A DNA stretch of 64,000 nt, taken from positions 62,001 to 126,000 of the forward strand of contig JAJZPQ010000002.1 in NCBI GenBank assembly GCA_021811085.1. The letters are read 5' to 3'. This DNA is from Pseudomonadota bacterium (GTDB lineage Bacteria; Pseudomonadota; Gammaproteobacteria; Burkholderiales; SG8-39). A model generated the notes under the pieces. It saw nothing but the letters and a program-made list of their open reading frames with translations. It had not been told where the DNA came from and searched no databases. The position numbers and the translations under genes were made by a program. Shown piece after piece: positions 1 to 64,000 of this stretch; position 1 is the stretch's first letter, and the number at the start of each line of letters is the position of its first letter.

Positions 1-1540
1 ACACGCTGACTGCCTGCGCCAGCTGCTGCGACTGCTCGCGCATCGCCTCCGCGGCTGCCGCAGACTGCTCCACTAGCGCCGCGTTCTGCTGCGTCACCTG
101 GTCCATCTGCGCGATCGCCTGGTTCACCTGCTCGATGCCCGAACTCTGCTCCTGGCTCGCCGCCGTGATCTCGCTCATGATGTCGGTGACCCGCTTCACC
201 GAACTCACGATCTCCTGCATCGTTTTGCCCGCTTGATCGACCAGCTTGGTGCCCGCGCCCACCTTGTCCACCGAGTCCCCGATCAGCGCCTTGATCTCCT
301 TCGCCGCCGCCGCGCTCCTTTGCGCAAGGTTCCGCACTTCGCTCGCCACCACGGCGAACCCGCGCCCTTGCTCCCCGGCACGCGCCGCTTCCACCGCCGC
401 GTTCAGCGCGAGAATGTTGGTCTGGAACGCAATGCCGTCGATCACGCTGATGATGTCCACGATCTTCTTCGACGATTCGTTGATCGAACTCATCGTGCCC
501 ACCACTTCGCCCACCACCTGCCCGCCCTTGACCGCCACCTCCGACGCGCTCGCCGCCAGTTGATTGGCCTGTCTCGCGTTCTTGGCGTTCTGCTTCACCG
601 TGCCTGTCAGCTCTTCCATCGAAGATGCGATCTCTTCGAGCGAAGAGGCCTGCTCCTCTGTCCGCTGCGACAGATCCGCATTGCCCGCAGCGATCTCGCC
701 GGAGGCGGTAATAATGGTGCCGGCCGATTCCTTGATGCCGGCGACGATGCCCTTCAGTTGCGTGGTGGTGTAGGAAAGCGCCGCGAGCAGTTTCCCCGTT
801 TCATCCCGGCGCTTCGTTTCGAATCTTTGCGTCAGATCACCCGTTGCCAATGCCTCCGCCCCCGCAACCGCCGCGGCGATCGGACCGGTGATGGAACGCC
901 CGATCCTGAGCGTGGCGAGCACCAGAAGCACTGCGACGGCGACGGCTATCGCAATGATCTTCAGGTCGACCAACCGGGCTCGCGCATCCACGTCGTCCAC
1001 ATAGACACCGGAACCGACGATCCAGCCCCAGCCAAGCATTCCGCGGACATAGGACACCTTCGCGACCGGCTGCTCCTGCCCCGGTTTGGGCCAGAGGTAT
1101 TCGACAAATCCGGCACCGTCGCGCTTCACCTTGTCCACGAATGCCACGAACAGCGCATTGCCCGCGGGATCCTTCAGATCGCTGACATCCTTGCCGTCGA
1201 GCTCCGGTTTCGTCGGATGCATGATGACTACCGGTCGCATGTCGTTGATCCAGAAGTAATCGTCCTTGCCGTAGCGCATTCCTTTGAGGGTGCCGATTGC
1301 GGCCGCCTGCGCCTGCGCCCGGTTCATGCTGCCCTGGCGCTCCAACCCTTCGTAGTAGCTCAGTACGCCGTAGGCGGTGTCGACCACCGCGCGCGTGGCG
1401 GCGCGCTTTTCATCCATGAGGCCTGCGCGGTACAGCGATGCGACGAACAGTCCCACGATCACGCACGCCGTCACTCCGAGCAGGGCAATCCACTGCAACC
1501 TCGCATGCAGCGACCCGCTAGCCGAAAACCCCAGTTTCAT
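1..1540 (-). CDS. Methyl-accepting chemotaxis protein, sCache sensor (3' end cut by window edge)
   Basis: Transmembrane chemoreceptor that senses a periplasmic ligand and controls CheA. The ATG at 1540 opens with a short cytoplasmic stretch and TM1 (about residues 16-36). A periplasmic single Cache (sCache_2) domain follows, with the typical segments [26 protein letters not shown] and [11 protein letters not shown]2 lies at about 190-210, then HAMP and the MA signalling domain with its hairpin tip [19 protein letters not shown]. The C-terminus lies beyond position 1, so any CheR-docking tail cannot be seen. The stretch 121-600 is almost identical to 1947-2426 in the next receptor upstream, so the signalling half has been duplicated or converted while the sensor halves differ. 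The ligand is unknown; sCache_2 domains often bind small carboxylates. Confidence 0.95.
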
Positions 1541-1644
1541 GATTTAGCCTTTCGCGTTATTCGCTCAAAGAATCTGGCGCTCGCCTTAGTTCCTTTTCGC
1601 GCTGATTGCGTTCCGCCGCGGCCGGCCCATCATGACCGTGGTTC

Positions 1645-3348
1645 CTAGAATTCCTGCCAGTCGCCGTCGGTCCCGGTCTTGGCGCGCAGCGGCGCTGCCC
1701 TGGCGGCAACAAGTTTGGCCGGGGCTTGCGGCTTCGCCTTTCCCCGTGGCGCCAATTGCCGCACTTCGACTTCGGGCTGGGCGCCGACCGGCGCGCTTGC
1801 GCTTTGAACCGATTGCGCCAGCTTGAATACGGCCACTGCCTGCGCCAGCTGCTGCGACTGCTCCTGCATCGCCTCGGCCGCTGAGGCCGCCTGTTCCACC
1901 AGCGCCGCGTTCTGCTGCGTCACCTCGTCCATCTGCGTGATCGCCTGGTTCACCTGCTCGATGCCCGAACTCTGCTCCTGGCTCGCCGCCGTGATCTCGC
2001 TCATGATGTCGGTGACCCGCTTCACCGAACTCACGATCTCCTGCATCGTATGCCCTGCCTGGTCCACCAGCTTGGTGCCCGCGCCCACCTTGTCCACCGA
2101 GTCCCCGATCAGCGCCTTGATCTCCTTCGCCGCCGCCGCGCTCCTTTGCGCAAGGTTCCGCACTTCGCTCGCCACCACGGCGAAGCCGCGCCCTTGCTCC
2201 CCGGCACGCGCCGCTTCCACCGCCGCGTTCAGCGCGAGAATGTTGGTCTGGAACGCAATGCCGTCGATCACGCTGATGATGTCCACGATCTTCTTCGACG
2301 ATTCGTTGATCGAACCCATCGTGCCCACCACTTCGCCCACCACCTGCCCGCCCTTGACCGCCACCTCCGAGGCGCTCGCCGCCAGTTGATTCGCCTGTCT
2401 TGCGTTCTCGGCGTTCTGCTTCACCGTCGAGGTCAGTTCCTCCATGCTCGAGGCGGTTTCCTCGAGGCTGGAGGCCTGCTCCTCGGTGCGCTGGCTCAAG
2501 TCGGCATTGCCCGCGGCGATCTGCTGCGAAGCGGTCGAGATTGCGTCGGTACCGCCCCTGACTTCGCCTACGATCTTTTTCAGGCTGTCGTTCATGTGCT
2601 TGAGCGCCTGCAGCAGTTCCGCGGTCTCGTCCCGGCCGACGACTTTGATCTCGGATGTCAGGTCGCCGCCGGCGATGCGCCCGGCCATTCCGATCGCATG
2701 CCGCAGCGGCCGCACTATCATCCGGCTCATGAAGGCCGATATGCCCACCGAAATTCCCAAGCCAAGCACGAGGAGCGCAAGCAATTCCATCAGCAATTGG
2801 CTGAAGGCTTCGCTGGTGCTGTCGTACTTGTCCTTCGCCAGCCGCTTTTCCATCTCGACCAGCGTCTTGAAATCCTTGATCATTTCCTGGAAACTGCTGT
2901 CGGCAGTCTGCATCGCCGCCATGCCGGTATTGATATCGACTGTGCTCAGGTCGATCGCGGTGTCGACGTCCTTCCTGTACTTGGCGAGCTTCTTCGCCGC
3001 CTTCTGCGCGACCTCGCGCTCGCCTGCGTCCAGCCCCGGACGCGCGCCGAACGCGGCAATATTCTTGATCACGGCGTCGATCTTGGCTTCCTGCTCGCTC
3101 GTGATCTGCTTGATCTTGTCTTCCTTGAGATTGCCGATCCAGGTGAACAGCCGGTACACGCTGGAATGCACCTCGCCGATTTCCTGGGCCGAATCGGCGG
3201 CAAGTTCGTAATTGCCCAAGCGCTGTTCGAACAATTCACTCAATGCCGAATGCTGGCGCGTCAGCCCGGCATAGGACAACGCGCCCAGCGCCAACAGGAA
3301 GATAATTGCCGCTCCCGGCGCCACCAGAATTTTCTGCCAGACTTTCAT
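1645..3348 (-). CDS. Methyl-accepting chemotaxis protein, four-helix-bundle sensor
   Basis: Chemoreceptor of 567 residues. TM1 is at about 8-28. The periplasmic domain (about 30-185) is all helical and rich in charged residues, as in 4HB_MCP sensors, with no Cache motifs. TM2 is at about 187-208, followed by HAMP (about 208-262, with [10 protein letters not shown]) and a full MA domain ending in a Q/A-rich helix. The last residues, DWQEF, fit the CheR/CheB-docking pentapeptide (compare NWETF in E. coli Tar), so this receptor should be adaptation-competent although cheR and cheB are not nearby. It lies 133 bp downstream of the sCache protein gene and 104 bp upstream of the next receptor, likely one transcription unit with cheW. 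Confidence 0.95.
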
Positions 3349-3481
3349 GATTTCAGTCTCCCGTTGCCTTAGCCACAGTCAGCGAGGCACATGACGTCTG
3401 CTTCGCTCCTCGCACTGCCTCCGCTTGCATGCGCGGCGGCACGGCTCTGCGTCCGCGCCGCCCCTAACACTCCTGACGCAC

Positions 3482-3952
3482 CTATTTGTACACGCCGCCG
3501 CACACCACGGTGTCATAGAGCCGCTCGCAATACATCGACTTGGGCTCGACCTGCTTGGTCACAGGGTTGGTGAACTTGTAGTCCTGCCAGAAGCTGGGTT
3601 TGGACTTGGCCAATTGAACGCGCTCTTTCACGAACTCCTTGCCGTCCACGTCCTTGAGATCGAGCAGCACCTTTCCCACCATTTTCTCGTTGGCGCCGTG
3701 GGCCCATACCTTGCCTTCGAGCCCGTAGACCACCAGATACAGGTCGCGGTCCCTGAACTGGCTCTGTTTGCTGCTGATCTCGGCATAGCCTTTGTCCTTG
3801 CCGCTTGCCTTGATGAAGGCGACGCCCTTCTTCACCATCGCTTCGGCTTCGCTCTTGCTCGCGTGATCTCCCGCCCAGACTCCACCGCAGGCAAACCCCG
3901 CCGCCACCGCCACCGCCGTCACTGCCAGATGTTTCCTCACATTGCGTTTCAT
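3482..3952 (-). CDS. Secreted single-Cache domain protein
   Basis: 156 residues with a cleavable signal peptide: basic start MKRNVRKH, hydrophobic core, then GGVWAGDH. The rest is a compact sCache_2-like domain with FRDRDLYLVVYGLEGKVWAH, GKVLLDLKDVDGKEF and a final CGGVYK matching the closing strand of such sensors. No membrane anchor or output domain follows, so it is probably a free periplasmic binding protein. It sits between cheW and a receptor gene on the same strand, which suggests it presents a ligand to a chemoreceptor; that is inference. Two Cys near the C-terminus (YCERLYDTVVC) could form a disulfide. Confidence 0.8.
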   Translation of the reverse strand: MKRNVRKHLAVTAVAVAAGFACGGVWAGDHASKSEAEAMVKKGVAFIKASGKDKGYAEISSKQSQFRDRDLYLVVYGLEGKVWAHGANEKMVGKVLLDLKDVDGKEFVKERVQLAKSKPSFWQDYKFTNPVTKQVEPKSMYCERLYDTVVCGGVYK

Positions 3953-4112
3953 CGCTTTGCTCCTCAGGTCTGATTCATGAATCGGCTACCGCTCATTTGC
4001 ATCGTGCCCCTGCTACGCCACCGCGGCGGCCCCCGACGCCGTTGGATTTGGCCGCGATGATCAACAAACGCCGTCGATATCCCCTCGTTTCCGCTGCGGC
4101 GGATCTCGGTGC

Positions 4113-4622
4113 TCAATGCAGCGAATCCATCAGCGCCATGTCGCTGCCGGTCATCAGCTTCTCGATATCGACCAGGATCAGCATGCGGCTGTCGACCGTG
4201 CCCAGGCCGGTGATGTAGCGGATATCGAACGAGGAGGAGAAGTCCGGCGCCGGACGGATCTGATCGGCGCCGAGCGAGATCACGTCGGAGACGCCGTCCA
4301 CCACCATCCCGACCACCCTTCCGGCCACGTTGAGGATGATCACCACCGTGAACTCGGTGTAATCCACATCGCCCAGCTTGAACTTGATGCGCATGTCCAC
4401 GATCGGCACGATGGTGCCGCGCAGGTTGACCACGCCCTTGATGAATTCGGGCGCGTTGGCGATCGTGGTCACCTGTTCGTAGCTGCGGATTTCCTGCACC
4501 TTGAGGATCTCGATGCCGTATTCCTCCTTGCCCAAGGTGAAGGTGAGGAATTCCTCCCGCTCGGTGGTGACACCGAGCGCCGGCTTCACCGTCCCGGCGG
4601 CGACTTGCGCTGCTTCGTTCAT
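4113..4622 (-). CDS. cheW: Chemotaxis coupling protein CheW
   Basis: 169 residues, cytoplasmic adaptor linking receptors to the CheA kinase. The CheW fold is clear: [54 protein letters not shown] and [11 protein letters not shown]. An open frame extends upstream to 4730, but the ATG at 4622 is preceded by AAGGAG with an 8-nt gap, and family alignment starts here, so the longer form is rejected. A near-consensus sigma-28 promoter lies about 200 bp upstream. It is followed by the sCache protein and two receptors. It is the only intact cheW here; a fragment of another lies next to cheA. Confidence 0.95.
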
Positions 4623-5158
4623 TTTCTTGGCTCCTTGCAATGCATTGATTCGCTTTAATCCTGATCGCTCAGCCTGCCGGCTGGTCCGTTTGCTCGGGGC
4701 GACATGGGTCCCGCTTAGAATTCTTCCCACTGCGCCTCGCCGATTCGCCCAAATCCTAGCCGGCCCCGTGATCCGCCCATTGGCCTATCAGCAGGCATAT
4801 AAGCCGTCTATTCGTGACAACTAACGGCGGGGTTTGCCGAAACTTTAGCGAACGACCGAACAACCGCGCTGAGCCGATCCGAAGCGCCGCGGAAAGCGAG
4901 GCTGTGACATGGATTTCACGGGCATGGCCCGTCCCGCGCGGGTCACCGGATGCAGCCGGGCCGGTAGACTTGATCGGGCGGCCGTGCGGACGGGCAAGGA
5001 TGGCGAATGCGATGACTTACGGGTCCTTGCCCGCAAACTACCTGTGGTTGAAATCGAGAACCTCCGACATCCCTGCCACCGGTGCGCCCGGGCACAGCGT
5101 CGACCCTCCCGGATGACACAAAGAACCCGGCGTGCGCGGTTTGCCTCGCTGAGTTAGC
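4623..5158. other. Gene-free stretch upstream of cheW
   Basis: 536 bases between cheW and the CZB gene. I find no convincing protein here in any frame. The only recognisable element is the sigma-28 promoter at 4821-4847. The long distance from that promoter to the end of the CZB gene is unexplained. Confidence 0.5.
4821..4847 (-). promoter_or_regulatory. Sigma-28 (FliA) promoter of cheW
   Basis: Read on the minus strand: TAAAGTTT, 11-base spacer, GCCGTTAG. This matches the flagellar sigma-28 consensus TAAAGTTT-N11-GCCGATAA at 14 of 16 positions with exact spacing. It drives leftward transcription toward cheW (start 4622), leaving a leader of roughly 190 nt. Confidence 0.8.
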
Positions 5159-5512
5159 TCACAACCCAGCCTCTTTCTTTAGCCGCATGAGCGCAACACC
5201 GACTGCGCTGGAAGCTGACGCGTAAGAGGTTCCGGAGCCAAGCATGGCCTCGGCCTCGGCATGCTTCTTCGAATTGATCGCCGAGGCGACTTTGCCCGCC
5301 TCGACATGGAATGCCGCATGCTTGGGGACGCACTCCCTGAAACCGGAGAGATTCCCAAATCTTGTTTTCGCTTCGCCGTGAAGCCACTTCCCGACTTCGC
5401 AGCAGTTGTCCTTCGAGATCGTTGCCACATCCATTGACTCATCGTTCGAGATGGCAGCGCGAAACTTCGTCTTCCATGCCGCGTGCATTTGTACTGCGTG
5501 CTCTAGATCCAT
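5159..5512 (-). CDS. Stand-alone chemoreceptor zinc-binding (CZB) domain protein
   Basis: 117 residues, made up almost only of a CZB domain. The zinc-ligand pattern is visible: His in MHAAWKTKF near the start, Cys in CCEVGKWLHGEA, and two His in PKHAAFHVEAGKVA. CZB domains usually form the C-terminus of receptors or diguanylate cyclases (as in E. coli DgcZ) and respond to zinc or oxidants. Here the domain is free and soluble, so it may bind zinc and act in trans on chemotaxis or c-di-GMP proteins (inference). It lies between cheW and a gene remnant and has its own sigma-28 promoter at 5624-5650. Confidence 0.85.
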   Translation of the reverse strand: MDLEHAVQMHAAWKTKFRAAISNDESMDVATISKDNCCEVGKWLHGEAKTRFGNLSGFRECVPKHAAFHVEAGKVASAINSKKHAEAEAMLGSGTSYASASSAVGVALMRLKKEAGL

Positions 5513-5949
5513 GGCGATTTCCTAAATGGTTGGTGGGGAACCGGGCTAAGCTGTATTGGTCGACTTCTGATTAGCTCGTCAAGCAGGGGGAAATGCCGAT
5601 CAAACGCGCACCTCCCTTACCGGTTAGCGGCATCGAAGGCAGATTCTTTAGAAAAGTCGCAACTCCCTTGAAGGCCGCAGGCCGCCGTTCTCAAGGCCTT
5701 GCGGCCGACGCCAGAAAGCTGCGCGGCTGACAACTCGATGCGTCCCTGGGTCCATATTATTCTCCGCTTGCGCCGGGCGAACCGGGGTTGTGCTCGGTTC
5801 CCGATGGAATCGGGCGCTGTTTCGACCGGCGCTATACGCATTGCATGTGGAAGTACGTTCTATCAGCGCATGCTGAAACTGTCATCGCAGAGCGCTCAAT
5901 CCCGACCGGCACGCTGTGATCGAAGGAACGTAAGGGCCGGATTGATGTC
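5513..5949. other. Gene-free stretch between CZB gene and DUF4143 remnant
   Basis: 437 bases with no credible gene. It holds the sigma-28 promoter of the CZB gene near its left end. The rest may be debris from the decay of the neighbouring DUF4143 gene, but I recognise nothing specific. Confidence 0.5.
5624..5650 (-). promoter_or_regulatory. Sigma-28 promoter of the CZB gene
   Basis: Read on the minus strand: TAAAGAAT, 11-base spacer, GCCGCTAA. It matches 6 of 8 consensus bases at -35 and 7 of 8 at -10, with exact spacing. It points at the CZB start (5512) with a leader of about 105 nt, placing this protein in the late flagellar regulon. Confidence 0.7.
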
Positions 5950-6415
5950 CTATGTTTTCACCATGTCCGCGACCAGCGCGCCCAGCGGAATCGCCGTCGT
6001 GCGCCGGTCGAGGGCAAATGTCTCGCTCCCGGGGTAAACCACATAACGATGCGTTGCGCCGACATCGTCGCATCCGATATCGAATCCTTTGGAGCGGCCC
6101 GGGGCGAGCGAACGCTTGATCTCGATCGCAAACACTCGCGCACCCGGAAGCTCGAGTACCAGATCGATCTCGGCGCCCGCTGAAGTTCTGTAGAACCATG
6201 CCTCGGTGCCGCGCGGAGCGGTGGCACACAGGTTTTCGATCGCGTAGCCTTCCCAACTTGGCCCGGCCATGGGGTGGGCGAGAACGTCATCGCGGCTGCG
6301 CAATCCGAGCAGGGCGTGCGCGATTCCGCTGTCGCGGACATATGAGTTCCGCGTAGGCGATGCGTCCGGCGAGCGTTTCGGATGACTGCCTGAGCAGATC
6401 GATTTCGCGAACCAT
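5950..6415 (-). pseudogene. Remnant of a DUF4143-type ATPase (COG1373)
   Basis: The C-terminal DUF4143 domain is clear in one frame (about 5950-6350): YVRDSGIAHALLGL, WEGYAIENL and the nuclease-like AEIDLVLE...AIEIKRS. From the ATG at 6415, another frame encodes DLLRQSSETLAGRIAYAEL, which matches the end of the AAA domain in the same family. The two pieces join by a frameshift near 6350. The Walker A/B part and roughly 150 residues between the domains are missing. The start still has a strong GGAGG site and a palindrome upstream. Probably an inactive scar; a short independent product from the DUF4143 frame is possible but unlikely. Confidence 0.75.
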
Positions 6416-6437
6416 ATAATTCCTCCATACTGTGGAA

Positions 6438-6454
6438 GCTTTACAATGTAAAGC
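6438..6454. promoter_or_regulatory. 17-bp palindromic putative operator
   Basis: GCTTTACA-a-TGTAAAGC, perfect 8-bp arms around one base, 23 bp before the start at 6415 of the decayed DUF4143 gene. On the minus strand TTTACA can act as a -35 with TATGGA 17 bp later. Its shape is typical of a homodimeric repressor site. Confidence 0.5.
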
Positions 6455-6523
6455 GGCAGCAACGCCGGATGTCAAGAGTTCGCAGGCCATGGCCCGGGCA
6501 GCCTATGCACTCACTCGGATTCC

Positions 6524-6548
6524 GGGCAGCCGGCAAGGCCGGCTGCCC
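6524..6548 (-). terminator. Hairpin downstream of the mcp gene
   Basis: Perfect 11-bp arms (GGGCAGCCGGC / GCCGGCTGCCC) with a 3-nt loop, 28 bp beyond the stop of the receptor gene at 6577. No U-run follows, so it is at best an imperfect terminator of the cheY-cheA-mcp unit. Confidence 0.4.
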
Positions 6549-6576
6549 TGCGTGCGCGGCCCGGCCCGGGCTGCGC

Positions 6577-8331
6577 TTAGAACTCTTCCCACTTTTCCTC
6601 GCCGCCGCCGGCGGCTGCCGCCAGCTTGGCCCTCGGCGCCGCGGCCTGAACCTTCGCCGCTTTCGCCGGCAGCCGCGCCACGTTGGCCGGGCGGCTCGGG
6701 GCGCGCCGCTCCGTTGCCAGATGCGCCACCGGATACGCCGCCGGCTTCCCCTTCTTCTCCGCCGCTTGCGCGCTGGCGCCCGCCGCGGCCTTGCCCAGGT
6801 TGAACACCGCCACCACCGCTTCCAGATTCTGCGCCTGTTCTTCCAGGCTCTCGGCCGCCGCAGCCGCTTCTTCCACCAGCGCCGCGTTCTGCTGCGTTAC
6901 CTCGTCCATCTGCGTGATCGCCTGGTTCACCTGCTCGATCCCCGCGCTCTGCTCCTGCGAGGCCGCCGTGATCTCGCTCATGATGTCCGTGACGCGTTTG
7001 ACCGATGTCACGATCTCTTCCATCGTCTTCCCGGCCTGGTCCACCAGCTTGGTGCCCGCACCCACCTTGTCCACCGAGTCCCCGATCAGCGCCTTGATTT
7101 CCTTCGCCGCCGCCGCGCTCCTTTGCGCCAGGTTGCGCACCTCGCTCGCCACCACCGCAAAACCCCGGCCCTGCTCCCCGGCCCGTGCGGCTTCCACCGC
7201 GGCGTTCAGCGCCAGGATGTTGGTCTGGAACGCGATGCCGTCGATCACGCCGATGATGTCCACGATCTTCTTCGACGATGCGTTGATCGAGGACATGGTC
7301 TCGACTACCTGGCCCACCACCGCCCCGCCCCTGACCGCGACCGCGCTCGCGCCGATGGCAAGCTGATTCGCCTGCTTCGCGTTCTCCGCGTTCTGCTTCA
7401 CCGTCGACGTCAGCTCTTCCATCGAGGAGGCCGTCTCTTCCAGCGACGAGGCCTGCTCCTCGGTCCTCTGGCTCAAATCGGCGTTGCCGCTCGCGATCTG
7501 CTTGGTGCCGCTGCCTATGGCCTCGGAGCTACCGCGCACTTCGCCCACGATCTTCTTCAGGCTCTCGTTCATGGTCTTCAAACCCGCCAGTAAACTCGTC
7601 GTATCGTTTGCCTTGGTCGTCATGGTCACCGACAGATCGCCCGCGCCAACTTTGTTCGCGATTTCAGCCGCATAAGCCGGTTCGCATCCCAATTGCTTGA
7701 GCAGGGAGCGGGTGATCCAGAACCCGAACGCGGCTCCGAGAGCGAGGATTAATACCGCCATCACGACCACCCATTGTTGGGCTGCCGCCAATAAGGCGGC
7801 GAATTGCTGCGACGATTTTTTAGTATCTTCGTGGGCAATAGCAATCAGTTTGGTAAAACCCTGGCCAATCGGTTGGTCTGCACCGGCAACGGCTTTATCC
7901 AAGTCGGCAATCGGCGTGTCTTTGTCTTTGGTCCGCAATTCCACCATTTTGGCCATGGCGACCCGGTAATCCCTTGTTGCATCGAGAATTGCTTTCAAAT
8001 ACCCATCTTCTTCCAACGACATCGTGCCGAGCGCGCGGTAATCCGCTACGGATTTTTCAATGACATCCATGCTCTTGCCAAATTTTTGGTCATAGTCCCT
8101 GCCTCGCAGAACGTAGTCCTTGAAGCTATGAATGCCATTCCCCAGTGCATGATCGCCGTCTGTGGCAGCGATCTGCTTTGCCAGCGTCACATGTTCGAAC
8201 TCCTGCCAATGCGCGCTCATCGCGGAAATCCTGTTGAGGGCAAAACCCGACAGCAAGATGGCCAACACGATTTCGATGCCGAACCCCAGCCCCAGCCGGG
8301 TGCCCACCTTCAAATTGCCGACTGAAAACAT
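6577..8331 (-). CDS. Methyl-accepting chemotaxis protein, helical sensor
   Basis: 584-residue chemoreceptor. TM1 is at about 13-33. The helical periplasmic domain (about 35-185) includes [21 protein letters not shown]2 is at about 187-207, then a HAMP of the kind with [20 protein letters not shown], then a complete MA domain. The C-terminus EEKWEEF fits a CheR-docking tail. The gene lies 126 bp after cheA in the same direction; that gap contains a cheW vestige. It is probably the receptor cotranscribed with cheY-cheA. Ligand unknown. Confidence 0.95.
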
Positions 8332-8380
8332 GATCAGCCTCCTTTCACGACTGTTGAACTGCGAGCATGCGTTGCGGCGC

Positions 8381-8431
8381 TTATGGCAGCGTCACCTGCT
8401 CGTGGCTGCGGAACTCCTGCACCTTTATTAC
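8381..8431 (-). pseudogene. Vestige of a second cheW gene
   Basis: In the gap between cheA and the receptor gene, the minus strand encodes [16 protein letters not shown] and then a stop. This lines up with [16 protein letters not shown] of the intact cheW; over 36 nt in the shared frame, 31 bases agree. No start codon or remaining CheW domain is present. In related bacteria cheW often lies exactly here, so an ancestral cheA-cheW-mcp order with a deleted cheW is the simplest reading. Confidence 0.7.
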
Positions 8432-8457
8432 GGCCCGTCGTAAACTCGAACCCGGCT

Positions 8458-10341
8458 TCAAGCCGCCTGCCGCTCCTCCTCGCGCGCGAGCCGGCGCGAG
8501 AGCGCCTCGACGTCGAGGATCAGTGCGACTTTGCCGTCGCCCATGATGGTCGCGCCCGACACGCCGGGGACTTTGCGGTAATTGGTCTCCAGGCTCTTGA
8601 TCACGACCTGATGCTGTCCGAGCAGGTCGTCGACGAATATCGCGCTCTTGCATCCTTCCGCTTCCACGATGACCATGATGCCGCGCTCGAAATCGGTGAC
8701 TTGCGGCCGTACGTTAAGAATTTCGTACAGCGCGACCACCGGCAGGTACTCGCCGCGCACGTGCACCACCGTGCCCATACCGGCGATGGTCTTGATGTCC
8801 GCCTTTGCAGGTTGCAGGGACTCGATGATGAAAGTGAGGGGAAGGATGAATACTTCCGCACCGACGGAAACCGACATGCCGTCCAGGATCGCCAGGGTCA
8901 GGGGCAGTCGTATCGAAATGCGGGTGCCGACGCCCGGCGTCGAATCGATCTCGACGCGACCGCCCATGGCGTAGATATTGCGCTTGACCACGTCCATGCC
9001 GACGCCGCGGCCCGAGACCGCGGTCACCACCTCGGCGGTGGAAAAGCCGGCTTCGAATATGAGCTGCCATACCTCCTGGTCTGACATCGTGTCGCTCACC
9101 GGCATGCCGCGCTCTCTCGCCTTGGCCAGAATCTTCGCCCGGTTCAGCCCGGCGCCGTCGTCGCTCACCTCGATCACGATGTTGCCGCCCTGATGGAATG
9201 CGCGCAGCGTGATGGTTCCCACCGCCGGCTTGCCCGCAGCCAGCCGTTTCTGCGGCGGCTCTATGCCGTGGTCGAGGCTGTTGCGTACCAGGTGGTTGAG
9301 CGGGTCGGCGATCTTCTCGATCAGTCCCTTGTCGAGTTCGGTGCCCTCGCCCACCGTCTTCAGCTCGACCTGCTTGTCGAGCTTGCCCGCGAGGTCGCGC
9401 ACCACGCGCGGGAAACGGCTGAACACGAACGAGATCGGCATCATGCGAATCGACATGACCGATTCCTGCAAATCGCGCGTGTTGTGCTCGAGCTGCGCCA
9501 TCCCGGTGCGCAACGCCTCGTACAGCGCTGCGTCCACGCGCGACGCGGTCTGCGCCAGCATCGCCTGGGTAATCACCAGTTCGCCCACCAAATTGATCAG
9601 CTGATCGACTTTCTCGACGCCGACGCGGATCGAGGTGGCTTCGCTATCAGCGTGGTCGCTGGCGCGGCGCCCGCGCCTGGGCTGCGCGTCGCCCGCGATG
9701 TCGGTAGCCCTTCTGCCCGGATTCGGCGCACCCGCGGGCCCCGCCTCGGTGAAGAATCCATAGCCTTCGGCGCCGGAGGCGGCGGCGCCCGACGCCGGCG
9801 TTGACGCCGGGGTTGGCGCGCCCGCAAACTCGTCTCCGGTGAGGATCGCAAACAGGTTTTCCGGGCTCGGGTCAACCGCGTCAACGCCGCCCGCGGCAGG
9901 CGGCGCAACCTGCGCCGCCGCAGCGGACGCAAGCACTGCAGCCGCGGCAGGCTTCGCCTGAGCCAGTTCATTCAGCTGGCGGCAAATTTCCGCCACCGCC
10001 TGTGCGTCGACTTCGTTTTCGAATTGCCGGCCGGCGAGTTGCATTTTGATCACGTCGACCGCCTTGAGGAACACATCCACCATCTCGTTGCGCAGGGGCA
10101 TTTCTCCATTGCGCAGCTTATCCAGCAGCGACTCGAGCACGTGCGTGGTCTCGGTGATCTCGTTGAAACCGAAGGTGGCGCTGCCGCCTTTGATCGAGTG
10201 CGCGGTGCGGAAAATCGCGTTCAGCGCGTCCTTACCCGGGTCGCCCACGTCGAGTTCGAGCAGCAGCCGCTCCATTTCCTCCAGCAGTTCGGCCGATTCC
10301 TCGAAAAACACCTGGTAGAACTGGCTCATGTCGATAGTCAT
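8458..10341 (-). CDS. cheA: Chemotaxis histidine kinase CheA
   Basis: 627 residues, cytoplasmic kinase that phosphorylates CheY. The Hpt domain (1-110) has His48 in TAHSIKGGS. An Ala/Pro-rich linker (about 130-235) follows. Dimerisation (P3) starts at SIRVGVEKVDQL. The ATPase domain (P4) has HLVRNSLDHGIE, VSDDGAGL and GRGVGMDVV. A CheW-like P5 domain lies at about 490-620. The usual P2 CheY/CheB-docking domain is not recognisable in the short linker. The start at 10341 has GAGGAT upstream. The gene is 52 bp downstream of cheY. Confidence 0.96.
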   Translation of the reverse strand: MTIDMSQFYQVFFEESAELLEEMERLLLELDVGDPGKDALNAIFRTAHSIKGGSATFGFNEITETTHVLESLLDKLRNGEMPLRNEMVDVFLKAVDVIKMQLAGRQFENEVDAQAVAEICRQLNELAQAKPAAAAVLASAAAAQVAPPAAGGVDAVDPSPENLFAILTGDEFAGAPTPASTPASGAAASGAEGYGFFTEAGPAGAPNPGRRATDIAGDAQPRRGRRASDHADSEATSIRVGVEKVDQLINLVGELVITQAMLAQTASRVDAALYEALRTGMAQLEHNTRDLQESVMSIRMMPISFVFSRFPRVVRDLAGKLDKQVELKTVGEGTELDKGLIEKIADPLNHLVRNSLDHGIEPPQKRLAAGKPAVGTITLRAFHQGGNIVIEVSDDGAGLNRAKILAKARERGMPVSDTMSDQEVWQLIFEAGFSTAEVVTAVSGRGVGMDVVKRNIYAMGGRVEIDSTPGVGTRISIRLPLTLAILDGMSVSVGAEVFILPLTFIIESLQPAKADIKTIAGMGTVVHVRGEYLPVVALYEILNVRPQVTDFERGIMVIVEAEGCKSAIFVDDLLGQHQVVIKSLETNYRKVPGVSGATIMGDGKVALILDVEALSRRLAREEERQAA

Positions 10342-10393
10342 TGGCGATCCTCAATATTCCCCATTGTGGGTATGGCTAAAGCCGCTTCGCGGG

Positions 10394-10759
10394 TCAGCCG
10401 AGCACCTGCTTCACCACCTCGATCAGGCGCTGCGGATCGAACGGTTTGACCATCCAGCCGGTGGCGCCCGCGGCCTTTCCCCGCTTCTTTATTTCCTGAT
10501 CCGATTCCGTGGTGAGAATCAGGATCGGCGCCGAGCGGTAGGCGGGAAGCTCGCGCAGCGAGCGCACCAGCGTCAGCCCGTCCATGCGCGGCATGTTATG
10601 GTCGGTCAGCACGAGGTCTACCGGCGTCGCCTGGGCTTTGGCCAGTGCGTCGACTCCGTCCACGGCTTCGACCACTTCATAGCCAGCGTTTTTCAGCGTA
10701 AAGGACACCATGCTCCTGATGGAGGCCGAGTCGTCGACGGTGAGTATGCTTTTGGCCAC
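10394..10759 (-). CDS. cheY: Chemotaxis response regulator CheY
   Basis: 121 residues, a single receiver domain that carries the signal from CheA to FliM at the motor. Acidic pair in LTVDDSAS, phospho-acceptor Asp in LTDHNMPRMDG, switch Thr in LILTTESD and conserved Lys in MVKPFDP. It starts with GTG at 10759 after AAGGA. It is the first gene of the leftward che unit. No cheZ or cheB is nearby, so the phosphatase must lie elsewhere. Confidence 0.95.
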   Translation of the reverse strand: MAKSILTVDDSASIRSMVSFTLKNAGYEVVEAVDGVDALAKAQATPVDLVLTDHNMPRMDGLTLVRSLRELPAYRSAPILILTTESDQEIKKRGKAAGATGWMVKPFDPQRLIEVVKQVLG

Positions 10760-11135
10760 GCTGCTTCCTTATGCTCAGGTCTATTCCGGGGGCGGAACAA
10801 TCCGACTTTCCCTGCGTGCATCGCTTTCTGCCATGCCGGGCTGGCCGCTTCCCGCAACGGCTCCGCGGCCAGGGCATGCAGCAAAATTCCCCGCCGCCCA
10901 GCGCCACGACGCGCCGCGTCCACAGGTATATCGACTCGGTTGAGGCAGACTTGAACGGTGCAAGCGCGGAGGAAGGAGGAAAAAACCGATCAATTTGCGC
11001 AAATGCGGCCCCGTGAGCGGCCTTACACTGCTGTCACCGCGACCGCTGGCGCGTCCGATGCGGTTGAGGGCCATGGGCCGCCTGCGCCGCTATATAATGT
11101 CGTCCTGTCGAATCTGCACAGAATCCGGAGACCAC
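10760..11135. other. Divergent intergenic region cheY / sensor kinase
   Basis: 376 bases. It must hold the leftward che promoter, which I cannot identify with confidence, and a rightward -10 TATAAT at 11093-11098. A perfect 12-bp palindrome ATTTGCGCAAAT lies at 10993-11004; its role is unknown. No gene is convincing here. Confidence 0.5.
11093..11098 (+). promoter_or_regulatory. Sigma-70 -10 element of the kinase operon
   Basis: TATAAT, identical to the -10 consensus. No good -35 is seen. Transcription would start near 11105, which excludes the ATG at 11097 as a start and favours TTG 11136, preceded by GGAG. Confidence 0.5.
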
Positions 11136-11909
11136 TTGTCCAGCACCGCTCAGCAGGATCACGCGCTCGACGTCGAGTTGGAGCAGCGTGCGACCGGCAG
11201 CGCCCCGCAGCTCGAGGCTGTCGCGCGCGAGCTCGAAGCATTCGGCGCAACCCTGTCGCATGATCTGCGCGCGCCGCTGCGCACCATCGAAGGCTTCAGC
11301 CGTCTGCTGCAGCAGCCGCCGTACGCCGAACAACTCGATGCAACCGGGCAGGACTATGTACAGCGCGTCCACCGCGCCAGCCTGCGCCTGGCGCAAATGA
11401 TGGAGGACCTGCTGCAGCTGGTGCGTCTGGCGCGAAACGGAATCAAGCCCGAGCGCGTCGATTTGAGCGCCATGGCGCTGGAGATCCTTTCCGGACTGCA
11501 GGCTGCCACGCCGGCGCGCCGCGCCGAATTTGCGGTGGAACCGGGTATCGCGGCGCACGCAGATGCGCGCCTGTTGCGCCTTGCGCTGGAAAACCTGCTC
11601 GGCAATGCATGGAAATTCACCGGCAGAAACGAGGTCGCGAGCATTTTTTTCGGCCGTGCCGCTGACGCCGGCGAGGCGGCGATCTGTGTGCGTGACAACG
11701 GCGTCGGCTTCGAGCAGAAATACGCCGACAGGTTGTTCCGGGCGTTCCAGCGTCTGCACAGCGAAACCGAATTCGAAGGCAGCGGCATCGGCCTGGCCAA
11801 AGCACTGCGGGCGATACATGCGCACGGCGGGCGCATCTGGGCGCGCGGACAGCGCGGCGCGGGAGCGGCCTTTTATTTTACCCTGCCCGGCATGGCGACG
11901 GCAAAATGA
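11136..11909 (+). CDS. Sensor histidine kinase (HisKA-HATPase), small soluble form
   Basis: About 257 residues with no membrane segment and almost no sensor domain. HisKA has LSHDLRAPLRTIEGF with the phospho-His. The ATPase domain shows ENLLGNAWKF (N box), VRDNGVGF (G1) and EFEGSGIGLAKALR (G2), as in phytochrome-type kinases. The TTG start at 11136 is chosen because GGAG lies 5 nt upstream; longer frames would begin before the likely transcription start. Its stop overlaps the next gene by 4 bp (ATGA). It may receive signals through a partner protein. Its kinase core is a paralogue of that in the 964-residue kinase at 14204. Confidence 0.8.
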   Translation: MSSTAQQDHALDVELEQRATGSAPQLEAVARELEAFGATLSHDLRAPLRTIEGFSRLLQQPPYAEQLDATGQDYVQRVHRASLRLAQMMEDLLQLVRLARNGIKPERVDLSAMALEILSGLQAATPARRAEFAVEPGIAAHADARLLRLALENLLGNAWKFTGRNEVASIFFGRAADAGEAAICVRDNGVGFEQKYADRLFRAFQRLHSETEFEGSGIGLAKALRAIHAHGGRIWARGQRGAGAAFYFTLPGMATAK

Positions 11910-13498
11910 AGGGCTTGAACTCGAACGACACGCTGCACATCCTGCTGGTCGAAGACTCTCCCGACGACGCCGAGCTGCTGAAGCAGGCGCTGCTCCAGGC
12001 CGGGCACGCGCCGACGCTGCACCGCGTGGATTCCGCGGCCACTATGACCGAGGCGCTGGCGCGGCGGCATTGGGACATAGTGATCTCGGACTACAACCTG
12101 CCCGGATTCAGCGGCCCCGAAGCGCTGCAACTGCTGCGCGCGCATTCCGACTACATCCCTTTCATCGTGGCATCGGGCCGCATCGGCGAGGAAGAAGCGG
12201 TCGCGCTGATGAAGTCCGGAGCCCACGACTACGTCATGAAGGACAAGCTGGCGCGGCTGGCGCCGGCGGTGGAGCGCAGCCTGCGCGAGGCGCGTAACCG
12301 GCTGGAGTCGCGGGCCGCGCAGCTCGCGCTGCGCGAGAGCGAAGCCCGCTTCAAGGCCATCGTCTCGAATATGCCCGGCATGGTGTTCCGCCTGCAGACT
12401 GGCGATGGCAATGCCCCTTCGTTTACCTATGTGAGCGACGGCTGCCAGGCCCTGTTCGACCTCCCGGCGCACGCCATGCGGCAAGATGTGGAGGTATTTT
12501 TCGACCGCATCCTGCCCGGGGATCTGCCCTCGCTGATGGCCTCGATGCAGACCGCGTTCCGGCGGCGCACCAACTGGAACTGGGAAGGCCGCATCCGCAT
12601 CGCCGGCAGCAACGAGGTCAAATGGGTGGACCTGCGCTCGCGCGCGCGCCTGCTCGACGACGCGCGCGTGTGCTGGGAAGGCATTATTTCCAATATTACG
12701 CAGAACAAGACCGCCGACCTCGAAATCCGGCGCTCGCGCGCCGATCTGAGCCGGCTGTCGGCGCACATCGAGACGGTGAAAGAGCGGGAACGCCACCGCA
12801 TCGCGCGCGAGATCCATGATGAACTCGGCGGCACGCTGACTGCGATCAAGATCATGCTGCTGCGCCTGGGCAAGAGCCTCGCCCCGGAAACGGCCGAAGG
12901 GCTACACCGGCTGCATTCGACCGACGCGCTGGTCGACAGCGCGATGGAGATCACGCGCCGCATCGCGACCGAGCTGCACCCGGCCATTCTCGACCTGGGC
13001 ATCGTGGCCGCAATCGAATGGCAAGCCGCCGAGTTCGAGAAGCGCATGGACATGAGCTGCACTGTGACCTGTGCCTACAAGGAGATTCCCCTGGACAGCG
13101 AGATTTCGATCGCCGTGTTCCGGATCTTCCAGGAGGCGCTGACCAACATCGCCAAACACGCTCGCGCGACGCAGGTCGAAGTCGAAATCGAGGCCGACGC
13201 GGACGACGTGGTTCTGCAGGTACACGATAACGGCGAAGGAATCGCCGGGGAAGATTTGGCGAAACCGCACGCGTTCGGCATCCTCGGCATGCAGGAGCGC
13301 GCGCGCAGCCTCGGCGGCGAGGCGGGCGTGCGCAGGACGCGCACCGGCACCGCGGTAAGGCTGCGTCTGCCGCGAGCACCGCAGGCTGTCCCGGAAAGCC
13401 CGCCCGAAGAGGAACAATTGCTGCTTTTCGGAAGCGCCATGCAGTCATTGCTTGGGGCGCACCAGCAAGAGCACAGCGACGCCAAGGGGTTGGTATGA
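11906..13498 (+). CDS. Receiver-PAS-NarL-type histidine kinase
   Basis: 530 residues. An N-terminal receiver (HILLVEDSPDD; phospho-Asp in VISDYNLPG) is followed by a PAS domain (about 140-270) and a HisKA_3 kinase with REIHDELGGTLTAIK and RIATELHPAILDLG. A HATPase of the NarX/DegS kind (VHDNGEGI, AFGILGMQERARSLGG) ends the core. The unusual order with the receiver first suggests it accepts phosphate from the kinase just upstream, with which it overlaps by 4 bp. It then passes a signal to the LuxR regulator downstream, also a 4-bp overlap. Soluble. Confidence 0.9.
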   Translation: MKGLNSNDTLHILLVEDSPDDAELLKQALLQAGHAPTLHRVDSAATMTEALARRHWDIVISDYNLPGFSGPEALQLLRAHSDYIPFIVASGRIGEEEAVALMKSGAHDYVMKDKLARLAPAVERSLREARNRLESRAAQLALRESEARFKAIVSNMPGMVFRLQTGDGNAPSFTYVSDGCQALFDLPAHAMRQDVEVFFDRILPGDLPSLMASMQTAFRRRTNWNWEGRIRIAGSNEVKWVDLRSRARLLDDARVCWEGIISNITQNKTADLEIRRSRADLSRLSAHIETVKERERHRIAREIHDELGGTLTAIKIMLLRLGKSLAPETAEGLHRLHSTDALVDSAMEITRRIATELHPAILDLGIVAAIEWQAAEFEKRMDMSCTVTCAYKEIPLDSEISIAVFRIFQEALTNIAKHARATQVEVEIEADADDVVLQVHDNGEGIAGEDLAKPHAFGILGMQERARSLGGEAGVRRTRTGTAVRLRLPRAPQAVPESPPEEEQLLLFGSAMQSLLGAHQQEHSDAKGLV

Positions 13499-14133
13499 AT
13501 CCGATTCAGGTGCTCATCGCCGATGACCACGCCATCCTGCGGCGCGGCTTGGCGCAAATCATTGCCGAAGCCGGCGACATGCAAGTCTGCGCCGAAGCGG
13601 AGACCGGTGCGCAGGCGATCAGCCTCGTGCGCGAACACCGGGTCGACGTGGTGCTGCTCGATATCACCATGCCCGACAGAAACGGCTTGGACACGTTGAA
13701 GTATCTAAAGAAGGAAAAGCCCAAGCTGGCCGTGCTCATGCTCAGCATGCACCCGGAGGAAACCTATGCGCTGCGCGCGATCAAGGCTGGGGCATCGGGC
13801 TATCTCACCAAGCAAAGCGCCCCGGCGCTGCTGGTCACCGCCATACGCCAGGTGGCGCATGGCCGGCGCTATATCAGCCCCGCGCTGGCCGAAGCGCTGG
13901 CCGGAACCATCGCCGACGATTCGGACCGTCCGGCGCATGCGACCCTGTCCGACCGCGAATACGAAACCATGAGATTGATCGCATCCGGCAGAACGCTCAC
14001 CCAGATCGCGGCTGAAATGCACCTGAGCGCCAAGACCGTGAGCGTCTATCGCGCGCGCCTGCTGGAAAAAATGCACTTGAAAAACAACTCGGAACTGACC
14101 CACTACGCGCTGAAAAATCAATTGGTGGATTGA
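13495..14133 (+). CDS. NarL/FixJ-family response regulator
   Basis: 212 residues: receiver domain (IADDHAILRRG; phospho-Asp in VVLLDITMPDRNG; Lys in GYLTKQSAP) and a LuxR-type helix-turn-helix (LSDREYETMRLIASGRT...HLSAKTVSVYRARLLEKM). It is the natural output of the preceding NarL-type kinase, to which it is translationally coupled (ATGA). Targets are not known from the sequence; its position invites a role in controlling motility or c-di-GMP genes. Confidence 0.93.
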   Translation: MNPIQVLIADDHAILRRGLAQIIAEAGDMQVCAEAETGAQAISLVREHRVDVVLLDITMPDRNGLDTLKYLKKEKPKLAVLMLSMHPEETYALRAIKAGASGYLTKQSAPALLVTAIRQVAHGRRYISPALAEALAGTIADDSDRPAHATLSDREYETMRLIASGRTLTQIAAEMHLSAKTVSVYRARLLEKMHLKNNSELTHYALKNQLVD

Positions 14134-14203
14134 TCCCCTGCCTGTTATTCTGGCCCGGTCCCGCGGTTATGGAGAACCTGCCCTTTCGTTGAAGGAAGAA
14201 GCC

Positions 14204-17098
14204 ATGCGCCGTACCGGAACGAAAAGCACCTTGCTCAAGGCCTTGGATGCGTTGGAGCGCAAATTCGCCGAGCGCACGGCGGAACTGCAGAAGGCACGCG
14301 AGGCATTGCACGAGAGCGAGGCGCGGTTCCGCAGCCTGGCCGAGATCTCTTCCGATTACTATTGGGAAAGCGACACCGAGCACCGGCTTACTCGGCTCGG
14401 TTGGAACGACGCACTGAGCGCGGTGCCGGCAATGCAGCAGCCCGCGCAGGTCGGCAAACGCCGCTGGGATGTCCCCTACCTCTCGCCCGACGAAGCCGGC
14501 TGGCGGGCGCACCGGGCGGTGCTGGATGCGCACCAGCCATTCCGCAATTTCGAGCTTTCGCGGCTCGGGGCCGACGGCAGCGAGCGCTTCATCTCGATCA
14601 GCGGCGATCCGCAGTTCGATGCCTCGGGCGCATTCACGGGCTACCGCGGCGTTGGAACCGAAATCACCGAGCGCCGGGCAGCCGCGGCGAAAATCCGGCG
14701 GCTGACCCAGCTTTACGCCGCGCTGAGCCAGTGCAACCAGGCGATCGTGCGCTGCGCCAGGGAGGAGGACTTGTTGCCCCAGGTCTGCCGCGCCGCAGTT
14801 GAGTTCGGCGGCATGGAAATGGCGTGGATCGGCTTCGTCGATCCGGAAACGCGTATGGTTCTGCCAGTCGCTCGCTTCGGCAAACACGCCGACGCGTATT
14901 TGCAGGACATCGAAATCTGCGTGAGTGACGAAAGCCCCTTGGGGTGTGGCCCGGCGGGAACTGCAATTCGCGAAGGCCATCCCGTCTGGTATCAGGACTC
15001 GCAGTCCGGGCCCGATATATCGCCGTGGCACGGGCGCCGCGCCCGCTTCGGCTGGACGGCATCGGCCTCGCTGCCGCTGAGCCGTGGCGGCAGCGCCGTC
15101 GGTGCTCTCAATCTGTACACCGGCGAAACCGCCGCGTTCGACGACGCCGTGCGTGATCTGCTGATCGAAATCGCGGCGGACGTCAGCTTCGCGCTGGACA
15201 ATTTCGAGCGCGAATCCCGGCGCCAGCGGGCGGAGGAGGCATTGCGGGAGAGCGAGGCGCGCTTCCGCAGCCTGACCGCGATGTCCTCCGACTGGTATTG
15301 GGAGAGCGATGCCGAGCACCGATTCACGCAGCGCACTTCGAGCGGTGAGGCCAATGTTTTGTCCGCATGGATGACCCAATCGCGCATCGGTCCGCACTGT
15401 TGGGAGATTCCTTGTCTTTCTCCGGATGAAGCCGGTTGGCAAGCGCATCGGACGGTGCTCGATGCCCACCTTCCATTTCGCAATTTCGAACTTTCCCGGA
15501 GCGGGGCCGACGGCAGCGAACGTCATATTTCGATAAGCGGCGATCCGACGTTCGACGCCGCCGGGCGCTTCACCGGCTATCGCGGCGTCGGTACCGACAT
15601 CACCGAGCGCAAGCGTGCCGAGGCGCGTCTGCGGCTCGCCGCGAGCGTGTTCGATAATGCCCAGGAAGCGATTGTCATTACCGACGCGGCTGCCAATATC
15701 GTCAGCGTCAATCGACGTTTTACCGATATCACCGGCTACTCCGGCGACGAAGTCTTGGGCCGCAATCCGCGTCTGCTCAAGTCGGGCAGGCAGGACGGCG
15801 ATTTCTACCGGGCCATGTGGGCATCGATCCATGCGCACGGATACTGGACGGGCGAGATTTGGAATCGGCGCAAAGACGGGCACGTGTTCCCGGAATGGCT
15901 TTCGATCAGCGCGGTGCGTGACGATCACGGCCAGGTCGTCAATTACGTCGGCGTGATCGTGGACATTTCGCAGCGCATTGCGGCGGAGCGGGCGCTACGC
16001 GCCTCGGAGGAAAAATTCGCCAAGGGATTCAACTCGAGCCCGATGTTCATCTGCATCGCCACCGTCGCCGAAGGCCGCTACATCGAGGTCAACGAAGGCT
16101 TTCTCAGCGGTACGGGTCACAGCCGCGAGGAAGTCATAGGCCGCACCTCCCTCGACCTCGGGTTGTGGAAGACCGCTGGCGATCGCCAGCGCGCGATCGA
16201 TTCCTTGCTCATGCATGGCCGCATCAGCGGTTTCGAAGCGGAATTGCGCAAGAAGTCCGGAGAGTCGATGTTTTGCGAAATCTGGGCCGAGCCGATCGAA
16301 ATCGAGGGCACGCCATGCGTCATCTGGGTTACCAACGACATCAGCGTGCGCAAGAAAGCCGAGATGGAAATCTGCCAACTCAACGCCGAATTGGAGCAGC
16401 GGGTCGCGGCGCGCACGCAGGCGCTGGAGGTCGCCAACGCCGAACTGGAAGCCTTTTCCTATTCCGTGTCGCACGACCTGCGCGCGCCACTGCGGGCGAT
16501 CCACGGGTTCAGCCGCCTGCTGGAGCAGCAGCATGCCGGCCAAATCGATGGACAAGGCCGGGAAATGCTCAGGCGCATTGGCGCCGGTGCCCAAAAGATG
16601 GCGCAGCTTATCGATGACCTGCTCAAGCTGTCGCGCATATCGCGCCAGGCGATGCGAGTCGAGCCCGTCGATCTGTCGGTGCTGGCGTGGGAGGTGGTCG
16701 GGGATCTGCAAGCCGACTGCCCGGAACGCCGAATCGCGTGGGTGATTGCGCCGCAGGCGCCTGCGGTGGGCGACCCAGGCCTGCTCCGGGTGGTGCTGCA
16801 GAACCTGATCGGCAATGCCTGGAAATACAGTTCGAGACGCAACGATGCGCGCATCGAGTTCGGCGTTGCCGAAAAAGACGGCCGGCCGGTCTATTTCGTG
16901 CGCGATAACGGCGCCGGCTTCGACATGGCCCGCGCGAAGAACCTATTCCGCGCGTTCCAAAGGCTGCATTCGGCGGCGGAGTTCCAGGGTTCCGGCATCG
17001 GCCTCGCCACAGTCGCGCGTATCGTCCAGCGCCATGGCGGAGAGGCCTGGGGAGAGGGCCGCGTGGGCGAAGGTGCGAGCTTCTATTTCACGCTCTGA
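14204..17098 (+). CDS. Multi-PAS/GAF sensor histidine kinase
   Basis: 964 residues, soluble. Domains in order: PAS (about 35-160), GAF (165-330), PAS (340-470), PAS (475-595), PAS (600-715), coiled coil, HisKA with SVSHDLRAPLRAIHGF, and HATPase with GNAWKYSSRR, VRDNGAGF and FQGSGIGLA. The first and second PAS domains are near copies (ESEARFRSL; LSPDEAGW.AHR.VLDAH; PFRNFELSR.GADGSER), so one arose by internal duplication. The ATG at 14204 follows GAAGGAAGA; an upstream TTG at 14189 is less likely. It has no receiver and no adjacent own regulator, so it may feed the LuxR regulator 70 bp upstream. Confidence 0.9.
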   Translation: MRRTGTKSTLLKALDALERKFAERTAELQKAREALHESEARFRSLAEISSDYYWESDTEHRLTRLGWNDALSAVPAMQQPAQVGKRRWDVPYLSPDEAGWRAHRAVLDAHQPFRNFELSRLGADGSERFISISGDPQFDASGAFTGYRGVGTEITERRAAAAKIRRLTQLYAALSQCNQAIVRCAREEDLLPQVCRAAVEFGGMEMAWIGFVDPETRMVLPVARFGKHADAYLQDIEICVSDESPLGCGPAGTAIREGHPVWYQDSQSGPDISPWHGRRARFGWTASASLPLSRGGSAVGALNLYTGETAAFDDAVRDLLIEIAADVSFALDNFERESRRQRAEEALRESEARFRSLTAMSSDWYWESDAEHRFTQRTSSGEANVLSAWMTQSRIGPHCWEIPCLSPDEAGWQAHRTVLDAHLPFRNFELSRSGADGSERHISISGDPTFDAAGRFTGYRGVGTDITERKRAEARLRLAASVFDNAQEAIVITDAAANIVSVNRRFTDITGYSGDEVLGRNPRLLKSGRQDGDFYRAMWASIHAHGYWTGEIWNRRKDGHVFPEWLSISAVRDDHGQVVNYVGVIVDISQRIAAERALRASEEKFAKGFNSSPMFICIATVAEGRYIEVNEGFLSGTGHSREEVIGRTSLDLGLWKTAGDRQRAIDSLLMHGRISGFEAELRKKSGESMFCEIWAEPIEIEGTPCVIWVTNDISVRKKAEMEICQLNAELEQRVAARTQALEVANAELEAFSYSVSHDLRAPLRAIHGFSRLLEQQHAGQIDGQGREMLRRIGAGAQKMAQLIDDLLKLSRISRQAMRVEPVDLSVLAWEVVGDLQADCPERRIAWVIAPQAPAVGDPGLLRVVLQNLIGNAWKYSSRRNDARIEFGVAEKDGRPVYFVRDNGAGFDMARAKNLFRAFQRLHSAAEFQGSGIGLATVARIVQRHGGEAWGEGRVGEGASFYFTL

Positions 17099-17122
17099 GC
17101 CGGGATGCCCGCAATGGCGGCA

Positions 17123-17977
17123 TCATGCTGCGAGCAGCAGAGCGGCGCCCTGGGCGCGGCGCTCCGCTTCCGCAAGGCACTGCCGGAATCTCGGCCAGGT
17201 GATGCCCATGCGCGTCCAGGTGACGGCGTCGAACTGCGGCACCAGTTCGTTGTCGTCTCCGGCCAGATCGAGCGCGTGTGCGGCCACGTCGGCCACATGG
17301 ACCAAACCGGCCAAGTCCGGCTGGCCGCCGGGAGTCCCGGCTTCCGGGGGGGAATGGTGTCCGGCGACGGCCTGCTGGATTACGGGCGCAAACTTCCAGC
17401 GCTCGGTGAGCGCGCCGCCGACCGCGGCGTGATCCAGCCCCAGGACCTGGCGTTCCGCCTCGATCGGGTAGCAATCATGCAGCGCGCGGTATTCGGTCAC
17501 GCGGCGATAGTGATCCGGAAAGCAGGTCGCAAGCACGACGCGGCCGATGTCGTGCAGCAGACCCGCGGTAAACGCGCGGTCCGGATTGATCCCGGCATCG
17601 CCGGCGAAGGATCTGGCGCACACGGCCGCGACGATGCCGTGCATCCAGAGAGCGTTCAGATCGAACCAGCCGGTGGCGACGGCCGGAAAGCTGCCCTTCA
17701 CCCCCGCCGCTATCACCAGGGTGCGAACGTTGCTAAAGCCCAGCACCACCATCGCGTCCTTGACGGTCACGACTTTGCCCTGCAGCCCGTAGAAGGATGA
17801 ATTGGCCACGCGCAGCACCTTCGCGGAGAGCGCCTGGTCTTGTGCGATCTTGTAACCGATCGCGCCGCTGTCGGCATGTTCATCCTCGAATGATTCGAGC
17901 ACCTCGACAACCACGGCGGGCAAGGACGGTAGCTGCCGGATCTGCGCGGTCACCTGTTCCAGGTCCAGTGACTGCAC
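17123..17977 (-). CDS. HDOD domain signalling protein
   Basis: 284 residues, one HDOD domain (about 15-215: LPSLPAVVVEVL, DQALSAKVLRVANSSFYG, LGFSNVRTLVIAAGVK, AGLLHDIGRVVL, LDHAAVGGALTERWKF). HDOD proteins are non-catalytic relatives of HD phosphohydrolases and act in signalling, often with c-di-GMP or two-component proteins. It starts with GTG at 17977, with GGAG 8 nt upstream inside the end of the 54-residue ORF. It is the last gene of a leftward EAL-REC / small ORF / HDOD operon and ends 24 bp from the convergent kinase gene. Confidence 0.88.
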   Translation of the reverse strand: MQSLDLEQVTAQIRQLPSLPAVVVEVLESFEDEHADSGAIGYKIAQDQALSAKVLRVANSSFYGLQGKVVTVKDAMVVLGFSNVRTLVIAAGVKGSFPAVATGWFDLNALWMHGIVAAVCARSFAGDAGINPDRAFTAGLLHDIGRVVLATCFPDHYRRVTEYRALHDCYPIEAERQVLGLDHAAVGGALTERWKFAPVIQQAVAGHHSPPEAGTPGGQPDLAGLVHVADVAAHALDLAGDDNELVPQFDAVTWTRMGITWPRFRQCLAEAERRAQGAALLLAA

Positions 17978-17979
17978 AG

Positions 17980-18144
17980 TTATTTCTCCGTCCGGTAATC
18001 GACCATGGCCCGCAACAGCGCCTGCATGGTGATGTCCGAGCCGGCGCGGCGAAAAAGATAGGACAGGCGCTGCAATGCGGCCTCGCGCTGTGCTGCCTCC
18101 TTGGCCGGGTCCGGCGCTGCGTCCGGCGTGGTCGCTGGCGTCAT
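17980..18144 (-). CDS. Small coupled ORF, 54 residues
   Basis: A short frame fills the gap between the EAL-REC gene and the HDOD gene. Its ATG overlaps the EAL stop (ATGA) and it ends 2 bp before the HDOD start. The product begins MTPATTPDAAPDP, then has an amphipathic helical stretch (QREAALQRLSYLFRRAGSD) and ends MVDYRTEK. I do not recognise a family. The tight coupling on both sides argues that it is translated, perhaps as a small partner of its neighbours. Confidence 0.6.
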   Translation of the reverse strand: MTPATTPDAAPDPAKEAAQREAALQRLSYLFRRAGSDITMQALLRAMVDYRTEK

Positions 18145-19814
18145 GGACGCGATCCTTCGGATTCGAGGGTGAGCAGTGTGCCGCTCGACCGCGAGTTCGC
18201 ACCCATCGCGCGCCGCGACACCCGATAGCGGGAACCGGCGATGTCCAGTCCGAGTACGCCGGCCTCCTCGCTATCGAGCCACTCGATCAGCGCGCCGGGC
18301 AAGCATTCGACCGCCATCGTTCCCAACAGCGGCGCCCCGTTGGCGAACAACGCTTCGGCATCGGCGCTGGCGACCGCGACCATGCCGTCGGAGTCGATGC
18401 CGACATACGGCCAGGGCAGGAGCTGCAGTACTTCCTGCGCAGTTCCGAGCGCGATCTCGTCGCGCATCACCTGCTGCGATTTGACGTGCAAATGCTGGCG
18501 CAGATCCTCGTTGACACGCGCCAGCTCGATATTGGCCGCGTGCAACTCCTCCCCAAGACGCTTGTTATCGGCGGCCATTTCCTTGCTCCGAAAAGCCTCT
18601 TCGATGTTGGTGCACAGCAGCTCGTTGTCCCAAGGCTTGCTGAGAAACTTGTAGATTGCGCCCTCGTTTATGGCATCGGAAACCGATTTCAGGTCGGTGT
18701 AACCGGAAAGCATCATGCGCACGCTGTCGGGATGTATCTCCTTGACCCGGCGCAGGAACTCGACACCCTTCATGCCGGGCATCTTCTGATCCGAGATCAC
18801 CACGTCCACGCGGTTCTCGCCGAGCAGCGTCAGCCCCTGCTCGGCGCTGTTCGCGCTGAGAACGCGGTAGCCATTGCGGCACAGCAGCAGCTTCAGCACA
18901 TTGATGATGGCCTCGTCGTCATCCACGAGGAGCAGCGTGCGCGCATGCGCATCGTCGGCGAGCAGCTTGCTCACCAGGCGCCTGTCCTCGCGCAGCATCG
19001 TCGCGAGCGTGTCGGCGTCGACCGGCCGGCTGAAGTAATAGCCCTGAATGGCATCGCAGTTGTTCGCGATAAGCAAGCCGAGTTGCGCCTCGGTCTCCAC
19101 GCCTTCCGCGATCACGTCGAGCTTCAGGCTGTGCGCCATGCTGATCACCGCCCGGGTGATTGCCGCGTCGTCCGAGTCCATCACGATATTTTGGATGAAT
19201 GATCGGTCCACCTTGACGGTGTCGAGCGGGAAGCGCTTCAGATAGGCGAGGCTCGAATAGCCGGTGCCGAAGTCGTCCACCGATATGCGCACACCGATGG
19301 CCTTCAGCCGCGAAAGCGTTGCGATCGCCCCCTCCGGATTCCGCATCAGGTAGCTTTCGGTCAGTTCGAGCTCGAGATACGCGGGCTCCAGGCCGCTCTC
19401 ATCCAGCGCCGCTTTTACGATCGCAAACAGGTTCTCCATTTCCAGCTGGCGGCCGGACAGATTCACCGCCACCCCGGTGCGGCCGAGCCCCGCCTCCTGC
19501 CAGGCGCGCGTCTGCTTGCAGGCGGTGCGCAGCACCCATTCGCCGACCGGGATGATCAGTCCGCTTTCTTCGAGCATCGGAATGAACTCGCCGGGCGCGA
19601 CCAGCCCGCGGGTCGGGTGTTGCCAGCGAATCAATGCTTCGACACCGACGATGCGGGCGCTGTGGCAGCTCACCTGGGGCTGATAATGCAGCAGGAACTC
19701 GTTGCGCAGCAAAGCGCAGCGCAGATCGGCCTCGAGGCGCTGCGCGGCAGAGGCAGATTCCGACGCGCAATCTTCAATCGAATCCGCGTCGAGGAGAATC
19801 TGATCCGACTTCAT
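18141..19814 (-). CDS. EAL-domain c-di-GMP phosphodiesterase with receiver and PAS-like domain
   Basis: 557 residues. The EAL domain is first (about 25-270) with the catalytic motifs intact: VEALIRW, VNLSGRQ, LELTESYL, DDFGTGYSSL and IAEGVET, so it should hydrolyse c-di-GMP. A receiver follows (about 293-410; LLLVDDDE, ISDQKMPG, LSKPWD) of the type found in RpfG-like regulators, then a coiled coil and a PAS-like tail (455-557). An EAL domain placed before the receiver is uncommon. First gene of an operon with the small ORF and HDOD gene. A weak sigma-28 site lies at 19980-20006. Confidence 0.92.
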   Translation of the reverse strand: MKSDQILLDADSIEDCASESASAAQRLEADLRCALLRNEFLLHYQPQVSCHSARIVGVEALIRWQHPTRGLVAPGEFIPMLEESGLIIPVGEWVLRTACKQTRAWQEAGLGRTGVAVNLSGRQLEMENLFAIVKAALDESGLEPAYLELELTESYLMRNPEGAIATLSRLKAIGVRISVDDFGTGYSSLAYLKRFPLDTVKVDRSFIQNIVMDSDDAAITRAVISMAHSLKLDVIAEGVETEAQLGLLIANNCDAIQGYYFSRPVDADTLATMLREDRRLVSKLLADDAHARTLLLVDDDEAIINVLKLLLCRNGYRVLSANSAEQGLTLLGENRVDVVISDQKMPGMKGVEFLRRVKEIHPDSVRMMLSGYTDLKSVSDAINEGAIYKFLSKPWDNELLCTNIEEAFRSKEMAADNKRLGEELHAANIELARVNEDLRQHLHVKSQQVMRDEIALGTAQEVLQLLPWPYVGIDSDGMVAVASADAEALFANGAPLLGTMAVECLPGALIEWLDSEEAGVLGLDIAGSRYRVSRRAMGANSRSSGTLLTLESEGSRP

Positions 19815-19979
19815 ATATCTAGCTTCCCTTGTCTATGCCCAAACCGCCGGCATCATGGCCGGCCAGCCGCCTCGGCAATGCAGCTGCGGTCGCTTCGCGC
19901 TCAGCCTCGCGACTGCCCGGGCTCGGTCGATCGATCGCGCAGGCGGCTCGCCGCTCACCATGCGGACGTGCCAAATGGG

Positions 19980-20006
19980 TTAACGGCTGGATTCGTGAGG
20001 GCTATA
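19980..20006 (-). promoter_or_regulatory. Weak sigma-28-like promoter for the EAL-REC operon
   Basis: On the minus strand: TATAGCCC, 11-base spacer, GCCGTTAA. The -10 matches 7 of 8 consensus bases but the -35 only 4 of 8. It is back-to-back with the better site for the diguanylate cyclase 40 bp away. Confidence 0.35.
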
Positions 20007-20044
20007 GGCCAAGCGCCCGCGGCACACCCGGCCTTAATTCGGCC

Positions 20045-20071
20045 TCAAGTATTCCCGCCGGCCGCCGATAT
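20045..20071 (+). promoter_or_regulatory. Sigma-28 promoter of the diguanylate cyclase gene
   Basis: TCAAGTAT, 11-base spacer, GCCGATAT: 6 of 8 at -35 and 7 of 8 at -10 with exact spacing. Transcription would start near 20078, leaving a leader of about 33 nt to the ATG at 20111. Confidence 0.65.
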
Positions 20072-20110
20072 ATAAGATCGAGCAGGCACGGCCTGCGATT
20101 GCGGCCCACG

Positions 20111-21907
20111 ATGAGCGAACTCACCAACCCGTCCGATATCGCCAGGGAGACGCTGCGCCAACTGGCCTCGCGCCGTATCGCCCCGAATCCGGACAACTAT
20201 CGCCAGCATTATCAGCAGATCGCCGGCCAGCCGGACGCTGCCGGCGACGCCGAGCGTATGCTGCAGCAACTTGTTGCCGATTTGCGCGCGCAGCCGAACA
20301 CCGCGCGTCTGACGGACGCGCTGGACAAGGCTGCGGGCGAAAAGAACTGGGCCCAATACCGGGGCGCGCTGCTGGAATTGATCGAGGCCAAAAGTGTGCA
20401 ACTCACCCCCGCTCCACTCTGGGCGCAGCTGATTCTGGACCTGCTGAAACAATGGGAGGCCCGTCACAGCGGTCTCACCACCGCGAGAAAGCGCGAGGGC
20501 CTGGAAAGGGTTCTGCGCGCGCCGGGATCGGATGCCGCCGGACTGGCGACGAAACTGCAGAACCTGGTGAAATCCTGGTCCTCGACCGCGCTGGCGCAGA
20601 CCGAGGAAACGGGGCTTGCCGCGACCGGGACGGAACAAGCCGGCGCCGACGATGCCATGGACAGACGCGCTCCCGCACCTGCAGCTGCCGCGGCGGCCGA
20701 AGGCCTGGACGCGCCGGCCCAAATGCGCGATTTGCTCGCCCAGACGCTCGAATTTGCGGTGATCACACAACTCGGGCATGCGCCCGATCTGGCCGAGGAA
20801 GCGGGCGGACTGGCCAAGGCGGCGCGCGCCGCTGCCGGGCAGGAAGCGCTAGAGAAGCTGACTGCGGCACTGCGGCGCTTCTGGTTCAAGCTCGAAGTGC
20901 GCGGCGGCGAGAATGCCGAACTGCACCAGGGCTTGTTGCGCCTGCTGCGCCTCCTGATCGACAACACCCACGACCTGCTGAGCGAGGACCAGTGGCTGCG
21001 CGGGCAGGTGGCGGTGCTGCAGCAAATCGTGACCCGCCCGCTTGACCTGGGCGCGATCGCCGAAGCGGAGGGGCGCCTCAAAGAAGTGATCTTCAAGCAA
21101 GGCATGCTCCGGACCAGCCTGCAGGAGGCCAAAGCCGCGCTGAAGCAGCTGATCACCAGTTTCATCGACCGCTTGGGCGACCTGTCCGAAAGCACGGGCG
21201 GCTACCATGCTCGCCTGGAAGACTATGCGCAAAAGATCCGCCAGACCGACGACATCAAGCAGCTCAATGCGGTACTCAAGAATCTGCTCGAGGACACGCG
21301 CTTGGCCCAGATCAACACCGCACGCACGCACGACGAGCTGCTGGCGGCGCGCCGCCAGGTGGAAGCGGCGGAACACAAGGTGCATGAACTGGAGAGCGAA
21401 CTCAACAAGGTCAGCGGCCTGGTGCAGGAGGATCAGCTCACCGGCGTGCTCAACCGCCGCGGCCTGGACGATGCGTACGAGCGCGAAACGGCGCGCGCCG
21501 AGCGCGCCGGCACGCCCCTGTGCGTGAGCTTGCTCGATATCGACAATTTCAAGCAACTGAACGATACGCACGGCCACCAGGCCGGCGACGACGCCCTGCA
21601 GCACCTGGTGCGCGTGATCAGGCGCACCATGCGCCCGAGCGATGTGCTCGCGCGCTATGGCGGGGAGGAATTCATGCTGCTGCTGCCGGAAACCGAGCAG
21701 GAAGAAGCGATCGCGGTGATGGTCAGGCTGCAGCGCAACCTGACCAAGGCATTCTTCCTGCACGACAACGAGCGCGTGCTCATCACGTTCAGCGCGGGCG
21801 TCGCGTTGCGCCGGGAAGCCGAGTCCCAGGCAGCCGTCATCGAGCGCGCCGACAAGGCGCTGTACCAGGCCAAACGCAGCGGCAAGAACCGCGTCTGCGC
21901 GGCGTGA
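20111..21907 (+). CDS. GGDEF diguanylate cyclase with long helical N-terminus
   Basis: 598 residues, soluble. The first 430 residues are predicted helical without a known sensor; they open with MSELTNPSDIARETLRQLA, and a coiled coil (about 370-435) precedes the cyclase. The GGDEF domain starts at about 440 (DQLTGVLNRRGLDD) and has YGGEEF at about 516. An RxxD inhibitory site (RPSD) sits five residues before it, so it should make c-di-GMP and be product-inhibited. The frame stays open upstream to 19829, but the sigma-28 promoter at 20045-20071 fixes the start at ATG 20111. The smaller cyclase downstream is a paralogue. Confidence 0.92.
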   Translation: MSELTNPSDIARETLRQLASRRIAPNPDNYRQHYQQIAGQPDAAGDAERMLQQLVADLRAQPNTARLTDALDKAAGEKNWAQYRGALLELIEAKSVQLTPAPLWAQLILDLLKQWEARHSGLTTARKREGLERVLRAPGSDAAGLATKLQNLVKSWSSTALAQTEETGLAATGTEQAGADDAMDRRAPAPAAAAAAEGLDAPAQMRDLLAQTLEFAVITQLGHAPDLAEEAGGLAKAARAAAGQEALEKLTAALRRFWFKLEVRGGENAELHQGLLRLLRLLIDNTHDLLSEDQWLRGQVAVLQQIVTRPLDLGAIAEAEGRLKEVIFKQGMLRTSLQEAKAALKQLITSFIDRLGDLSESTGGYHARLEDYAQKIRQTDDIKQLNAVLKNLLEDTRLAQINTARTHDELLAARRQVEAAEHKVHELESELNKVSGLVQEDQLTGVLNRRGLDDAYERETARAERAGTPLCVSLLDIDNFKQLNDTHGHQAGDDALQHLVRVIRRTMRPSDVLARYGGEEFMLLLPETEQEEAIAVMVRLQRNLTKAFFLHDNERVLITFSAGVALRREAESQAAVIERADKALYQAKRSGKNRVCAA

Positions 21908-21908
21908 G

Positions 21909-21978
21909 GTTCGTTGTTCGTTGTTCGTTGTTCGAACCACGAGCCACGAGCCACGAACAACGAACCGCGAACCACGGA
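21909..21978. repeat. Array of ten heptamers in inverted halves
   Basis: Directly after the cyclase stop: three GTTCGTT units and one GTTCGAA, then six units of the reverse-complement type (CCACGAG twice, CCACGAA, CAACGAA, CCGCGAA, CCACGGA). The two halves can pair into a long imperfect hairpin. No T-run follows. Function unknown; it could terminate or stabilise the cyclase transcript. Confidence 0.8.
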
Positions 21979-22088
21979 ATTACGGCCGATTTCCCCTTCT
22001 GCTTCGCGTCTCGTCCACGTTCAATCCGATGGTAGCCTAGCGCAGCCTGCTCAATAGCCGTCTCCGAATCACCGAAGCGGCCAAACGG

Positions 22089-22116
22089 TCAGGGGAGCAT
22101 GAGGTGAGGCATTCCC
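22089..22116 (+). repeat. Dispersed intergenic repeat, copy 1 (diverged)
   Basis: TCAGGGGAGCATGAGG followed by TGAGGCATTCCC. It resembles the elements at 47638-47672 (minus) and 62488-62522 (plus) and lies 64 bp before the second cyclase gene. Copy 1 is the least conserved. Confidence 0.5.
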
Positions 22117-22179
22117 TCCTGCGGCAGCGGCTTCTTGGAACCGGGATGCCCCCGGGCAGCGTGCGAAGGAGAAGGAGCG

Positions 22180-22980
22180 ATGGCGGGCGACATGAATCAA
22201 GGCGCAATGCAACTTGCAGCACTTTCGCGGACGGGCGGACGGACGCGCACGCCGCGCGGGCTCTCGCTGGCGACGGCCCCGACCGACTACTACAACCGCA
22301 TAGAGAATTACGCGCAGAAGATCCGCGAGACCCAGGACGTGCGCGCGATCATAGGCATTCTGGACGAGGCGCTCAACGAAACCCGCGCCCTGCACACCGC
22401 CAACGAAATGGCGATCGTGCGCAATCAGGTGGTGCTCGCCGAGCAGCGCATCGAGCACCTCAAGGGCGAACTCGAACTGGTCAACAAGCTGGTGCGCGAA
22501 GACCAGCTCACCGGCGCTCTGAACCGGCGCGGCCTGGATGATTCCCTCGCGCGCGAAGCCGCGCGCGCCGAACGCGGCGGCACGTTTTTGTGCATTGCCC
22601 TCATCGACATAGACAACTTCAAGAAGATCAACGACGCCCACGGCCACCAGGTGGGGGACATCGTGCTGGTGCACCTCGTGGCGATCATCAAGGAAACCAT
22701 CCGCAGCAACGACCTGATCGGGCGCTACGGCGGCGAGGAATTCCTGCTGCTGCTGCCCGATTCGCGCCTGGACGAGGCGGTCGCGGTGATGAACCGCCTG
22801 CAGCGCGAACTCGCGGCGAAGCCGATTTCCTGGGCCAAACAGCGGCTGCTCGTGACCTTCAGCGCCGGCGTCGCCGCGCGCGTTCCGGGCGAAGCCGTCG
22901 AAACCCTCATCAATCGCGCCGATCAGGCGCTCTACGAAGCCAAGCGCGTGGGCAAGGACCGGATCATCGTCGCTTCCTGA
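22180..22980 (+). CDS. GGDEF diguanylate cyclase, short paralogue
   Basis: 266 residues: a helical/coiled N-terminus (1-105) followed by a GGDEF domain (DQLTGALNRRGLDD at about 107; YGGEEF at about 183; I-site RSND five residues before). The 60 residues before the cyclase domain resemble those in the larger cyclase (NYAQKIRETQDVRAI against DYAQKIRQTDDIKQL), so the two arose by tandem duplication, with loss of the long N-terminus here. The ATG at 22180 is preceded by AAGGAG at 8 nt. No sensor domain is visible. No clear sigma-28 site upstream. Confidence 0.93.
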   Translation: MAGDMNQGAMQLAALSRTGGRTRTPRGLSLATAPTDYYNRIENYAQKIRETQDVRAIIGILDEALNETRALHTANEMAIVRNQVVLAEQRIEHLKGELELVNKLVREDQLTGALNRRGLDDSLAREAARAERGGTFLCIALIDIDNFKKINDAHGHQVGDIVLVHLVAIIKETIRSNDLIGRYGGEEFLLLLPDSRLDEAVAVMNRLQRELAAKPISWAKQRLLVTFSAGVAARVPGEAVETLINRADQALYEAKRVGKDRIIVAS

Positions 22981-23035
22981 GATTGGCGCCCTGGCGTCGC
23001 CCGGCGAGTGCGCCGCGCGGTGCATCCTATATATG

Positions 23036-23064
23036 TTGACCTGGCATCATATTAACAATACCAT
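23036..23064 (+). promoter_or_regulatory. Sigma-70 promoter of the toxin-antitoxin-like pair
   Basis: TTGACC, 17-base spacer, TACCAT. Transcription should start near 23071, which is the first base of the ATG, so the mRNA is probably leaderless; no Shine-Dalgarno is present. Confidence 0.6.
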
Positions 23065-23065
23065 G
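23045..23065. promoter_or_regulatory. Imperfect palindrome over the -10, putative autoregulatory operator
   Basis: CATCATATT-AAC-AATACCATG: 9-bp arms agreeing at 7 positions. It covers the spacer and -10 of the promoter, where an antitoxin would be expected to bind. Confidence 0.45.
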
Positions 23066-23070
23066 TCCAC

Positions 23071-23499
23071 ATGACCACACCATTGCCGCTCGCAACAAGC
23101 CGTCGCGGCCGCCCCAAAACCAATCCGGCGCCCAGGCCCGAGCAGCTGCGCGTGGCCAAACGCAGCCAGCGCCAGCGCGACCGAGCTGCCGGTCTCGTGC
23201 TGTGCCAGTTCAAGCTGCCGCAGGCCACGGCGCAGCGCCTGCGCCGCGCGATGGCCACACCCGGATTCGCCGACGAACTTGAACGATTCCTCCGCGAGGC
23301 CGTCATCGAGATTGCAAAATTTCCCAACTTGAGGCTGCTGTGCTGGAATCGCGCTACCCCACTCATTCATGGGCGCGACGCCTTCGGGTTGTACGAACGC
23401 AATTGGAGGTTTGTCGATACCGATACCATGCCAGAGGCCGAACGCGAGCTGATTCGCGAACTCGTCGAAAAATATGGGCGAGGTGTGTTGAATGTCTAA
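23071..23499 (+). CDS. Probable antitoxin / partner of the nucleotidyltransferase
   Basis: 142 residues. A basic N-terminus (SRRGRPKTNP, VAKRSQRQRDR) suited to DNA binding is followed by a segment with ribbon-helix-helix character (LCQFKLPQATAQRLRRAM, FADELERFLREAVIEIA). The C-terminal half has no family I recognise. It overlaps the next gene by 8 bp, has a palindrome over its promoter and precedes an AbiEii-like toxin, which together suggest an autoregulating antitoxin. It is not an AbiEi-type winged-helix antitoxin. The role is inferred from context. Confidence 0.55.
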   Translation: MTTPLPLATSRRGRPKTNPAPRPEQLRVAKRSQRQRDRAAGLVLCQFKLPQATAQRLRRAMATPGFADELERFLREAVIEIAKFPNLRLLCWNRATPLIHGRDAFGLYERNWRFVDTDTMPEAERELIRELVEKYGRGVLNV

Positions 23500-24214
23500 G
23501 CCTCGCTATGAACGCGCGCGCCATATCACCGTGGATAAAGTGCTTGCCCGGCTGAATGCCGATTTTCTCGCGCAGGCAAAATGCTTTTTTGGCGGCGGCA
23601 CGAGGATCGTGCTGGAATTGAAGGAATATCGCGAATCCGCGGATATCGATTTTCTCTGCTCGGATCGCGAAGGCTACCGCGCGCTGCGCTCAACGATCCA
23701 GCCCGATTCCCTCGGCCAGCTGGCTTCCGCCCCGATCGAGCTTCTAAGAGAAGTCCGGGCCGATCAGTACGGCCTGAGAACCGTCCTTCAGATCGACCAT
23801 GAACCGATCAAATTCGAGATTGTGAACGAGGCCAGAATCGACCTCGCGGGCGTACTCATAGAAAGACTTCATGTTCCCTGCCTCGATCGCACTTGTTGCT
23901 TCGCGGAGAAGATTCTTGCCAACGATGATCGCGGGCTCGATGAATCGGTCGCGAGCCGCGATGTCATAGACATTGCGTACATGATCGAGGCCTGGGGCAT
24001 GCAGGCATTCCTTGAAGGCGCGCTCAAAGCCCGCGACGCCTACGGAACGGGTGTGAACGATACCCTGCGCTCGTCGGCACGTAAGCTGTCGCAGAACAAG
24101 AGCTACCTCAAGAAATGCGTAACTACCCACGGCATCACAGATGTGACCACGCTCGCCTCCGGCCTGCGCCGGATTGTCGCGCGGGACTGGCACACCCAGC
24201 CGCGCAGACACTGA
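23492..24214 (+). CDS. AbiEii/AbiGii-family nucleotidyltransferase, putative toxin
   Basis: 240 residues. The nucleotidyltransferase signature is visible: CFFGGGTRIVLELKEYRESADIDFLC, with GGGT and the Asp pair of DID. Further conserved stretches are IKFEIVNEARIDL and CFAEKILANDDRGLDESVASRDVIDIAYM. AbiEii toxins transfer nucleotides to tRNA or other targets and are held by an antitoxin gene immediately upstream. The pair is an accessory insertion between the c-di-GMP genes and fliC. Length is slightly under the usual family size but all motifs are present. Confidence 0.75.
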   Translation: MSKPRYERARHITVDKVLARLNADFLAQAKCFFGGGTRIVLELKEYRESADIDFLCSDREGYRALRSTIQPDSLGQLASAPIELLREVRADQYGLRTVLQIDHEPIKFEIVNEARIDLAGVLIERLHVPCLDRTCCFAEKILANDDRGLDESVASRDVIDIAYMIEAWGMQAFLEGALKARDAYGTGVNDTLRSSARKLSQNKSYLKKCVTTHGITDVTTLASGLRRIVARDWHTQPRRH

Positions 24215-24246
24215 AGTGGGCGACGCTCTCCTGAATTTCAAAACTA

Positions 24247-24273
24247 TTCAGTATTCCAAAACATTGCCGATAT
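24247..24273 (+). promoter_or_regulatory. Distal sigma-28-like promoter of fliC
   Basis: TTCAGTAT, 11-base spacer, GCCGATAT: 5 of 8 and 7 of 8 consensus matches. It would give a leader of about 320 nt. Confidence 0.45.
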
Positions 24274-24473
24274 CGCGCTCCCCGCTCGCACCGGCGCCGC
24301 GCGCATGCAACTAGAGCAACGCTGCGAGCACCTGCGCCACCTCAGTTAATCGCTTCGGCCGCCAGCGCCGAATCCCGTATCAAAGCAACGAATAAGCCGC
24401 GCTTTCGGACGCGCTGCCGCGGCCTGGTCTGGCCATTTGCGCTCGCTCTGCGCGCGTCGACGCAAGAAAATCC

Positions 24474-24501
24474 TAAACCTTTTGCCGTGAATATCCGATA
24501 A
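24474..24501 (+). promoter_or_regulatory. Proximal sigma-28 promoter of fliC
   Basis: TAAACCTT, 12-base spacer, TCCGATAA: 6 of 8 and 7 of 8 matches with one extra spacer base, as at fliD. Leader of about 93 nt. Confidence 0.7.
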
Positions 24502-24600
24502 CTGTTTCAACGACGGTTTTGATGCTTCGGCGACGAAGCCGACCAACGTGACCGGCCGAACGCCGGATTATTCTCGAAACCAAAGTAAAGGAGATTCACC

Positions 24601-26076
24601 ATGGCTTCAGTCATCAACACCAACATCGCGTCGTTGAACGCGCAACGCAACCTCAACACCTCGCAGACCGCTCTCGCCACTTCGCTGCAGCGCCTGTCCT
24701 CGGGCCTGCGCATCAACAGCGCCAAGGACGATGCGGCCGGCATGGCCATTTCCAGCCGGATGACGGCGCAGATCAACGGCCTCAACCAGGCCGCGCGCAA
24801 CGCCAACGACGGCATTTCCCTCGCGCAAACCGCGGAAGGCTCGCTGAATGCGATCAGCGACAACCTGCAGCGCCTGCGTCAACTGTCGGTGCAATCGGCC
24901 AACGCGACCAACAGCGCCTCGGACCGCGCCTCACTGGATGCGGAAGCGGCGCAGCTGACGGCGGAAATTACCCGCGTCGCCAGCACCACCCAATTCAACG
25001 GCGTCAACCTGCTCGACGGCTCGTTCAGCGCCCAGGCCTTCCAGGTCGGCGCCAATGCCAACCAGACGATCACGGTTTCCTCGATTGCCGATGCACGCGC
25101 AACCGGTTTGGGCAGCAACATCCTGGTGGCTGATGGATCAGTCATTGGCGCAGGCGGCGTGGGTGCCACGAAAGCAGCGGCGGCAGACCTTACCGGCGGC
25201 AATACCGTCGCCGCGGAAGCCGCCCTGACCCTGACGACGACCGGCGGCGGCACGACAGCCGCGTTCGGCTATGCCGCCGGCGCCGATGCGAAAGCGGTCG
25301 CCGCCGCCATCAACAGCAACGCGGGCGGAGTCGGCGTCAGCGCGACCGCCGCGAACAGCGCTTCGTTGAGCGGCATCGCGAGCGCCGGCACGGTCACCAT
25401 GACGCTTAACGGTGTCGCCCTCTCGGTCGCCGTCGCGGACCCGACCGACCTGACGTCATTGATGGGCGCGATCAACGGCGCGCAAGGCACCACCGGGGTG
25501 ACAGCGGCCTTCACCAGCACCTCGTCCAAAGCCGGCCTGACCCTGTCGACCACCGACGGTCGCGACATCAGCATCCTGGACTTCGGCAATACCGGCGCGA
25601 CCAAGACCGCAGTCTTCTCCGGCGTAACCCTGACGGGGGGTGCCGCTACCGACTCCTCGATCAAGACCGGCACGGTATCGCTCACCAGCAGCAAGGGCAC
25701 GATCACCACCGGCGGCGCCAACGCGGACCTGTTCAGCGCCGCTGCGGTAAGCAGCTCGTTCTCGTCGCTGTCGAGCATCAGCCTCACCAGCGCCGCGAGT
25801 TCGCAACTCGCGATTGCGGTGGTCGACGCGGCGCTGGGCCAGGTCAACGTTTCCCGCGGCGACTTGGGTGCCTACCAAAATCGCTTTGCCTCGGCGGTTT
25901 CCAACCTGCAAACGACCGCGGAAAACCTGTCTGCTTCGCGCAGCCGGATCCAGGATGCGGACTTCGCTGCGGAAACAGCGGCGATGACCCGCGGCCAGAT
26001 CCTGCAGCAAGCAGGTACCGCGATCCTCGCGCAGGCCAACTCGCTGCCCAACAGCGTGCTGTCCCTGCTCAAGTAA
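24601..26076 (+). CDS. fliC: Flagellin
   Basis: 491 residues, the filament subunit exported through the flagellar secretion apparatus. Conserved D0/D1 N-terminus ([40 protein letters not shown], up to about 140) and C-terminus (about 405-491: [35 protein letters not shown], ending NSVLSLLK). The centre is Ala/Gly/Thr-rich and unlike other flagellins, the surface-exposed variable part. It is monocistronic: sigma-28 promoters before it and a strong terminator after. No second flagellin gene is in the window. Confidence 0.97.
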
Positions 26077-26090
26077 GCAGCATGTAGTGT

Positions 26091-26123
26091 CCCCCGGCCG
26101 GGTCAACCCCGGCCGGGGGTTTT
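26091..26123 (+). terminator. Rho-independent terminator of fliC
   Basis: A perfect 12-bp GC stem (CCCCCGGCCGGG / CCCGGCCGGGGG) with a 5-nt loop and a TTTT tail, 15 bp after the fliC stop. Confidence 0.9.
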
Positions 26124-26147
26124 CGCTCGATTGAAGGAGCGCAGAAC

Positions 26148-26519
26148 ATGAAACTCGGTACGGTCGACCCTCCCGCGACGGGCTCGAATGCAATGCCAGC
26201 CTCAGCTTCGCCTGCAAGCTCAAGCGCGGCTGTAGCGGTGTTTCCACATCCGGCACCTGCCCAGAACGCGTCGCCCAGCCCGCCGCAGCTGTCCATGGAA
26301 GCCGCGCGGCATGCGGCGGCCCAGATCAACGAATTCCTGAAGTCCTCGTCCGCGGCGAGCGTCGAATTCACGGTCGAAGGCAACTCGGACCATATCATCG
26401 TGCGCGTGGTCGATTCCGCCACCAACCAAGTCATACGCCAGATACCGTCCGAAGAGGCGCTCGCGATCTCGCATGCGCTCGACCGCATGACCGGGCTGCT
26501 GTTCGCGCAAAAAGCCTGA
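26148..26519 (+). CDS. flaG: FlaG-family flagellar protein
   Basis: 123 residues. The first 50 are Ala/Pro/Ser-rich and variable. The FlaG domain covers about 60-120: INEFLKSSSAASVEFTVEG, IIVRVVDSATNQVIRQIPSEEALAISHAL. FlaG affects filament length in polar-flagellated bacteria; mechanism uncertain. It lies between the fliC terminator and the fliD promoter, the usual place for this gene. Confidence 0.92.
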   Translation: MKLGTVDPPATGSNAMPASASPASSSAAVAVFPHPAPAQNASPSPPQLSMEAARHAAAQINEFLKSSSAASVEFTVEGNSDHIIVRVVDSATNQVIRQIPSEEALAISHALDRMTGLLFAQKA

Positions 26520-26543
26520 CAGCGCGACTTTTGCCTTGGTGCT

Positions 26544-26571
26544 TAAAGGATTGCCAGGCGCGGGCCGATAT
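26544..26571 (+). promoter_or_regulatory. Sigma-28 promoter of fliD operon
   Basis: TAAAGGAT, 12-base spacer, GCCGATAT: 6 of 8 and 7 of 8 matches. It precedes fliD by about 85 nt and should also serve fliS, fliT and perhaps the genes beyond. Confidence 0.7.
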
Positions 26572-26655
26572 TAAGCTATAGCGGTTGTAGTTCCGGCCTA
26601 ACGCACTTCGCGCGAGCCTCCACTGAAACCTTGTTTTCCCTAGAAAGGTGCGCAC

Positions 26656-28119
26656 ATGGCAGTGACCTTGTCTGGTATCAGCAGCAGCACCGGGACCCTG
26701 AGCGCCGCCGGCGTCGGCTCCGGCCTCGACGTCAAGTCGCTGGTGAGCCAGCTCATGGCGGTGGAGCAGCGGCCGCTGGCCCTGCTCGCCACCAAGGAAG
26801 CGGCGTTCCAGGCGAAACTGAGCGGCCTCGGCTCGGTCAGCGGCGCGATGTCTGCGCTGCAAACCGCGGCGCAGTCGCTGGTGTCGGCGAGCGCCGCCGC
26901 GTTCGGGGCATCGGTCAGCGACAGCACGGTGCTGACGGCTACGGCCGGCAGCAATGCGGTCGCCGGCAGTTACAACATCGCCGTAAGCAGTCTGGCCCAG
27001 CAGCAAAAACTCATCGCCGCCGGCACGACCAGCACGACAACGGCTATCGGCAGCGGCGCCAGCACGACGCTGACGTTCCAGCTGGGGACGATCAGCGGCG
27101 GCACGCTGTCTAATGGAATATATACCGGCGCGAGCTTCACCGCCGATCCGGCCAAGGCGCCGGTCGCCGTGACCATAGACAGCAGCAACAACACGCTCGC
27201 CGGCATCCGCGACGCGATCAATGCGGCCAACGCCGGTGTCACCGCCACCATCGTCAACGACGGCAGCGGCTCGCCCTACCGCCTGAGCCTGACCTCGAAT
27301 GCCACCGGCGCGGCAAGCAGTCTGAAATTGACGGTAAGCGGCGATGCGGCGCTCAGTTCGCTGCTCAGTTACGATCCTGCGACGGCGACGCAGAACCTCA
27401 GCCAGACCCAGGCCGCCCAGAACGCGCAATTCACCGTCGACGGCATAGGCATTACCTCGGCCAGCAATTCGGTTACCGATGCGATTCAGGGCGTCACGCT
27501 CAATCTCGCCAAAGCCAGTCCCAACCCCAGCCCGGCGACTGCGACCGTAACCGTGCAACGCGACACCAGCGGTCTGACGGCCGCCCTCAACGGCCTGGTG
27601 CAGTCCTACAACAGCGTGAACAAGACCATCGCGAGCGTTTCAGCCAAGGGCGCGGTGCTGCAGGGCGACTGGGCGGTGCTCGGCCTGGAACGCCAAGTGC
27701 GCGCCATCCTCGGCAGTTCGCAGACCGGAGGCGCCTACACCACGCTGTCGCAGCTCGGGATCAGCTTCCAGAAAGACGGTTCGCTTGCGCTCGATTCGAC
27801 CAAGCTTGGGGCGGCCCTGAGCTCCAGTGTCACCGATGTCTCGACTTTGACAAACAACATCGGCAGCGCGATCAAGAGCGCGGCCGACAATCTGCTCGGA
27901 CCCTCGGGCCCGCTGACGAACGAAACCGACGGCATCAACCGCTCGCTCAAGGACATCGGCTCGCGTCGGATCGATATTCAGAGCCAGCTCGCTGCGACCC
28001 AGGCACGCTACCAGGCGCAGTTCAGCGCGCTCGACACGCTCCTGAGCAGCATGAATTCCACCAGCAGCTTCCTCACCCAACAACTGGGCAATCTGCCCAA
28101 CTACTACAACAAAGGATGA
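26656..28119 (+). CDS. fliD: Flagellar filament cap protein
   Basis: 487 residues. FliD caps the filament tip and folds incoming flagellin. N-terminal GVGSGLDVKSLVSQLMAVEQRPLALLATKEAAFQAK is typical (split here by family columns), the central domain is variable and Ala/Ser/Thr-rich, and the C-terminal coiled region has RRIDIQSQLAATQARYQAQFSALDTLLSSMN. Full length for the family. Its stop lies just ahead of fliS, whose likely start is 5 bp later. Confidence 0.96.
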   Translation: MAVTLSGISSSTGTLSAAGVGSGLDVKSLVSQLMAVEQRPLALLATKEAAFQAKLSGLGSVSGAMSALQTAAQSLVSASAAAFGASVSDSTVLTATAGSNAVAGSYNIAVSSLAQQQKLIAAGTTSTTTAIGSGASTTLTFQLGTISGGTLSNGIYTGASFTADPAKAPVAVTIDSSNNTLAGIRDAINAANAGVTATIVNDGSGSPYRLSLTSNATGAASSLKLTVSGDAALSSLLSYDPATATQNLSQTQAAQNAQFTVDGIGITSASNSVTDAIQGVTLNLAKASPNPSPATATVTVQRDTSGLTAALNGLVQSYNSVNKTIASVSAKGAVLQGDWAVLGLERQVRAILGSSQTGGAYTTLSQLGISFQKDGSLALDSTKLGAALSSSVTDVSTLTNNIGSAIKSAADNLLGPSGPLTNETDGINRSLKDIGSRRIDIQSQLAATQARYQAQFSALDTLLSSMNSTSSFLTQQLGNLPNYYNKG

Positions 28120-28124
28120 TGCAC

Positions 28125-28592
28125 ATGTTTTCCGCGAATTCGCGTGCGGCGATAGACAGCTACCGCAATGTGGGCGTCGAGTCGATCGTGGAGTCGGCTA
28201 CGCCGCAGCAGTTGGTGCTGATGCTGTTCGGCGGCGCGATTGCGGCGCTCGCCTCGGCGCGGCAGCATCTGCGCGTGAAGGACATCCCCGCCAAAGGCAA
28301 GGCGATTTCCCAGGCGATATCCATCATCGACGGCGGCCTCAAGGCCAGCCTGGACCTGAGCGTCGGCGGCGAACTCGCAAGAAACCTGGCCGATCTGTAC
28401 GACTACATGGGACGGCGCCTGCTCCACGCCAACCTCAAGAACGACCCTGCCGCGCTCGACGAGGTGCGTCAGCTGCTGCTGCAGCTGAACGGCGCCTGGG
28501 AAGCCCTCGCTGCAACCCCGACCGCGGCTGCGGCCAAATCCGGCGCCGCGCCGCAGACGCGCCGCGCCGCGACGTCCTACGGAAGCATCTGA
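28125..28592 (+). CDS. fliS: Flagellin export chaperone FliS
   Basis: 155 residues. FliS binds the C-terminus of flagellin in the cytoplasm and prevents early polymerisation. Typical segments are AIDSYRNVGVESIVESATPQ, LVLMLFGGAIAAL and LADLYDYMGRRLLHANLKND. ATGs occur at 28116, 28119 and 28125; the last is chosen because AAAGGA sits 8 nt before it and the product then starts MFSANS, like other FliS. An Ala/Thr-rich tail of about 30 residues is extra. Confidence 0.94.
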   Translation: MFSANSRAAIDSYRNVGVESIVESATPQQLVLMLFGGAIAALASARQHLRVKDIPAKGKAISQAISIIDGGLKASLDLSVGGELARNLADLYDYMGRRLLHANLKNDPAALDEVRQLLLQLNGAWEALAATPTAAAAKSGAAPQTRRAATSYGSI

Positions 28593-28595
28593 ATC

Positions 28596-28934
28596 ATGAG
28601 CGAATACGAACACATACTCGACATCTACGCAGCGATCTCCGCCAAAACCGGAGAGATGGTCGAAGCCGCGAAATCGAGCGACTGGGACCGGCTGGTCGCG
28701 CTGGAACAGGACTGCCGCGCACTGATCGAGCGGCTCAAGGGCAGCGACGCCGGTGCGGCCGTAGGCGCCCAATTCGTGCAACGCAAGATCAAGTTCATCC
28801 GCAAGGCACTCGCGGACGATGCCGAAATACGCAAATTCACCGAGCCCTGGATGACCCAGCTCGAGGCCTATCTGGGCCACGCGCGCCTGGAACACAAGTT
28901 GCACCGCGCCTATGAAACCGACCTCGGCAGCTAG
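28596..28934 (+). CDS. fliT: Flagellar chaperone FliT
   Basis: 112 residues, all helical: EHILDIYAAISAKTGEMVEAAK, DWDRLVALEQDCRALIERLK. FliT is the export chaperone for FliD and in enterics also a regulator. Three bases separate it from fliS, as in many proteobacteria. Identified by position and helical pattern more than by strict motifs. Confidence 0.85.
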   Translation: MSEYEHILDIYAAISAKTGEMVEAAKSSDWDRLVALEQDCRALIERLKGSDAGAAVGAQFVQRKIKFIRKALADDAEIRKFTEPWMTQLEAYLGHARLEHKLHRAYETDLGS

Positions 28935-28972
28935 TCCCTAGGGTGTGCGCAGCGCACGCGAGGCCCTAAGCC

Positions 28973-30166
28973 ATGAATCCGGTCCTTTTTCTGAGGGGCG
29001 TCGCAGCGGTCACGCCGGGCAAGGCCGTTGGCGGCGGCCGGGCCGATGCGCTGCGCCTGCTGCCGCAACTCGACCCGGGAGAGATTCTCAGCGCGCGGGT
29101 CGAGGCCAAGCTCCCCGATGGCAGCTACAAGGTGTTGCTGGCCGGACAGCCTTTGCGCATGGCCCTGCCCGCGTACATTGCGCCCGGCGATACGCTCGAA
29201 CTTACCTTCGTCGCGCGCGAACCGCGGCTGACGTTTGCGCTCAAAGACCTGCCGCAGGCGGCGTATCCTTCGGCGCCGCCGCCTGCGGCCAGCGGGGGCC
29301 TCCTCGCAGCGACCACGCTGCAGCCAGGCGGGCCGGCCCTGCCCTCGCCCATCGCTCCCGGAGATACGCTCCAACTCGCGTCCGTCGTGCGCGAGACGCG
29401 GTTGGCAGTCGCGCTCAGCGACCTGCTGCAGACGGCGACGCCGGCACCGCTGTTGTCGGCCGCCGGCCGCCTGGTTGCAGCGATCATGCTGCAGCCGGGC
29501 GAGCCGGCCTTTCCGGTAATGGCGGCGGCAGCGGCGCCGCTGCTCGCCGCGCGCCCTGCCGACGGCGAGCGCCTCTCGGGTGCGCTCGCGCGCACGCTCG
29601 CCGACAGCGGATTGTTCTACGAATCGCACCAGGCCGAATGGGTCGACGGCAAGCGCGAACTGGCACAGATCCGGCAAGAGCCGCAGGCGCGGCTGACGCA
29701 GAGCGCGCCGCCGCCAGAGGCGCGCGCCGCGGCGGCTGCCGCCGCCACGATCGAATCTCCCGCCAGCGCGAGCGCGCAGGGCGAGCAGCAGACCATACAC
29801 CCGCGCGCGGTGTCCCTGGTGCAGCAGCAGCTTGCTGTGCTCGACAGCGCCAGGGTCGTGCTGCAGCTCGAGATATGGCCCAGGCAATGGATGCAGTGGG
29901 AAATCGAAGACAGTCAGCCCGAGGCCGGACGCGAGCCGGGCGTGGCGCAAAGCTGGAATACGCATTTGCGCCTTAAGTTGCCGCAACTGGGCGAACTCAA
30001 GGCTGCGCTTACCTTGGCCGGCGACGGCGTGCGCATTCGGCTGGAAACCGCGAGCGCCGCCAGCGCAGCGCTGCTGCAGGACCGGCGCAGCTCCTTGCGC
30101 GCAGCGCTCGCCGCAGCCGGCGTGCCGCCCGCCGCTATCGCGATCGCGCAGCATGCACAAAACTGA
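28973..30166 (+). CDS. FliK-like hook-length control domain protein
   Basis: 397 residues. The C-terminal part (about 290-390: VVLQLEIWPRQWMQWEIEDS, LRLKLPQLGELKAALTLAGDGVRIRLET) fits the Flg_hook domain of FliK. The N-terminal half contains two copies of one module (IAPGDTLELTFVAREPRLTFAL at about 64 and IAPGDTLQLASVVRETRLAVAL at about 124), an internal duplication. A proper fliK lies in the fliE-R block at 40013. This second gene with the FlhB-like partner (13-bp overlap) is a known pairing in betaproteobacteria. Confidence 0.82.
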   Translation: MNPVLFLRGVAAVTPGKAVGGGRADALRLLPQLDPGEILSARVEAKLPDGSYKVLLAGQPLRMALPAYIAPGDTLELTFVAREPRLTFALKDLPQAAYPSAPPPAASGGLLAATTLQPGGPALPSPIAPGDTLQLASVVRETRLAVALSDLLQTATPAPLLSAAGRLVAAIMLQPGEPAFPVMAAAAAPLLAARPADGERLSGALARTLADSGLFYESHQAEWVDGKRELAQIRQEPQARLTQSAPPPEARAAAAAAATIESPASASAQGEQQTIHPRAVSLVQQQLAVLDSARVVLQLEIWPRQWMQWEIEDSQPEAGREPGVAQSWNTHLRLKLPQLGELKAALTLAGDGVRIRLETASAASAALLQDRRSSLRAALAAAGVPPAAIAIAQHAQN

Positions 30167-30482
30167 AGCGCCCGATGCCCGGAAAATCGACGCCCAGCCG
30201 TCGGCAGTCGCGCTCGCCTATAACGGTGACGGGACCGCACCCAGGGTGGTCGCCAAAGGCCGCGGCCTGATGGCGCAGGCCATCATCGAGCGCGCGCATC
30301 GGCACGGCGTGTATGTGCACGAATCGAAGGAGCTGGTCGCGCTGCTGATGCAGATGGATCTCGATCAGCGCATTCCGCCCGCGCTCTATCGCGCCGTGGC
30401 CGAGCTGCTGGTGTGGGTATATCACCTCGAGCAAATCGGCGCTTCGCCCGACGCCACGGAAAGCGAAGATGCGGACGAGTAG
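30153..30482 (+). CDS. FlhB C-terminal domain homologue (FhlB, EscU/YscU family)
   Basis: 109 residues matching only the cytoplasmic switch domain of FlhB: AVALAYNGDGTAPRVVAKG, AQAIIERAHRHGVYVHES, LVALLMQMDLDQRIPPALYRAVAELLVWVY. The autocleavage NPTH is replaced by QPSA, so it cannot self-cleave, and there are no membrane helices. Such FhlB proteins can partly replace the FlhB C-terminus in substrate switching. The ATG at 30153 overlaps the FliK-like gene by 14 bases, a likely functional pair. Full-length flhB is not in the window. Confidence 0.88.
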   Translation: MHKTEAPDARKIDAQPSAVALAYNGDGTAPRVVAKGRGLMAQAIIERAHRHGVYVHESKELVALLMQMDLDQRIPPALYRAVAELLVWVYHLEQIGASPDATESEDADE

Positions 30483-30541
30483 AAAAAAGCGCCGGACGGA
30501 AATGCTATAGAATCGCCACGCCCGATGCGCGCGACACCACC

Positions 30542-31315
30542 ATGCCGGATCACACCGAACAACCGCTAAAACCCGATCACGCCAGCGCCGAGCTGAGCAA
30601 ATACCTGATCCACTCGCGCCTGGAAATCGCCGCGGTCCTGCGTACGCTGTGCAAGGCCGGCCGCACGGTCACCGCGTATTTCGGCGCCGACAACGACTTC
30701 ATCCTGACCTGCATTGCCGCCGTGATGCCGGAACAGAACGCGGTGCTCGCCGATTACGGCGCGGACGCCGCCGCCACCCGGCGCGCGTTGCAAGCGCGCA
30801 ACATCACATTCGTTGCGGTGCACGACCGCATCAAGATCCAGTTTGTCGCGCAATCCCTGCGCCCGGCGCGTTTCGGCAGCCGCGATGTCTTTAGCATGGC
30901 GCTGCCGGCGACGCTGCTGCGCCTGCAGCGGCGCGAGTATTTCCGCATCGCCACGCCGCTCACGCGGCCGCTGGTATGCAATATTGCGCCGCAGGCGCTG
31001 CCGCTGCGCGCACCGAGCGCGGTGACCATCGTCGACATCAGCTGCGGCGGGATCGCGGTCATCGATTCGGGCGAGCCCGCCGACATCGAGGCCGGCGTGC
31101 GTTTGCGCGGCTGCCGCATCGCCCTGCCCGAACTCGGCGAGGTGACGGCGGACGTCCTGGTGAAAAGCGCGTTCGAAGTCACGCTCAAGAACGGCAAGAA
31201 ACACCGGCATGCCGGCTGCGAGTTCGTCGATATGAAGGAGCGCGACCGGGCGCTGGTTCAACGCTACGTCAGCAGGCTCGAACGCGAGCGCAAGGACCGC
31301 AGCGGCGGGCGCTGA
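30542..31315 (+). CDS. ycgR: c-di-GMP-responsive flagellar brake YcgR (PilZ)
   Basis: 257 residues. YcgR_N domain (about 10-115), then a PilZ domain with both c-di-GMP motifs: RREYFRI (RxxxR) and DISCGG (DxSxxG). When c-di-GMP is high, YcgR binds the motor and slows swimming. The start is ATG 30542; longer frames upstream are not needed. An extended -10 (TG-C-TATAGA) lies at 30503-30511. It links the cyclases and EAL protein to the motor genes of this cluster. Confidence 0.93.
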   Translation: MPDHTEQPLKPDHASAELSKYLIHSRLEIAAVLRTLCKAGRTVTAYFGADNDFILTCIAAVMPEQNAVLADYGADAAATRRALQARNITFVAVHDRIKIQFVAQSLRPARFGSRDVFSMALPATLLRLQRREYFRIATPLTRPLVCNIAPQALPLRAPSAVTIVDISCGGIAVIDSGEPADIEAGVRLRGCRIALPELGEVTADVLVKSAFEVTLKNGKKHRHAGCEFVDMKERDRALVQRYVSRLERERKDRSGGR

Positions 31316-31381
31316 GGGGGCGCAGTTCGCCGCGGTAACAGCATGACTGTCGCAGCGCGAACCGCAATGCCGGCGATTGCG

Positions 31382-32641
31382 CTAATTATGCCGGGCGCGC
31401 AGTCGGTCGTTGGAGTGAACCGCGTTCGACAACATGTCGCGAAAGGCCGCGAACACCTTTTGCATCTGCGCCTGCTTGTAGGGAAAGAGATCGACGGGAT
31501 CCATGGCGTGCACCACCGCGCCGGGGTCCAGTTCGAAGACCAGCAGCTTCCCGTCTCTTGTTTCGCCGCAATCGATAACCAGGTAGTCGAGCCCGATGCG
31601 TTCGGCGATCGCGCCAAACGCATCGGCGTGGCGCAAGCCGAAGTCCTCGTCGAAGCTGCGCATGAAGCGCTCTTCCTCGATGCGCTTTTCGGCGCTTTCG
31701 GTCATGCCTGCATTCAGGTAATGGATCATCCAGTGATCCGATATCCCCATGTGGCCGGCATAGGGCCGGCCGTCGATCAGGACAACGCGGTACTTGCGGA
31801 ACAGACCGTCGGCTCCGCGGTAGTCGATAAAACGCGAAATATGGAACTCGCTCTGCGGCATGGCCCGCAGATAGTCCGCAATCGCTTCCGCGGCATCGAT
31901 TTTCATCAGGCCATGGCCGGCATGCGAGTCGATCGGCCGGATAAGGACGGGAAAGCGCCCGTCTTCGAGAACGGCGGCGAGCGCCAATTCCTTGCGGCAG
32001 ACCCGCTCCAGCGCGTGCCGATCTACCCGTGCCGAAACCGGCATGCAGATCTTCGGCGCCGATGCCAGCAGCGTATGCGCGGCTTCGCGCGAAGTCCGGC
32101 CGATTCGGCCGGGCAGATTGCACACGGGGCGGTGCCAGGATTGCGCGAGGACGTCGAGTTGTTGCAGCAGCGCCCGGTTCTGCTCGGATTCGCAGGCGGC
32201 GATGAACACGAGGTCGTGTTCGGGAAAAGCCGGAAACGGCAGCTCCGGGACTACGTAGAGCATTTCGAGCGTCACGCCGGAGTCTTCCAACAGGAACTCC
32301 AGCGGCGTGTTCGCCATCAGGTCGCCGGGCGCCATGATGGCGAGCAGCCGGATCGCGGCCGTGCCGCCGGAGCCAGGCCGGCGATAGAGCTGCTGCACCT
32401 GCAGCGCCTGGGCCTGCACCGCGAGTCCGACGTCTTTGCTTCCCTTCAACTGCAACATCGTCGAAAGATCCATCAATGCATTGGCATCGTCCGGAGCAGA
32501 ACCTGCACGCTCGATCAGGCGCGCTCCGAGCGGCGCCAGGTCGACGCCGGAAAACGCCATCGTCATCAGCGCTGCGAGACCGATGAGCGGTTCGTGCGCA
32601 GCGGAATTCGTCAGACGGCACTGCGCGGCCCTGAGGTTCAT
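31382..32641 (-). CDS. ATP-grasp ligase-like protein with helical N-terminus
   Basis: 419 residues. Residues 1-90 are helical and TPR-like (LMDLSTMLQLKGSKDVGLAV). A Rossmann-like part (about 95-205) follows. The ATP-grasp core (about 215-400) shows FPVLIRPIDSHAGHGLMKI, ISRFIDYRGADGLFRKYRVV, GHMGISDHWMIHYLNA and LLVFELDPGAVVHAMDP, resembling glutathione synthase/RimK-type ligases that form amide bonds. Its ATG overlaps the decarboxylase stop (ATGA), so the two are coupled. Substrates cannot be read from sequence; joining the amine made by its partner to a carboxylate is an inference. Confidence 0.75.
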   Translation of the reverse strand: MNLRAAQCRLTNSAAHEPLIGLAALMTMAFSGVDLAPLGARLIERAGSAPDDANALMDLSTMLQLKGSKDVGLAVQAQALQVQQLYRRPGSGGTAAIRLLAIMAPGDLMANTPLEFLLEDSGVTLEMLYVVPELPFPAFPEHDLVFIAACESEQNRALLQQLDVLAQSWHRPVCNLPGRIGRTSREAAHTLLASAPKICMPVSARVDRHALERVCRKELALAAVLEDGRFPVLIRPIDSHAGHGLMKIDAAEAIADYLRAMPQSEFHISRFIDYRGADGLFRKYRVVLIDGRPYAGHMGISDHWMIHYLNAGMTESAEKRIEEERFMRSFDEDFGLRHADAFGAIAERIGLDYLVIDCGETRDGKLLVFELDPGAVVHAMDPVDLFPYKQAQMQKVFAAFRDMLSNAVHSNDRLRARHN

Positions 32642-34095
32642 GAGGCTTTCCTGAGTTGTACGCCATCGCGTTCGCCAAACGCAATCGCGCCCCGGATCAG
32701 GGCGTCGATGTCGCTCGAATTCGTGCGGTGATTGACGATTGCGGCTCGAATCGCGAGGCGCCCGTTGACGATGGTCGTGGACGGCGCAACGACGCCCGAC
32801 TCCTGCAGCGAGATCACGATATCGGCGTTCACGCGGTCGGCGTCTGCGCAGCGGTAGCGAAAGCAGACGATATTCAGCGATACCGGAGCGAGCAGCTCCA
32901 GCATCGGCGCTGCCTCGATGCACTGCCCCATATAGCGGGCGAGTGCGCAGCTGCCCGATATCACTCTGCCGAGCGCTTCCGCGCCATATACTTTGATCGT
33001 GAACCAGGTCTTGAGCGCCCTGAAGCCGCGCGACAGATCAGGTCCCAGGTCGCAGGGCCAGGGGGAGCCGCCCGCCATGCCGCGGGTTTCCCGTCTCAGG
33101 TAGGCCGCGGGCGTGGTGAACGCGCTTTGATGCAGAGTGGCGTCCCGCACGAGGATGAAACCTGCGTCGTACGGCACCTGGCCCCATTTGTGGAAATCGA
33201 AGGCAATGGAGTCGGCGCGCTCGATGCCGGCGAGCCGCGGGGCGATTTCCGGCGCTAGCATCGCAAGAGCGCCATAGGCGCCGTCGACGTGCAGCCAGAT
33301 CCTTTCTCTGTGGGCGATATGCGCGAGCCTGGCGAGATCGTCGATCGCGCCCACATCGACGCTGCCGGCCGTCCCGGCAATCAGAAAAGGCGTGTGCCCG
33401 ATCCTGCGGTCCGCCGCAATCGCGCGCTCGAGTGCCTCGACATTCATCTGGAAGCGATCGTTCATCGGGATGATCCGAAGGGCATCGCTCCCAAGGCCGG
33501 ATAGATCCATCGCTTGCGCAATGCAGCCATGCGCGCCCGCCGAGGCATAGGCGGTCAGGCGCTTTCCGCTTGCAGCGATGCCTTTATCGCGCACGCCGGC
33601 GCCGAGGGCCGCGCTTCGGGCAACGAGCACGCCGATCAGATTCGCCATCGATGTGCCGGTCACGAACAAGCCGCTCGCGCTTTCCGGAAAATGGAACAAT
33701 TCGCACACCCACCGCGTGACTTGCCGCTCCACTTCGACGGGTATCTGATCGCGCCCGCCGAGATTCGCATTCAATCCGGCGGCCAGCATTTCCGCCAGCA
33801 TGCCCACCGGCGTCCCGCCGCCATGAACCCAGCCCACAAAGCCGGGGTGCGCGTTGCCGACTCCGAATGGCAAAATGTCCTGCATGAACTCTTGATGCAC
33901 CTGCGCCAGATCGGTCGGCCCCATCGGAAGCGCTTGCCGGAAACGGGCACGAACCTCGCGCGGGATCGGCTGCCACACCGGGCGCCCACGGATATGCTCC
34001 AGATAGTCCAGCATATCGTCGAGCATGCGATGGCCTTGAGCGCGCAGCGCTCCCCAGTCCGCCGGATCAAGCGATGATTGCGTGGTCGGCGACAT
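32638..34095 (-). CDS. PLP-dependent group II amino-acid decarboxylase
   Basis: 485 residues, in the aromatic-L-amino-acid/glutamate decarboxylase family. The family's features are present: NAHPGFVGWVHGGG, FVTGTSMANLIG, HVDGAYGALAML and the PLP-lysine motif SIAFDFHKWGQVPYDAG. It should remove CO2 from an amino acid; the specificity is unknown. The ATG at 34095 is used: an open frame runs on to 34518, but that part only mirrors fliE in another frame. It forms an operon with the ATP-grasp gene and lies 53 bp downstream of fliE on the same strand. Not a usual member of flagellar clusters. Confidence 0.88.
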   Translation of the reverse strand: MSPTTQSSLDPADWGALRAQGHRMLDDMLDYLEHIRGRPVWQPIPREVRARFRQALPMGPTDLAQVHQEFMQDILPFGVGNAHPGFVGWVHGGGTPVGMLAEMLAAGLNANLGGRDQIPVEVERQVTRWVCELFHFPESASGLFVTGTSMANLIGVLVARSAALGAGVRDKGIAASGKRLTAYASAGAHGCIAQAMDLSGLGSDALRIIPMNDRFQMNVEALERAIAADRRIGHTPFLIAGTAGSVDVGAIDDLARLAHIAHRERIWLHVDGAYGALAMLAPEIAPRLAGIERADSIAFDFHKWGQVPYDAGFILVRDATLHQSAFTTPAAYLRRETRGMAGGSPWPCDLGPDLSRGFRALKTWFTIKVYGAEALGRVISGSCALARYMGQCIEAAPMLELLAPVSLNIVCFRYRCADADRVNADIVISLQESGVVAPSTTIVNGRLAIRAAIVNHRTNSSDIDALIRGAIAFGERDGVQLRKAS

Positions 34096-34148
34096 GGCGG
34101 CTTTCACGAGGCGACGTATCCAAGTTCGGATGGCTGGCCCGATCCGGG

Positions 34149-34469
34149 CTACACCTGCATGTTCATGATGTCGTGGTAAGCCGAGACCAGTCGGTTGCGC
34201 ACCTGCACCATCTCCTGGAACGAGATGTTCGCCTTTTGCATCGCGATCATCACATCGTTCAGATTGGCGTTGGGCGCGCCGAGCTCGAAATCGCGGGCGA
34301 GGCGCGTGGCATCGATCTGGTGGCCGTTGATCCCGTCGAGCGAATTCTTCAGCAGCGTGGCGAAATCGGTTCCTTTGACGGGTGCGGCGGCCGCGCCCGC
34401 AGACGCGCTCCCGGTCGCGGCCGCCGCGCGCAGCTGACCGAGCAAGTTGTCTATAGCGCTGGTATCCAT
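34149..34469 (-). CDS. fliE: Flagellar MS-ring/rod adaptor FliE
   Basis: 106 residues: an Ala-rich start and the typical C-terminal half FATLLKNSLDGINGHQ, ANLNDVMIAMQKANISFQEMVQVRNRLVSAYHDIMNMQV (conserved as separate blocks). FliE joins the MS ring to the rod. It is transcribed away from fliF rather than in line with it, and the decarboxylase operon follows it. The start at 34469 has AAGGAGAGG just upstream. Confidence 0.95.
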   Translation of the reverse strand: MDTSAIDNLLGQLRAAAATGSASAGAAAAPVKGTDFATLLKNSLDGINGHQIDATRLARDFELGAPNANLNDVMIAMQKANISFQEMVQVRNRLVSAYHDIMNMQV

Positions 34470-34765
34470 GTGCCTCTCCTTGACTGCTGCGCGCCGAGCT
34501 TGCCGCGCCCGGATTCATGTTTGCACGGCGCTGCGCGGCGCACGCCGCTGCCGTCCCTTATAGGACGGATCACAGACTAGCACCGGGCACATTGTCGGCC
34601 CCGCGCAATAAAGGCCGGTAAATGCCCTCTTCTTGCGGGTTTGACGCGAGACGTTTTGCCCATAATCGCCTCAGTCCTTGGAAACGGGACCGAAACAGGG
34701 AAGGCGATCAGCATGAAACACAGGCAGGCAACCCACGCTAGCCGCAAGGCAGCAGGCGAAACATC

Positions 34766-36418
34766 ATGGCAGTAGGCGCCGCACAGCTCCCGGCATCGCG
34801 CATCCAGGTACTCGGCATGATCCCGCTGCAGCAGAAATTCGGGCTGCTGGTCGCCCTCGCGGCCATCGTCGCGCTGGTTGTCGGCGGATGGATGTGGGGA
34901 CAGACCCCGGATTACCGCGTGCTCTACTCCAATCTGTCCGACCGCGACGGCGGTGCGATCATCAGTTCGCTGCAGCAGATGAACGTACCCTACAAATTCG
35001 CCGAAGGCGGGGGCGCGCTGCTGGTGCCCGCCAACCAGGTGCACGAAGTGCGCCTGCGCCTCGCCGGCCAGGGGCTGCCCAAGGGCGGCTTGGTAGGTTT
35101 CGAGCTGATGGAGACGCAGAAACTCGGCACCAGCCAGTTCCAGGAGCAGATCAATTACCAGCGCGCCCTTGAAGGCGAACTCGCGCGCTCGATCCAGTCG
35201 CTGTCGGCGGTGCAAAGCGCGCGCGTGCATCTCGCCATCTCCAAGCCCTCGGTGTTCGTGCGCGAACAGCAAAAGCCGAGCGCATCGGTGCTGCTGTCCC
35301 TGAACCCGGGCCGCAGCCTGGACGCGAACCAGGTCAGCGCCATCGTGCACCTCGTGTCGAGCAGCATTCCCGATTTGCCGGTGAAGAACGTGACCGTGAT
35401 CGACCAGAGCGGCAATCTGCTGACCGCACAAGACGGCAACAATCTCGGCCTCGACCCGGGGCAGTTCAAGTACCGCAGCGAGGTCGAACAAAGTTTCGTC
35501 AAGCGCATCGAAGCCATCCTCACGCCGATCACCGGCCCGAACAATGTTCTGGCCCAGGTGACCGCGGACATGGATTTCACCCAGACCGAGAATGTCGCCG
35601 AAATCTACAGCCCGAACCAGTCGGCGCCCGCAGCCGTGCGCAGCCAGCAAACCAGCGAATCCAGCGGGAGCGCCGGCGCCACCGCCGGCGGCGTGCCGGG
35701 CGCGCTCAGCAATCAGCCGCCCGGAAACGCCAGCGCGCCGATCAATGCGCCGCCGCCCGCGCCGGGGCAGCCGGCCGGAGCCGCGGCCGGAGCTGCCGCC
35801 GCATCGGCCGCGACCCAGACGGGCGCGGGCACGGCTACACCTCCTACGCGGCGGGACTCCACCATCAATTACGAAGTCGACAAGACCATCAGGCATACGC
35901 GCCAGCCCGTGGGCGTGATCAAGAAACTGTCGGTCGCCGTAGTGGTCAACTACCGCAAGCTTACCGACGCCGATGGCAAGGTCACGACCAAGCCGCTCAG
36001 CGCCGCGGAAATGGCGCAGATCGACGCGCTGGTGAAGGAAGTCATGGGCTACAGCAAGGAGCGGGGCGATTCGCTCAACGTGACCAACAGCGCCTTCTCC
36101 GTGCCGGAAATCGAGCCGGCCGCAGAGGTGCCTCTATGGAAACAGCCCGAGACCATCGCCACGGCCAAGGACGTCGGCAGAAACCTGCTGATCGCCGGCT
36201 TGGTGTTGTTCCTGGTGCTGGGCGTGTTGCGTCCGCTGCTCGCCAAGCTCTCCGAAGTGCGCCTGCCTGCGCCTGCGGCGCTCGGCGACGAGACTTCCGC
36301 TGCCGTGCGCGGCACCCCCAACTACGACCAGAACCTGGACGCGGTAAAGCAGCTCGCGCGCAGCGAACCGGCACTGGTCGCCAATGTGGTCAAGGAATGG
36401 GTAGCGCACGATGAATGA
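34766..36418 (+). CDS. fliF: Flagellar MS-ring protein FliF
   Basis: 550 residues. TM1 at about 22-42, ring-building domains (YRVLYSNLSDRDGGAI; VQSARVHLAISKPSVFVREQQKPSASV), an Ala/Pro-rich insertion (about 285-355), TM2 at about 468-490 and a C-terminal FliG-binding tail. First gene of fliFGHIJ. The 296-bp region between fliE and fliF carries no convincing sigma-54 or sigma-28 promoter that I can identify. It overlaps fliG by 8 bp. Confidence 0.97.
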   Translation: MAVGAAQLPASRIQVLGMIPLQQKFGLLVALAAIVALVVGGWMWGQTPDYRVLYSNLSDRDGGAIISSLQQMNVPYKFAEGGGALLVPANQVHEVRLRLAGQGLPKGGLVGFELMETQKLGTSQFQEQINYQRALEGELARSIQSLSAVQSARVHLAISKPSVFVREQQKPSASVLLSLNPGRSLDANQVSAIVHLVSSSIPDLPVKNVTVIDQSGNLLTAQDGNNLGLDPGQFKYRSEVEQSFVKRIEAILTPITGPNNVLAQVTADMDFTQTENVAEIYSPNQSAPAAVRSQQTSESSGSAGATAGGVPGALSNQPPGNASAPINAPPPAPGQPAGAAAGAAAASAATQTGAGTATPPTRRDSTINYEVDKTIRHTRQPVGVIKKLSVAVVVNYRKLTDADGKVTTKPLSAAEMAQIDALVKEVMGYSKERGDSLNVTNSAFSVPEIEPAAEVPLWKQPETIATAKDVGRNLLIAGLVLFLVLGVLRPLLAKLSEVRLPAPAALGDETSAAVRGTPNYDQNLDAVKQLARSEPALVANVVKEWVAHDE

Positions 36419-37406
36419 CGACGGCATCGAGAAAGGCGCCATTCTGCTGCTGTCCCTGGGCGAGGAAGGCGCGACCGAAGTGTTCAAGCACCTCGGCCCG
36501 CGCGAAGTGCAAAAGCTGGGCAAGGCGATGTCCAACCTGCAGAACGTCACCCGCGAAAAAGTCGAAAGCGTGCTCAGCGCGTTTCGCCTTCGCGCCGAGG
36601 AAAAATCCCCTCTCGGCCTCAATTCGCGCGAGTACCTGCGCACCGTGCTCACCAAAGCGCTCGGCGACGACAAGGCGAGCAACCTCATCGACCGCATCCT
36701 TCATGGCGGCGATACCAGCGGCATCGAAGGCCTGAAATGGATGGATTCCGCGGCGGTGGCGGAGCTGATCAGAAACGAGCATCCGCAGATCATCGCCACC
36801 ATCCTGGTGCACCTGGACCGCGACCAGGCGAGCGAGATCCTGAGCCTGCTCGCCGAGCGCCTGCGCAACGACGTGCTGTTGCGCATCGCCACGCTCGACG
36901 GCATCCAGCCCTCGGCGCTGCGCGAGCTCAACGACGTGCTGACCAAGCTGCTTTCGGGCAACAACAACCTCAAGCAGGCTCCGATGGGCGGCGTGCGCGC
37001 GGCCGCCGAGATACTCAATTTCATGTCCGGCAATCTGGAAAGCGGCGTCATCGAAAGCGTCAAGGAGTACGACGCGGACCTGGCGCAGAAGATTCTGGAC
37101 GAGATGTTCGTGTTCGAGAATCTCATAGACATCGACGACCGCGGCATACAGTTGCTGCTGCGCGAGATCCAGTCGGAGTCCCTGATCGTGGCGCTCAAAG
37201 GCTCCTCCGAGGCGCTGCGCGAGAAGCTGTTCAAGAACATGTCGCAGCGCGCGGCCGAGATGTTGCGCGACGACCTGGATGCGAAAGGCCCGGTGCGCGT
37301 ATCCGAAGTCGAAGCCGAACAGAAGGAAATCCTGAAGATCGTGCGCCGCCTCGCCGACGAAGGCCAGATCGCGCTCGGCGGCAAAGGCGACGACAGCTAT
37401 GTCTAG
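36411..37406 (+). CDS. fliG: Flagellar motor switch protein FliG
   Basis: 331 residues, the rotor protein that meets the stator. It shows the FliG N, middle (EHPQIIATILVHLDRDQASEIL) and C-terminal domains (FVFENLIDIDDRGIQLLLREI; LREKLFKNMSQRAAEMLRDDL), the last with the charged torque helix. Full length. It overlaps fliF and fliH by 8 bp each. Confidence 0.97.
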   Translation: MNDDGIEKGAILLLSLGEEGATEVFKHLGPREVQKLGKAMSNLQNVTREKVESVLSAFRLRAEEKSPLGLNSREYLRTVLTKALGDDKASNLIDRILHGGDTSGIEGLKWMDSAAVAELIRNEHPQIIATILVHLDRDQASEILSLLAERLRNDVLLRIATLDGIQPSALRELNDVLTKLLSGNNNLKQAPMGGVRAAAEILNFMSGNLESGVIESVKEYDADLAQKILDEMFVFENLIDIDDRGIQLLLREIQSESLIVALKGSSEALREKLFKNMSQRAAEMLRDDLDAKGPVRVSEVEAEQKEILKIVRRLADEGQIALGGKGDDSYV

Positions 37407-38037
37407 CCCGGCCATGCCCAAAGAGCAGCGCACCGCCTACCAGCGCTGGGAACTCGACTCGTTCGACGCCCCGAAGGATGTCCCGTTTGCGGGCGCGCCG
37501 AGGACCGCGCAGAAGGCCGCAATTCTGCCGACCGCCGCGCAGCTGGAGCGCCTGCATCAGCAGGCGCACGAAGAAGGCTACGCCGCCGGCCACCGCGAAG
37601 GCAGCGACCGGGCGGCCGCCGAAGCGCTGCAGTTGCAGCAGATCGTGGCCGCGCTGGCGGAGCAGTCGCGGCAGCTCGACCAGCGCGTGGCCGACGAACT
37701 GCTCGCGCTCGGTCTGGCCATCGGCAGGCAGGTACTGCGGCAGGCGCTCAAGGTGCAACCCGAATTGATCCTCGCCGTGGTCAACGAGGTGCTCGGCCAG
37801 TTGCCGCTGTCGCATCAGCGCGCGCGCCTGATCCTGCATCCGCAGGACGCAACGCTGGTGCGCCTCGCCCTGGGCGAGCGCCTGCGGCAATCCGGCTGGG
37901 AGATCATAGAAAACGGCGACATCAGCCGCGGCGGCTGCCGCCTGGAGGCAGCCGAGTGCGAGATCGACGCGACGTTGGAGCGCCGCTGGCAGCGCGTGGT
38001 GGAAGCAATCGGGAACGGGCATGCCTGGATCGAATGA
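37399..38037 (+). CDS. fliH: Flagellar export ATPase regulator FliH
   Basis: 212 residues. The GxxxG-rich helix is seen in [11 protein letters not shown], followed by a coiled coil and the C-terminal FliH/YscL domain ([38 protein letters not shown]). It holds FliI inactive and docks it to the export gate. Its end overlaps fliI by 17 bp. Confidence 0.95.
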
Positions 38038-39466
38038 GTTTGCGTTCGCGCAGCGCAGCGAGCGCTGGCGCAGCTTCCTGCGCGACTGCAACGAACTGGT
38101 GACACAGACCAACCCGGTGCTGGTGAGCGGGCGCCTCACCCGCGTTGCCGGATTGGTGATGGAGGCAACCGGCCTGAAGCTCGCCGTCGGCAGCGGCTGC
38201 TCGGTGGAGCTGCCGAACGGCAGCAGCGTCGACGCCGAGGTGGTCGGCTTCTCCGGCGACAAACTGTTCCTCATGCCAGCCAACGACGTCTATGGCCTGG
38301 TTCCCGGGGCAAAGGTCGTTCCTGTCGAAATTGCGCAGACCCCGCCGAGGAACGGCGGCGGCATTCATCCGCGCCGGCGCGGCTCGGATCGCGCCAAGCA
38401 CATTCCGGTCGGCGACGCTCTGCTCGGGCGCGTGCTCGACGGCGCCGGGCGTCCGCTGGACCGCCTCGGCCCTTTGGTGTGCGCGCACAACGCGCCGCTG
38501 CAGAACCGTCCGTTCAATCCGCTCGAACGCATGCCGATCACGCACGCGCTCGATGTGGGCGTGCGCTCGATCAACGCGCTGCTCACCGTGGGACGCGGGC
38601 AGCGCATGGGTCTGTTCGCCGGCAGCGGCGTCGGCAAGAGCGTGTTGCTCGGCATGATGGCGCGCTACACCAGCGCCGATGTCATCGTCGTGGGTTTGAT
38701 CGGCGAGCGCGGCCGCGAAGTGAAGGAATTCATCGAGGACATTCTCGGCGCCGAGGGGCTGGCGCGCTCGGTGGTGGTCGCGGCACCCGCAGACACCAAC
38801 CCGCTGATGCGTCTGCAGGGCGCCGCCTACGCCACCGCCATTGCCGAACATTTCCGCGACCAGGGCAAGCACGTTCTCTTGATCATGGACTCGCTCACGC
38901 GCTTTGCCATGGCGCAGCGCGAGATCGCGCTGGCGATCGGCGAGCCGCCCGTCACCAAGGGCTATCCTCCTTCGGTATTCGCGAAATTGCCGCAGCTGGT
39001 CGAGCGCGCCGGCAACGGCAGTGAAGACGGCGGCTCGATTACGGCGTTCTACACGGTACTGGTCGAAGGCGACGATCTGCAAGACCCGATCGCCGACAGC
39101 GTGCGCGCCATCCTCGACGGCCACATTGTGCTTTCGCGCACGCTCGCCGATCAGGGGCACTACCCCGCCATCGACATCGAGGCCTCGGTCAGCCGCGTTC
39201 TGCCCAACCTGGTGAGCCCGCAGCAGCTGGAGCTGGTGCGCCGCTTCCGCTCGCTCTATGCCCGGTATCAGCGCAGCCGCGATCTGATCAGCGTGGGCGC
39301 CTATTCGAGCGGCCACGACCTCGCGCTGGATCAGGCGATCCAGATGCAGCCGCAGCTGGAGCGCTTCCTGCAGCAGGGCATGCGCGAATGCCAGCCCTAT
39401 GCCGGCAGCGTCAGCCAACTGACCGCCCTGTTCCCGCCGGAAATTCTGCCGTTAACCGATCAATGA
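38021..39466 (+). CDS. fliI: Flagellum-specific export ATPase FliI
   Basis: 481 residues, F1-beta-like hexameric ATPase of the export apparatus. Walker [16 protein letters not shown], Walker [12 protein letters not shown], plus [15 protein letters not shown] and [20 protein letters not shown]. Full length. The overlap with fliH implies translational coupling; fliJ follows 18 bp later. Confidence 0.97.
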
Positions 39467-39484
39467 TCGAAAAGGAGGAAGCCC

Positions 39485-39937
39485 ATGACCAAGCCCTTTC
39501 CTTTGCAGACCCTGCTCGACCTGGCGCAGGAAGGCAGCAATGCCGCGGCGGTGCAGCTGGGTGTGGTCAACGGCCACGACCGCGACATGCAGCAGCGGCT
39601 GCAGCTGCTGCTCGAATACCGCAGCGAGTACACGGCACGTCTGGCGCGCGTCGCCCAGACCGGCATGCATAGCGTCGGCTGGCGCAATTTCCGCGAATTC
39701 ATCGACAAGATCGACGCCGCGATCGAGCAGCAACGCGAACTCGTTGCGGCGGCCAGACGCGAGGTGGAAACCGGCCGGGTCCACTGGCACACGCAGCAGC
39801 GCCGGCTCAAATCCTTCGATACGCTTTCCCAGCGCCACCGCTCGGCGGAGCGAAAGAGCGAGGCGCGCCAGGAACAAAAAGAGCAGGACGATTTCGCGCT
39901 GAAGGGTTTTCTCAGCCAGCGCATGATGATGGGCTAG
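39485..39937 (+). CDS. fliJ: Flagellar export protein FliJ
   Basis: 150 residues, a long coiled coil rich in Gln, Glu and Arg (AAVQLGVVNGHDRDMQQRLQ; WHTQQRRLKSFDTLSQRH), as in FliJ, the central stalk of the export ATPase. GGAGG precedes the ATG. It is the last gene before a sigma-54 promoter, so it ends the fliFGHIJ unit. Confidence 0.93.
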   Translation: MTKPFPLQTLLDLAQEGSNAAAVQLGVVNGHDRDMQQRLQLLLEYRSEYTARLARVAQTGMHSVGWRNFREFIDKIDAAIEQQRELVAAARREVETGRVHWHTQQRRLKSFDTLSQRHRSAERKSEARQEQKEQDDFALKGFLSQRMMMG

Positions 39938-39949
39938 CCGCACCCTCAA

Positions 39950-39965
39950 TGGCACAGTGTTTGCG
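39950..39965 (+). promoter_or_regulatory. Sigma-54 promoter of the fliK-fliR operon
   Basis: TGGCACA, 4 bases, TTGCG: 10 of 11 matches to TGGCACG-N4-TTGC with the required GG-N10-GC spacing. Transcription would start near 39976, supporting TTG 40013 over 39986 as the fliK start. Confidence 0.8.
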
Positions 39966-40012
39966 TAGCCTTATTTGCTTCCGCTTTGTCCGGTTTAAGC
40001 GAAGGATATATC

Positions 40013-41221
40013 TTGATTGATCTGCCCAATGCTTCCCCTCCCGCCGCCCCCTCCACTGCCGCCCCCGCTGCAGCCGCGCGCGCGTCGCTGCGCGCCGCGC
40101 CTGCGCGCGATGGCACGCTGCAGCCGGGCACGAGTCCGTTCCAGGACGCATTGGCACTGGAATTGGGGCTAGCCCCCGACGGCTCCCCGCCGCCGCGCCT
40201 TGGCGCTCGCGCGGCAGCGGCAAAAACGGCGGGCAGCCTCAAGCCAGGCCAGGATGCGGCGCAAGCCGCCGCTACAGACGATACCCCGGTCGCGCCGGCG
40301 GGCGCCGCGCTAATCCTGTTTCCATTCGCGCCGGCTGGAGCAGCCAAAGCGAACTCCGTCCACGCAACCAAGGATGGCACGGCGAAAACCGCCGTTATGA
40401 ACGACGCGCCTCTTGCGCCCCCCGGCGCCGCAACGTTCGTGTTTCCGCCTGCGCCCGCCGGCGCAGGCGTCCCGCCAGCGGGAGCTTCTGCGGCGGCCCC
40501 GTTGTCGCCAGCGTTCGCGTCGACGGGAGCCGAACCCGCCGGGCCGGCGTCCGAAGCGCGCAAGCATTTGCCGGGCAAGACTTCCGCCGCGTCCAAGCTC
40601 GAATCGGAGATGCGCAGGGCCTCGACGGCCGCAGATATTGCTGCGCCCGACAAGTTTGCACTGCCCACGGAAGGCGCAATCAGGCACGAACATGCGCTCG
40701 ATACCAGCCTGCTCGACCAGCGTCAGCAGGCAGCGGCGCCGGCGATCCATGCCGGAGCCAGCGCACCGGCTCCGGTTGCGCCGGCCCCCGTTGCCGTGCT
40801 CGAAGCGCGCGTGGGGGGAAGCGGCTGGGATAAAGGCCTGGGCGACAAGCTGGTATGGATGGCCGGTCACAAGCAGCAGGTGGCGGAACTGCATTTGAAT
40901 CCGCCCGATCTCGGGCCGTTGAAAATAACGCTCACGCTCAATCATGACCAGGCCAGCGCCCAGTTCGTGAGCGCGCATGCCGCGGTGCGCGAGGCGATCG
41001 AAGCGGCCATGCCGCGACTGCGCGAAATGCTTGCCGACAGCGGCATCACCCTCGGCCACGCCAACGTGGGCACCGACGCGTTTCGCGAGCAGGCGCAGCC
41101 GCGGCACGAGCCGCACGCATACGCAGGCGAACCCGCCGCCGCGGCAGCGGATGCGGGCGCCGTTGCGCGGGGCGAGCTGCTGCTGCGCCGCTCGCTCGGA
41201 CAGGTTGATACCTTCGTCTGA
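40013..41221 (+). CDS. fliK: Flagellar hook-length control protein FliK
   Basis: 402 residues. A long Ala/Pro-rich low-complexity N-terminus (ruler part, about 1-270) is followed by the Flg_hook domain: KLVWMAGHKQQVAELHLNPPDLGPLKITLTL, here recognised by HLNPPDLGPL, then AHAAVREAIEAAMPRLREML. It sets hook length and triggers the export switch by contacting FlhB. The TTG at 40013 is chosen as start: AAGGA sits 7 nt upstream and the sigma-54 start site is about 37 bp before it. Confidence 0.92.
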   Translation: MIDLPNASPPAAPSTAAPAAAARASLRAAPARDGTLQPGTSPFQDALALELGLAPDGSPPPRLGARAAAAKTAGSLKPGQDAAQAAATDDTPVAPAGAALILFPFAPAGAAKANSVHATKDGTAKTAVMNDAPLAPPGAATFVFPPAPAGAGVPPAGASAAAPLSPAFASTGAEPAGPASEARKHLPGKTSAASKLESEMRRASTAADIAAPDKFALPTEGAIRHEHALDTSLLDQRQQAAAPAIHAGASAPAPVAPAPVAVLEARVGGSGWDKGLGDKLVWMAGHKQQVAELHLNPPDLGPLKITLTLNHDQASAQFVSAHAAVREAIEAAMPRLREMLADSGITLGHANVGTDAFREQAQPRHEPHAYAGEPAAAAADAGAVARGELLLRRSLGQVDTFV

Positions 41222-41350
41222 TTCGTCGGCACGCGGCAATGGCCGGCGGCGCAAAAGCGCAAGCTAAGGGACATTCACCCGTCTGTTTCGCCCGGCGCGC
41301 GCGCTGCACATCGCCAATAATTCACGCATACCCGATGGCACAGGCATAGC

Positions 41351-41929
41351 ATGGCAACCAGCGCGAACAAGCAATCCAAGACTGCCCCGATCACCGCGGC
41401 CCGCCCAGAACCGGAGTCAGGCATCGAGGAAGCCGCGCCACCGCCGAAGAAAATCCGCAGCCTGGTCAAGATTGTATTAGCGCTGACGCTGTTGCTCGGC
41501 GGCGCCGGCGGCGGGGCGTGGTATTTCCTCCAGGATCAGCAGCCGGTGGCGGCGAAGGCTGGGTCCGCCAAGGTCGCGAAGGCCGCGAATGCAAAACCGG
41601 ATCCCTCCAAACCCCCGCTGTTCGTGGCACTGGAGCCGTTCACCGTAAACCTGCAGCACGAGGACGCCTCTTCCCAATACCTGCAGGTGGGGCTGGCGCT
41701 CAAAGTATCCGATGCCGGCGCCGTCGATGCGGTCAAGCTGCATATGCCGGAGATCCGCAACCGCATACTGCTCCTGCTCTCGAGCAAGAAAGCGAGCGAA
41801 CTCGCCACTGCGGAAGGCAAAAAGACGCTCAGCACCGAGCTCGCGCGCGAGGTCCTGCAGCCGCTTGCCGGAAGCGTGCCGGGCAAGGCTTTGGACAGCG
41901 TCCTGTTCACATCCTTCGTCATCCAGTAG
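41351..41929 (+). CDS. fliL: Flagellar basal-body protein FliL
   Basis: 192 residues: cytoplasmic N-terminus, one membrane helix (about 40-60, VLALTLLLGGAGGGAWYFL), a linker and the periplasmic FliL domain (LFVALEPFTVNLQHEDASSQYLQVGLAL, seen from FTVNLQ onward; VKLHMPEIRNRILLLLSSKKA). FliL encircles and supports the stator. A 129-bp gap separates it from fliK; fliM follows after 5 bp. Confidence 0.95.
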   Translation: MATSANKQSKTAPITAARPEPESGIEEAAPPPKKIRSLVKIVLALTLLLGGAGGGAWYFLQDQQPVAAKAGSAKVAKAANAKPDPSKPPLFVALEPFTVNLQHEDASSQYLQVGLALKVSDAGAVDAVKLHMPEIRNRILLLLSSKKASELATAEGKKTLSTELAREVLQPLAGSVPGKALDSVLFTSFVIQ

Positions 41930-41934
41930 CGGCG

Positions 41935-42912
41935 ATGAGCCAGGATTTTCTCTCCCAGGACGAAGTCGACGCGCTGCTCAAGGGCGTCACCGGGGAAGCC
42001 GACGAGGTCGAGGCGGCGGCTGAAACCGCGGGCGTGCGTCCCTACAACATGGCGACCCAGGAACGCATCGTGCGCGGGCGCATGCCGACCCTGGAAGTCA
42101 TCAACGAGCGCTTCGCCCGCCAAATGCGCCTCGGCCTGTTCAACTTCATGCGGCGCAGCGCGGACATTTCGGTCGGGCCGATCCGCATCATCAAGTACAA
42201 CGAATTCATCCGCAACCTGGCGGTACCCACCAATCTGAACCTGGTGCAGGCCAAGCCGCTGCGCGGCACGGCCCTATTCATATTCGATCCCAATCTGGTG
42301 TTTCTGATCGTCGACAACCTGTTTGGCGGAGACGGCCGGTTCCACACCCGGGTCGAGGGCCGCGACTTCACCCAGACCGAGCAGCGCATCATCCAGCGCC
42401 TGCTCGGCGTGGTGTTCGAGGAATACGAAAAATCCTGGAAACCGGTGTACGAATTGAAATTCGAGTATCTGCGCTCGGAGATGAACACGCAGTTCGCCAA
42501 CATCGCCACGCCCAACGAAGTGGTGGTGGTGACCACGTTCAACATCGAATTCGGCCCTACCGCCGGCGAATTCCACATCTGCATGCCCTACGCCATGGTT
42601 GAACCGGTGCGCGACCTGCTCTACAGCAGCGTGCAAGGCGACCACCTCGAAGTGGACAAGCGCTGGCTGCGCCTGCTGGCGCAGCAGGTGCAGACGGCGG
42701 AGGTCGAACTCACTGCCGTCCTCGGGCGGTCGTCGGTGACCTTCAATCAGATACTCAAAATGAAGGCCGGGGACGTGATCGCCCTCGACATTCCCGATGC
42801 CATTACCGCCGCCGTCGATGGGGTGCCGGTAATGGAATGCCACTACGGGCTGTTCAACGGCCAGTACGCACTCAAGGTCGAGAAAATGCTGGCCAGTTCG
42901 GTCGGCGACTGA
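41935..42912 (+). CDS. fliM: Flagellar motor switch protein FliM
   Basis: 325 residues. The N-terminal CheY-binding peptide is present (DFLSQDEVDALLKGV), followed by the FliM core (RMPTLEVINERFARQMRLGL; FGGDGRFHTRVEGRDFT) and a SpoA domain at the C-terminus (AEVELTAVLGRSSVTFNQIL). The frame is open far upstream through fliL, but the family start is ATG 41935. It receives the signal from CheY. Confidence 0.97.
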   Translation: MSQDFLSQDEVDALLKGVTGEADEVEAAAETAGVRPYNMATQERIVRGRMPTLEVINERFARQMRLGLFNFMRRSADISVGPIRIIKYNEFIRNLAVPTNLNLVQAKPLRGTALFIFDPNLVFLIVDNLFGGDGRFHTRVEGRDFTQTEQRIIQRLLGVVFEEYEKSWKPVYELKFEYLRSEMNTQFANIATPNEVVVVTTFNIEFGPTAGEFHICMPYAMVEPVRDLLYSSVQGDHLEVDKRWLRLLAQQVQTAEVELTAVLGRSSVTFNQILKMKAGDVIALDIPDAITAAVDGVPVMECHYGLFNGQYALKVEKMLASSVGD

Positions 42913-42925
42913 GAAGGAGATGAAC

Positions 42926-43348
42926 ATGGGCGAGAACCTGCAGCAAACGCCGATCGGCACCGACGACTGGGCCGCTGCGATGACGGAGCAGGCAACAACG
43001 GCGGGCGCCAAACCCGCGGCGGGCGACGCTGCGCCGGAGCCGATCTTCGAGCAATTCACCGCCAACGGCGCCAGCGCGGTTCAGCGCACCGACCTGGACA
43101 TGATCCTCGACATCCCGGTGCAACTGGAGGTGCAGCTCGGGCGCACCAAGATCGCGATCAAGAATCTGCTGCAACTGGCGCAGGGCTCGGTGGTCGAACT
43201 CGACGGCATGGCGGGCGAGCCGATGGAGGTCTTGGTCAACGGTTGCCTGATTGCGCAAGGCGAGGTGGTGGTGGTGAACGACAAGTTCGGCATTCGCCTG
43301 ACCGACGTCATAACGCCGTCCGAACGCATTCGCAAGCTGAACCGGTAG
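42926..43348 (+). CDS. fliN: Flagellar motor switch protein FliN
   Basis: 140 residues: variable N-terminus and a C-terminal SpoA domain (DMILDIPVQLEVQLGRTKI, VVELDGMAGEPMEVLVNG, GEVVVVNDKFGIRLTDVI). It forms the base of the C ring with FliM. ATG 42926 is chosen over 42920 because AAGGAG lies 6 nt upstream. Confidence 0.96.
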   Translation: MGENLQQTPIGTDDWAAAMTEQATTAGAKPAAGDAAPEPIFEQFTANGASAVQRTDLDMILDIPVQLEVQLGRTKIAIKNLLQLAQGSVVELDGMAGEPMEVLVNGCLIAQGEVVVVNDKFGIRLTDVITPSERIRKLNR

Positions 43349-43353
43349 CCGCA

Positions 43354-43794
43354 ATGCCCGGGTCTGCTTACCGCATCGGGGCGCTTGCCCTTTCCAGCGT
43401 TTGCCTGGATGCCGCCGCTGCCGCAGCGCCAACGACGGGCGCCGGTTCGACGCTGCCCGCGGGCAGCGTCGTTCAGGTCGTGGTCGGCCTCGCGGCGGTG
43501 CTCGCCCTGGTCGCAGGCCTGGCCTGGCTGTTGAAGCGCTTTTCCGGCTTGCGCGGGGCCGGCACCGGGCTGATCCGCATCGTCGGCGGCGCCGCCGTCG
43601 GCCAGCGCGAGCGTATCGTGCTGGTCGAGGTGGGCAGCACTTGGCTGCTGGTCGGCGTCGCTCCCGGCCAGGTGCGCGCGCTGCACACCATGACCAAGAC
43701 CGAATCCGCAGCCGCGCCGCAGGTGGCGGGGCCGGCCGACCAGGGCTTTGCGAGCCGGCTGCGCCGGATGTTGGAAAAGGCCGATCATGACTAG
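43354..43794 (+). CDS. fliO: Flagellar biosynthesis protein FliO
   Basis: 146 residues: a signal-like hydrophobic start, then a membrane helix ([19 protein letters not shown]) and a small cytoplasmic domain ([23 protein letters not shown], then [16 protein letters not shown]). FliO assists assembly of the FliP ring. Placed between fliN and fliP with an 8-bp overlap into fliP. Confidence 0.93.
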
Positions 43795-44542
43795 GCGTGC
43801 CCTGTGGCTCACCGCGTTGCTGCTGCTCGGCGCGCTCATCGCCGCGCCGGCGCTGGCGCAGGATCTGGCGCTGCCTGCGTTCAGCAGCAAACCGGCAGCC
43901 GGAGGCGGCCAAACCTATACGCTGAGCGTGCAGACCTTGCTCATGCTCACGGCGCTGTCGTTCCTGCCTTCGGTCCTGCTGCTGATGACCAGCTTCACCC
44001 GCATCATTATCGTGTTGTCGCTGGTGCGGCATGCGCTCGGCGTGCAGTCCACGCCGTCGAACCAGGTACTGATCGGGCTCGCCCTGTTCCTCACCCTGTT
44101 CGTGATGTCGCCGGTGCTCGATCGCATTTACACCGATGCCTACCAGCCGCTCGCCGAGAACAAGATCGGCTTTACCGAGGCGCTGGAAAAAGGGGCGGTA
44201 CCGCTGCGCGAGTTCATGCTGCGGCAGACGCGCGAAACCGATCTGGCGCTGTTTGCGCGCATCGGCAACCAGCCGCCGCTGCAGGATGCCACGCAAGTGC
44301 CGCTCAAGATCCTGATCCCGGCCTACGTTACGAGCGAGCTCAAGACCGCATTCCAGATCGGCTTTCTCGTCTTTCTGCCGTTCATGATCATCGACATGGT
44401 GGTGGCGAGCGTGCTCATGTCGATGGGCATGATGATGATGTCGCCGGCGACCATTTCCCTGCCGTTCAAGATCATGTTGTTCGTGCTCGCCGACGGCTGG
44501 AATCTGCTGATCGGCTCCTTGGTTCAGAGCTTCCACACCTGA
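43787..44542 (+). CDS. fliP: Flagellar export gate protein FliP
   Basis: 251 residues. Cleavable signal sequence ending ALAQ, then four membrane segments with the family motifs [39 protein letters not shown] and [23 protein letters not shown] (read as separate blocks). FliP forms the core of the export gate with FliQ and FliR. ATG 43787 chosen. Confidence 0.97.
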
Positions 44543-44570
44543 CCCGGCAATCTTCCGTGAAGCGCGCGCA

Positions 44571-44840
44571 ATGACGCCGGAAACCGTACTCACGCTCGCG
44601 CAGCGGGCGCTCGAAGTCACCCTGCTGCTGTCCGGGCCGCCGCTCTTGGCGGCGCTCATTACCGGCCTGGTGGTAAGTGTGTTCCAGGCCGCCACCCAGA
44701 TCAACGAGATGACCCTGTCGTTCATCCCGAAACTGCTGGCGATATTCGTGGTGCTGGTCGTGTTCGGCCCGTGGATGCTGGGCATCCTGCTCGACTATAT
44801 ACGCGAATTGTTCAACGGCATCCCCGGGATGATCGGCTGA
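44571..44840 (+). CDS. fliQ: Flagellar export gate protein FliQ
   Basis: 89 residues, two membrane helices, with the conserved start TVLTLAQRALEVTLLLSGPP and the motif SVFQAATQINEMTLSFIPK. Standard size. It lies between fliP and fliR with short gaps. Confidence 0.97.
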   Translation: MTPETVLTLAQRALEVTLLLSGPPLLAALITGLVVSVFQAATQINEMTLSFIPKLLAIFVVLVVFGPWMLGILLDYIRELFNGIPGMIG

Positions 44841-44850
44841 GCCGCCAGGC

Positions 44851-45630
44851 ATGATCAGCGTCACCACCGCGCAACTGAACGCCTGGCTGGCCGCATTTGC
44901 GTGGCCGCTGGCGCGCATTCTTGCGCTTATAGCGAGCGCGCCGGTGATCGGCAACCCGAGCGTGCCCGCGAGCATAAAGATCGGGCTCGGCCTGTTGATC
45001 GCCGTCCTGGTGGCGCCGCTCGTCCCCGCGCCGGCGGACATCGATCCGGCTTCGGCCAGCGGTCTCCTGATCCTGGCGCAGCAGGTGCTGATCGGGCTCG
45101 CGATGGGTTTTGCGATGCAAATCGTGTTCCATGCGGCAGAGATGGCCGGAGAGTTCGTCGGGCTGCAGATGGGGCTGGGTTTCGCCACTCTGTACGACGC
45201 CTCGGTGCCCGGGATGATACCGGTCATCGGGCAATTCCTGGGCATTGTCGTCAGCCTGGCGTTTCTCGCCGTCGACGGCCATCTGCTGCTGATCTCGTCG
45301 CTAGTGGAAAGCTTTCAGGTCCTGCCCCTCGCCCCGCTTTCGGCCCCGGCAGGACTGCGCGCCGCGGCGCAATGGGGCGGCAGCATCTTCTCCTTCGGTC
45401 TGGCATTGTCGCTGCCCTTGCTCGCTGCGCTGCTGATCACCAACCTCGCGCTGGGCGTACTCACTCGCGCCGCGCCCCAGTTGAATATCTTTGCCGTCGG
45501 TTTTCCGCTGACTATCCTGATCGGCTTCCTCGGATTGGCTCTGGCGCTGCCCTATTTCGCCCCCACGCTGGAGCGGATGTACACCGACGGTCTGGCGCAG
45601 ATGCTGTGGCTCGCCGCCGCGCTGCGCTAA
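44851..45630 (+). CDS. fliR: Flagellar export gate protein FliR
   Basis: 259 residues with six predicted membrane helices. Conserved regions are LARILALIASAPVIGN, AGEFVGLQMGLGFATLYD and LLITNLALGVLTRAAPQLNIFAVGFP (blocks). Last gene of the rightward fliK-R operon. The next gene, flhB in many bacteria, is absent here; instead an unusual repeat follows, then a convergent gene set. Confidence 0.96.
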   Translation: MISVTTAQLNAWLAAFAWPLARILALIASAPVIGNPSVPASIKIGLGLLIAVLVAPLVPAPADIDPASASGLLILAQQVLIGLAMGFAMQIVFHAAEMAGEFVGLQMGLGFATLYDASVPGMIPVIGQFLGIVVSLAFLAVDGHLLLISSLVESFQVLPLAPLSAPAGLRAAAQWGGSIFSFGLALSLPLLAALLITNLALGVLTRAAPQLNIFAVGFPLTILIGFLGLALALPYFAPTLERMYTDGLAQMLWLAAALR

Positions 45631-45647
45631 TGGAAGCAGAAAAACAT

Positions 45648-45831
45648 ATCGAGCTGCGGCGACAGATTTTGTATAAAACCCCCACACCATTCTTGTTTTT
45701 ATCCAGAACCCTGTTTTTGCTACGGATGCGCTTTTCATCCGTAGCAAAAACAGGGTTGGCGCGCGGCGCGCGCAATGGCCGCTCGTCGACAGCGGCAGAC
45801 GCGAGAGGGTAGATCGAGCTGCGGCGACAGA
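45648..45831. repeat. Direct repeat-hairpin-direct repeat element after fliR
   Basis: The 19-bp sequence ATCGAGCTGCGGCGACAGA occurs at 45648-45666 and again at 45813-45831. Between them, 45707-45757 is a perfect inverted repeat with 22-bp arms and a 7-nt loop; its arm includes TTTTTGCTACGGATG. No transposase or T-run terminator is present. It lies between the convergent fliR and lipoprotein genes. It could be a small non-autonomous element or a bidirectional terminator; I cannot tell which. Confidence 0.7.
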
Positions 45832-45857
45832 GCCTGTATGGAATCCTCGCGTCGTGA

Positions 45858-46349
45858 TCAGCGATTCAGCTGAATGACGCCCTGCGCCACACGCTGCGCC
45901 AGCGGCAGCGTTGACTCGACACCCTCGGTGTACTCCGTCAGGGTGTAGCCGGCGTAGCCGCCGTCGCGCGCGATCTGCTCGGCGCGGCGCGCAAGCAACT
46001 GCACCGCCTCGCCGTCGCCGCCGCTGGCAAAGCGCTTCTTGCGCAGCGAGATGCGCACGCGATCGGCGCCCAGCGGCGTCTGCTCGAGCTGCCAGTTCGG
46101 GGCCAGCGGATCAACCGCCCAATAAAGCGCAGCCCCCAGCAATATGTTCTCGACGCTCAGCGATACCGCGGGCGTGAGGTTATAGGATTTGTTCGGGATC
46201 AGGGTGCTGACGCTATTGCCGGAAGCATCGACCGCGCTCGGATTCTTGCTGACCGAGGCGCAAGCTGCCGTCATTGCCGCGACGAGACAAAGCGCGGCCA
46301 GACGCGTCGTACTTGCCTTGGAGCGCGTGCGTGCCAATTTCGTGCTCAC
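45858..46349 (-). CDS. Putative lipoprotein coupled to flgL
   Basis: 163 residues. A basic start, hydrophobic stretch and lipobox-like MTAAC suggest a lipoprotein signal with Cys at about 30. The mature part has NKSYNLTPAVSLSVENILLG, WQLEQTPLGADRVRISLRKKRF and ARRAEQIARDGGYAGYTLTEY; I recognise no family. The GTG start overlaps the flgL stop (GTGA), so it is translated with flgL. Possibly an envelope partner of the flagellum, by position only. Confidence 0.75.
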   Translation of the reverse strand: MSTKLARTRSKASTTRLAALCLVAAMTAACASVSKNPSAVDASGNSVSTLIPNKSYNLTPAVSLSVENILLGAALYWAVDPLAPNWQLEQTPLGADRVRISLRKKRFASGGDGEAVQLLARRAEQIARDGGYAGYTLTEYTEGVESTLPLAQRVAQGVIQLNR

Positions 46350-47605
46350 AGGTAATTGAACAGCGACAGCCCCGACACCTTGGCGAAGGATTTCTGCGCT
46401 GCTTCCAGGTTTACCTGCTGCTGCGTGAGTTCGGAAGCCGCCCTGGCGTAGTCGACGTCCTGCAGGCTCGATATGGTTTGGCTGTACTGCAGCGCCTGGT
46501 TGTCGCCTACGCTTTTCACCAAATCGAGCTCCTTCATGCGCGAACCGGTTGAAGAGCGCACCGTGGAGATGTTCTCCAGCGCATTGTCGAGGTCGCGTTG
46601 TAAGGCGGTGAGTCCGTTGGTCAGCGCCGCGTTGCTGGAGGATGTCTGCAGCAGGTTGGCCAGATCATCGATCGTCTTGAATACATCCTGATGGGTGCTT
46701 GCCTTGACCGTGAAGCTGTCGCCATCGGACGGTGCTCCGGAAATGCTCAGCCGTGCGCCGAAATCGAACGCCGGCGGCCCCGCTTGACTGAAGTCGATGT
46801 TGCTGCCGCTGGTGTAGGTTCGCGGCGCCGCCCCCGGCGCGGCCCCGGTCAGCAGCGAATTTCCAGAGACGTTGTCGATGATGTCATATTTGGTGACGCC
46901 GCCGCTGACGGAAAACTTGATGGTGTAGTCCTTGTGGTTTCCCACGGCATTCCACTTTGCCGGATCGAGCACGGTGCCGGAATCGATCACCCCGCTGCCG
47001 CCATTGGTCGCCGCCGCCTGAGTGGCGAATCTGCCGTTGCCGTCGGCAATGCGCTGAAATACGTCTGCCCCCGAGTCGCTGACCGCGATCTGGCGCGAGG
47101 AACTGACCTGGATCAGGCGCTGCCCCTGGTCCCCGTTGTAGGCAACCACGCCGGGGGCCGACTCGCTGAACGGGCGCGTCCCCCCCTGGTAACCGGAAAA
47201 CAGGTATTGCCCGCCGGCGTCGGTGCTGTTGGCCAGGCCGAGCAGGTCCTGATAGCTGCCGCGCAGCGCGGCGGCAAGGCTGGCGCGGTCGCTCTGGTTC
47301 AACGTCGGGTCGCCGGCATTGACGCTTATGTCCCGGACATTTTGCAGCAGCGTAGTGATGCTCCCCAGCGTCGACTCTTCCAGAGTCAGGCTGTCGCTGG
47401 CGCTGCCGTTGTTGGTGGCGTATTGCGCATTGATCGACTGCGACTGCGACACCTCGAGCACGCGCGCCGCGGCGACCGGATCGTCTGCCGGCGTCAGGAT
47501 GCGCCGGCCGCTCGAAATCTGCTGCTGCACCTGCATCAGCTTTTCCGTTTGCTGCTGCATGGCGCGTATGCCGGATTCGTAGATGGTGCTGGTGCTGATA
47601 CGCAT
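46346..47605 (-). CDS. flgL: Hook-filament junction protein FlgL
   Basis: 419 residues. Flagellin-like termini: MRISTSTIYESGIRAMQQQT and QQISSGRRILTPADDPVAAA at the start, and YARAASELTQQQVNLEAAQKSF near the end. It forms the last ring between hook and filament. It follows flgK across a 94-bp gap that holds a hairpin and a dispersed repeat. GGAGCGG lies before the ATG. Confidence 0.96.
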   Translation of the reverse strand: MRISTSTIYESGIRAMQQQTEKLMQVQQQISSGRRILTPADDPVAAARVLEVSQSQSINAQYATNNGSASDSLTLEESTLGSITTLLQNVRDISVNAGDPTLNQSDRASLAAALRGSYQDLLGLANSTDAGGQYLFSGYQGGTRPFSESAPGVVAYNGDQGQRLIQVSSSRQIAVSDSGADVFQRIADGNGRFATQAAATNGGSGVIDSGTVLDPAKWNAVGNHKDYTIKFSVSGGVTKYDIIDNVSGNSLLTGAAPGAAPRTYTSGSNIDFSQAGPPAFDFGARLSISGAPSDGDSFTVKASTHQDVFKTIDDLANLLQTSSSNAALTNGLTALQRDLDNALENISTVRSSTGSRMKELDLVKSVGDNQALQYSQTISSLQDVDYARAASELTQQQVNLEAAQKSFAKVSGLSLFNYL

Positions 47606-47637
47606 GAGCCGCTCCTTCGAGGTTCTTACAAGACGAA

Positions 47638-47672
47638 GGGGTACTTCCCCTCGTGCTCCCCTAAATCAGGGG
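47638..47672 (-). repeat. Dispersed intergenic repeat, copy 2
   Basis: On the minus strand: CCTGATTTAGGGGAGCACG, then AGGGGAAGTACCCC. It shares about 35 bp with copy 3 (62488-62522), apart from one indel and a few substitutions. It lies in the flgK-flgL gap, 33 bp before flgL. Confidence 0.65.
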
Positions 47673-47697
47673 CCATTGCGTCGCTTCCGCAATGGCC
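47671..47697. repeat. Hairpin directly after flgK
   Basis: Perfect 10-bp arms GGCCATTGCG / CGCAATGGCC with a 7-nt loop, beginning 3 bp past the flgK stop and directly adjoining the dispersed repeat. No U-run, so probably not a terminator; it may shield the flgK mRNA end. Confidence 0.6.
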
Positions 47698-47699
47698 GC

Positions 47700-49655
47700 T
47701 TACTTGCCGAGGTCCAGCACGGTCTGGAACAAGGTGCTGGCGATCTGCATCATTTTGCCCGAGGCCTGATAGGCCTGTTGGTAACGCAACAGGTTGGCCG
47801 CTTCCTCGTCGAGATTGACGCCCGACACCGACTGCTGTGCCTGCAGATCCTGCGCAATCACGTTCTTCTGTGCCGTCGCCATCACCCCCGTTTGCCGTGC
47901 CATGTTGCCGGTCTGGTTCACCAGCTGACTGTAGGCGCCCTGGAACGTGGTCGTAGGCCGGCTGCCGCCGGCGCTTTGTCCCAGGGTATTGGCCGTTTGC
48001 AGCGTACCGAGCGCAAGCGCGTTGCGGTTGTCGCCTACGCCATTGGTGTTGCGGTCGATGGTGAACACGTCGCCGTTCGCCGGCGTTCCCGTGATGGCGA
48101 TACTCATACCGTTGAAACTGATGTTGCTGCCCGATGCATAAGCGACCGGACCCGCGGCTGGCGCCGCGCCGCTGACGACGAACTGGCTCGCCGCCGCGTC
48201 ATACTTGAGCGTCACGGTGCCCGGCAGCGGCAGACTGGCGACGCTGGAAACACTGCCTGGCGATATGGTTGCGCTGCCGCTGTTGCTGAGCGCGGCGCCG
48301 GTGCGGATCGGCGACGCCGCGGCGATCGCCGCAGGATCGGTCAACGCGACGCCGAGACTCCCTGCGCCGAAGCGGGTCGGTTCGATCAGCCAGCTGTCGT
48401 TCAGCGCGGCTCCCGCTGACAGGTTCAGAGTAATGCCGTCCACGTTGTAGTTGAAACCGGGAGGCGACGCGGTCGCAGTCGGAAACGCGACCGCGGTCGT
48501 CACGCCGTCCGAGATCCGCGTCAGCGTGAAGGTTTCGTTGCCGCCGGCGGCGCCGTTGTACTGCAGTCGATAGTCGCTGGTGGTGAGCGTGCCGACGTTC
48601 TGCAGCGCCGCCGTGACGGCAGCATTGCCCGCATTTTTCGTGCTCGGCAGCACTGCCGGACCAGCTACCTTGAAAAACGGCTTGCCCAGCGCGCCGTTGA
48701 GATCCTGGCCGAGCGCATGCTGATCGTTGAAGGTTTGCGCCACGCCCATGGCCATGCGGCCGAGCGCGTTTTGCACAGCGTCGAGCGACTCGCTGCGAAA
48801 GCCGAGCAGGCCACCAAGCGTTCCTCCCTGGATGCTGGCTGGCGCAAGCAGCGCGATCGTCGCTCCGTTCTGATAACCCACATCGACGCGCTGCGGATCC
48901 TCGAGCGAAGGCGCGGCGACCAGCCCGAATGCCTGGGTGCCGACGACGACGGGTTGGCCGTTGCCGACGAAAACGTCATAGCTGCCGTCGCTTTCCTTTA
49001 CCACAGAAGCGCGGACTTCCTGATTCAGCGCAGCGACCAGCGCGTCGCGTTGGTCGCGCAGGTCGTTCGCCGGTTGCAGTGCAGTCGAACTCTCGGTTAC
49101 CTGGATATTATGGTTGAGGGTGGCGATCTGCTGCGCATAACTGTTGATCGAAGCAATGCTGCCGGCGATGCCCGCATTGATGCCGCTGCGTAGGTCCGCG
49201 ATTTGCTGATCGAGCCCCTGAAACGTCGCACTCAGCGCGTTCGCCGATGACAGCAGCGCCTGGCGCGAAGGCATCGATTCCGGATGCGAGGCGACGTCCG
49301 CCACCCCGCCGAAAAAGGCCTGTAGCGCGGGGGCGAGCCCGGTGCTCCCGTCGCCGAGCATGTTGTTCAGCTGGGTGATCTGCGCGTTATAGGCATCGAG
49401 CTGGCTGCCTTGCGTCTGCGCCAGCGTGAGCTGATTCGCCAAAGCGTCGCTGTAGATGCGTTTGACCGTGCTCACCGCCACGCCCTGGCCGAAGAAGCCG
49501 CCCCCGGTAAACTGCGGGGTATTGCTCACCTGGACCACCTCCTGGCGCGTAAACCCGGGAGTCGATGCGTTGCTGATATTGTGTCCGGTCGTGACTAGTC
49601 CGGCCTGCGCAGCGTTCATGCCGCTGATGCCGATACCGAAAATGCTCGTTCCCAT
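47700..49655 (-). CDS. flgK: Hook-filament junction protein FlgK
   Basis: 651 residues. N-terminus typical of the rod-hook family (SIFGIGISGMNAAQAGLVTTGHNISNASTPGFTRQEV, recognised by GLVTTGHNISNASTPG); C-terminus GVNLDEEAANLLRYQQAYQA and MMQIASTLFQTVLDLGK. The middle carries several repeated beta-rich segments, explaining the large size. It is the first ring distal to the hook. A sigma-28 promoter lies just upstream. Confidence 0.96.
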   Translation of the reverse strand: MGTSIFGIGISGMNAAQAGLVTTGHNISNASTPGFTRQEVVQVSNTPQFTGGGFFGQGVAVSTVKRIYSDALANQLTLAQTQGSQLDAYNAQITQLNNMLGDGSTGLAPALQAFFGGVADVASHPESMPSRQALLSSANALSATFQGLDQQIADLRSGINAGIAGSIASINSYAQQIATLNHNIQVTESSTALQPANDLRDQRDALVAALNQEVRASVVKESDGSYDVFVGNGQPVVVGTQAFGLVAAPSLEDPQRVDVGYQNGATIALLAPASIQGGTLGGLLGFRSESLDAVQNALGRMAMGVAQTFNDQHALGQDLNGALGKPFFKVAGPAVLPSTKNAGNAAVTAALQNVGTLTTSDYRLQYNGAAGGNETFTLTRISDGVTTAVAFPTATASPPGFNYNVDGITLNLSAGAALNDSWLIEPTRFGAGSLGVALTDPAAIAAASPIRTGAALSNSGSATISPGSVSSVASLPLPGTVTLKYDAAASQFVVSGAAPAAGPVAYASGSNISFNGMSIAITGTPANGDVFTIDRNTNGVGDNRNALALGTLQTANTLGQSAGGSRPTTTFQGAYSQLVNQTGNMARQTGVMATAQKNVIAQDLQAQQSVSGVNLDEEAANLLRYQQAYQASGKMMQIASTLFQTVLDLGK

Positions 49656-49690
49656 CTAGGCAGCCCCCGCCGTGGCCCGGCTAATCCTTG

Positions 49691-49717
49691 TTAGCGGCAA
49701 TTCCGCGGGAATGTTGA
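49691..49717 (-). promoter_or_regulatory. Sigma-28 promoter of flgK-flgL
   Basis: On the minus strand: TCAACATT, 11-base spacer, GCCGCTAA; 5 of 8 and 7 of 8 matches, exact spacing. Leader about 30 nt. flgKL are late genes also in enterics. Confidence 0.6.
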
Positions 49718-49828
49718 GTGACGCATTATTCATAGCACAAACTCCTTGGTGTCCATTTCAACGGTGTCGAAATGGCCACGGACCTGGGACAGCGCAAGAG
49801 GCGCCATCCCGCCATGCGTAATCAGCCC

Positions 49829-50716
49829 TCAGGCCATGATGGTATGGCGCATGCGCGCGCCGTTCAGGATGCTGGTGAGCTTGTCGGCATAGCGCGGATC
49901 GGTGGCGTAGCCGGCGCGCTGCAAGCCCCGGGCAAAGCCGGCGCTGTCGGTTTGCCTGAGCACCGCCGCATAACGCCGATTTCCCTGCATCAGAGCGGCA
50001 TAGTCCTTGAACGATTCGGCATAGGAAGCATAGGCACGAAACTTCTGCACCAGCTTGTGCGGCGCCCCGTCGATGTATTCGGTGGTCATGACATTCACGG
50101 TGGCGCCTTTCCAATCGCGCCCGGCCTTGATGCCGAACAAGTTGAAACTCGGGCTGCCGTCGGCGGCGCGGATCTCGTGCTTGCCCCAGCCGCTTTCCAG
50201 CGCTGCGTGGCCGAGCAGGAAGCGCGCGGGTATGCCGGTCGCATGGCTCGCCTCGATCGCGTGTTGCTTCATGCGCAAGAGGAAGTCCTGGCCCTGCTGC
50301 ATCCGCTTGATCTTGACAGGGCCCGGTTTCGACTCCGGCGCGGCGCCCGCCGCTGAGCCTGCCGTATTCACGTCTGGCGGCTGCGCCGGCCGCTCGGCGC
50401 CCGTCACCGCTGCGCGATTGCGTGTCAGCTGCCGCAGCATGAGGTCGGCTAGGCCGATGCCCTTGGCCGAAAGGCTCTGCGCCATCTGCTGGTCGAGCAT
50501 CGACGTGTACATGCGCGTCTGGTCGCTGTCCATCAATCCGTCCTGCGGCGTCGCATCGCGCATACTCTTCAGCAGCGTTTGCAGGAACACCGCCTCGAAC
50601 TGCTGCGCCGCGCCCTTCGCCGCGAGCTCCGGATTGCGCTTCGCCTGCAGCCGCAGCGCATCCAGGCCGTGCGCATCGAGCGCGAGACTGCCGCTAACGT
50701 CGTTGCTCTGAATCAT
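49829..50716 (-). CDS. flgJ: Flagellar rod assembly protein/muramidase FlgJ
   Basis: 295 residues. The N-terminal rod-binding domain (AAQQFEAVFLQTLLKSMRDA; SLSAKGIGLADLMLRQL) caps the growing rod. The C-terminal glucosaminidase domain (about 150-295) has the catalytic Glu in GHAALESGWGKHEI and FNLFGIKAG, and cuts peptidoglycan to let the rod through. Dual-domain form, full length. Confidence 0.96.
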   Translation of the reverse strand: MIQSNDVSGSLALDAHGLDALRLQAKRNPELAAKGAAQQFEAVFLQTLLKSMRDATPQDGLMDSDQTRMYTSMLDQQMAQSLSAKGIGLADLMLRQLTRNRAAVTGAERPAQPPDVNTAGSAAGAAPESKPGPVKIKRMQQGQDFLLRMKQHAIEASHATGIPARFLLGHAALESGWGKHEIRAADGSPSFNLFGIKAGRDWKGATVNVMTTEYIDGAPHKLVQKFRAYASYAESFKDYAALMQGNRRYAAVLRQTDSAGFARGLQRAGYATDPRYADKLTSILNGARMRHTIMA

Positions 50717-50766
50717 GTTGGTTTTGGCTCTTTGATTTCGGTCTTTTGCGCGCGCCGTGCAGGCGA

Positions 50767-51876
50767 TCAGATGATTTCCAGTTCGGCGCGCAAGGCGCCG
50801 GCCGCTTTCATCGCCTGCAATATCGCCAGCAGGTCCTGTGGCGTCGCACCGATGGCATTGAGCGCTTTGACCACCTCGCCGAGCGACGCGCCCTGTTTCA
50901 CCATGGCGAGGCCGCCTTTGTCCGAACGGATTTCGATCTGCGCGCGCTCGGCTTGCACCGTCTGTCCCTGGGTCGAGAAAGGCGACGGCTGGCTGATCAC
51001 CGGTTCGCTGCTGACGACCACGGTCAGATTGCCATGCGCCACGGCGAATGCGTCCACCGTCACCGCCTGGTTCATCACGATCGAGCCGGTGCGTGCATTG
51101 ACGACCACCTTGGCACTGTTCTGCGCCGGCGTCACCTCCAGGCTTTCGATCTGGGAAAGAAAGGTCACGCGCTCGTCGGCCGGAGCAGGCGCGCGCACCT
51201 GTATCAGGCGCCCGTCCACCGCCATGGCGGTGCCTGGCGCGAAGCGGCTGTTGATCGCGTCGACGATGCGGCGCGTGGTGCTGAAGTCGGTGATGTTGAG
51301 CTCGAGGTTGATGTGCCCCCCGTGCCCGAGTTCGGTAGGCACGCCGCGCTCCACCGTGGCGCCGGCGCTGATCCGGCCCACGCTCAAGTGATTGACCTGG
51401 ACGCTGGTGCCGCCGCTGGCCGAACTTGCTCCCACTCCACCCACCAGGATGTTGCCCTGCGCCACCGCGTAGATCTGGCCATCTCCGCCCTTGAGCGGCG
51501 TCATCAGCAGGGTGCCGCCGCGCAGGCTCTTGGCGTTACCCATCGACGACACCGTGACATCGATCGTCTGTCCCGGCCGGGCGAACGCGGGCAGCGCCGA
51601 GGTCACCATCACCGCGGCAACGTTCTTCAGCTGCAGGCTGGTGCCCGGCGGCAGGCTGACACCGAGCTGCATAAGCATGTTGATTACGCTCTGCACCGTG
51701 AACGGCGTCTGCGTTGTCTGGTCGCCGCTGCCGTCCAGACCCACGACCAGACCGTAGCCGATCAGCTGGTTGCTGCGCACGCCCTGGATCGACACCAGAT
51801 CCTTGATTCGATCGGCCCGGACTGTGCCGGCGAACAGCAGCAGCAAAACGAGCAGGCAAATTCTGTATGGTTTCAT
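50767..51876 (-). CDS. flgI: Flagellar P-ring protein FlgI
   Basis: 369 residues with a signal peptide (ICLLVLLLLFAGTVRA). Typical motifs: DLVSIQGVRSNQLIGYGLVV, GTSLQLKNVAAVMVTSALP and INLELNITDFSTTRRIVDAIN (blocks). It forms the periplasmic bushing around the rod. The start is ATG 51876; the frame stays open upstream through flgH. Confidence 0.97.
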   Translation of the reverse strand: MKPYRICLLVLLLLFAGTVRADRIKDLVSIQGVRSNQLIGYGLVVGLDGSGDQTTQTPFTVQSVINMLMQLGVSLPPGTSLQLKNVAAVMVTSALPAFARPGQTIDVTVSSMGNAKSLRGGTLLMTPLKGGDGQIYAVAQGNILVGGVGASSASGGTSVQVNHLSVGRISAGATVERGVPTELGHGGHINLELNITDFSTTRRIVDAINSRFAPGTAMAVDGRLIQVRAPAPADERVTFLSQIESLEVTPAQNSAKVVVNARTGSIVMNQAVTVDAFAVAHGNLTVVVSSEPVISQPSPFSTQGQTVQAERAQIEIRSDKGGLAMVKQGASLGEVVKALNAIGATPQDLLAILQAMKAAGALRAELEII

Positions 51877-51893
51877 GTTGAGCGCTTCGACTG

Positions 51894-52589
51894 TCAGAAC
51901 GCCAGGAACGACAAGAAGAAGCGCGCCATCCAGCCCATAGTCTGCGCTTCGTCGATATAGCCGTTGCCGCGGTATTCGAGGCGCGCGTCCGCGACCTGGG
52001 TCGACGACACGGTGTTCGCTGATATCGTGGCCGGATTGACCACCCCGGAAAAACGCACGAACTCGGAGCCCTGGTTGATGCCGATCTGCTTCTCGCCGCT
52101 CACCAGCAGATTGCCGTTCGGCAGGACTTCGGTCACGGTCACGGTGATGATCCCGGTAAACGCGTTGTTGCTGGCGCTGTCGCCTTTGCCTTCGAACGTG
52201 CTCGCCGAGCTTGCGCCGAGATTCGAGCCGAGCAATCCTTTGCCGGGCAAGCCGGCGAGTCCCGTGACCGACATGGCGTTGCTGCCGGTGCGGGCGGCGG
52301 TGCTGCCGGATTTCTTGCTCGCCGCCGTGATCTCGTTGATGTTGATGGTAAGCACGTCGCCGACGGCGCGCGCGCGGCGGTCCTCGAACAAGGGCCGGTA
52401 GCTGTAGCCCTTGTCTACGGCGTACCTGGCCTGGTAGATCGCGCCATTGGCTTGCGTGACCTGGGGCGCGGGCGCCGGCCGCGCGGTCATCGGCTGGTGC
52501 ACGCTCGCCGGCGGCGTCGTAGCGCAGCCCGCAAGCAGCGTGAGCGCCGCGCCCGCCGCCGCGACCACCCGCAAACAACATTGGTTCAT
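51894..52589 (-). CDS. flgH: Flagellar L-ring lipoprotein FlgH
   Basis: 231 residues. Lipoprotein signal with lipobox LLAGC. Conserved YRPLFEDRRARAVGDVLTI, GEKQIGINQGSEFVRFSGVV and the terminal RFFLSFLAF. Forms the outer-membrane ring. ATG 52589 with GAGGTG upstream is preferred over the in-frame start at 52616. Confidence 0.96.
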   Translation of the reverse strand: MNQCCLRVVAAAGAALTLLAGCATTPPASVHQPMTARPAPAPQVTQANGAIYQARYAVDKGYSYRPLFEDRRARAVGDVLTININEITAASKKSGSTAARTGSNAMSVTGLAGLPGKGLLGSNLGASSASTFEGKGDSASNNAFTGIITVTVTEVLPNGNLLVSGEKQIGINQGSEFVRFSGVVNPATISANTVSSTQVADARLEYRGNGYIDEAQTMGWMARFFLSFLAF

Positions 52590-52619
52590 CAATTCACCTC
52601 GCCGTGTTTGAAGCAATGC

Positions 52620-53402
52620 CTACATTTGCGACAGTTTTTGCAGCATCTGATCGGAGGTCGTGATCGCCTTCGAATTGATCTCGTAGGCGCGCTGCGTCTG
52701 GATCATGTTGACCATTTCCTCGACCACGTTTACGTTGGAGGTCTCGACGTTGCCCGAACTCAGCCGTCCCAGACCGTTGGTACCGGGGGTGTTCGCGTTA
52801 GGGGTGCCCGAAGACGCGGTTTCGAGATACAGATTCTCCCCGGCGCTTTGCAGGCCGGTTGGATTGACGAAATTGACCAGCTGCAGGGTGCCGACCTGGG
52901 TCGGCTTGGTCGAGCCCGCCTGCAGCACCGACACGGTTCCGTCCTGGCCGATGGTCACGCTCAACGCGCTGGCTGGAATGGTGATCTGCGGCTGCACGTG
53001 ATAACCGCTGGAAGTGACCAGCGCCCCCTGGTTGTCGACCTGGAACGAACCGTCGCGGGTATATGCAGTGGTGCCGTCGGGCTGCAGCACCTGGAAGAAC
53101 CCGTTTCCCTGGATCGCGACATCGAGCGGGTTGCCGGTCTGCTGCAAGTTACCCTGGGTGAATATCTTCACCGTCGCCACCGGATGCACGCCGGTGCCGA
53201 TCTGCAGTCCCGAGGGCAGCTGCGTCTGCTGCGAGGACTGCGCGCCCGGCTGGCGCAGCGTCTGATAGAGCAGGTCCTCGAATACCGCGCGCGAGCGCTT
53301 GAAACCGTTGGTGCTGACATTGGCGAGGTTGTTTGAAATGACGTCGAGCTGCGTTTGCTGCGCGTCCAGGCCGGTCTTCGCAATCCACAATGATCGAATC
53401 AT
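52620..53402 (-). CDS. flgG: Distal rod protein FlgG
   Basis: 260 residues, a standard Flg[56 protein letters not shown] and the C-terminal [20 protein letters not shown]. Forms the distal rod. flgH follows after 30 bp. Confidence 0.97.
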
Positions 53403-53487
53403 GTTCTACTCCAGGTTGAAGTTGAAGCCTGCCCGCAGGATGCAGATGAAGGCGATGCTGGCATGGCCGATTGGCATACGCTGAAGC

Positions 53488-54231
53488 TCAGGAACCGACA
53501 TTCAGGATTTGACTTGCCTGCGTCGCATTTTTCTGCGCGTTGCTGAGCAGTTGCATCTGCAGATCGAACTGCCGCGCGAGACTGATCATGCTGATCATCT
53601 CCTCGACTACGTTCACGTTACTGCCCTCGAGCGCGCCCGATGCGAGCGCGACATTGGGATCGGCCTCGGCGCTGCCGCCGCTGGCGAGACGGAACAAGCC
53701 ATCGCCTCCGCGCACCAGGAGCCTCTCATCGGGATTGACCAGTTTGATGCGGCCGACCACATTGACCGATTTGGGCGGCGGCAAAGTCGATACCGCCGAA
53801 ACGGTGCCTTCCTTGGCGATGCTGATCATCGAGTCCGGCGGAATCGAGATCGGCCCGCCGTCGCCGAGCACGTTGAGCCCGTTGCGCGTCTGCAGCATAC
53901 CGTTGGGGCTGACCTGCAGGCTGCCGTTGCGCGTGTAGGCCTCGCTGCCATTCGGCGCCTGCACCGCGATCCAGCCCGACCCCTGCACCGCGACATCGAG
54001 ATTGCGGCCGGTGCTCTGCAGCGCCCCCGGCGCGAAGTTCGCGCCGGGGGTCGAATCCACCACGAACGTGCGTGTGGGCAGGCCGTCGCCCCGGACCGGC
54101 ACCGCGCGAAACGCGCTCGCCGCGGCGCGATAGCCGTTGGTCGAGGCGTTGGCGAGGTTGTGCGCCACCACCGCCTGCTGGTCGAGGATATGTTTGGCGC
54201 CGCTCATGGCGACGTAGATCATGCGGTCCAA
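53488..54231 (-). CDS. flgF: Proximal rod protein FlgF
   Basis: 247 residues. The family start MDRMIYVAMSGAKHILDQQ requires the TTG at 54231, which has GGGGAG 9 nt upstream; the ATG at 54222 would drop three conserved residues. Other motifs: [39 protein letters not shown]. Confidence 0.96.
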   Translation of the reverse strand: MDRMIYVAMSGAKHILDQQAVVAHNLANASTNGYRAAASAFRAVPVRGDGLPTRTFVVDSTPGANFAPGALQSTGRNLDVAVQGSGWIAVQAPNGSEAYTRNGSLQVSPNGMLQTRNGLNVLGDGGPISIPPDSMISIAKEGTVSAVSTLPPPKSVNVVGRIKLVNPDERLLVRGGDGLFRLASGGSAEADPNVALASGALEGSNVNVVEEMISMISLARQFDLQMQLLSNAQKNATQASQILNVGS

Positions 54232-54302
54232 ATTCGTTCTCCCCTAAACTGGATGAGGCGGAATCAAAAGTAAGTGACTTGCTTACGGCGCGCGCCCTGG
54301 CC

Positions 54303-55529
54303 CTATTTCAGATTCACCAGGGTCTGCAGCACCGCGTCCTGCGCCTTGATCGACTGGGCATTGGCCTGGTAGACGCGCTGCGCGGTAATCATGTTCACCA
54401 GTTCGGCGGTCAAATCGACGTTGGAATCCTCCTTCGCCCCGGACTGGACCGAGCCCAGGCTGGCGGAGCCGGGCGCGCCGGTAAGCGGGATGCCGGAGGT
54501 GGAACTCTCCGCCCACATGCTGTCGCCCAAGGGTGACAGGCCCTGGGGGTTGACGAAATTCGACAGCGCGACCTGTCCGAGTTTTTGCGACTGCCCGTTG
54601 GTATAACGTCCGAGAATGACGCCGTCGCTGCCGATGTTGTAGCCGCTCAACTGGCCGGATGCGTAGCCGTCCTGGGTCAGGGAATTGACGCCGAAGCCGG
54701 AACCGAACTGGGTCATCGCGCCGTAATTCATCGTGATCGAAAGCGGCGCCGCGCCGTTTAGGAGATTCGCGGTCTTGACCAGATTGGTGGCGCTTACCAG
54801 GGTACCCTGGCCATCGAACGTCAGGGTGCTCGCGCCGGCGCCGTTGGCGGCGGCGCCATCGATATACACGTTGGCGTCCCAGGTAGCGGTGTTGGCGACG
54901 GTGTCGACGGCCGTCTTGTTGAAGTAGTACGTCACGGTGTGGGACTGGCCCAGCGTGTCGTAGCAGGTCGAAGCCGTGGAGAAATTGTAGGTCGCCGGAT
55001 CGGTCGCGACAAAGCTCGCCGTCGGCTTTATCGGGTCGGTGGAGGCGAGGTTCGCCCCGATCCCGGCGGCGGAGGTCGCCTTGGGCAGCAGGTCGGCCGA
55101 CGACAGTTGCAGGTTCACCAGCACGCCCGGCACGATTGCGCCGTTGACTGCGGGGAAGCCGGTGAGGTTCTGCCCGCGGCTGGCGACGACGTAGCCGTTC
55201 TTGTCCACGCTGAAGCCGCCATTGCGGGTGTAGGTGACCGCGCCGTGTTCGCTCATGCGGAAGAAACCCTGGCCATTGATGGCGAAGTCCAGCGGGTTAT
55301 TGCTGAGCGAGATATTCCCCTGGGTGAATTGTTGATTCACCCCGGTGATCTGCGTGCCGATACCGACCTGCGTGCCGCCTCCGCCGCCGAGCGAAGCGGC
55401 AAACACGTCGCCGAATATCGCCGCCCCCTCCTTGAAGCCGGAGGTATTCGAGTTGGCGACGTTGTTCCCGATTACATCGAGGTTCTTCGCTGCGGCGTTG
55501 AGGCCGCTTAATCCCTGCTGAAAACTCAT
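54303..55529 (-). CDS. flgE: Flagellar hook protein FlgE
   Basis: 408 residues. MSFQQGLSGLNAAAKNLDVI, NNVANSNTSGFKEGAAIFGD, NNPLDFAINGQGFFRM and C-terminal DLTAELVNMITAQRVYQANA. Hook subunit, with usual length for the family. Read leftward after flgD with a 97-bp gap. Confidence 0.97.
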   Translation of the reverse strand: MSFQQGLSGLNAAAKNLDVIGNNVANSNTSGFKEGAAIFGDVFAASLGGGGGTQVGIGTQITGVNQQFTQGNISLSNNPLDFAINGQGFFRMSEHGAVTYTRNGGFSVDKNGYVVASRGQNLTGFPAVNGAIVPGVLVNLQLSSADLLPKATSAAGIGANLASTDPIKPTASFVATDPATYNFSTASTCYDTLGQSHTVTYYFNKTAVDTVANTATWDANVYIDGAAANGAGASTLTFDGQGTLVSATNLVKTANLLNGAAPLSITMNYGAMTQFGSGFGVNSLTQDGYASGQLSGYNIGSDGVILGRYTNGQSQKLGQVALSNFVNPQGLSPLGDSMWAESSTSGIPLTGAPGSASLGSVQSGAKEDSNVDLTAELVNMITAQRVYQANAQSIKAQDAVLQTLVNLK

Positions 55530-55626
55530 CTGGTTTCTCCTTGCGTGTATCCGTTATCGCATCGGGATATGCACCCCGCGCGCGGGCTCGGTTCAGAAAT
55601 CGTTTGCATATATCAGAAACAGCTTC

Positions 55627-56298
55627 CTACATGACCTGCTTGACATCGGCCAGCGCGACCGATCCCATGCCGTTCACCTTCAGCGCAGTCCCGTTCGTGC
55701 CTTGCGTAACACCGCTGACCAGACCGAGCGCGAGCGCAGTAGCGCCGATCGGCTTGCCGCCCTGCACCGCCGCGACTGCGAAGCTGTAGCTGCCGGGCGC
55801 GGCGTTCGCACCACTGTCGGTTACCCCGTCCCACTGGAAGCCGAGCACTCCCGCCGCCTGTGCGCCTAGATCGACTTTGTGCACCACCTGCCCGGAGCCG
55901 TCACGGATAGTCACGACTACCGAGTCCGCCGCCTGCGCCAGCTCGACGCCGAACGGGGCCGCGCCGTTTGCCAGCTGGAGCGTGCTTCCGGCAGCGAACA
56001 CGCTGTGGCCGATCATGGACGTGGCCTGAAGCGACTGACCGGCGCTGAAGCTCGCGGCCATGCTCTGCAAGGTCGCGTTGAGCTTCTCGATGCCGTTGAC
56101 TGTGCTGATTTGCGCCATCTGCGAAGTAATCTGCGCGTTGTCCATGGGATTGAGCGGATCCTGGTTCTTTAGTTGCGTCACCAGCAGCGTGAGAAACCGG
56201 TCCTGCGCGTCATTGGCAGCGGAAGCCCCGGATGCGGCCGCGGGCGCCAGCGCCGCGAGTGCCGCGGCTGAGTCGGTGGTACTGCCTACCGTGGTCAT
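55627..56298 (-). CDS. flgD: Hook assembly scaffold protein FlgD
   Basis: 223 residues. N-terminal hook-cap region with DRFLTLLVTQLKNQDPLNPM and NAQITSQMAQISTVNGIEKL; C-terminal FlgD Ig and Tudor-like domains (GSYSFAVAAVQGG). It caps the hook during growth and is discarded. Confidence 0.96.
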   Translation of the reverse strand: MTTVGSTTDSAAALAALAPAAASGASAANDAQDRFLTLLVTQLKNQDPLNPMDNAQITSQMAQISTVNGIEKLNATLQSMAASFSAGQSLQATSMIGHSVFAAGSTLQLANGAAPFGVELAQAADSVVVTIRDGSGQVVHKVDLGAQAAGVLGFQWDGVTDSGANAAPGSYSFAVAAVQGGKPIGATALALGLVSGVTQGTNGTALKVNGMGSVALADVKQVM

Positions 56299-56353
56299 CG
56301 TTCAGTCCTTTGTGTTGACTGCGTTGTCCGGTCGCGCGCCGCGCGGGCCGCTG

Positions 56354-56758
56354 TCATTGCCCGAGGGTGAGCGTCTTCAGCATCAGCGACTTTGCCGTGT
56401 TCATCATCTCGACGTTGTTCTGGTAGGAGCGCGCGGCGGCGATCATGTTGACCATTTCATCGACCACGCTGACATTGGGCATGGTGACGTAGCCTTGGGC
56501 GTCGGCGAGCGGATGCTTGGGGTCGTACACCTGTTTCCCCGGCGATGGGTCTTCGGTCACGCCGACGACCTTGACTCCGCTGCCGGTGGCCCCGCCGAAC
56601 GCCAATTCGCTGAATACCACTTGCTTGGCGCGATACGCCTGGCCGTTCGCACTGGTAACACTGTCGGCGTTGGCCAGATTGCTGGCGACGACGTTGAGCC
56701 GCTGCGACTGCGCGGTCATGGCGGAGCCTGCGATCTCGAATATGTTGAGTAAGGACAT
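56354..56758 (-). CDS. flgC: Proximal rod protein FlgC
   Basis: 134 residues: [48 protein letters not shown] and C-terminal [20 protein letters not shown]. The ATG at 56758 with AGGGGTG upstream matches the family start better than the GTG at 56767. Confidence 0.96.
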
Positions 56759-56763
56759 GAGGA

Positions 56764-57165
56764 TCACCCCTGCAGCGCAGCCAGCATCAGTTTGATTTGG
56801 CTATTGAGGAAAGTAAGGTTTGCGTCGTAATGCACGGCGTTCTCGGCAAAGCGGTTGCGCTCCACGTCCATGTCCACCGTATTGCCGTCGATGCTGGGCT
56901 GCTGCACGCTGCGGTAGAGCACGGCTGCTGGATCTTCTTGCGTGACGCCTGGCAGGTGCCTGCCGTCGCTCGCGCGCAGCGGTATTGCGGACGGCGTCTG
57001 GCCGCTCGTGGCGCCGCGTAGCGCGGCGGCAAAATCAATGTCGCGCGCCTTGTAGCCCGGCGTATCGGCGTTGGCGATGTTCGACGCAAGCAGTTGCTGA
57101 CGAAAGGCGCGCAGGTTGAGTGCGTTTTGATGAAACTGGAACAGCTTGTCGAGTGAATCAATCAT
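56764..57165 (-). CDS. flgB: Proximal rod protein FlgB
   Basis: 133 residues: [40 protein letters not shown] and [20 protein letters not shown]. First gene of the leftward flgBCDEFGHIJ operon, driven by the sigma-54 promoter 35 bp upstream. The start at 57165 fits the family; upstream codons to 57207 would precede the promoter's expected start site. Confidence 0.96.
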
Positions 57166-57199
57166 GGCGAATATGCGTGTGTAGTTGAGGGGTCGGATC

Positions 57200-57215
57200 A
57201 GCAGCAAGCATGCCA
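57200..57215 (-). promoter_or_regulatory. Sigma-54 promoter of the flgB operon
   Basis: On the minus strand TGGCATG, 4 bases, CTGCT: 9 of 11 consensus positions with correct GG-N10-GC spacing. The expected start site gives a leader of about 25 nt to flgB. Confidence 0.65.
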
Positions 57216-57445
57216 GCCATGTTATGCGCAGCCGGTTCGGGTAGCGTCCGGATTAGCGGCGGAAAGCTCGTGCATTTCCGCGCTTGGAGCGGCGTGCGCC
57301 GGCAATTCTTGCCGCATGCGGCAGTAACCGCGTCCGCAGCTTGTTGTGTGCGGCGCAATCCAGCTCTCGGCACGCGAAGCTATTCGTTTCGAACTCCAAG
57401 TCTGCCTGTGAATGCCTGAAAATAAACGGACCCGGGTGCAAACAA

Positions 57446-57485
57446 GGCCGCGATAAGCCGGTGAAAACCACTGTTTATCGCGGCC
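57446..57485. promoter_or_regulatory. Inverted repeat upstream of flgA, possible operator
   Basis: Perfect 11-bp arms GGCCGCGATAA and TTATCGCGGCC separated by 18 bp, about 80 bp before flgA and 20 bp before a TATAGT -10-like element. The wide spacing suits two repressor or activator subunits on one face of DNA, or a hairpin. Confidence 0.45.
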
Positions 57486-57562
57486 TGCCTTTGGCGCAGC
57501 GCGGCTATAGTACCGGCATGCACGCGGCCCCAGGGGCTGCAATCACACCGGAGCGAACGACC

Positions 57563-58255
57563 ATGATCATCCGCACTAGCCTTCTCGCCCTCCTGCTGCT
57601 CGGCATCACCGCCGTGTGCGACGCGTCGATCGAGCCGGCGCAACTCGTCCAGATCCAAAAGTCCGTGGAACAGCTGGTGCACCGACAAACCGCCGGCCTG
57701 CCCGGCAAAGTCAGCTTCACGCTGGGCGCCATCGATACGCGTCTGAATCTGCCTGCCTGCCCCGCCCCGGAAGCGTTCCTCCCCGCCGGAGTGCGCCTGT
57801 GGGGAAATGCCAGCGTGGGCGTGCGCTGCGGCGGCGGCAATCCATGGACTATCTATGTTCCGGTTTCCGTCAAAATCCTTACCGGCGTGGTGGTCGCCGC
57901 GCACGCGCTGGTGCAAGGACGGTCGCTTGAGCTCAGCGACATGGCGGTGCAGGAAGCCGACCTGGGGCAGCTGACGAATTCGGTGGTCACCGAGCCACAG
58001 CAGGCGCTCGGGCGCATCCTCACCCTGAGTATCGCTCCCGGTCAACCGCTGCGCCAGGACCTGCTGCGCGCGCCCCCCGTCGTTCAGCAGGGACAGTCGG
58101 TAACGCTGCGCGCGCAAGGGCCGGGATTCCAGGTAAGCGCGGAAGGCAAGGCCGTGACCAACGCGGCCGAGGGTCAGGTAGCACAGGTGCGCACCCCCTC
58201 CGGCCGCACCATCAACGGCATCGCCCATTTCGGCGGGATAGTCGATATTCAGTAA
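57563..58255 (+). CDS. flgA: Flagella basal-body P-ring formation protein FlgA
   Basis: 230 residues with a signal peptide (TSLLALLLLGITAVCDA). The SAF-like C-terminal domain (ALGRILTLSIAPGQPLRQDLL; VTLRAQGPGFQVSAEGKAV; VRTPSGRTINGIA) is typical. It is the periplasmic chaperone for FlgI. ATG 57563 is chosen because it gives a proper signal peptide; GGAG lies 9 nt upstream. Confidence 0.95.
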   Translation: MIIRTSLLALLLLGITAVCDASIEPAQLVQIQKSVEQLVHRQTAGLPGKVSFTLGAIDTRLNLPACPAPEAFLPAGVRLWGNASVGVRCGGGNPWTIYVPVSVKILTGVVVAAHALVQGRSLELSDMAVQEADLGQLTNSVVTEPQQALGRILTLSIAPGQPLRQDLLRAPPVVQQGQSVTLRAQGPGFQVSAEGKAVTNAAEGQVAQVRTPSGRTINGIAHFGGIVDIQ

Positions 58256-58321
58256 AAACATACGCTTAAAGCACGCCTCGGCCCGGCTCGAAATAATTTT
58301 CAAAATTTTTTCGATCCGGCC

Positions 58322-58348
58322 TAAAGTTCTCCGCCGAGTTGCCGTTAC
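58322..58348 (+). promoter_or_regulatory. Sigma-28 promoter of flgM-flgN
   Basis: TAAAGTTC, 11-base spacer, GCCGTTAC: 7 of 8 and 6 of 8 matches with exact spacing; leader about 27 nt. It lets FliA induce its own anti-sigma factor. Confidence 0.75.
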
Positions 58349-58381
58349 AGAGTCATACAGCAGTTGGCTAAGGAAACGACC

Positions 58382-58690
58382 ATGAAAATCGACAGTTCCA
58401 TCAAATCGGTCAGCAGCGGCCCAGTGAGCGGCGGCGGATCCCGCGCCGGCAAGGGAGCCGCCAGCACGCCGGGCTCCGGCGGTGGCGGCGCTCGCGTGCT
58501 GTTGAGTCCGCTTTCCGCGCAATTGCAGGCAACCGAAAGCAGCATGGCGGATACCCCCGTGGTTGACAGCGCACGCGTGGCCGAGATCCGGCAGGCGATC
58601 GCCGAGGGCCGCTTCAAGGTGAACCCGGACGCAGTTGCCGACCACCTGCTCCAGACAGCACACGAACTGCTGCGCTCAAGACTGATGTGA
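58382..58690 (+). CDS. flgM: Anti-sigma-28 factor FlgM
   Basis: 102 residues. Disordered Gly/Ser-rich N-terminus; C-terminal sigma-28-binding helices VDSARVAEIRQAIAEGRFKV, NPDAVADHLLQTAHELL. It holds FliA until the hook is complete, then is exported. Its stop overlaps the flgN start by one base. Confidence 0.95.
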   Translation: MKIDSSIKSVSSGPVSGGGSRAGKGAASTPGSGGGGARVLLSPLSAQLQATESSMADTPVVDSARVAEIRQAIAEGRFKVNPDAVADHLLQTAHELLRSRLM

Positions 58691-59199
58691 TGCTGCGCGC
58701 CGCGTCTCCCGCTGCGGGCCCGGCTGCGAGCGCTGCAGTTTTCGCCGCCGGACTGCAGGACGAACAGACCGCACTCGCCGATTTCACCGTTTTGTTAAAA
58801 GCCGAGCAGGATGCCCTCGTACAGGGCGACACCGAGCGCCTGGCACAGCTCGCCGCCGACAAGGCCGCCAAGATCGAACTGCTTTCCCACCTGGGCGAGT
58901 TGCGCAGCCGCCATCTCGCCGCGCAGAACCTGAGCGGCAACGCCGAAGGAATGCTGAGTTGGCTACATCGCAATCCGGGCTTCGCCACGGCGGTTGGGAA
59001 AATTTGGCGGGAACTGCTGGCGCAGGCCGAGACGGCGCGGCAGATCAACCAGAGCAACGGCCTGCTGATCGAGAGCAGGCTGCAACAAAACCGACTTAAG
59101 TTGGCGGTGCTGCAAACCGCGGCTGGCACCGACGGCGTCTATCGTTCAGACGGACAACTGCGCCCGCTGCGCGGCGGCAGGAGTCTCAGCCAGGTTTAG
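58690..59199 (+). CDS. flgN: FlgK/FlgL export chaperone FlgN
   Basis: 169 residues, helical: LQDEQTALADFTVLLKAEQD, LVQGDTERLAQLAADKAAKI, INQSNGLLIESRLQQNRLKL. FlgN escorts FlgK and FlgL to the export gate. TGATG coupling to flgM. The end converges with motD over 46 bp. Confidence 0.93.
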   Translation: MLRAASPAAGPAASAAVFAAGLQDEQTALADFTVLLKAEQDALVQGDTERLAQLAADKAAKIELLSHLGELRSRHLAAQNLSGNAEGMLSWLHRNPGFATAVGKIWRELLAQAETARQINQSNGLLIESRLQQNRLKLAVLQTAAGTDGVYRSDGQLRPLRGGRSLSQV

Positions 59200-59245
59200 A
59201 GAAGGTGTGACCGCGGAAAGGCCTGCGCGTCAACGCACAGGACGG

Positions 59246-60025
59246 CTATCGCGCCGGCGCGGGACCATCGAGCGGTATGTCGACCACCTTGCCCGGGGTT
59301 TCCGCCAATATCATTACCGTCACCCGGCGATTGCGCGCCCTGCCCTCGGGCGTGTCGTTGGGCATCACCGGGCGGTTGGGACCGTAACCGATCGCGCTCA
59401 GGCGCTCGGCGGCCACGCCGTTATCGAGGAACAAGCGCACCACGCTGCTCGCGCGCGCCGAAGATAATTCCCAGTTGGAGGGAAACTGGCTGGTGCTGAT
59501 CGGCGTATCGTCGCTGTAGCCTTCGACCTCGATTCCCTGGTCGCTGGGCGCGAGAACCCGGGCGACTCGTTGCAACGCGCGGCCGGAGTCCGCGCGCAGC
59601 TGCGCCTGGCCCGAAGCGAACAGGACACTCGCATTGATCTCCACCGCGATGCCCCGGTTGCTCTGCGTCACCTTGACCTGACCATCACGCACCAGAGAGT
59701 CCAGCACCTTGAGTATGTTCTGGGCGATGCCGCGCATCTGCTCGCGCTGTCTGTCCTGCATGCCGGACGGCTTGGCGATCCTGCGCGGCGGCAGGACTGG
59801 CGGCAGCGCTTGCGCCGCCGGCGGGACCCGCTCGATCAGCTTGCTGCCGAAAGCGCTGACCAACGAGTCGCTCAGCACGCGGTACTTGCCCTCGCTGACC
59901 GAGGACAGCGCATACATCACGACGAAGAACGCAAACAGCAGGGTGATGAAATCGGCGTAGGACACGAGCCAGCGCTCGTGGTTGTCCGACTGCCTCTGGT
60001 CGAGGTATTTTCTTCTGCGGCGCAT
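59246..60025 (-). CDS. motD: Flagellar motor stator protein MotD (MotB family)
   Basis: 259 residues. Short basic start, one membrane helix with the proton-conducting Asp in SYADFITLLFAFFVVMYALS, then a plug/linker and an OmpA-type peptidoglycan-binding domain (ELSSARASSVVRLFLDNGV; IGYGPNRPVMPND). The MRRRRK start at 60025 and NHERWLVSYADF fit MotD. Frames upstream to 60097 run into motC and are rejected. Pairs with MotC. Confidence 0.93.
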   Translation of the reverse strand: MRRRRKYLDQRQSDNHERWLVSYADFITLLFAFFVVMYALSSVSEGKYRVLSDSLVSAFGSKLIERVPPAAQALPPVLPPRRIAKPSGMQDRQREQMRGIAQNILKVLDSLVRDGQVKVTQSNRGIAVEINASVLFASGQAQLRADSGRALQRVARVLAPSDQGIEVEGYSDDTPISTSQFPSNWELSSARASSVVRLFLDNGVAAERLSAIGYGPNRPVMPNDTPEGRARNRRVTVMILAETPGKVVDIPLDGPAPAR

Positions 60026-60059
60026 GTTGCGGGCGATCCTGTTCGCGCGGGGAGCCGGC

Positions 60060-60827
60060 TCAGAGACCGCCGGTGCGCGGCACCTGGTCGGTGACATAGC
60101 CGAGCAGGCGGTTTTCGATCATGCGCGGGTTCTCGCCGCTGGCGATCGAGACCAGTCCGTCGACCAGTATCTCCCGCGCGAGCACCTGCCGCGCTATCAG
60201 CGTCTTCAGTTTGTTCGCCACCGGCAGGAACACCAGGTTGGCCAAACCCACGCCGTAGATGGTCGCGACGAAGGCGACCGCTATGCCTCCGCCCAGCCGC
60301 GCCGGATCGGACAGGTTCTCCATGACGTGAATCAGGCCAAGCACGGCCCCGAGAATGCCGATGGTCGGCGAATATCCCCCCGCCGCCTCCCAGATCCGCG
60401 CCGCCTGCCGGTGATATTCCTCGAAGCTGATGATTTCGACCTCCATCGCTTCGCGCAGCTTCTCCGGCTCGGCGCCGTCGACCAGCAACTGCAGTCCTTT
60501 GCGCGCGAAGGGGTCGACGCTCATCTCCGCCTGCTGTTCGAGGGAGAGACGCCCTTCCTTGCGCGCCGACAGGCTCCAGCGCAGGATGTCGGCGATCACG
60601 TTCCGGGGCGCGAAAACGGGCGGCAACACCACCCATTTGGCCATCCTCACGCCGCGCAGGAATACCTTGGCCGGACTTTGCACCATGACCGCGCCGGCCG
60701 TGCCGCCGAAAACGATCAAAAATGCGGCACTTTGCAGCAAGGAGCCTACATATCCTCCCTCGAGGAGCTGCCCTCCGATGATGCCGGCCAGGGCGACCGC
60801 AATGCCGATGAGGCTGCTGAAATCCAC
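60060..60827 (-). CDS. motC: Flagellar motor stator protein MotC (MotA family)
   Basis: 255 residues with four membrane helices: SSLIGIAVALAGIIGGQLLEGG, AAFLIVFGGTAGAVMV, YSPTIGILGAVLGLIHVME and VAFVATIYGVGLANLVFLPV (as blocks). The cytoplasmic loop has LRWSLSARKEGRLSLE. Forms the ion channel with MotD. GTG start at 60827, 3 bp after fliA. motA/motB proper are not in the window. Confidence 0.93.
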   Translation of the reverse strand: MDFSSLIGIAVALAGIIGGQLLEGGYVGSLLQSAAFLIVFGGTAGAVMVQSPAKVFLRGVRMAKWVVLPPVFAPRNVIADILRWSLSARKEGRLSLEQQAEMSVDPFARKGLQLLVDGAEPEKLREAMEVEIISFEEYHRQAARIWEAAGGYSPTIGILGAVLGLIHVMENLSDPARLGGGIAVAFVATIYGVGLANLVFLPVANKLKTLIARQVLAREILVDGLVSIASGENPRMIENRLLGYVTDQVPRTGGL

Positions 60828-60830
60828 AAC

Positions 60831-61565
60831 TCAGAGGTGCCGGATCTGGCTGCGCAAGCGCGCAATGGCCTGGCTGTGTAGCTGACAGATGCGCGATTCG
60901 CTCACGCCTAGCGTCTCGCCGATCTCGCGAAAGTTGAGTTCCTGTTCGTAATACAAGCCCATTACCGCCTTCTCCCGCTCCGGCAGGCCCGCAATCGCCT
61001 TGACCAGCCGCTCGCGCAGCTTGCGGTCGAGCAGCGCTTCGAGCGGATTCGCGCCGCCGTCCCCGCAATGGCGTTCGAGGAAGTCACCGCCGTCACCATG
61101 ATTGAAATCCTCGATCGAGATCAGCTGGTAGCCGCGCGCCTCTTGCAGCATCGTCTGGTATTCGGTGAGAGGTATGCCGAGCTCGAGCGCCACCTCGTTC
61201 TCGCTCGGGGCACGGCCCAAGCGCTGTTCGAGCTTGGCGATCGCATTCTCGATGCGGCGCAGATCACGCCGGAAGCTGCGCGGCAGCCAGTCGGCCTGGC
61301 GCAGGCCGTCGAGTATCGCGCCGCGAATGCGCTGCGCCGCGTAAGTCTCGAACTGCGCCCCGTGCGATTCCTCGTAGCGGTTGACCGCATCGAGCAGGCC
61401 GAGCATGCCGGTCTGGATGACGTCGTCGAGCTCCACGCTTGCGGGCAACTTCGCCATCATGTGATGGGCGATGCGCTTGACCAGCGGCGCGTACAGCGTC
61501 AGATAGCGCTGCGTGTCGCGGGTGGCGTCAGCGGGTGCGGTAACAGCGGCGGTAGCGGTATACAT
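60831..61565 (-). CDS. fliA: Flagellar sigma-28 factor FliA
   Basis: 244 residues with sigma regions 2 (LDDVIQTGMLGLLDAVNRYEES; FETYAAQRIRGAILDGLRQAD), 3 (LGRAPSENEVALELG) and 4 (LPEREKAVMGLYYEQELNFREI; SRICQLHSQAIARLRSQ). It reads the TAAAGTTT-N11-GCCGATAA promoters found across this window. Genes flhA-flhF-flhG-fliA-motC-motD lie in line. Confidence 0.97.
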   Translation of the reverse strand: MYTATAAVTAPADATRDTQRYLTLYAPLVKRIAHHMMAKLPASVELDDVIQTGMLGLLDAVNRYEESHGAQFETYAAQRIRGAILDGLRQADWLPRSFRRDLRRIENAIAKLEQRLGRAPSENEVALELGIPLTEYQTMLQEARGYQLISIEDFNHGDGGDFLERHCGDGGANPLEALLDRKLRERLVKAIAGLPEREKAVMGLYYEQELNFREIGETLGVSESRICQLHSQAIARLRSQIRHL

Positions 61566-61589
61566 AATATATTGGTCCTGGTGGCGGGT

Positions 61590-62453
61590 TTAGGCCGCAG
61601 CGATGCGCGGCCCGTTCGAGTGGATGAGTCGACGCATGAAATCATCGAAGCCGCAGCCGTCTTCCTCGGTCCGCGGCCAGTCGGCGACCGCCTGCGCCAT
61701 ACGGCGAAAGCTTGCCGCCGCCGCCGCGCCGGGGAATGCCGCTACCACGGGCAGGCGCAGCCGCGCCGCGTGCTGGAGCTTGTCGTCGCGGGGGAGGTGG
61801 CCGATGAAATGGAGCGACGCGCGCAAGTATCGCCGCGCCACCGCGGCCATATTGTCGAAAATCGTCCGCGCCTCGCTTTCGCTGGCGACGTTACCGACCA
61901 GCACATGGAATTCGCGGCGCGCGAGCTCGTTGCTCAGCCGCTTAATCGATGCATAGGCCGCGGTGATTGCGGCGGCGCTGCTCCCGGCTATGACGATCAC
62001 CTCCTGCACCGCGGTGCCGGGCCAGGCGAGAGCATCCGCGCCGCGCGGGGCGGCGTCGACCAGCAGTGTATCCACCGGAAAACCCGGCCGGCCGCATCGA
62101 TCCAGCAGTCGCTGCTGCTCCGGCGCCGGCAGGTGCGCCAGCGAGCGAGCGCCGCAGGCGAGCGGCAGTATGCGGATTCCGGCCGGGCCGCGTACGATCA
62201 CCTCGTCGAGATTGCGCGACCGCCGGATCACGTCTTCGAAGTCGAACCGCGCCTTCAGCCCCAGCGCCGCAGCGACGCCCTGCGCGGCAGGATAAGCATC
62301 GAGGATCAGCACGTCGTTGCCAAGCTCGGCCAGCGCCCCGGCAAGATTGATGATGGCCGCGGTCGTGCCGCCGGCGCCGGCGCTGATCGACACGACGCGC
62401 AGCCCGTTGCGGTCGAGCAAGCGGCGCAATCCCTGGGCCTGATCAGATCGCAT
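61590..62453 (-). CDS. flhG: Flagellar number regulator FlhG (FleN), degenerate P-loop
   Basis: 287 residues, MinD/ParA-like. The N-terminal FlhF-activating motif is present (DQAQGLRRL), as are DVLILDAYPAAQGVAAALGL and LLVDAAPRG. The deviant Walker A, normally KGGxGKT, reads AGAGGTT here, so both lysines are lost, and ATP binding or dimerisation may be altered. ATG 62453 gives the canonical start; upstream codons to 62471 precede DQAQ without support. Downstream of flhF across an 86-bp gap with repeats. Confidence 0.9.
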   Translation of the reverse strand: MRSDQAQGLRRLLDRNGLRVVSISAGAGGTTAAIINLAGALAELGNDVLILDAYPAAQGVAAALGLKARFDFEDVIRRSRNLDEVIVRGPAGIRILPLACGARSLAHLPAPEQQRLLDRCGRPGFPVDTLLVDAAPRGADALAWPGTAVQEVIVIAGSSAAAITAAYASIKRLSNELARREFHVLVGNVASESEARTIFDNMAAVARRYLRASLHFIGHLPRDDKLQHAARLRLPVVAAFPGAAAAASFRRMAQAVADWPRTEEDGCGFDDFMRRLIHSNGPRIAAA

Positions 62454-62462
62454 GCCAAGAAC

Positions 62463-62488
62463 CCGTAGCAAAAGTCATTTTGCTACGG
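62463..62488. repeat. Hairpin between flhF and flhG
   Basis: Perfect 11-bp arms CCGTAGCAAAA / TTTTGCTACGG with a 4-nt loop. The arm TTTTGCTACGG is also part of the large hairpin after fliR (45707-45757). It directly adjoins the dispersed repeat copy 3. Confidence 0.75.
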
Positions 62489-62522
62489 CCCGATTGAGGG
62501 GAGCACGAGGGGAGGTATCCCC
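62488..62522 (+). repeat. Dispersed intergenic repeat, copy 3
   Basis: CCCGATTGAGGGGAGCACG then AGGGGAGGTATCCCC. Near-identical to copy 2 in the flgK-flgL gap and, like it, preceded at once by a perfect hairpin. It is oriented against the local genes. Confidence 0.65.
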
Positions 62523-62539
62523 ACGTTTTGTTATGGACT

Positions 62540-63757
62540 CTAGCCAAGGCTGGCTCCCGCGAAGGCGTTTCCCGCTGGCGCGGTAGCCAGAACCAGCTGG
62601 CATTCCGCCGCATCCAGGTGGTGCACCGAAGGCGTGGTCACCGGGCGCAGCGCGCGCGCGAGCAGATATTCCTTGTCCGGCAAGTGCAGGTCTTCCGGGA
62701 CGCGCTGCCCGTCGGTGACATAGTGCAGCGACAGCTGATGGCGAATGGCGACGTCGAGCGCGGTGGCGATGCCCACCGCCTCGTCGATCTTGGTGATAAT
62801 GCAGCCATGCACTCCGCCGCCGCGATACACGCGCACTACGTCGTCCAGCGTCTCGCCGTTGCCGGTGGCGTTTAGCAGCAGCAGGCGCCGCACCTCGGTT
62901 CCGGACCCCGAGAGCAGCTCGAGTTGCTCCGCGACCATCTGGTCGCGCTGGCTCATGCCTACCGTGTCGATGAGGACCAAGTGCTTGCCGCGCAGATCCT
63001 CGAGCACGAACCGCAGGTCGGATGCATCCTTGACCGCGATCACGCGCACGCCCAGCAGTTTGCCGTAGATGCGCAGCTGCTCGTGGGCACCGATGCGGTA
63101 GCTGTCGGTAGTCAGCAATGCAAGCCGCTCGGCGCCGTAGCGCACGACGCAGCGCGCGGCGATCTTGGCCACCGTGGTGGTCTTGCCGACGCCGGTCGGG
63201 CCGACCAGTGCGTAGGCGCCGCCGCGTTCGACGATTTCGTCCGCGCCGCCGGCAATGCGCAGGTTATGACTGAGCACGGCTTTCACCCAGGCCAGCCGCT
63301 GTTCTGCCTCCAGTACCGGCGGCATCTTGGCAAGAAACTGCCGCGCCAGCGTTGCGCTGAAACCCGCGTGCAGCAGATCGCGCAGCACGCGCGTCTTGCC
63401 CGGCTCGCGCCGCTGCGCCGTGTCCCAGGCCTGGTAGACGAGCTGCTCTTCGAGCAATCCGCGCATCGACTTTATTTCGCTCGCGAGGCTGTGCGAACCC
63501 GAATCCTCTGCCGCCGTCGCGGCAGGCGCGGCCGGCTGCGCGCTGTGCGCCGGCCCGGCGGCCTTGCCCTGGCGTTCGCGCGGCACCGCCTGCGCCATCG
63601 CAGCCTGCGGCGGCAGATCGCCCGGAGCCACGGCGAGGAATTCCACGCCGCTGTCGACCGCCCGGCTCGACAGGATCAACGCATCCGGACCCAGGCCCTG
63701 CCGTACGAGCTGCAAGGCCTGGCGCGAGGTGGCGGCGAAAAATTTCTTGACGTTCAT
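62540..63757 (-). CDS. flhF: Flagellar GTPase FlhF (SRP type)
   Basis: 405 residues. N-terminal B domain (VKKFFAATSRQALQLVRQGL), Ala/Pro-rich linker, then the SRP GTPase NG domain with GPTGVGKTTTVAKIA, TTDSYRIGAHEQLRIYG, VLIDTVGMSQRD and TKIDEAVGIA. It marks the pole for flagellar assembly with FlhG. Its ATG overlaps the flhA stop (ATGA). Confidence 0.96.
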   Translation of the reverse strand: MNVKKFFAATSRQALQLVRQGLGPDALILSSRAVDSGVEFLAVAPGDLPPQAAMAQAVPRERQGKAAGPAHSAQPAAPAATAAEDSGSHSLASEIKSMRGLLEEQLVYQAWDTAQRREPGKTRVLRDLLHAGFSATLARQFLAKMPPVLEAEQRLAWVKAVLSHNLRIAGGADEIVERGGAYALVGPTGVGKTTTVAKIAARCVVRYGAERLALLTTDSYRIGAHEQLRIYGKLLGVRVIAVKDASDLRFVLEDLRGKHLVLIDTVGMSQRDQMVAEQLELLSGSGTEVRRLLLLNATGNGETLDDVVRVYRGGGVHGCIITKIDEAVGIATALDVAIRHQLSLHYVTDGQRVPEDLHLPDKEYLLARALRPVTTPSVHHLDAAECQLVLATAPAGNAFAGASLG

Positions 63758-64000
63758 CCTTTACCCCCAAGCAAGGCGGTGACCTTTATGTTGCTGGTGT
63801 CCGGAACTTCGCTGTGAGCGATAACCTTGATCTGCGACACGGCGCGGCGCAGGAAGCGGGCGAGCAGCACGCGCAATTCGGCCGGCACCAACAGCACCGG
63901 CGGCAGACCGAGCCGCTCCTGCTGTTGCGCGGCCGCACCTGCTTCGCGCAGCAGCGTATCGACCAACCCGGGCTCGATACCTGCGGCATCGCCGGTTTTC
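63754..64000 (-). CDS. flhA: Flagellar export gate protein FlhA (C-terminal end only)
   Basis: 82 residues of the C-terminal cytoplasmic domain are inside the window; the rest lies past the right edge. LVDTLLREAGAAAQQQERLG, PPVLLVPAELRVLLARFLRR and IKVIAHSEVPDTSNIKV are the typical FlhA ending. It overlaps flhF by 4 bp. Confidence 0.93.
   Translation of the reverse strand, partial: KTGDAAGIEPGLVDTLLREAGAAAQQQERLGLPPVLLVPAELRVLLARFLRRAVSQIKVIAHSEVPDTSNIKVTALLGGKG

Follow-up and report, generated by a model that had tools for sequence, protein, structure and literature searches.

The flhG gene of this locus raises the question of what an FlhG protein can do once the residues expected to bind ATP are gone. 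A 2025 review, in its accessible part, describes FlhG as a MinD-type ATPase in which the ATP-dependent dimer is central, and treats as open whether FlhG also works with master regulators besides FlrA and FleQ. A preliminary description of the window, by which we mean the whole stretch of 64,000 nucleotides analyzed here, had noted that the P-loop of its FlhG reads AGAGGTT in place of KGGxGKT, while the FlhF-activating motif DQAQGLR is kept. That reading stands: the open reading frame is real, and both lysines are gone in our alignments. The position given for the P-loop, 62350-62370, has to be corrected to 62361-62381, and three features discussed below went unmentioned, namely the shortened loop, the lost aspartate that we presume to be catalytic, and the retained residues for C-ring docking.

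An FlhG protein with an altered nucleotide site

A phmmer comparison with Pseudomonas aeruginosa FleN gives 1.8e-38, and the gene lies directly downstream of flhF and before fliA, the order that characterizes FlhG/FleN (Table 1). A TTG at 62471, upstream of the ATG, is a second possible start. The nearest solved relatives of the protein are P. aeruginosa FleN and Geobacillus FlhG. Pfam and NCBIfam models match it only below their cut-offs, with MinD/ParA-type models among the best; Pfam CbiA, for example, scores 24.9 bits against a cut-off of 25.4. Our AlphaFold2 model, built on a 41-row alignment, has a mean pLDDT of 87. Its best structural match is apo-FleN (5jvf; Z 28.2, rmsd 2.5, 253 aligned residues), and the comparison with Geobacillus 4rz2 (Z 28.1) likewise identifies the FlhG fold. 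A 466-residue open frame runs antisense to flhG (61068-62468, plus strand) and is most likely a by-product of the high G+C content.

Table 1. Coordinates of the genes and sites discussed, as positions in the window
Feature	Position	Strand	Remarks
flhG, 287 residues, probable pseudo-ATPase FlhG	61590..62453	minus	ATG at 62453; stop codon ends at 61590
flhF, partner SRP-type GTPase, P-loop intact	62540..63757	minus	TIGR03499 FlhF 255 bits, cut-off 174
fliA, flagellar sigma factor, downstream neighbor of flhG	60831..61565	minus	NF005413 FliA 299.8 bits, cut-off 201
fliM, candidate docking partner, in a stop-to-stop open frame	41350..42909	plus	Pfam FliM 250.1 bits, cut-off 27
DQAQGLR, FlhF-activating motif, residues 4-10	62424..62444	minus	within predicted helix 2-13
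AGAGGTT, decayed P-loop, residues 25-31	62361..62381	minus	neither lysine kept; shortened by two residues
Tyr54, replacing second Asp of the DAD motif	62292..62294	minus	alignment column 55
Lys171, putative C-ring-docking residue corresponding to Lys177 of Geobacillus FlhG	61941..61943	minus	by alignment to 4rz2
Tyr209, putative C-ring-docking residue corresponding to Phe215 of Geobacillus FlhG	61827..61829	minus	by alignment to 4rz2
C-terminal helix 269-278, FDDFMRRLIH	61620..61649	minus	at the place of the FlhG membrane-targeting helix

AGAGGTT occupies the place of the KGGVGKT of FleN and FlhG. The phmmer alignment to FleN pairs Ala27 with the signature lysine and leaves the Gly-Lys of GKT facing a gap of two residues, whereas in the profile alignment this gap comes two or three positions sooner and Thr30 faces the Walker lysine. 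Under both alignments no lysine remains, and the loop is shortened by two residues. The protein therefore has neither the Walker A sequence KGGxGK[ST] of FlhG/FleN nor the signature lysine of active MinD/ParA ATPases. It also carries Tyr54 in place of the second aspartate of the DAD motif, which we take to be the catalytic residue and which fits D60 of Vibrio FlhG; this column holds aspartate in 48/48 gammaproteobacterial controls but in only 7 of 140 rows from the window's order. Judged from its sequence, the protein should be unable to bind ATP in the FlhG/MinD manner or to sandwich two ATP molecules in a dimer.

Distribution of the nucleotide motif in the order

From the window's order, probably Burkholderiales to judge by L033 and the named records, 300 genomes were searched for FlhF, and 198 have it. 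The region downstream of flhF was examined in 139 of these 198 (roughly one per genus, plus replicates) and in six relatives, with FlhG located by a profile independent of its motifs. An FlhG-like frame was present at 197 of 202 loci. The 188 rows counted comprise 140 from the order and 48 from elsewhere in the class, the latter serving as gammaproteobacterial controls; six rows were left out as other proteins (L002, L003, L021, L030, L031, L032), two as duplicates (L033, L034), and L015 as an exception described below. The P-loop region is deleted, truncated or cut in nine of the 140 order rows, which leaves 131 readable.

The full motif KGGxGK[ST] occurs in none of these 131 rows and in all 48 controls. 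In an enlarged set that includes other classes, from which five more duplicates were dropped, the counts are 0/141 order rows against 82/82 others; five of the loci added there (L212, L217, L219, L249, L251) have no FlhG-like frame. At the level of the motif, the loss is a property of the order and not peculiar to this genome. The comparison with relatives that the preliminary description had proposed as a check bears out its reading of the P-loop, but its suggestion that FlhG behaves differently "here" was too narrow in scope.

Named strains show the same pattern. Burkholderia glumae BGR1 FlhG (WP_012734297.1) has DQAEGLRR and the loop GGPVGVGCT, and Cupriavidus metallidurans CH34 FlhG has DQAESLRR and the loop ADAGAGATT. 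Like the window protein, both keep DQAxxLR, have a P-loop without either lysine, and are encoded downstream of flhF; they differ from it in the loop that replaces the motif. Aeromonas caviae FlhG carries both motifs, and P. aeruginosa FleN has KGGVGKT without DQA. The exception left out of the counts, L015 (genome G016), comes from the window's own family and has KGGVGKT without DQA. It is flanked by a divergent flhF fragment (31%) and fliA (37%) and looks like part of a second flagellar system. The excluded proteins of L021, L030 and L031 (G011, G007 and G018) are canonical MinD-like proteins that resemble FlhG but lack DQAxxLR, and no flhF or fliA match was found at these three loci.

Close relatives of the window carry other loops. 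The closest, L004 (genome G012, on the same contig as L033 in a Betaproteobacteria MAG), has an FlhG 79% identical to the window's. Its loop, SASASGKA, has the same short length but keeps a lysine, with no Thr or Ser after it. Two further relatives read GNGGSGKT (L005) and GAGGRGKA (L006). In the FlhF tree L006 branches first, then L005, then the window with L004, which implies two or more losses of GK[ST] among these few relatives, barring a regain. Over the whole of this quickly built tree, 12 changes are needed to account for the GK state, gains and losses pooled.

An alternative to loss of ATP binding is that the shortened loop, together with backbone contacts, still holds nucleotide in an atypical manner and sustains a weakened ATP cycle. 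The FleN fold is indeed retained (Z 28), and so, in many order rows, are the first Asp of DAD (122/140) and the Walker B Asp (95/140); GK[ST] persists in 26/131, and a lysine of some kind sits in the Walker column in 39/140, L004 and L006 included. We nevertheless regard this alternative as unlikely. The signature lysine survives in only 6 of 131 rows, GK[ST] is lost in 105 of 131, and the second DAD aspartate is almost always replaced, while the window loop itself has no lysine and is two residues short. Moreover, the replacement loops vary from genus to genus and no single new motif is conserved, a pattern that decay would produce and a newly conserved site would not.

Retained sites and selection on flhG

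In contrast to the nucleotide site, the N-terminal DQAxxLR is present in the window FlhG and nearly invariant in the order. Among the 140 order rows, those with a letter at the position have D in 126/126, Q in 129/129, L in 129/129 and R in 128/129. In the enlarged set the strict pattern occurs in 132/141 order rows, 42/65 gammaproteobacterial rows and 0/17 rows from other classes. A looser DQA pattern raises the order count to 134/141; it is missing in 15 of the 17 other-class rows, many of which have a DNQVATLK-like stretch there. On the side of the partner, the P-loop pattern of FlhF is intact in 83/83 order FlhF sequences, these being the ones complete enough for the tree.

The second retained site is the putative C-ring-docking face. 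In Geobacillus, the accessible part of the source reports that FliY binds FlhG independently of nucleotide and that this requires Lys177, an Arg and Phe215 (PMC12327844); in that text the Arg is numbered 277 twice and 207 once. We mapped these residues through the alignment to 4rz2, with a numbering offset of 8 inferred from the matching of K177, R207 and F215. The docking lysine is K in 128/140 order rows and 48/48 controls, a neighboring tyrosine is present in 129/140 order rows, and the position of Phe215 holds F or Y in 106/140 and 48/48, respectively. The third residue is not retained in the window FlhG, which has Asn201 in place of the Arg. The FliM of the window has the N-terminal sequence SQDEVDALL. 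The model also predicts a C-terminal helix, and the alignment with FleN extends to FleN residue 276.

The sequence of the gene is constrained. Between the window and L004, dN/dS is 0.115/0.583 for flhG, 0.097/0.477 for flhF and 0.062/0.568 for fliA, which gives ratios of 0.20, 0.20 and 0.11. Thus flhG is a living gene under purifying selection equal to that on flhF.

These values bear on a second alternative, in which only the N-terminal helix matters and the remainder of the gene is drifting toward loss. Several observations in the order fit such a decay. Two genomes of one genus (L029:1435-1755 and L108) encode a mini-FlhG that measures about 106 residues counted from the motif; in it, DQAEGLRR is followed almost directly by the C-ring-docking half and the P-loop half is gone. 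In five genomes, four of them in family f4 (L259-L262; G129, G251, G163 and G278) and the fifth being G236 (L263), the profile found no FlhG-like frame in the roughly 5 kb that follow flhF. DQA is absent, even in its loose form, in 7/141 order rows, and the columns of the C-terminal helix hold no letter in about 60/140. However, drift outside the helix should not leave a whole-gene ratio equal to that of flhF, nor should it spare Lys171, Tyr167 and the docking face, which are conserved far from the helix. Even the mini-FlhG keeps its docking half: the two copies share 98 of 108 compared residues, with a dN of 0.045 and a dS of 0.155, and their dN/dS of 0.29, which rests on few changes, again speaks for constraint. 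We therefore consider a gene on its way to loss improbable. A single-sequence model of the mini-FlhG gives a small alpha/beta fold with a pLDDT around 90 in the core and 76 overall, exceeding 50 in only two of five models. As a separate observation, four FlhG proteins of family f49 lack the P-loop motif, and DQA is altered in one of them (L085) and gone in the other three (L088, L093 and L218); these are far decayed but still in place.

That the protein is a normal FlhG ATPase with a misread motif is very unlikely, since homology, synteny and fold are all FlhG-like but both lysines and the second aspartate are absent in the alignment. A sequencing or assembly error, which the preliminary description had named as a possible refutation, or a pseudogene of one genome, is scarcely credible even for an assembly in 148 contigs: the frame is intact, the loop of L004/L033 is equally short, and the full motif is missing from all order rows counted, with the same pattern in named plasmid records.

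A possible nucleotide-independent role and the master regulators

We consider it probable that the window FlhG is a pseudo-ATPase acting as a nucleotide-independent adaptor, which stimulates FlhF and docks on the C-ring and has lost the ATP dimer for FlrA/FleQ. The DQAQGLR helix would enter the GTP-bound FlhF dimer and stimulate GTP hydrolysis, while the face formed by Lys171 and Tyr209 would hold the C-ring protein FliM, so that FlhF would be switched off where the C-ring is being built. What would be missing is the ATP-dependent change of partner, in which the dimer takes FlrA/FleQ at the site shared with FliM. In the simplest reading, the FlhF and C-ring jobs would be what remained to FlhG, and its ATP-dependent link to the master regulator would have decayed. 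The nucleotide-independent activation of FlhF proposed in the preliminary description is one half of this model, and the conservation pattern, with DQAxxLR near-invariant, the nucleotide site decayed and selection as strong as on flhF, points to it. Its further suggestion, a changed way of counting flagella, is at this stage an inference.

Comparison with known systems shows which functions would have been separated. FlhG of Shewanella and Vibrio has the two activities proposed for the window protein, activating FlhF through DQAxxLR and binding the C-ring, according to the accessible parts of those reports. Shewanella FlhG differs in having an ATP-dependent switch: FliM and FlrA use a shared site, FliM binding the nucleotide-free protein and FlrA only the ATP-bound dimer (PMC11236974, available in part). 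Geobacillus/Bacillus FlhG (YlxH; 4rz2, 4rz3) shares with the window protein DQAxxLR, the docking lysine, the aromatic residue and the fold, but the Geobacillus protein has KGGVGKS, forms ATP dimers and carries the docking Arg. P. aeruginosa FleN (5j1j, 5jvf, 7ejw, 8p53) shares the fold, the flhF-fleN-fliA order, about 32% identity and the C-terminal helix. With its KGGVGKT, ATP dimer and FleQ binding but no DQAxxLR, FleN is the reverse of the window protein.

Mutants of the canonical proteins set some limits on this model. In Vibrio alginolyticus, the available text reports that Walker A mutants of FlhG are defective, losing polar localization and becoming hyperflagellated; an FlhG without ATP would therefore need another route to its place. 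The D60A mutant is described there as nearly normal in function, so loss of this aspartate by itself says little. FleN K19A loses dimerization and efficient ATP hydrolysis and does not bind the immobilized AAA+ domain of FleQ, yet still inhibits full-length FleQ in part (PMC10723142, as far as its accessible portion goes), which suggests that dimerization does not account for all of the FleQ branch.

If the ATP switch serves the master regulator, loss of FleQ may have allowed the decay of the nucleotide site. We searched for FleQ (PF06490) in 80 genomes of the order and for FlhC in 145, with 48 gammaproteobacterial genomes as the comparison set; these 48 also served as the control for PF06490, which found no positive among the 14 built-in controls. 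The Pfam cut-off of 22 bits is passed by 45/80 order genomes and 47/48 gammaproteobacterial genomes. The highest score in the order is 32.2 bits, whereas 40/48 controls reach at least 33 bits, a line that was set after the scores were seen. Hence there is no strong FleQ match in the 80 order genomes, and we tentatively read their matches of 22-32 bits as related receiver domains. An important caveat is that this is a single contrast of two clades and not a repeated test, and 8 of the 48 gammaproteobacterial genomes score no higher for FleQ yet keep KGGxGK.

The window's own genome encodes FlhC about 10 kb beyond the window (G000:C118:135646-136155, 273 bits), and strong FlhC matches (at least 240 bits) occur in 79/145 order genomes against 0/48 controls, three of which have weaker ones. 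Within the order, FlhC is not associated with the motif: GK[ST] is kept in 10/70 rows with FlhC and 16/61 without (Fisher p = 0.12), and independent pairs gave no signal either. We therefore do not claim FlhDC as the cause of the Walker loss. No substitute ATPase for FlhG was seen in the window's genome (98% complete, 148 contigs), where no MinD passes the TIGR01968 cut-off and the best matches of that search look by eye like ParA and Mrp/ApbC.

Taken together with the pseudomonads, these observations suggest a wider model, which we offer tentatively: FlhG may be a protein of two modules that evolution can separate. The order keeps the helix and the C-ring face and drops the ATP switch, to the point of a mini-FlhG in one genus, while the pseudomonads keep the switch and drop the helix, so that the modules come apart in both directions. 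The ATP cycle would then serve the FleQ/FlrA branch, and control of FlhF and loading of the C-ring would be independent of ATP. In our survey, eight rows of family f180, probably Pseudomonadaceae, keep the ATPase motif and have lost DQAxxLR. The pseudomonad loss is already known, the absence of DQAxxLR from pseudomonad FleN being stated in the accessible part of a 2025 paper (PMC12713375). For Walker A loss in betaproteobacterial FlhG, no title or abstract opening was found among the literature matches listed; subscription papers may have it.

By keeping the gene without its ATPase motifs, the order sets FlhF stimulation and C-ring loading apart from the ATP switch, functions that are bound up with one another in Vibrio and Shewanella, and makes the role of ATP in FlhG testable. 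It is also a warning that the ATPase label on such proteins may be wrong. The C. metallidurans flhG frame is absent from the gene table of its record, and in two Cupriavidus loci (L254, L256) flhG does not follow flhF directly but starts some 1.3 kb past the point where the flhF match stops.
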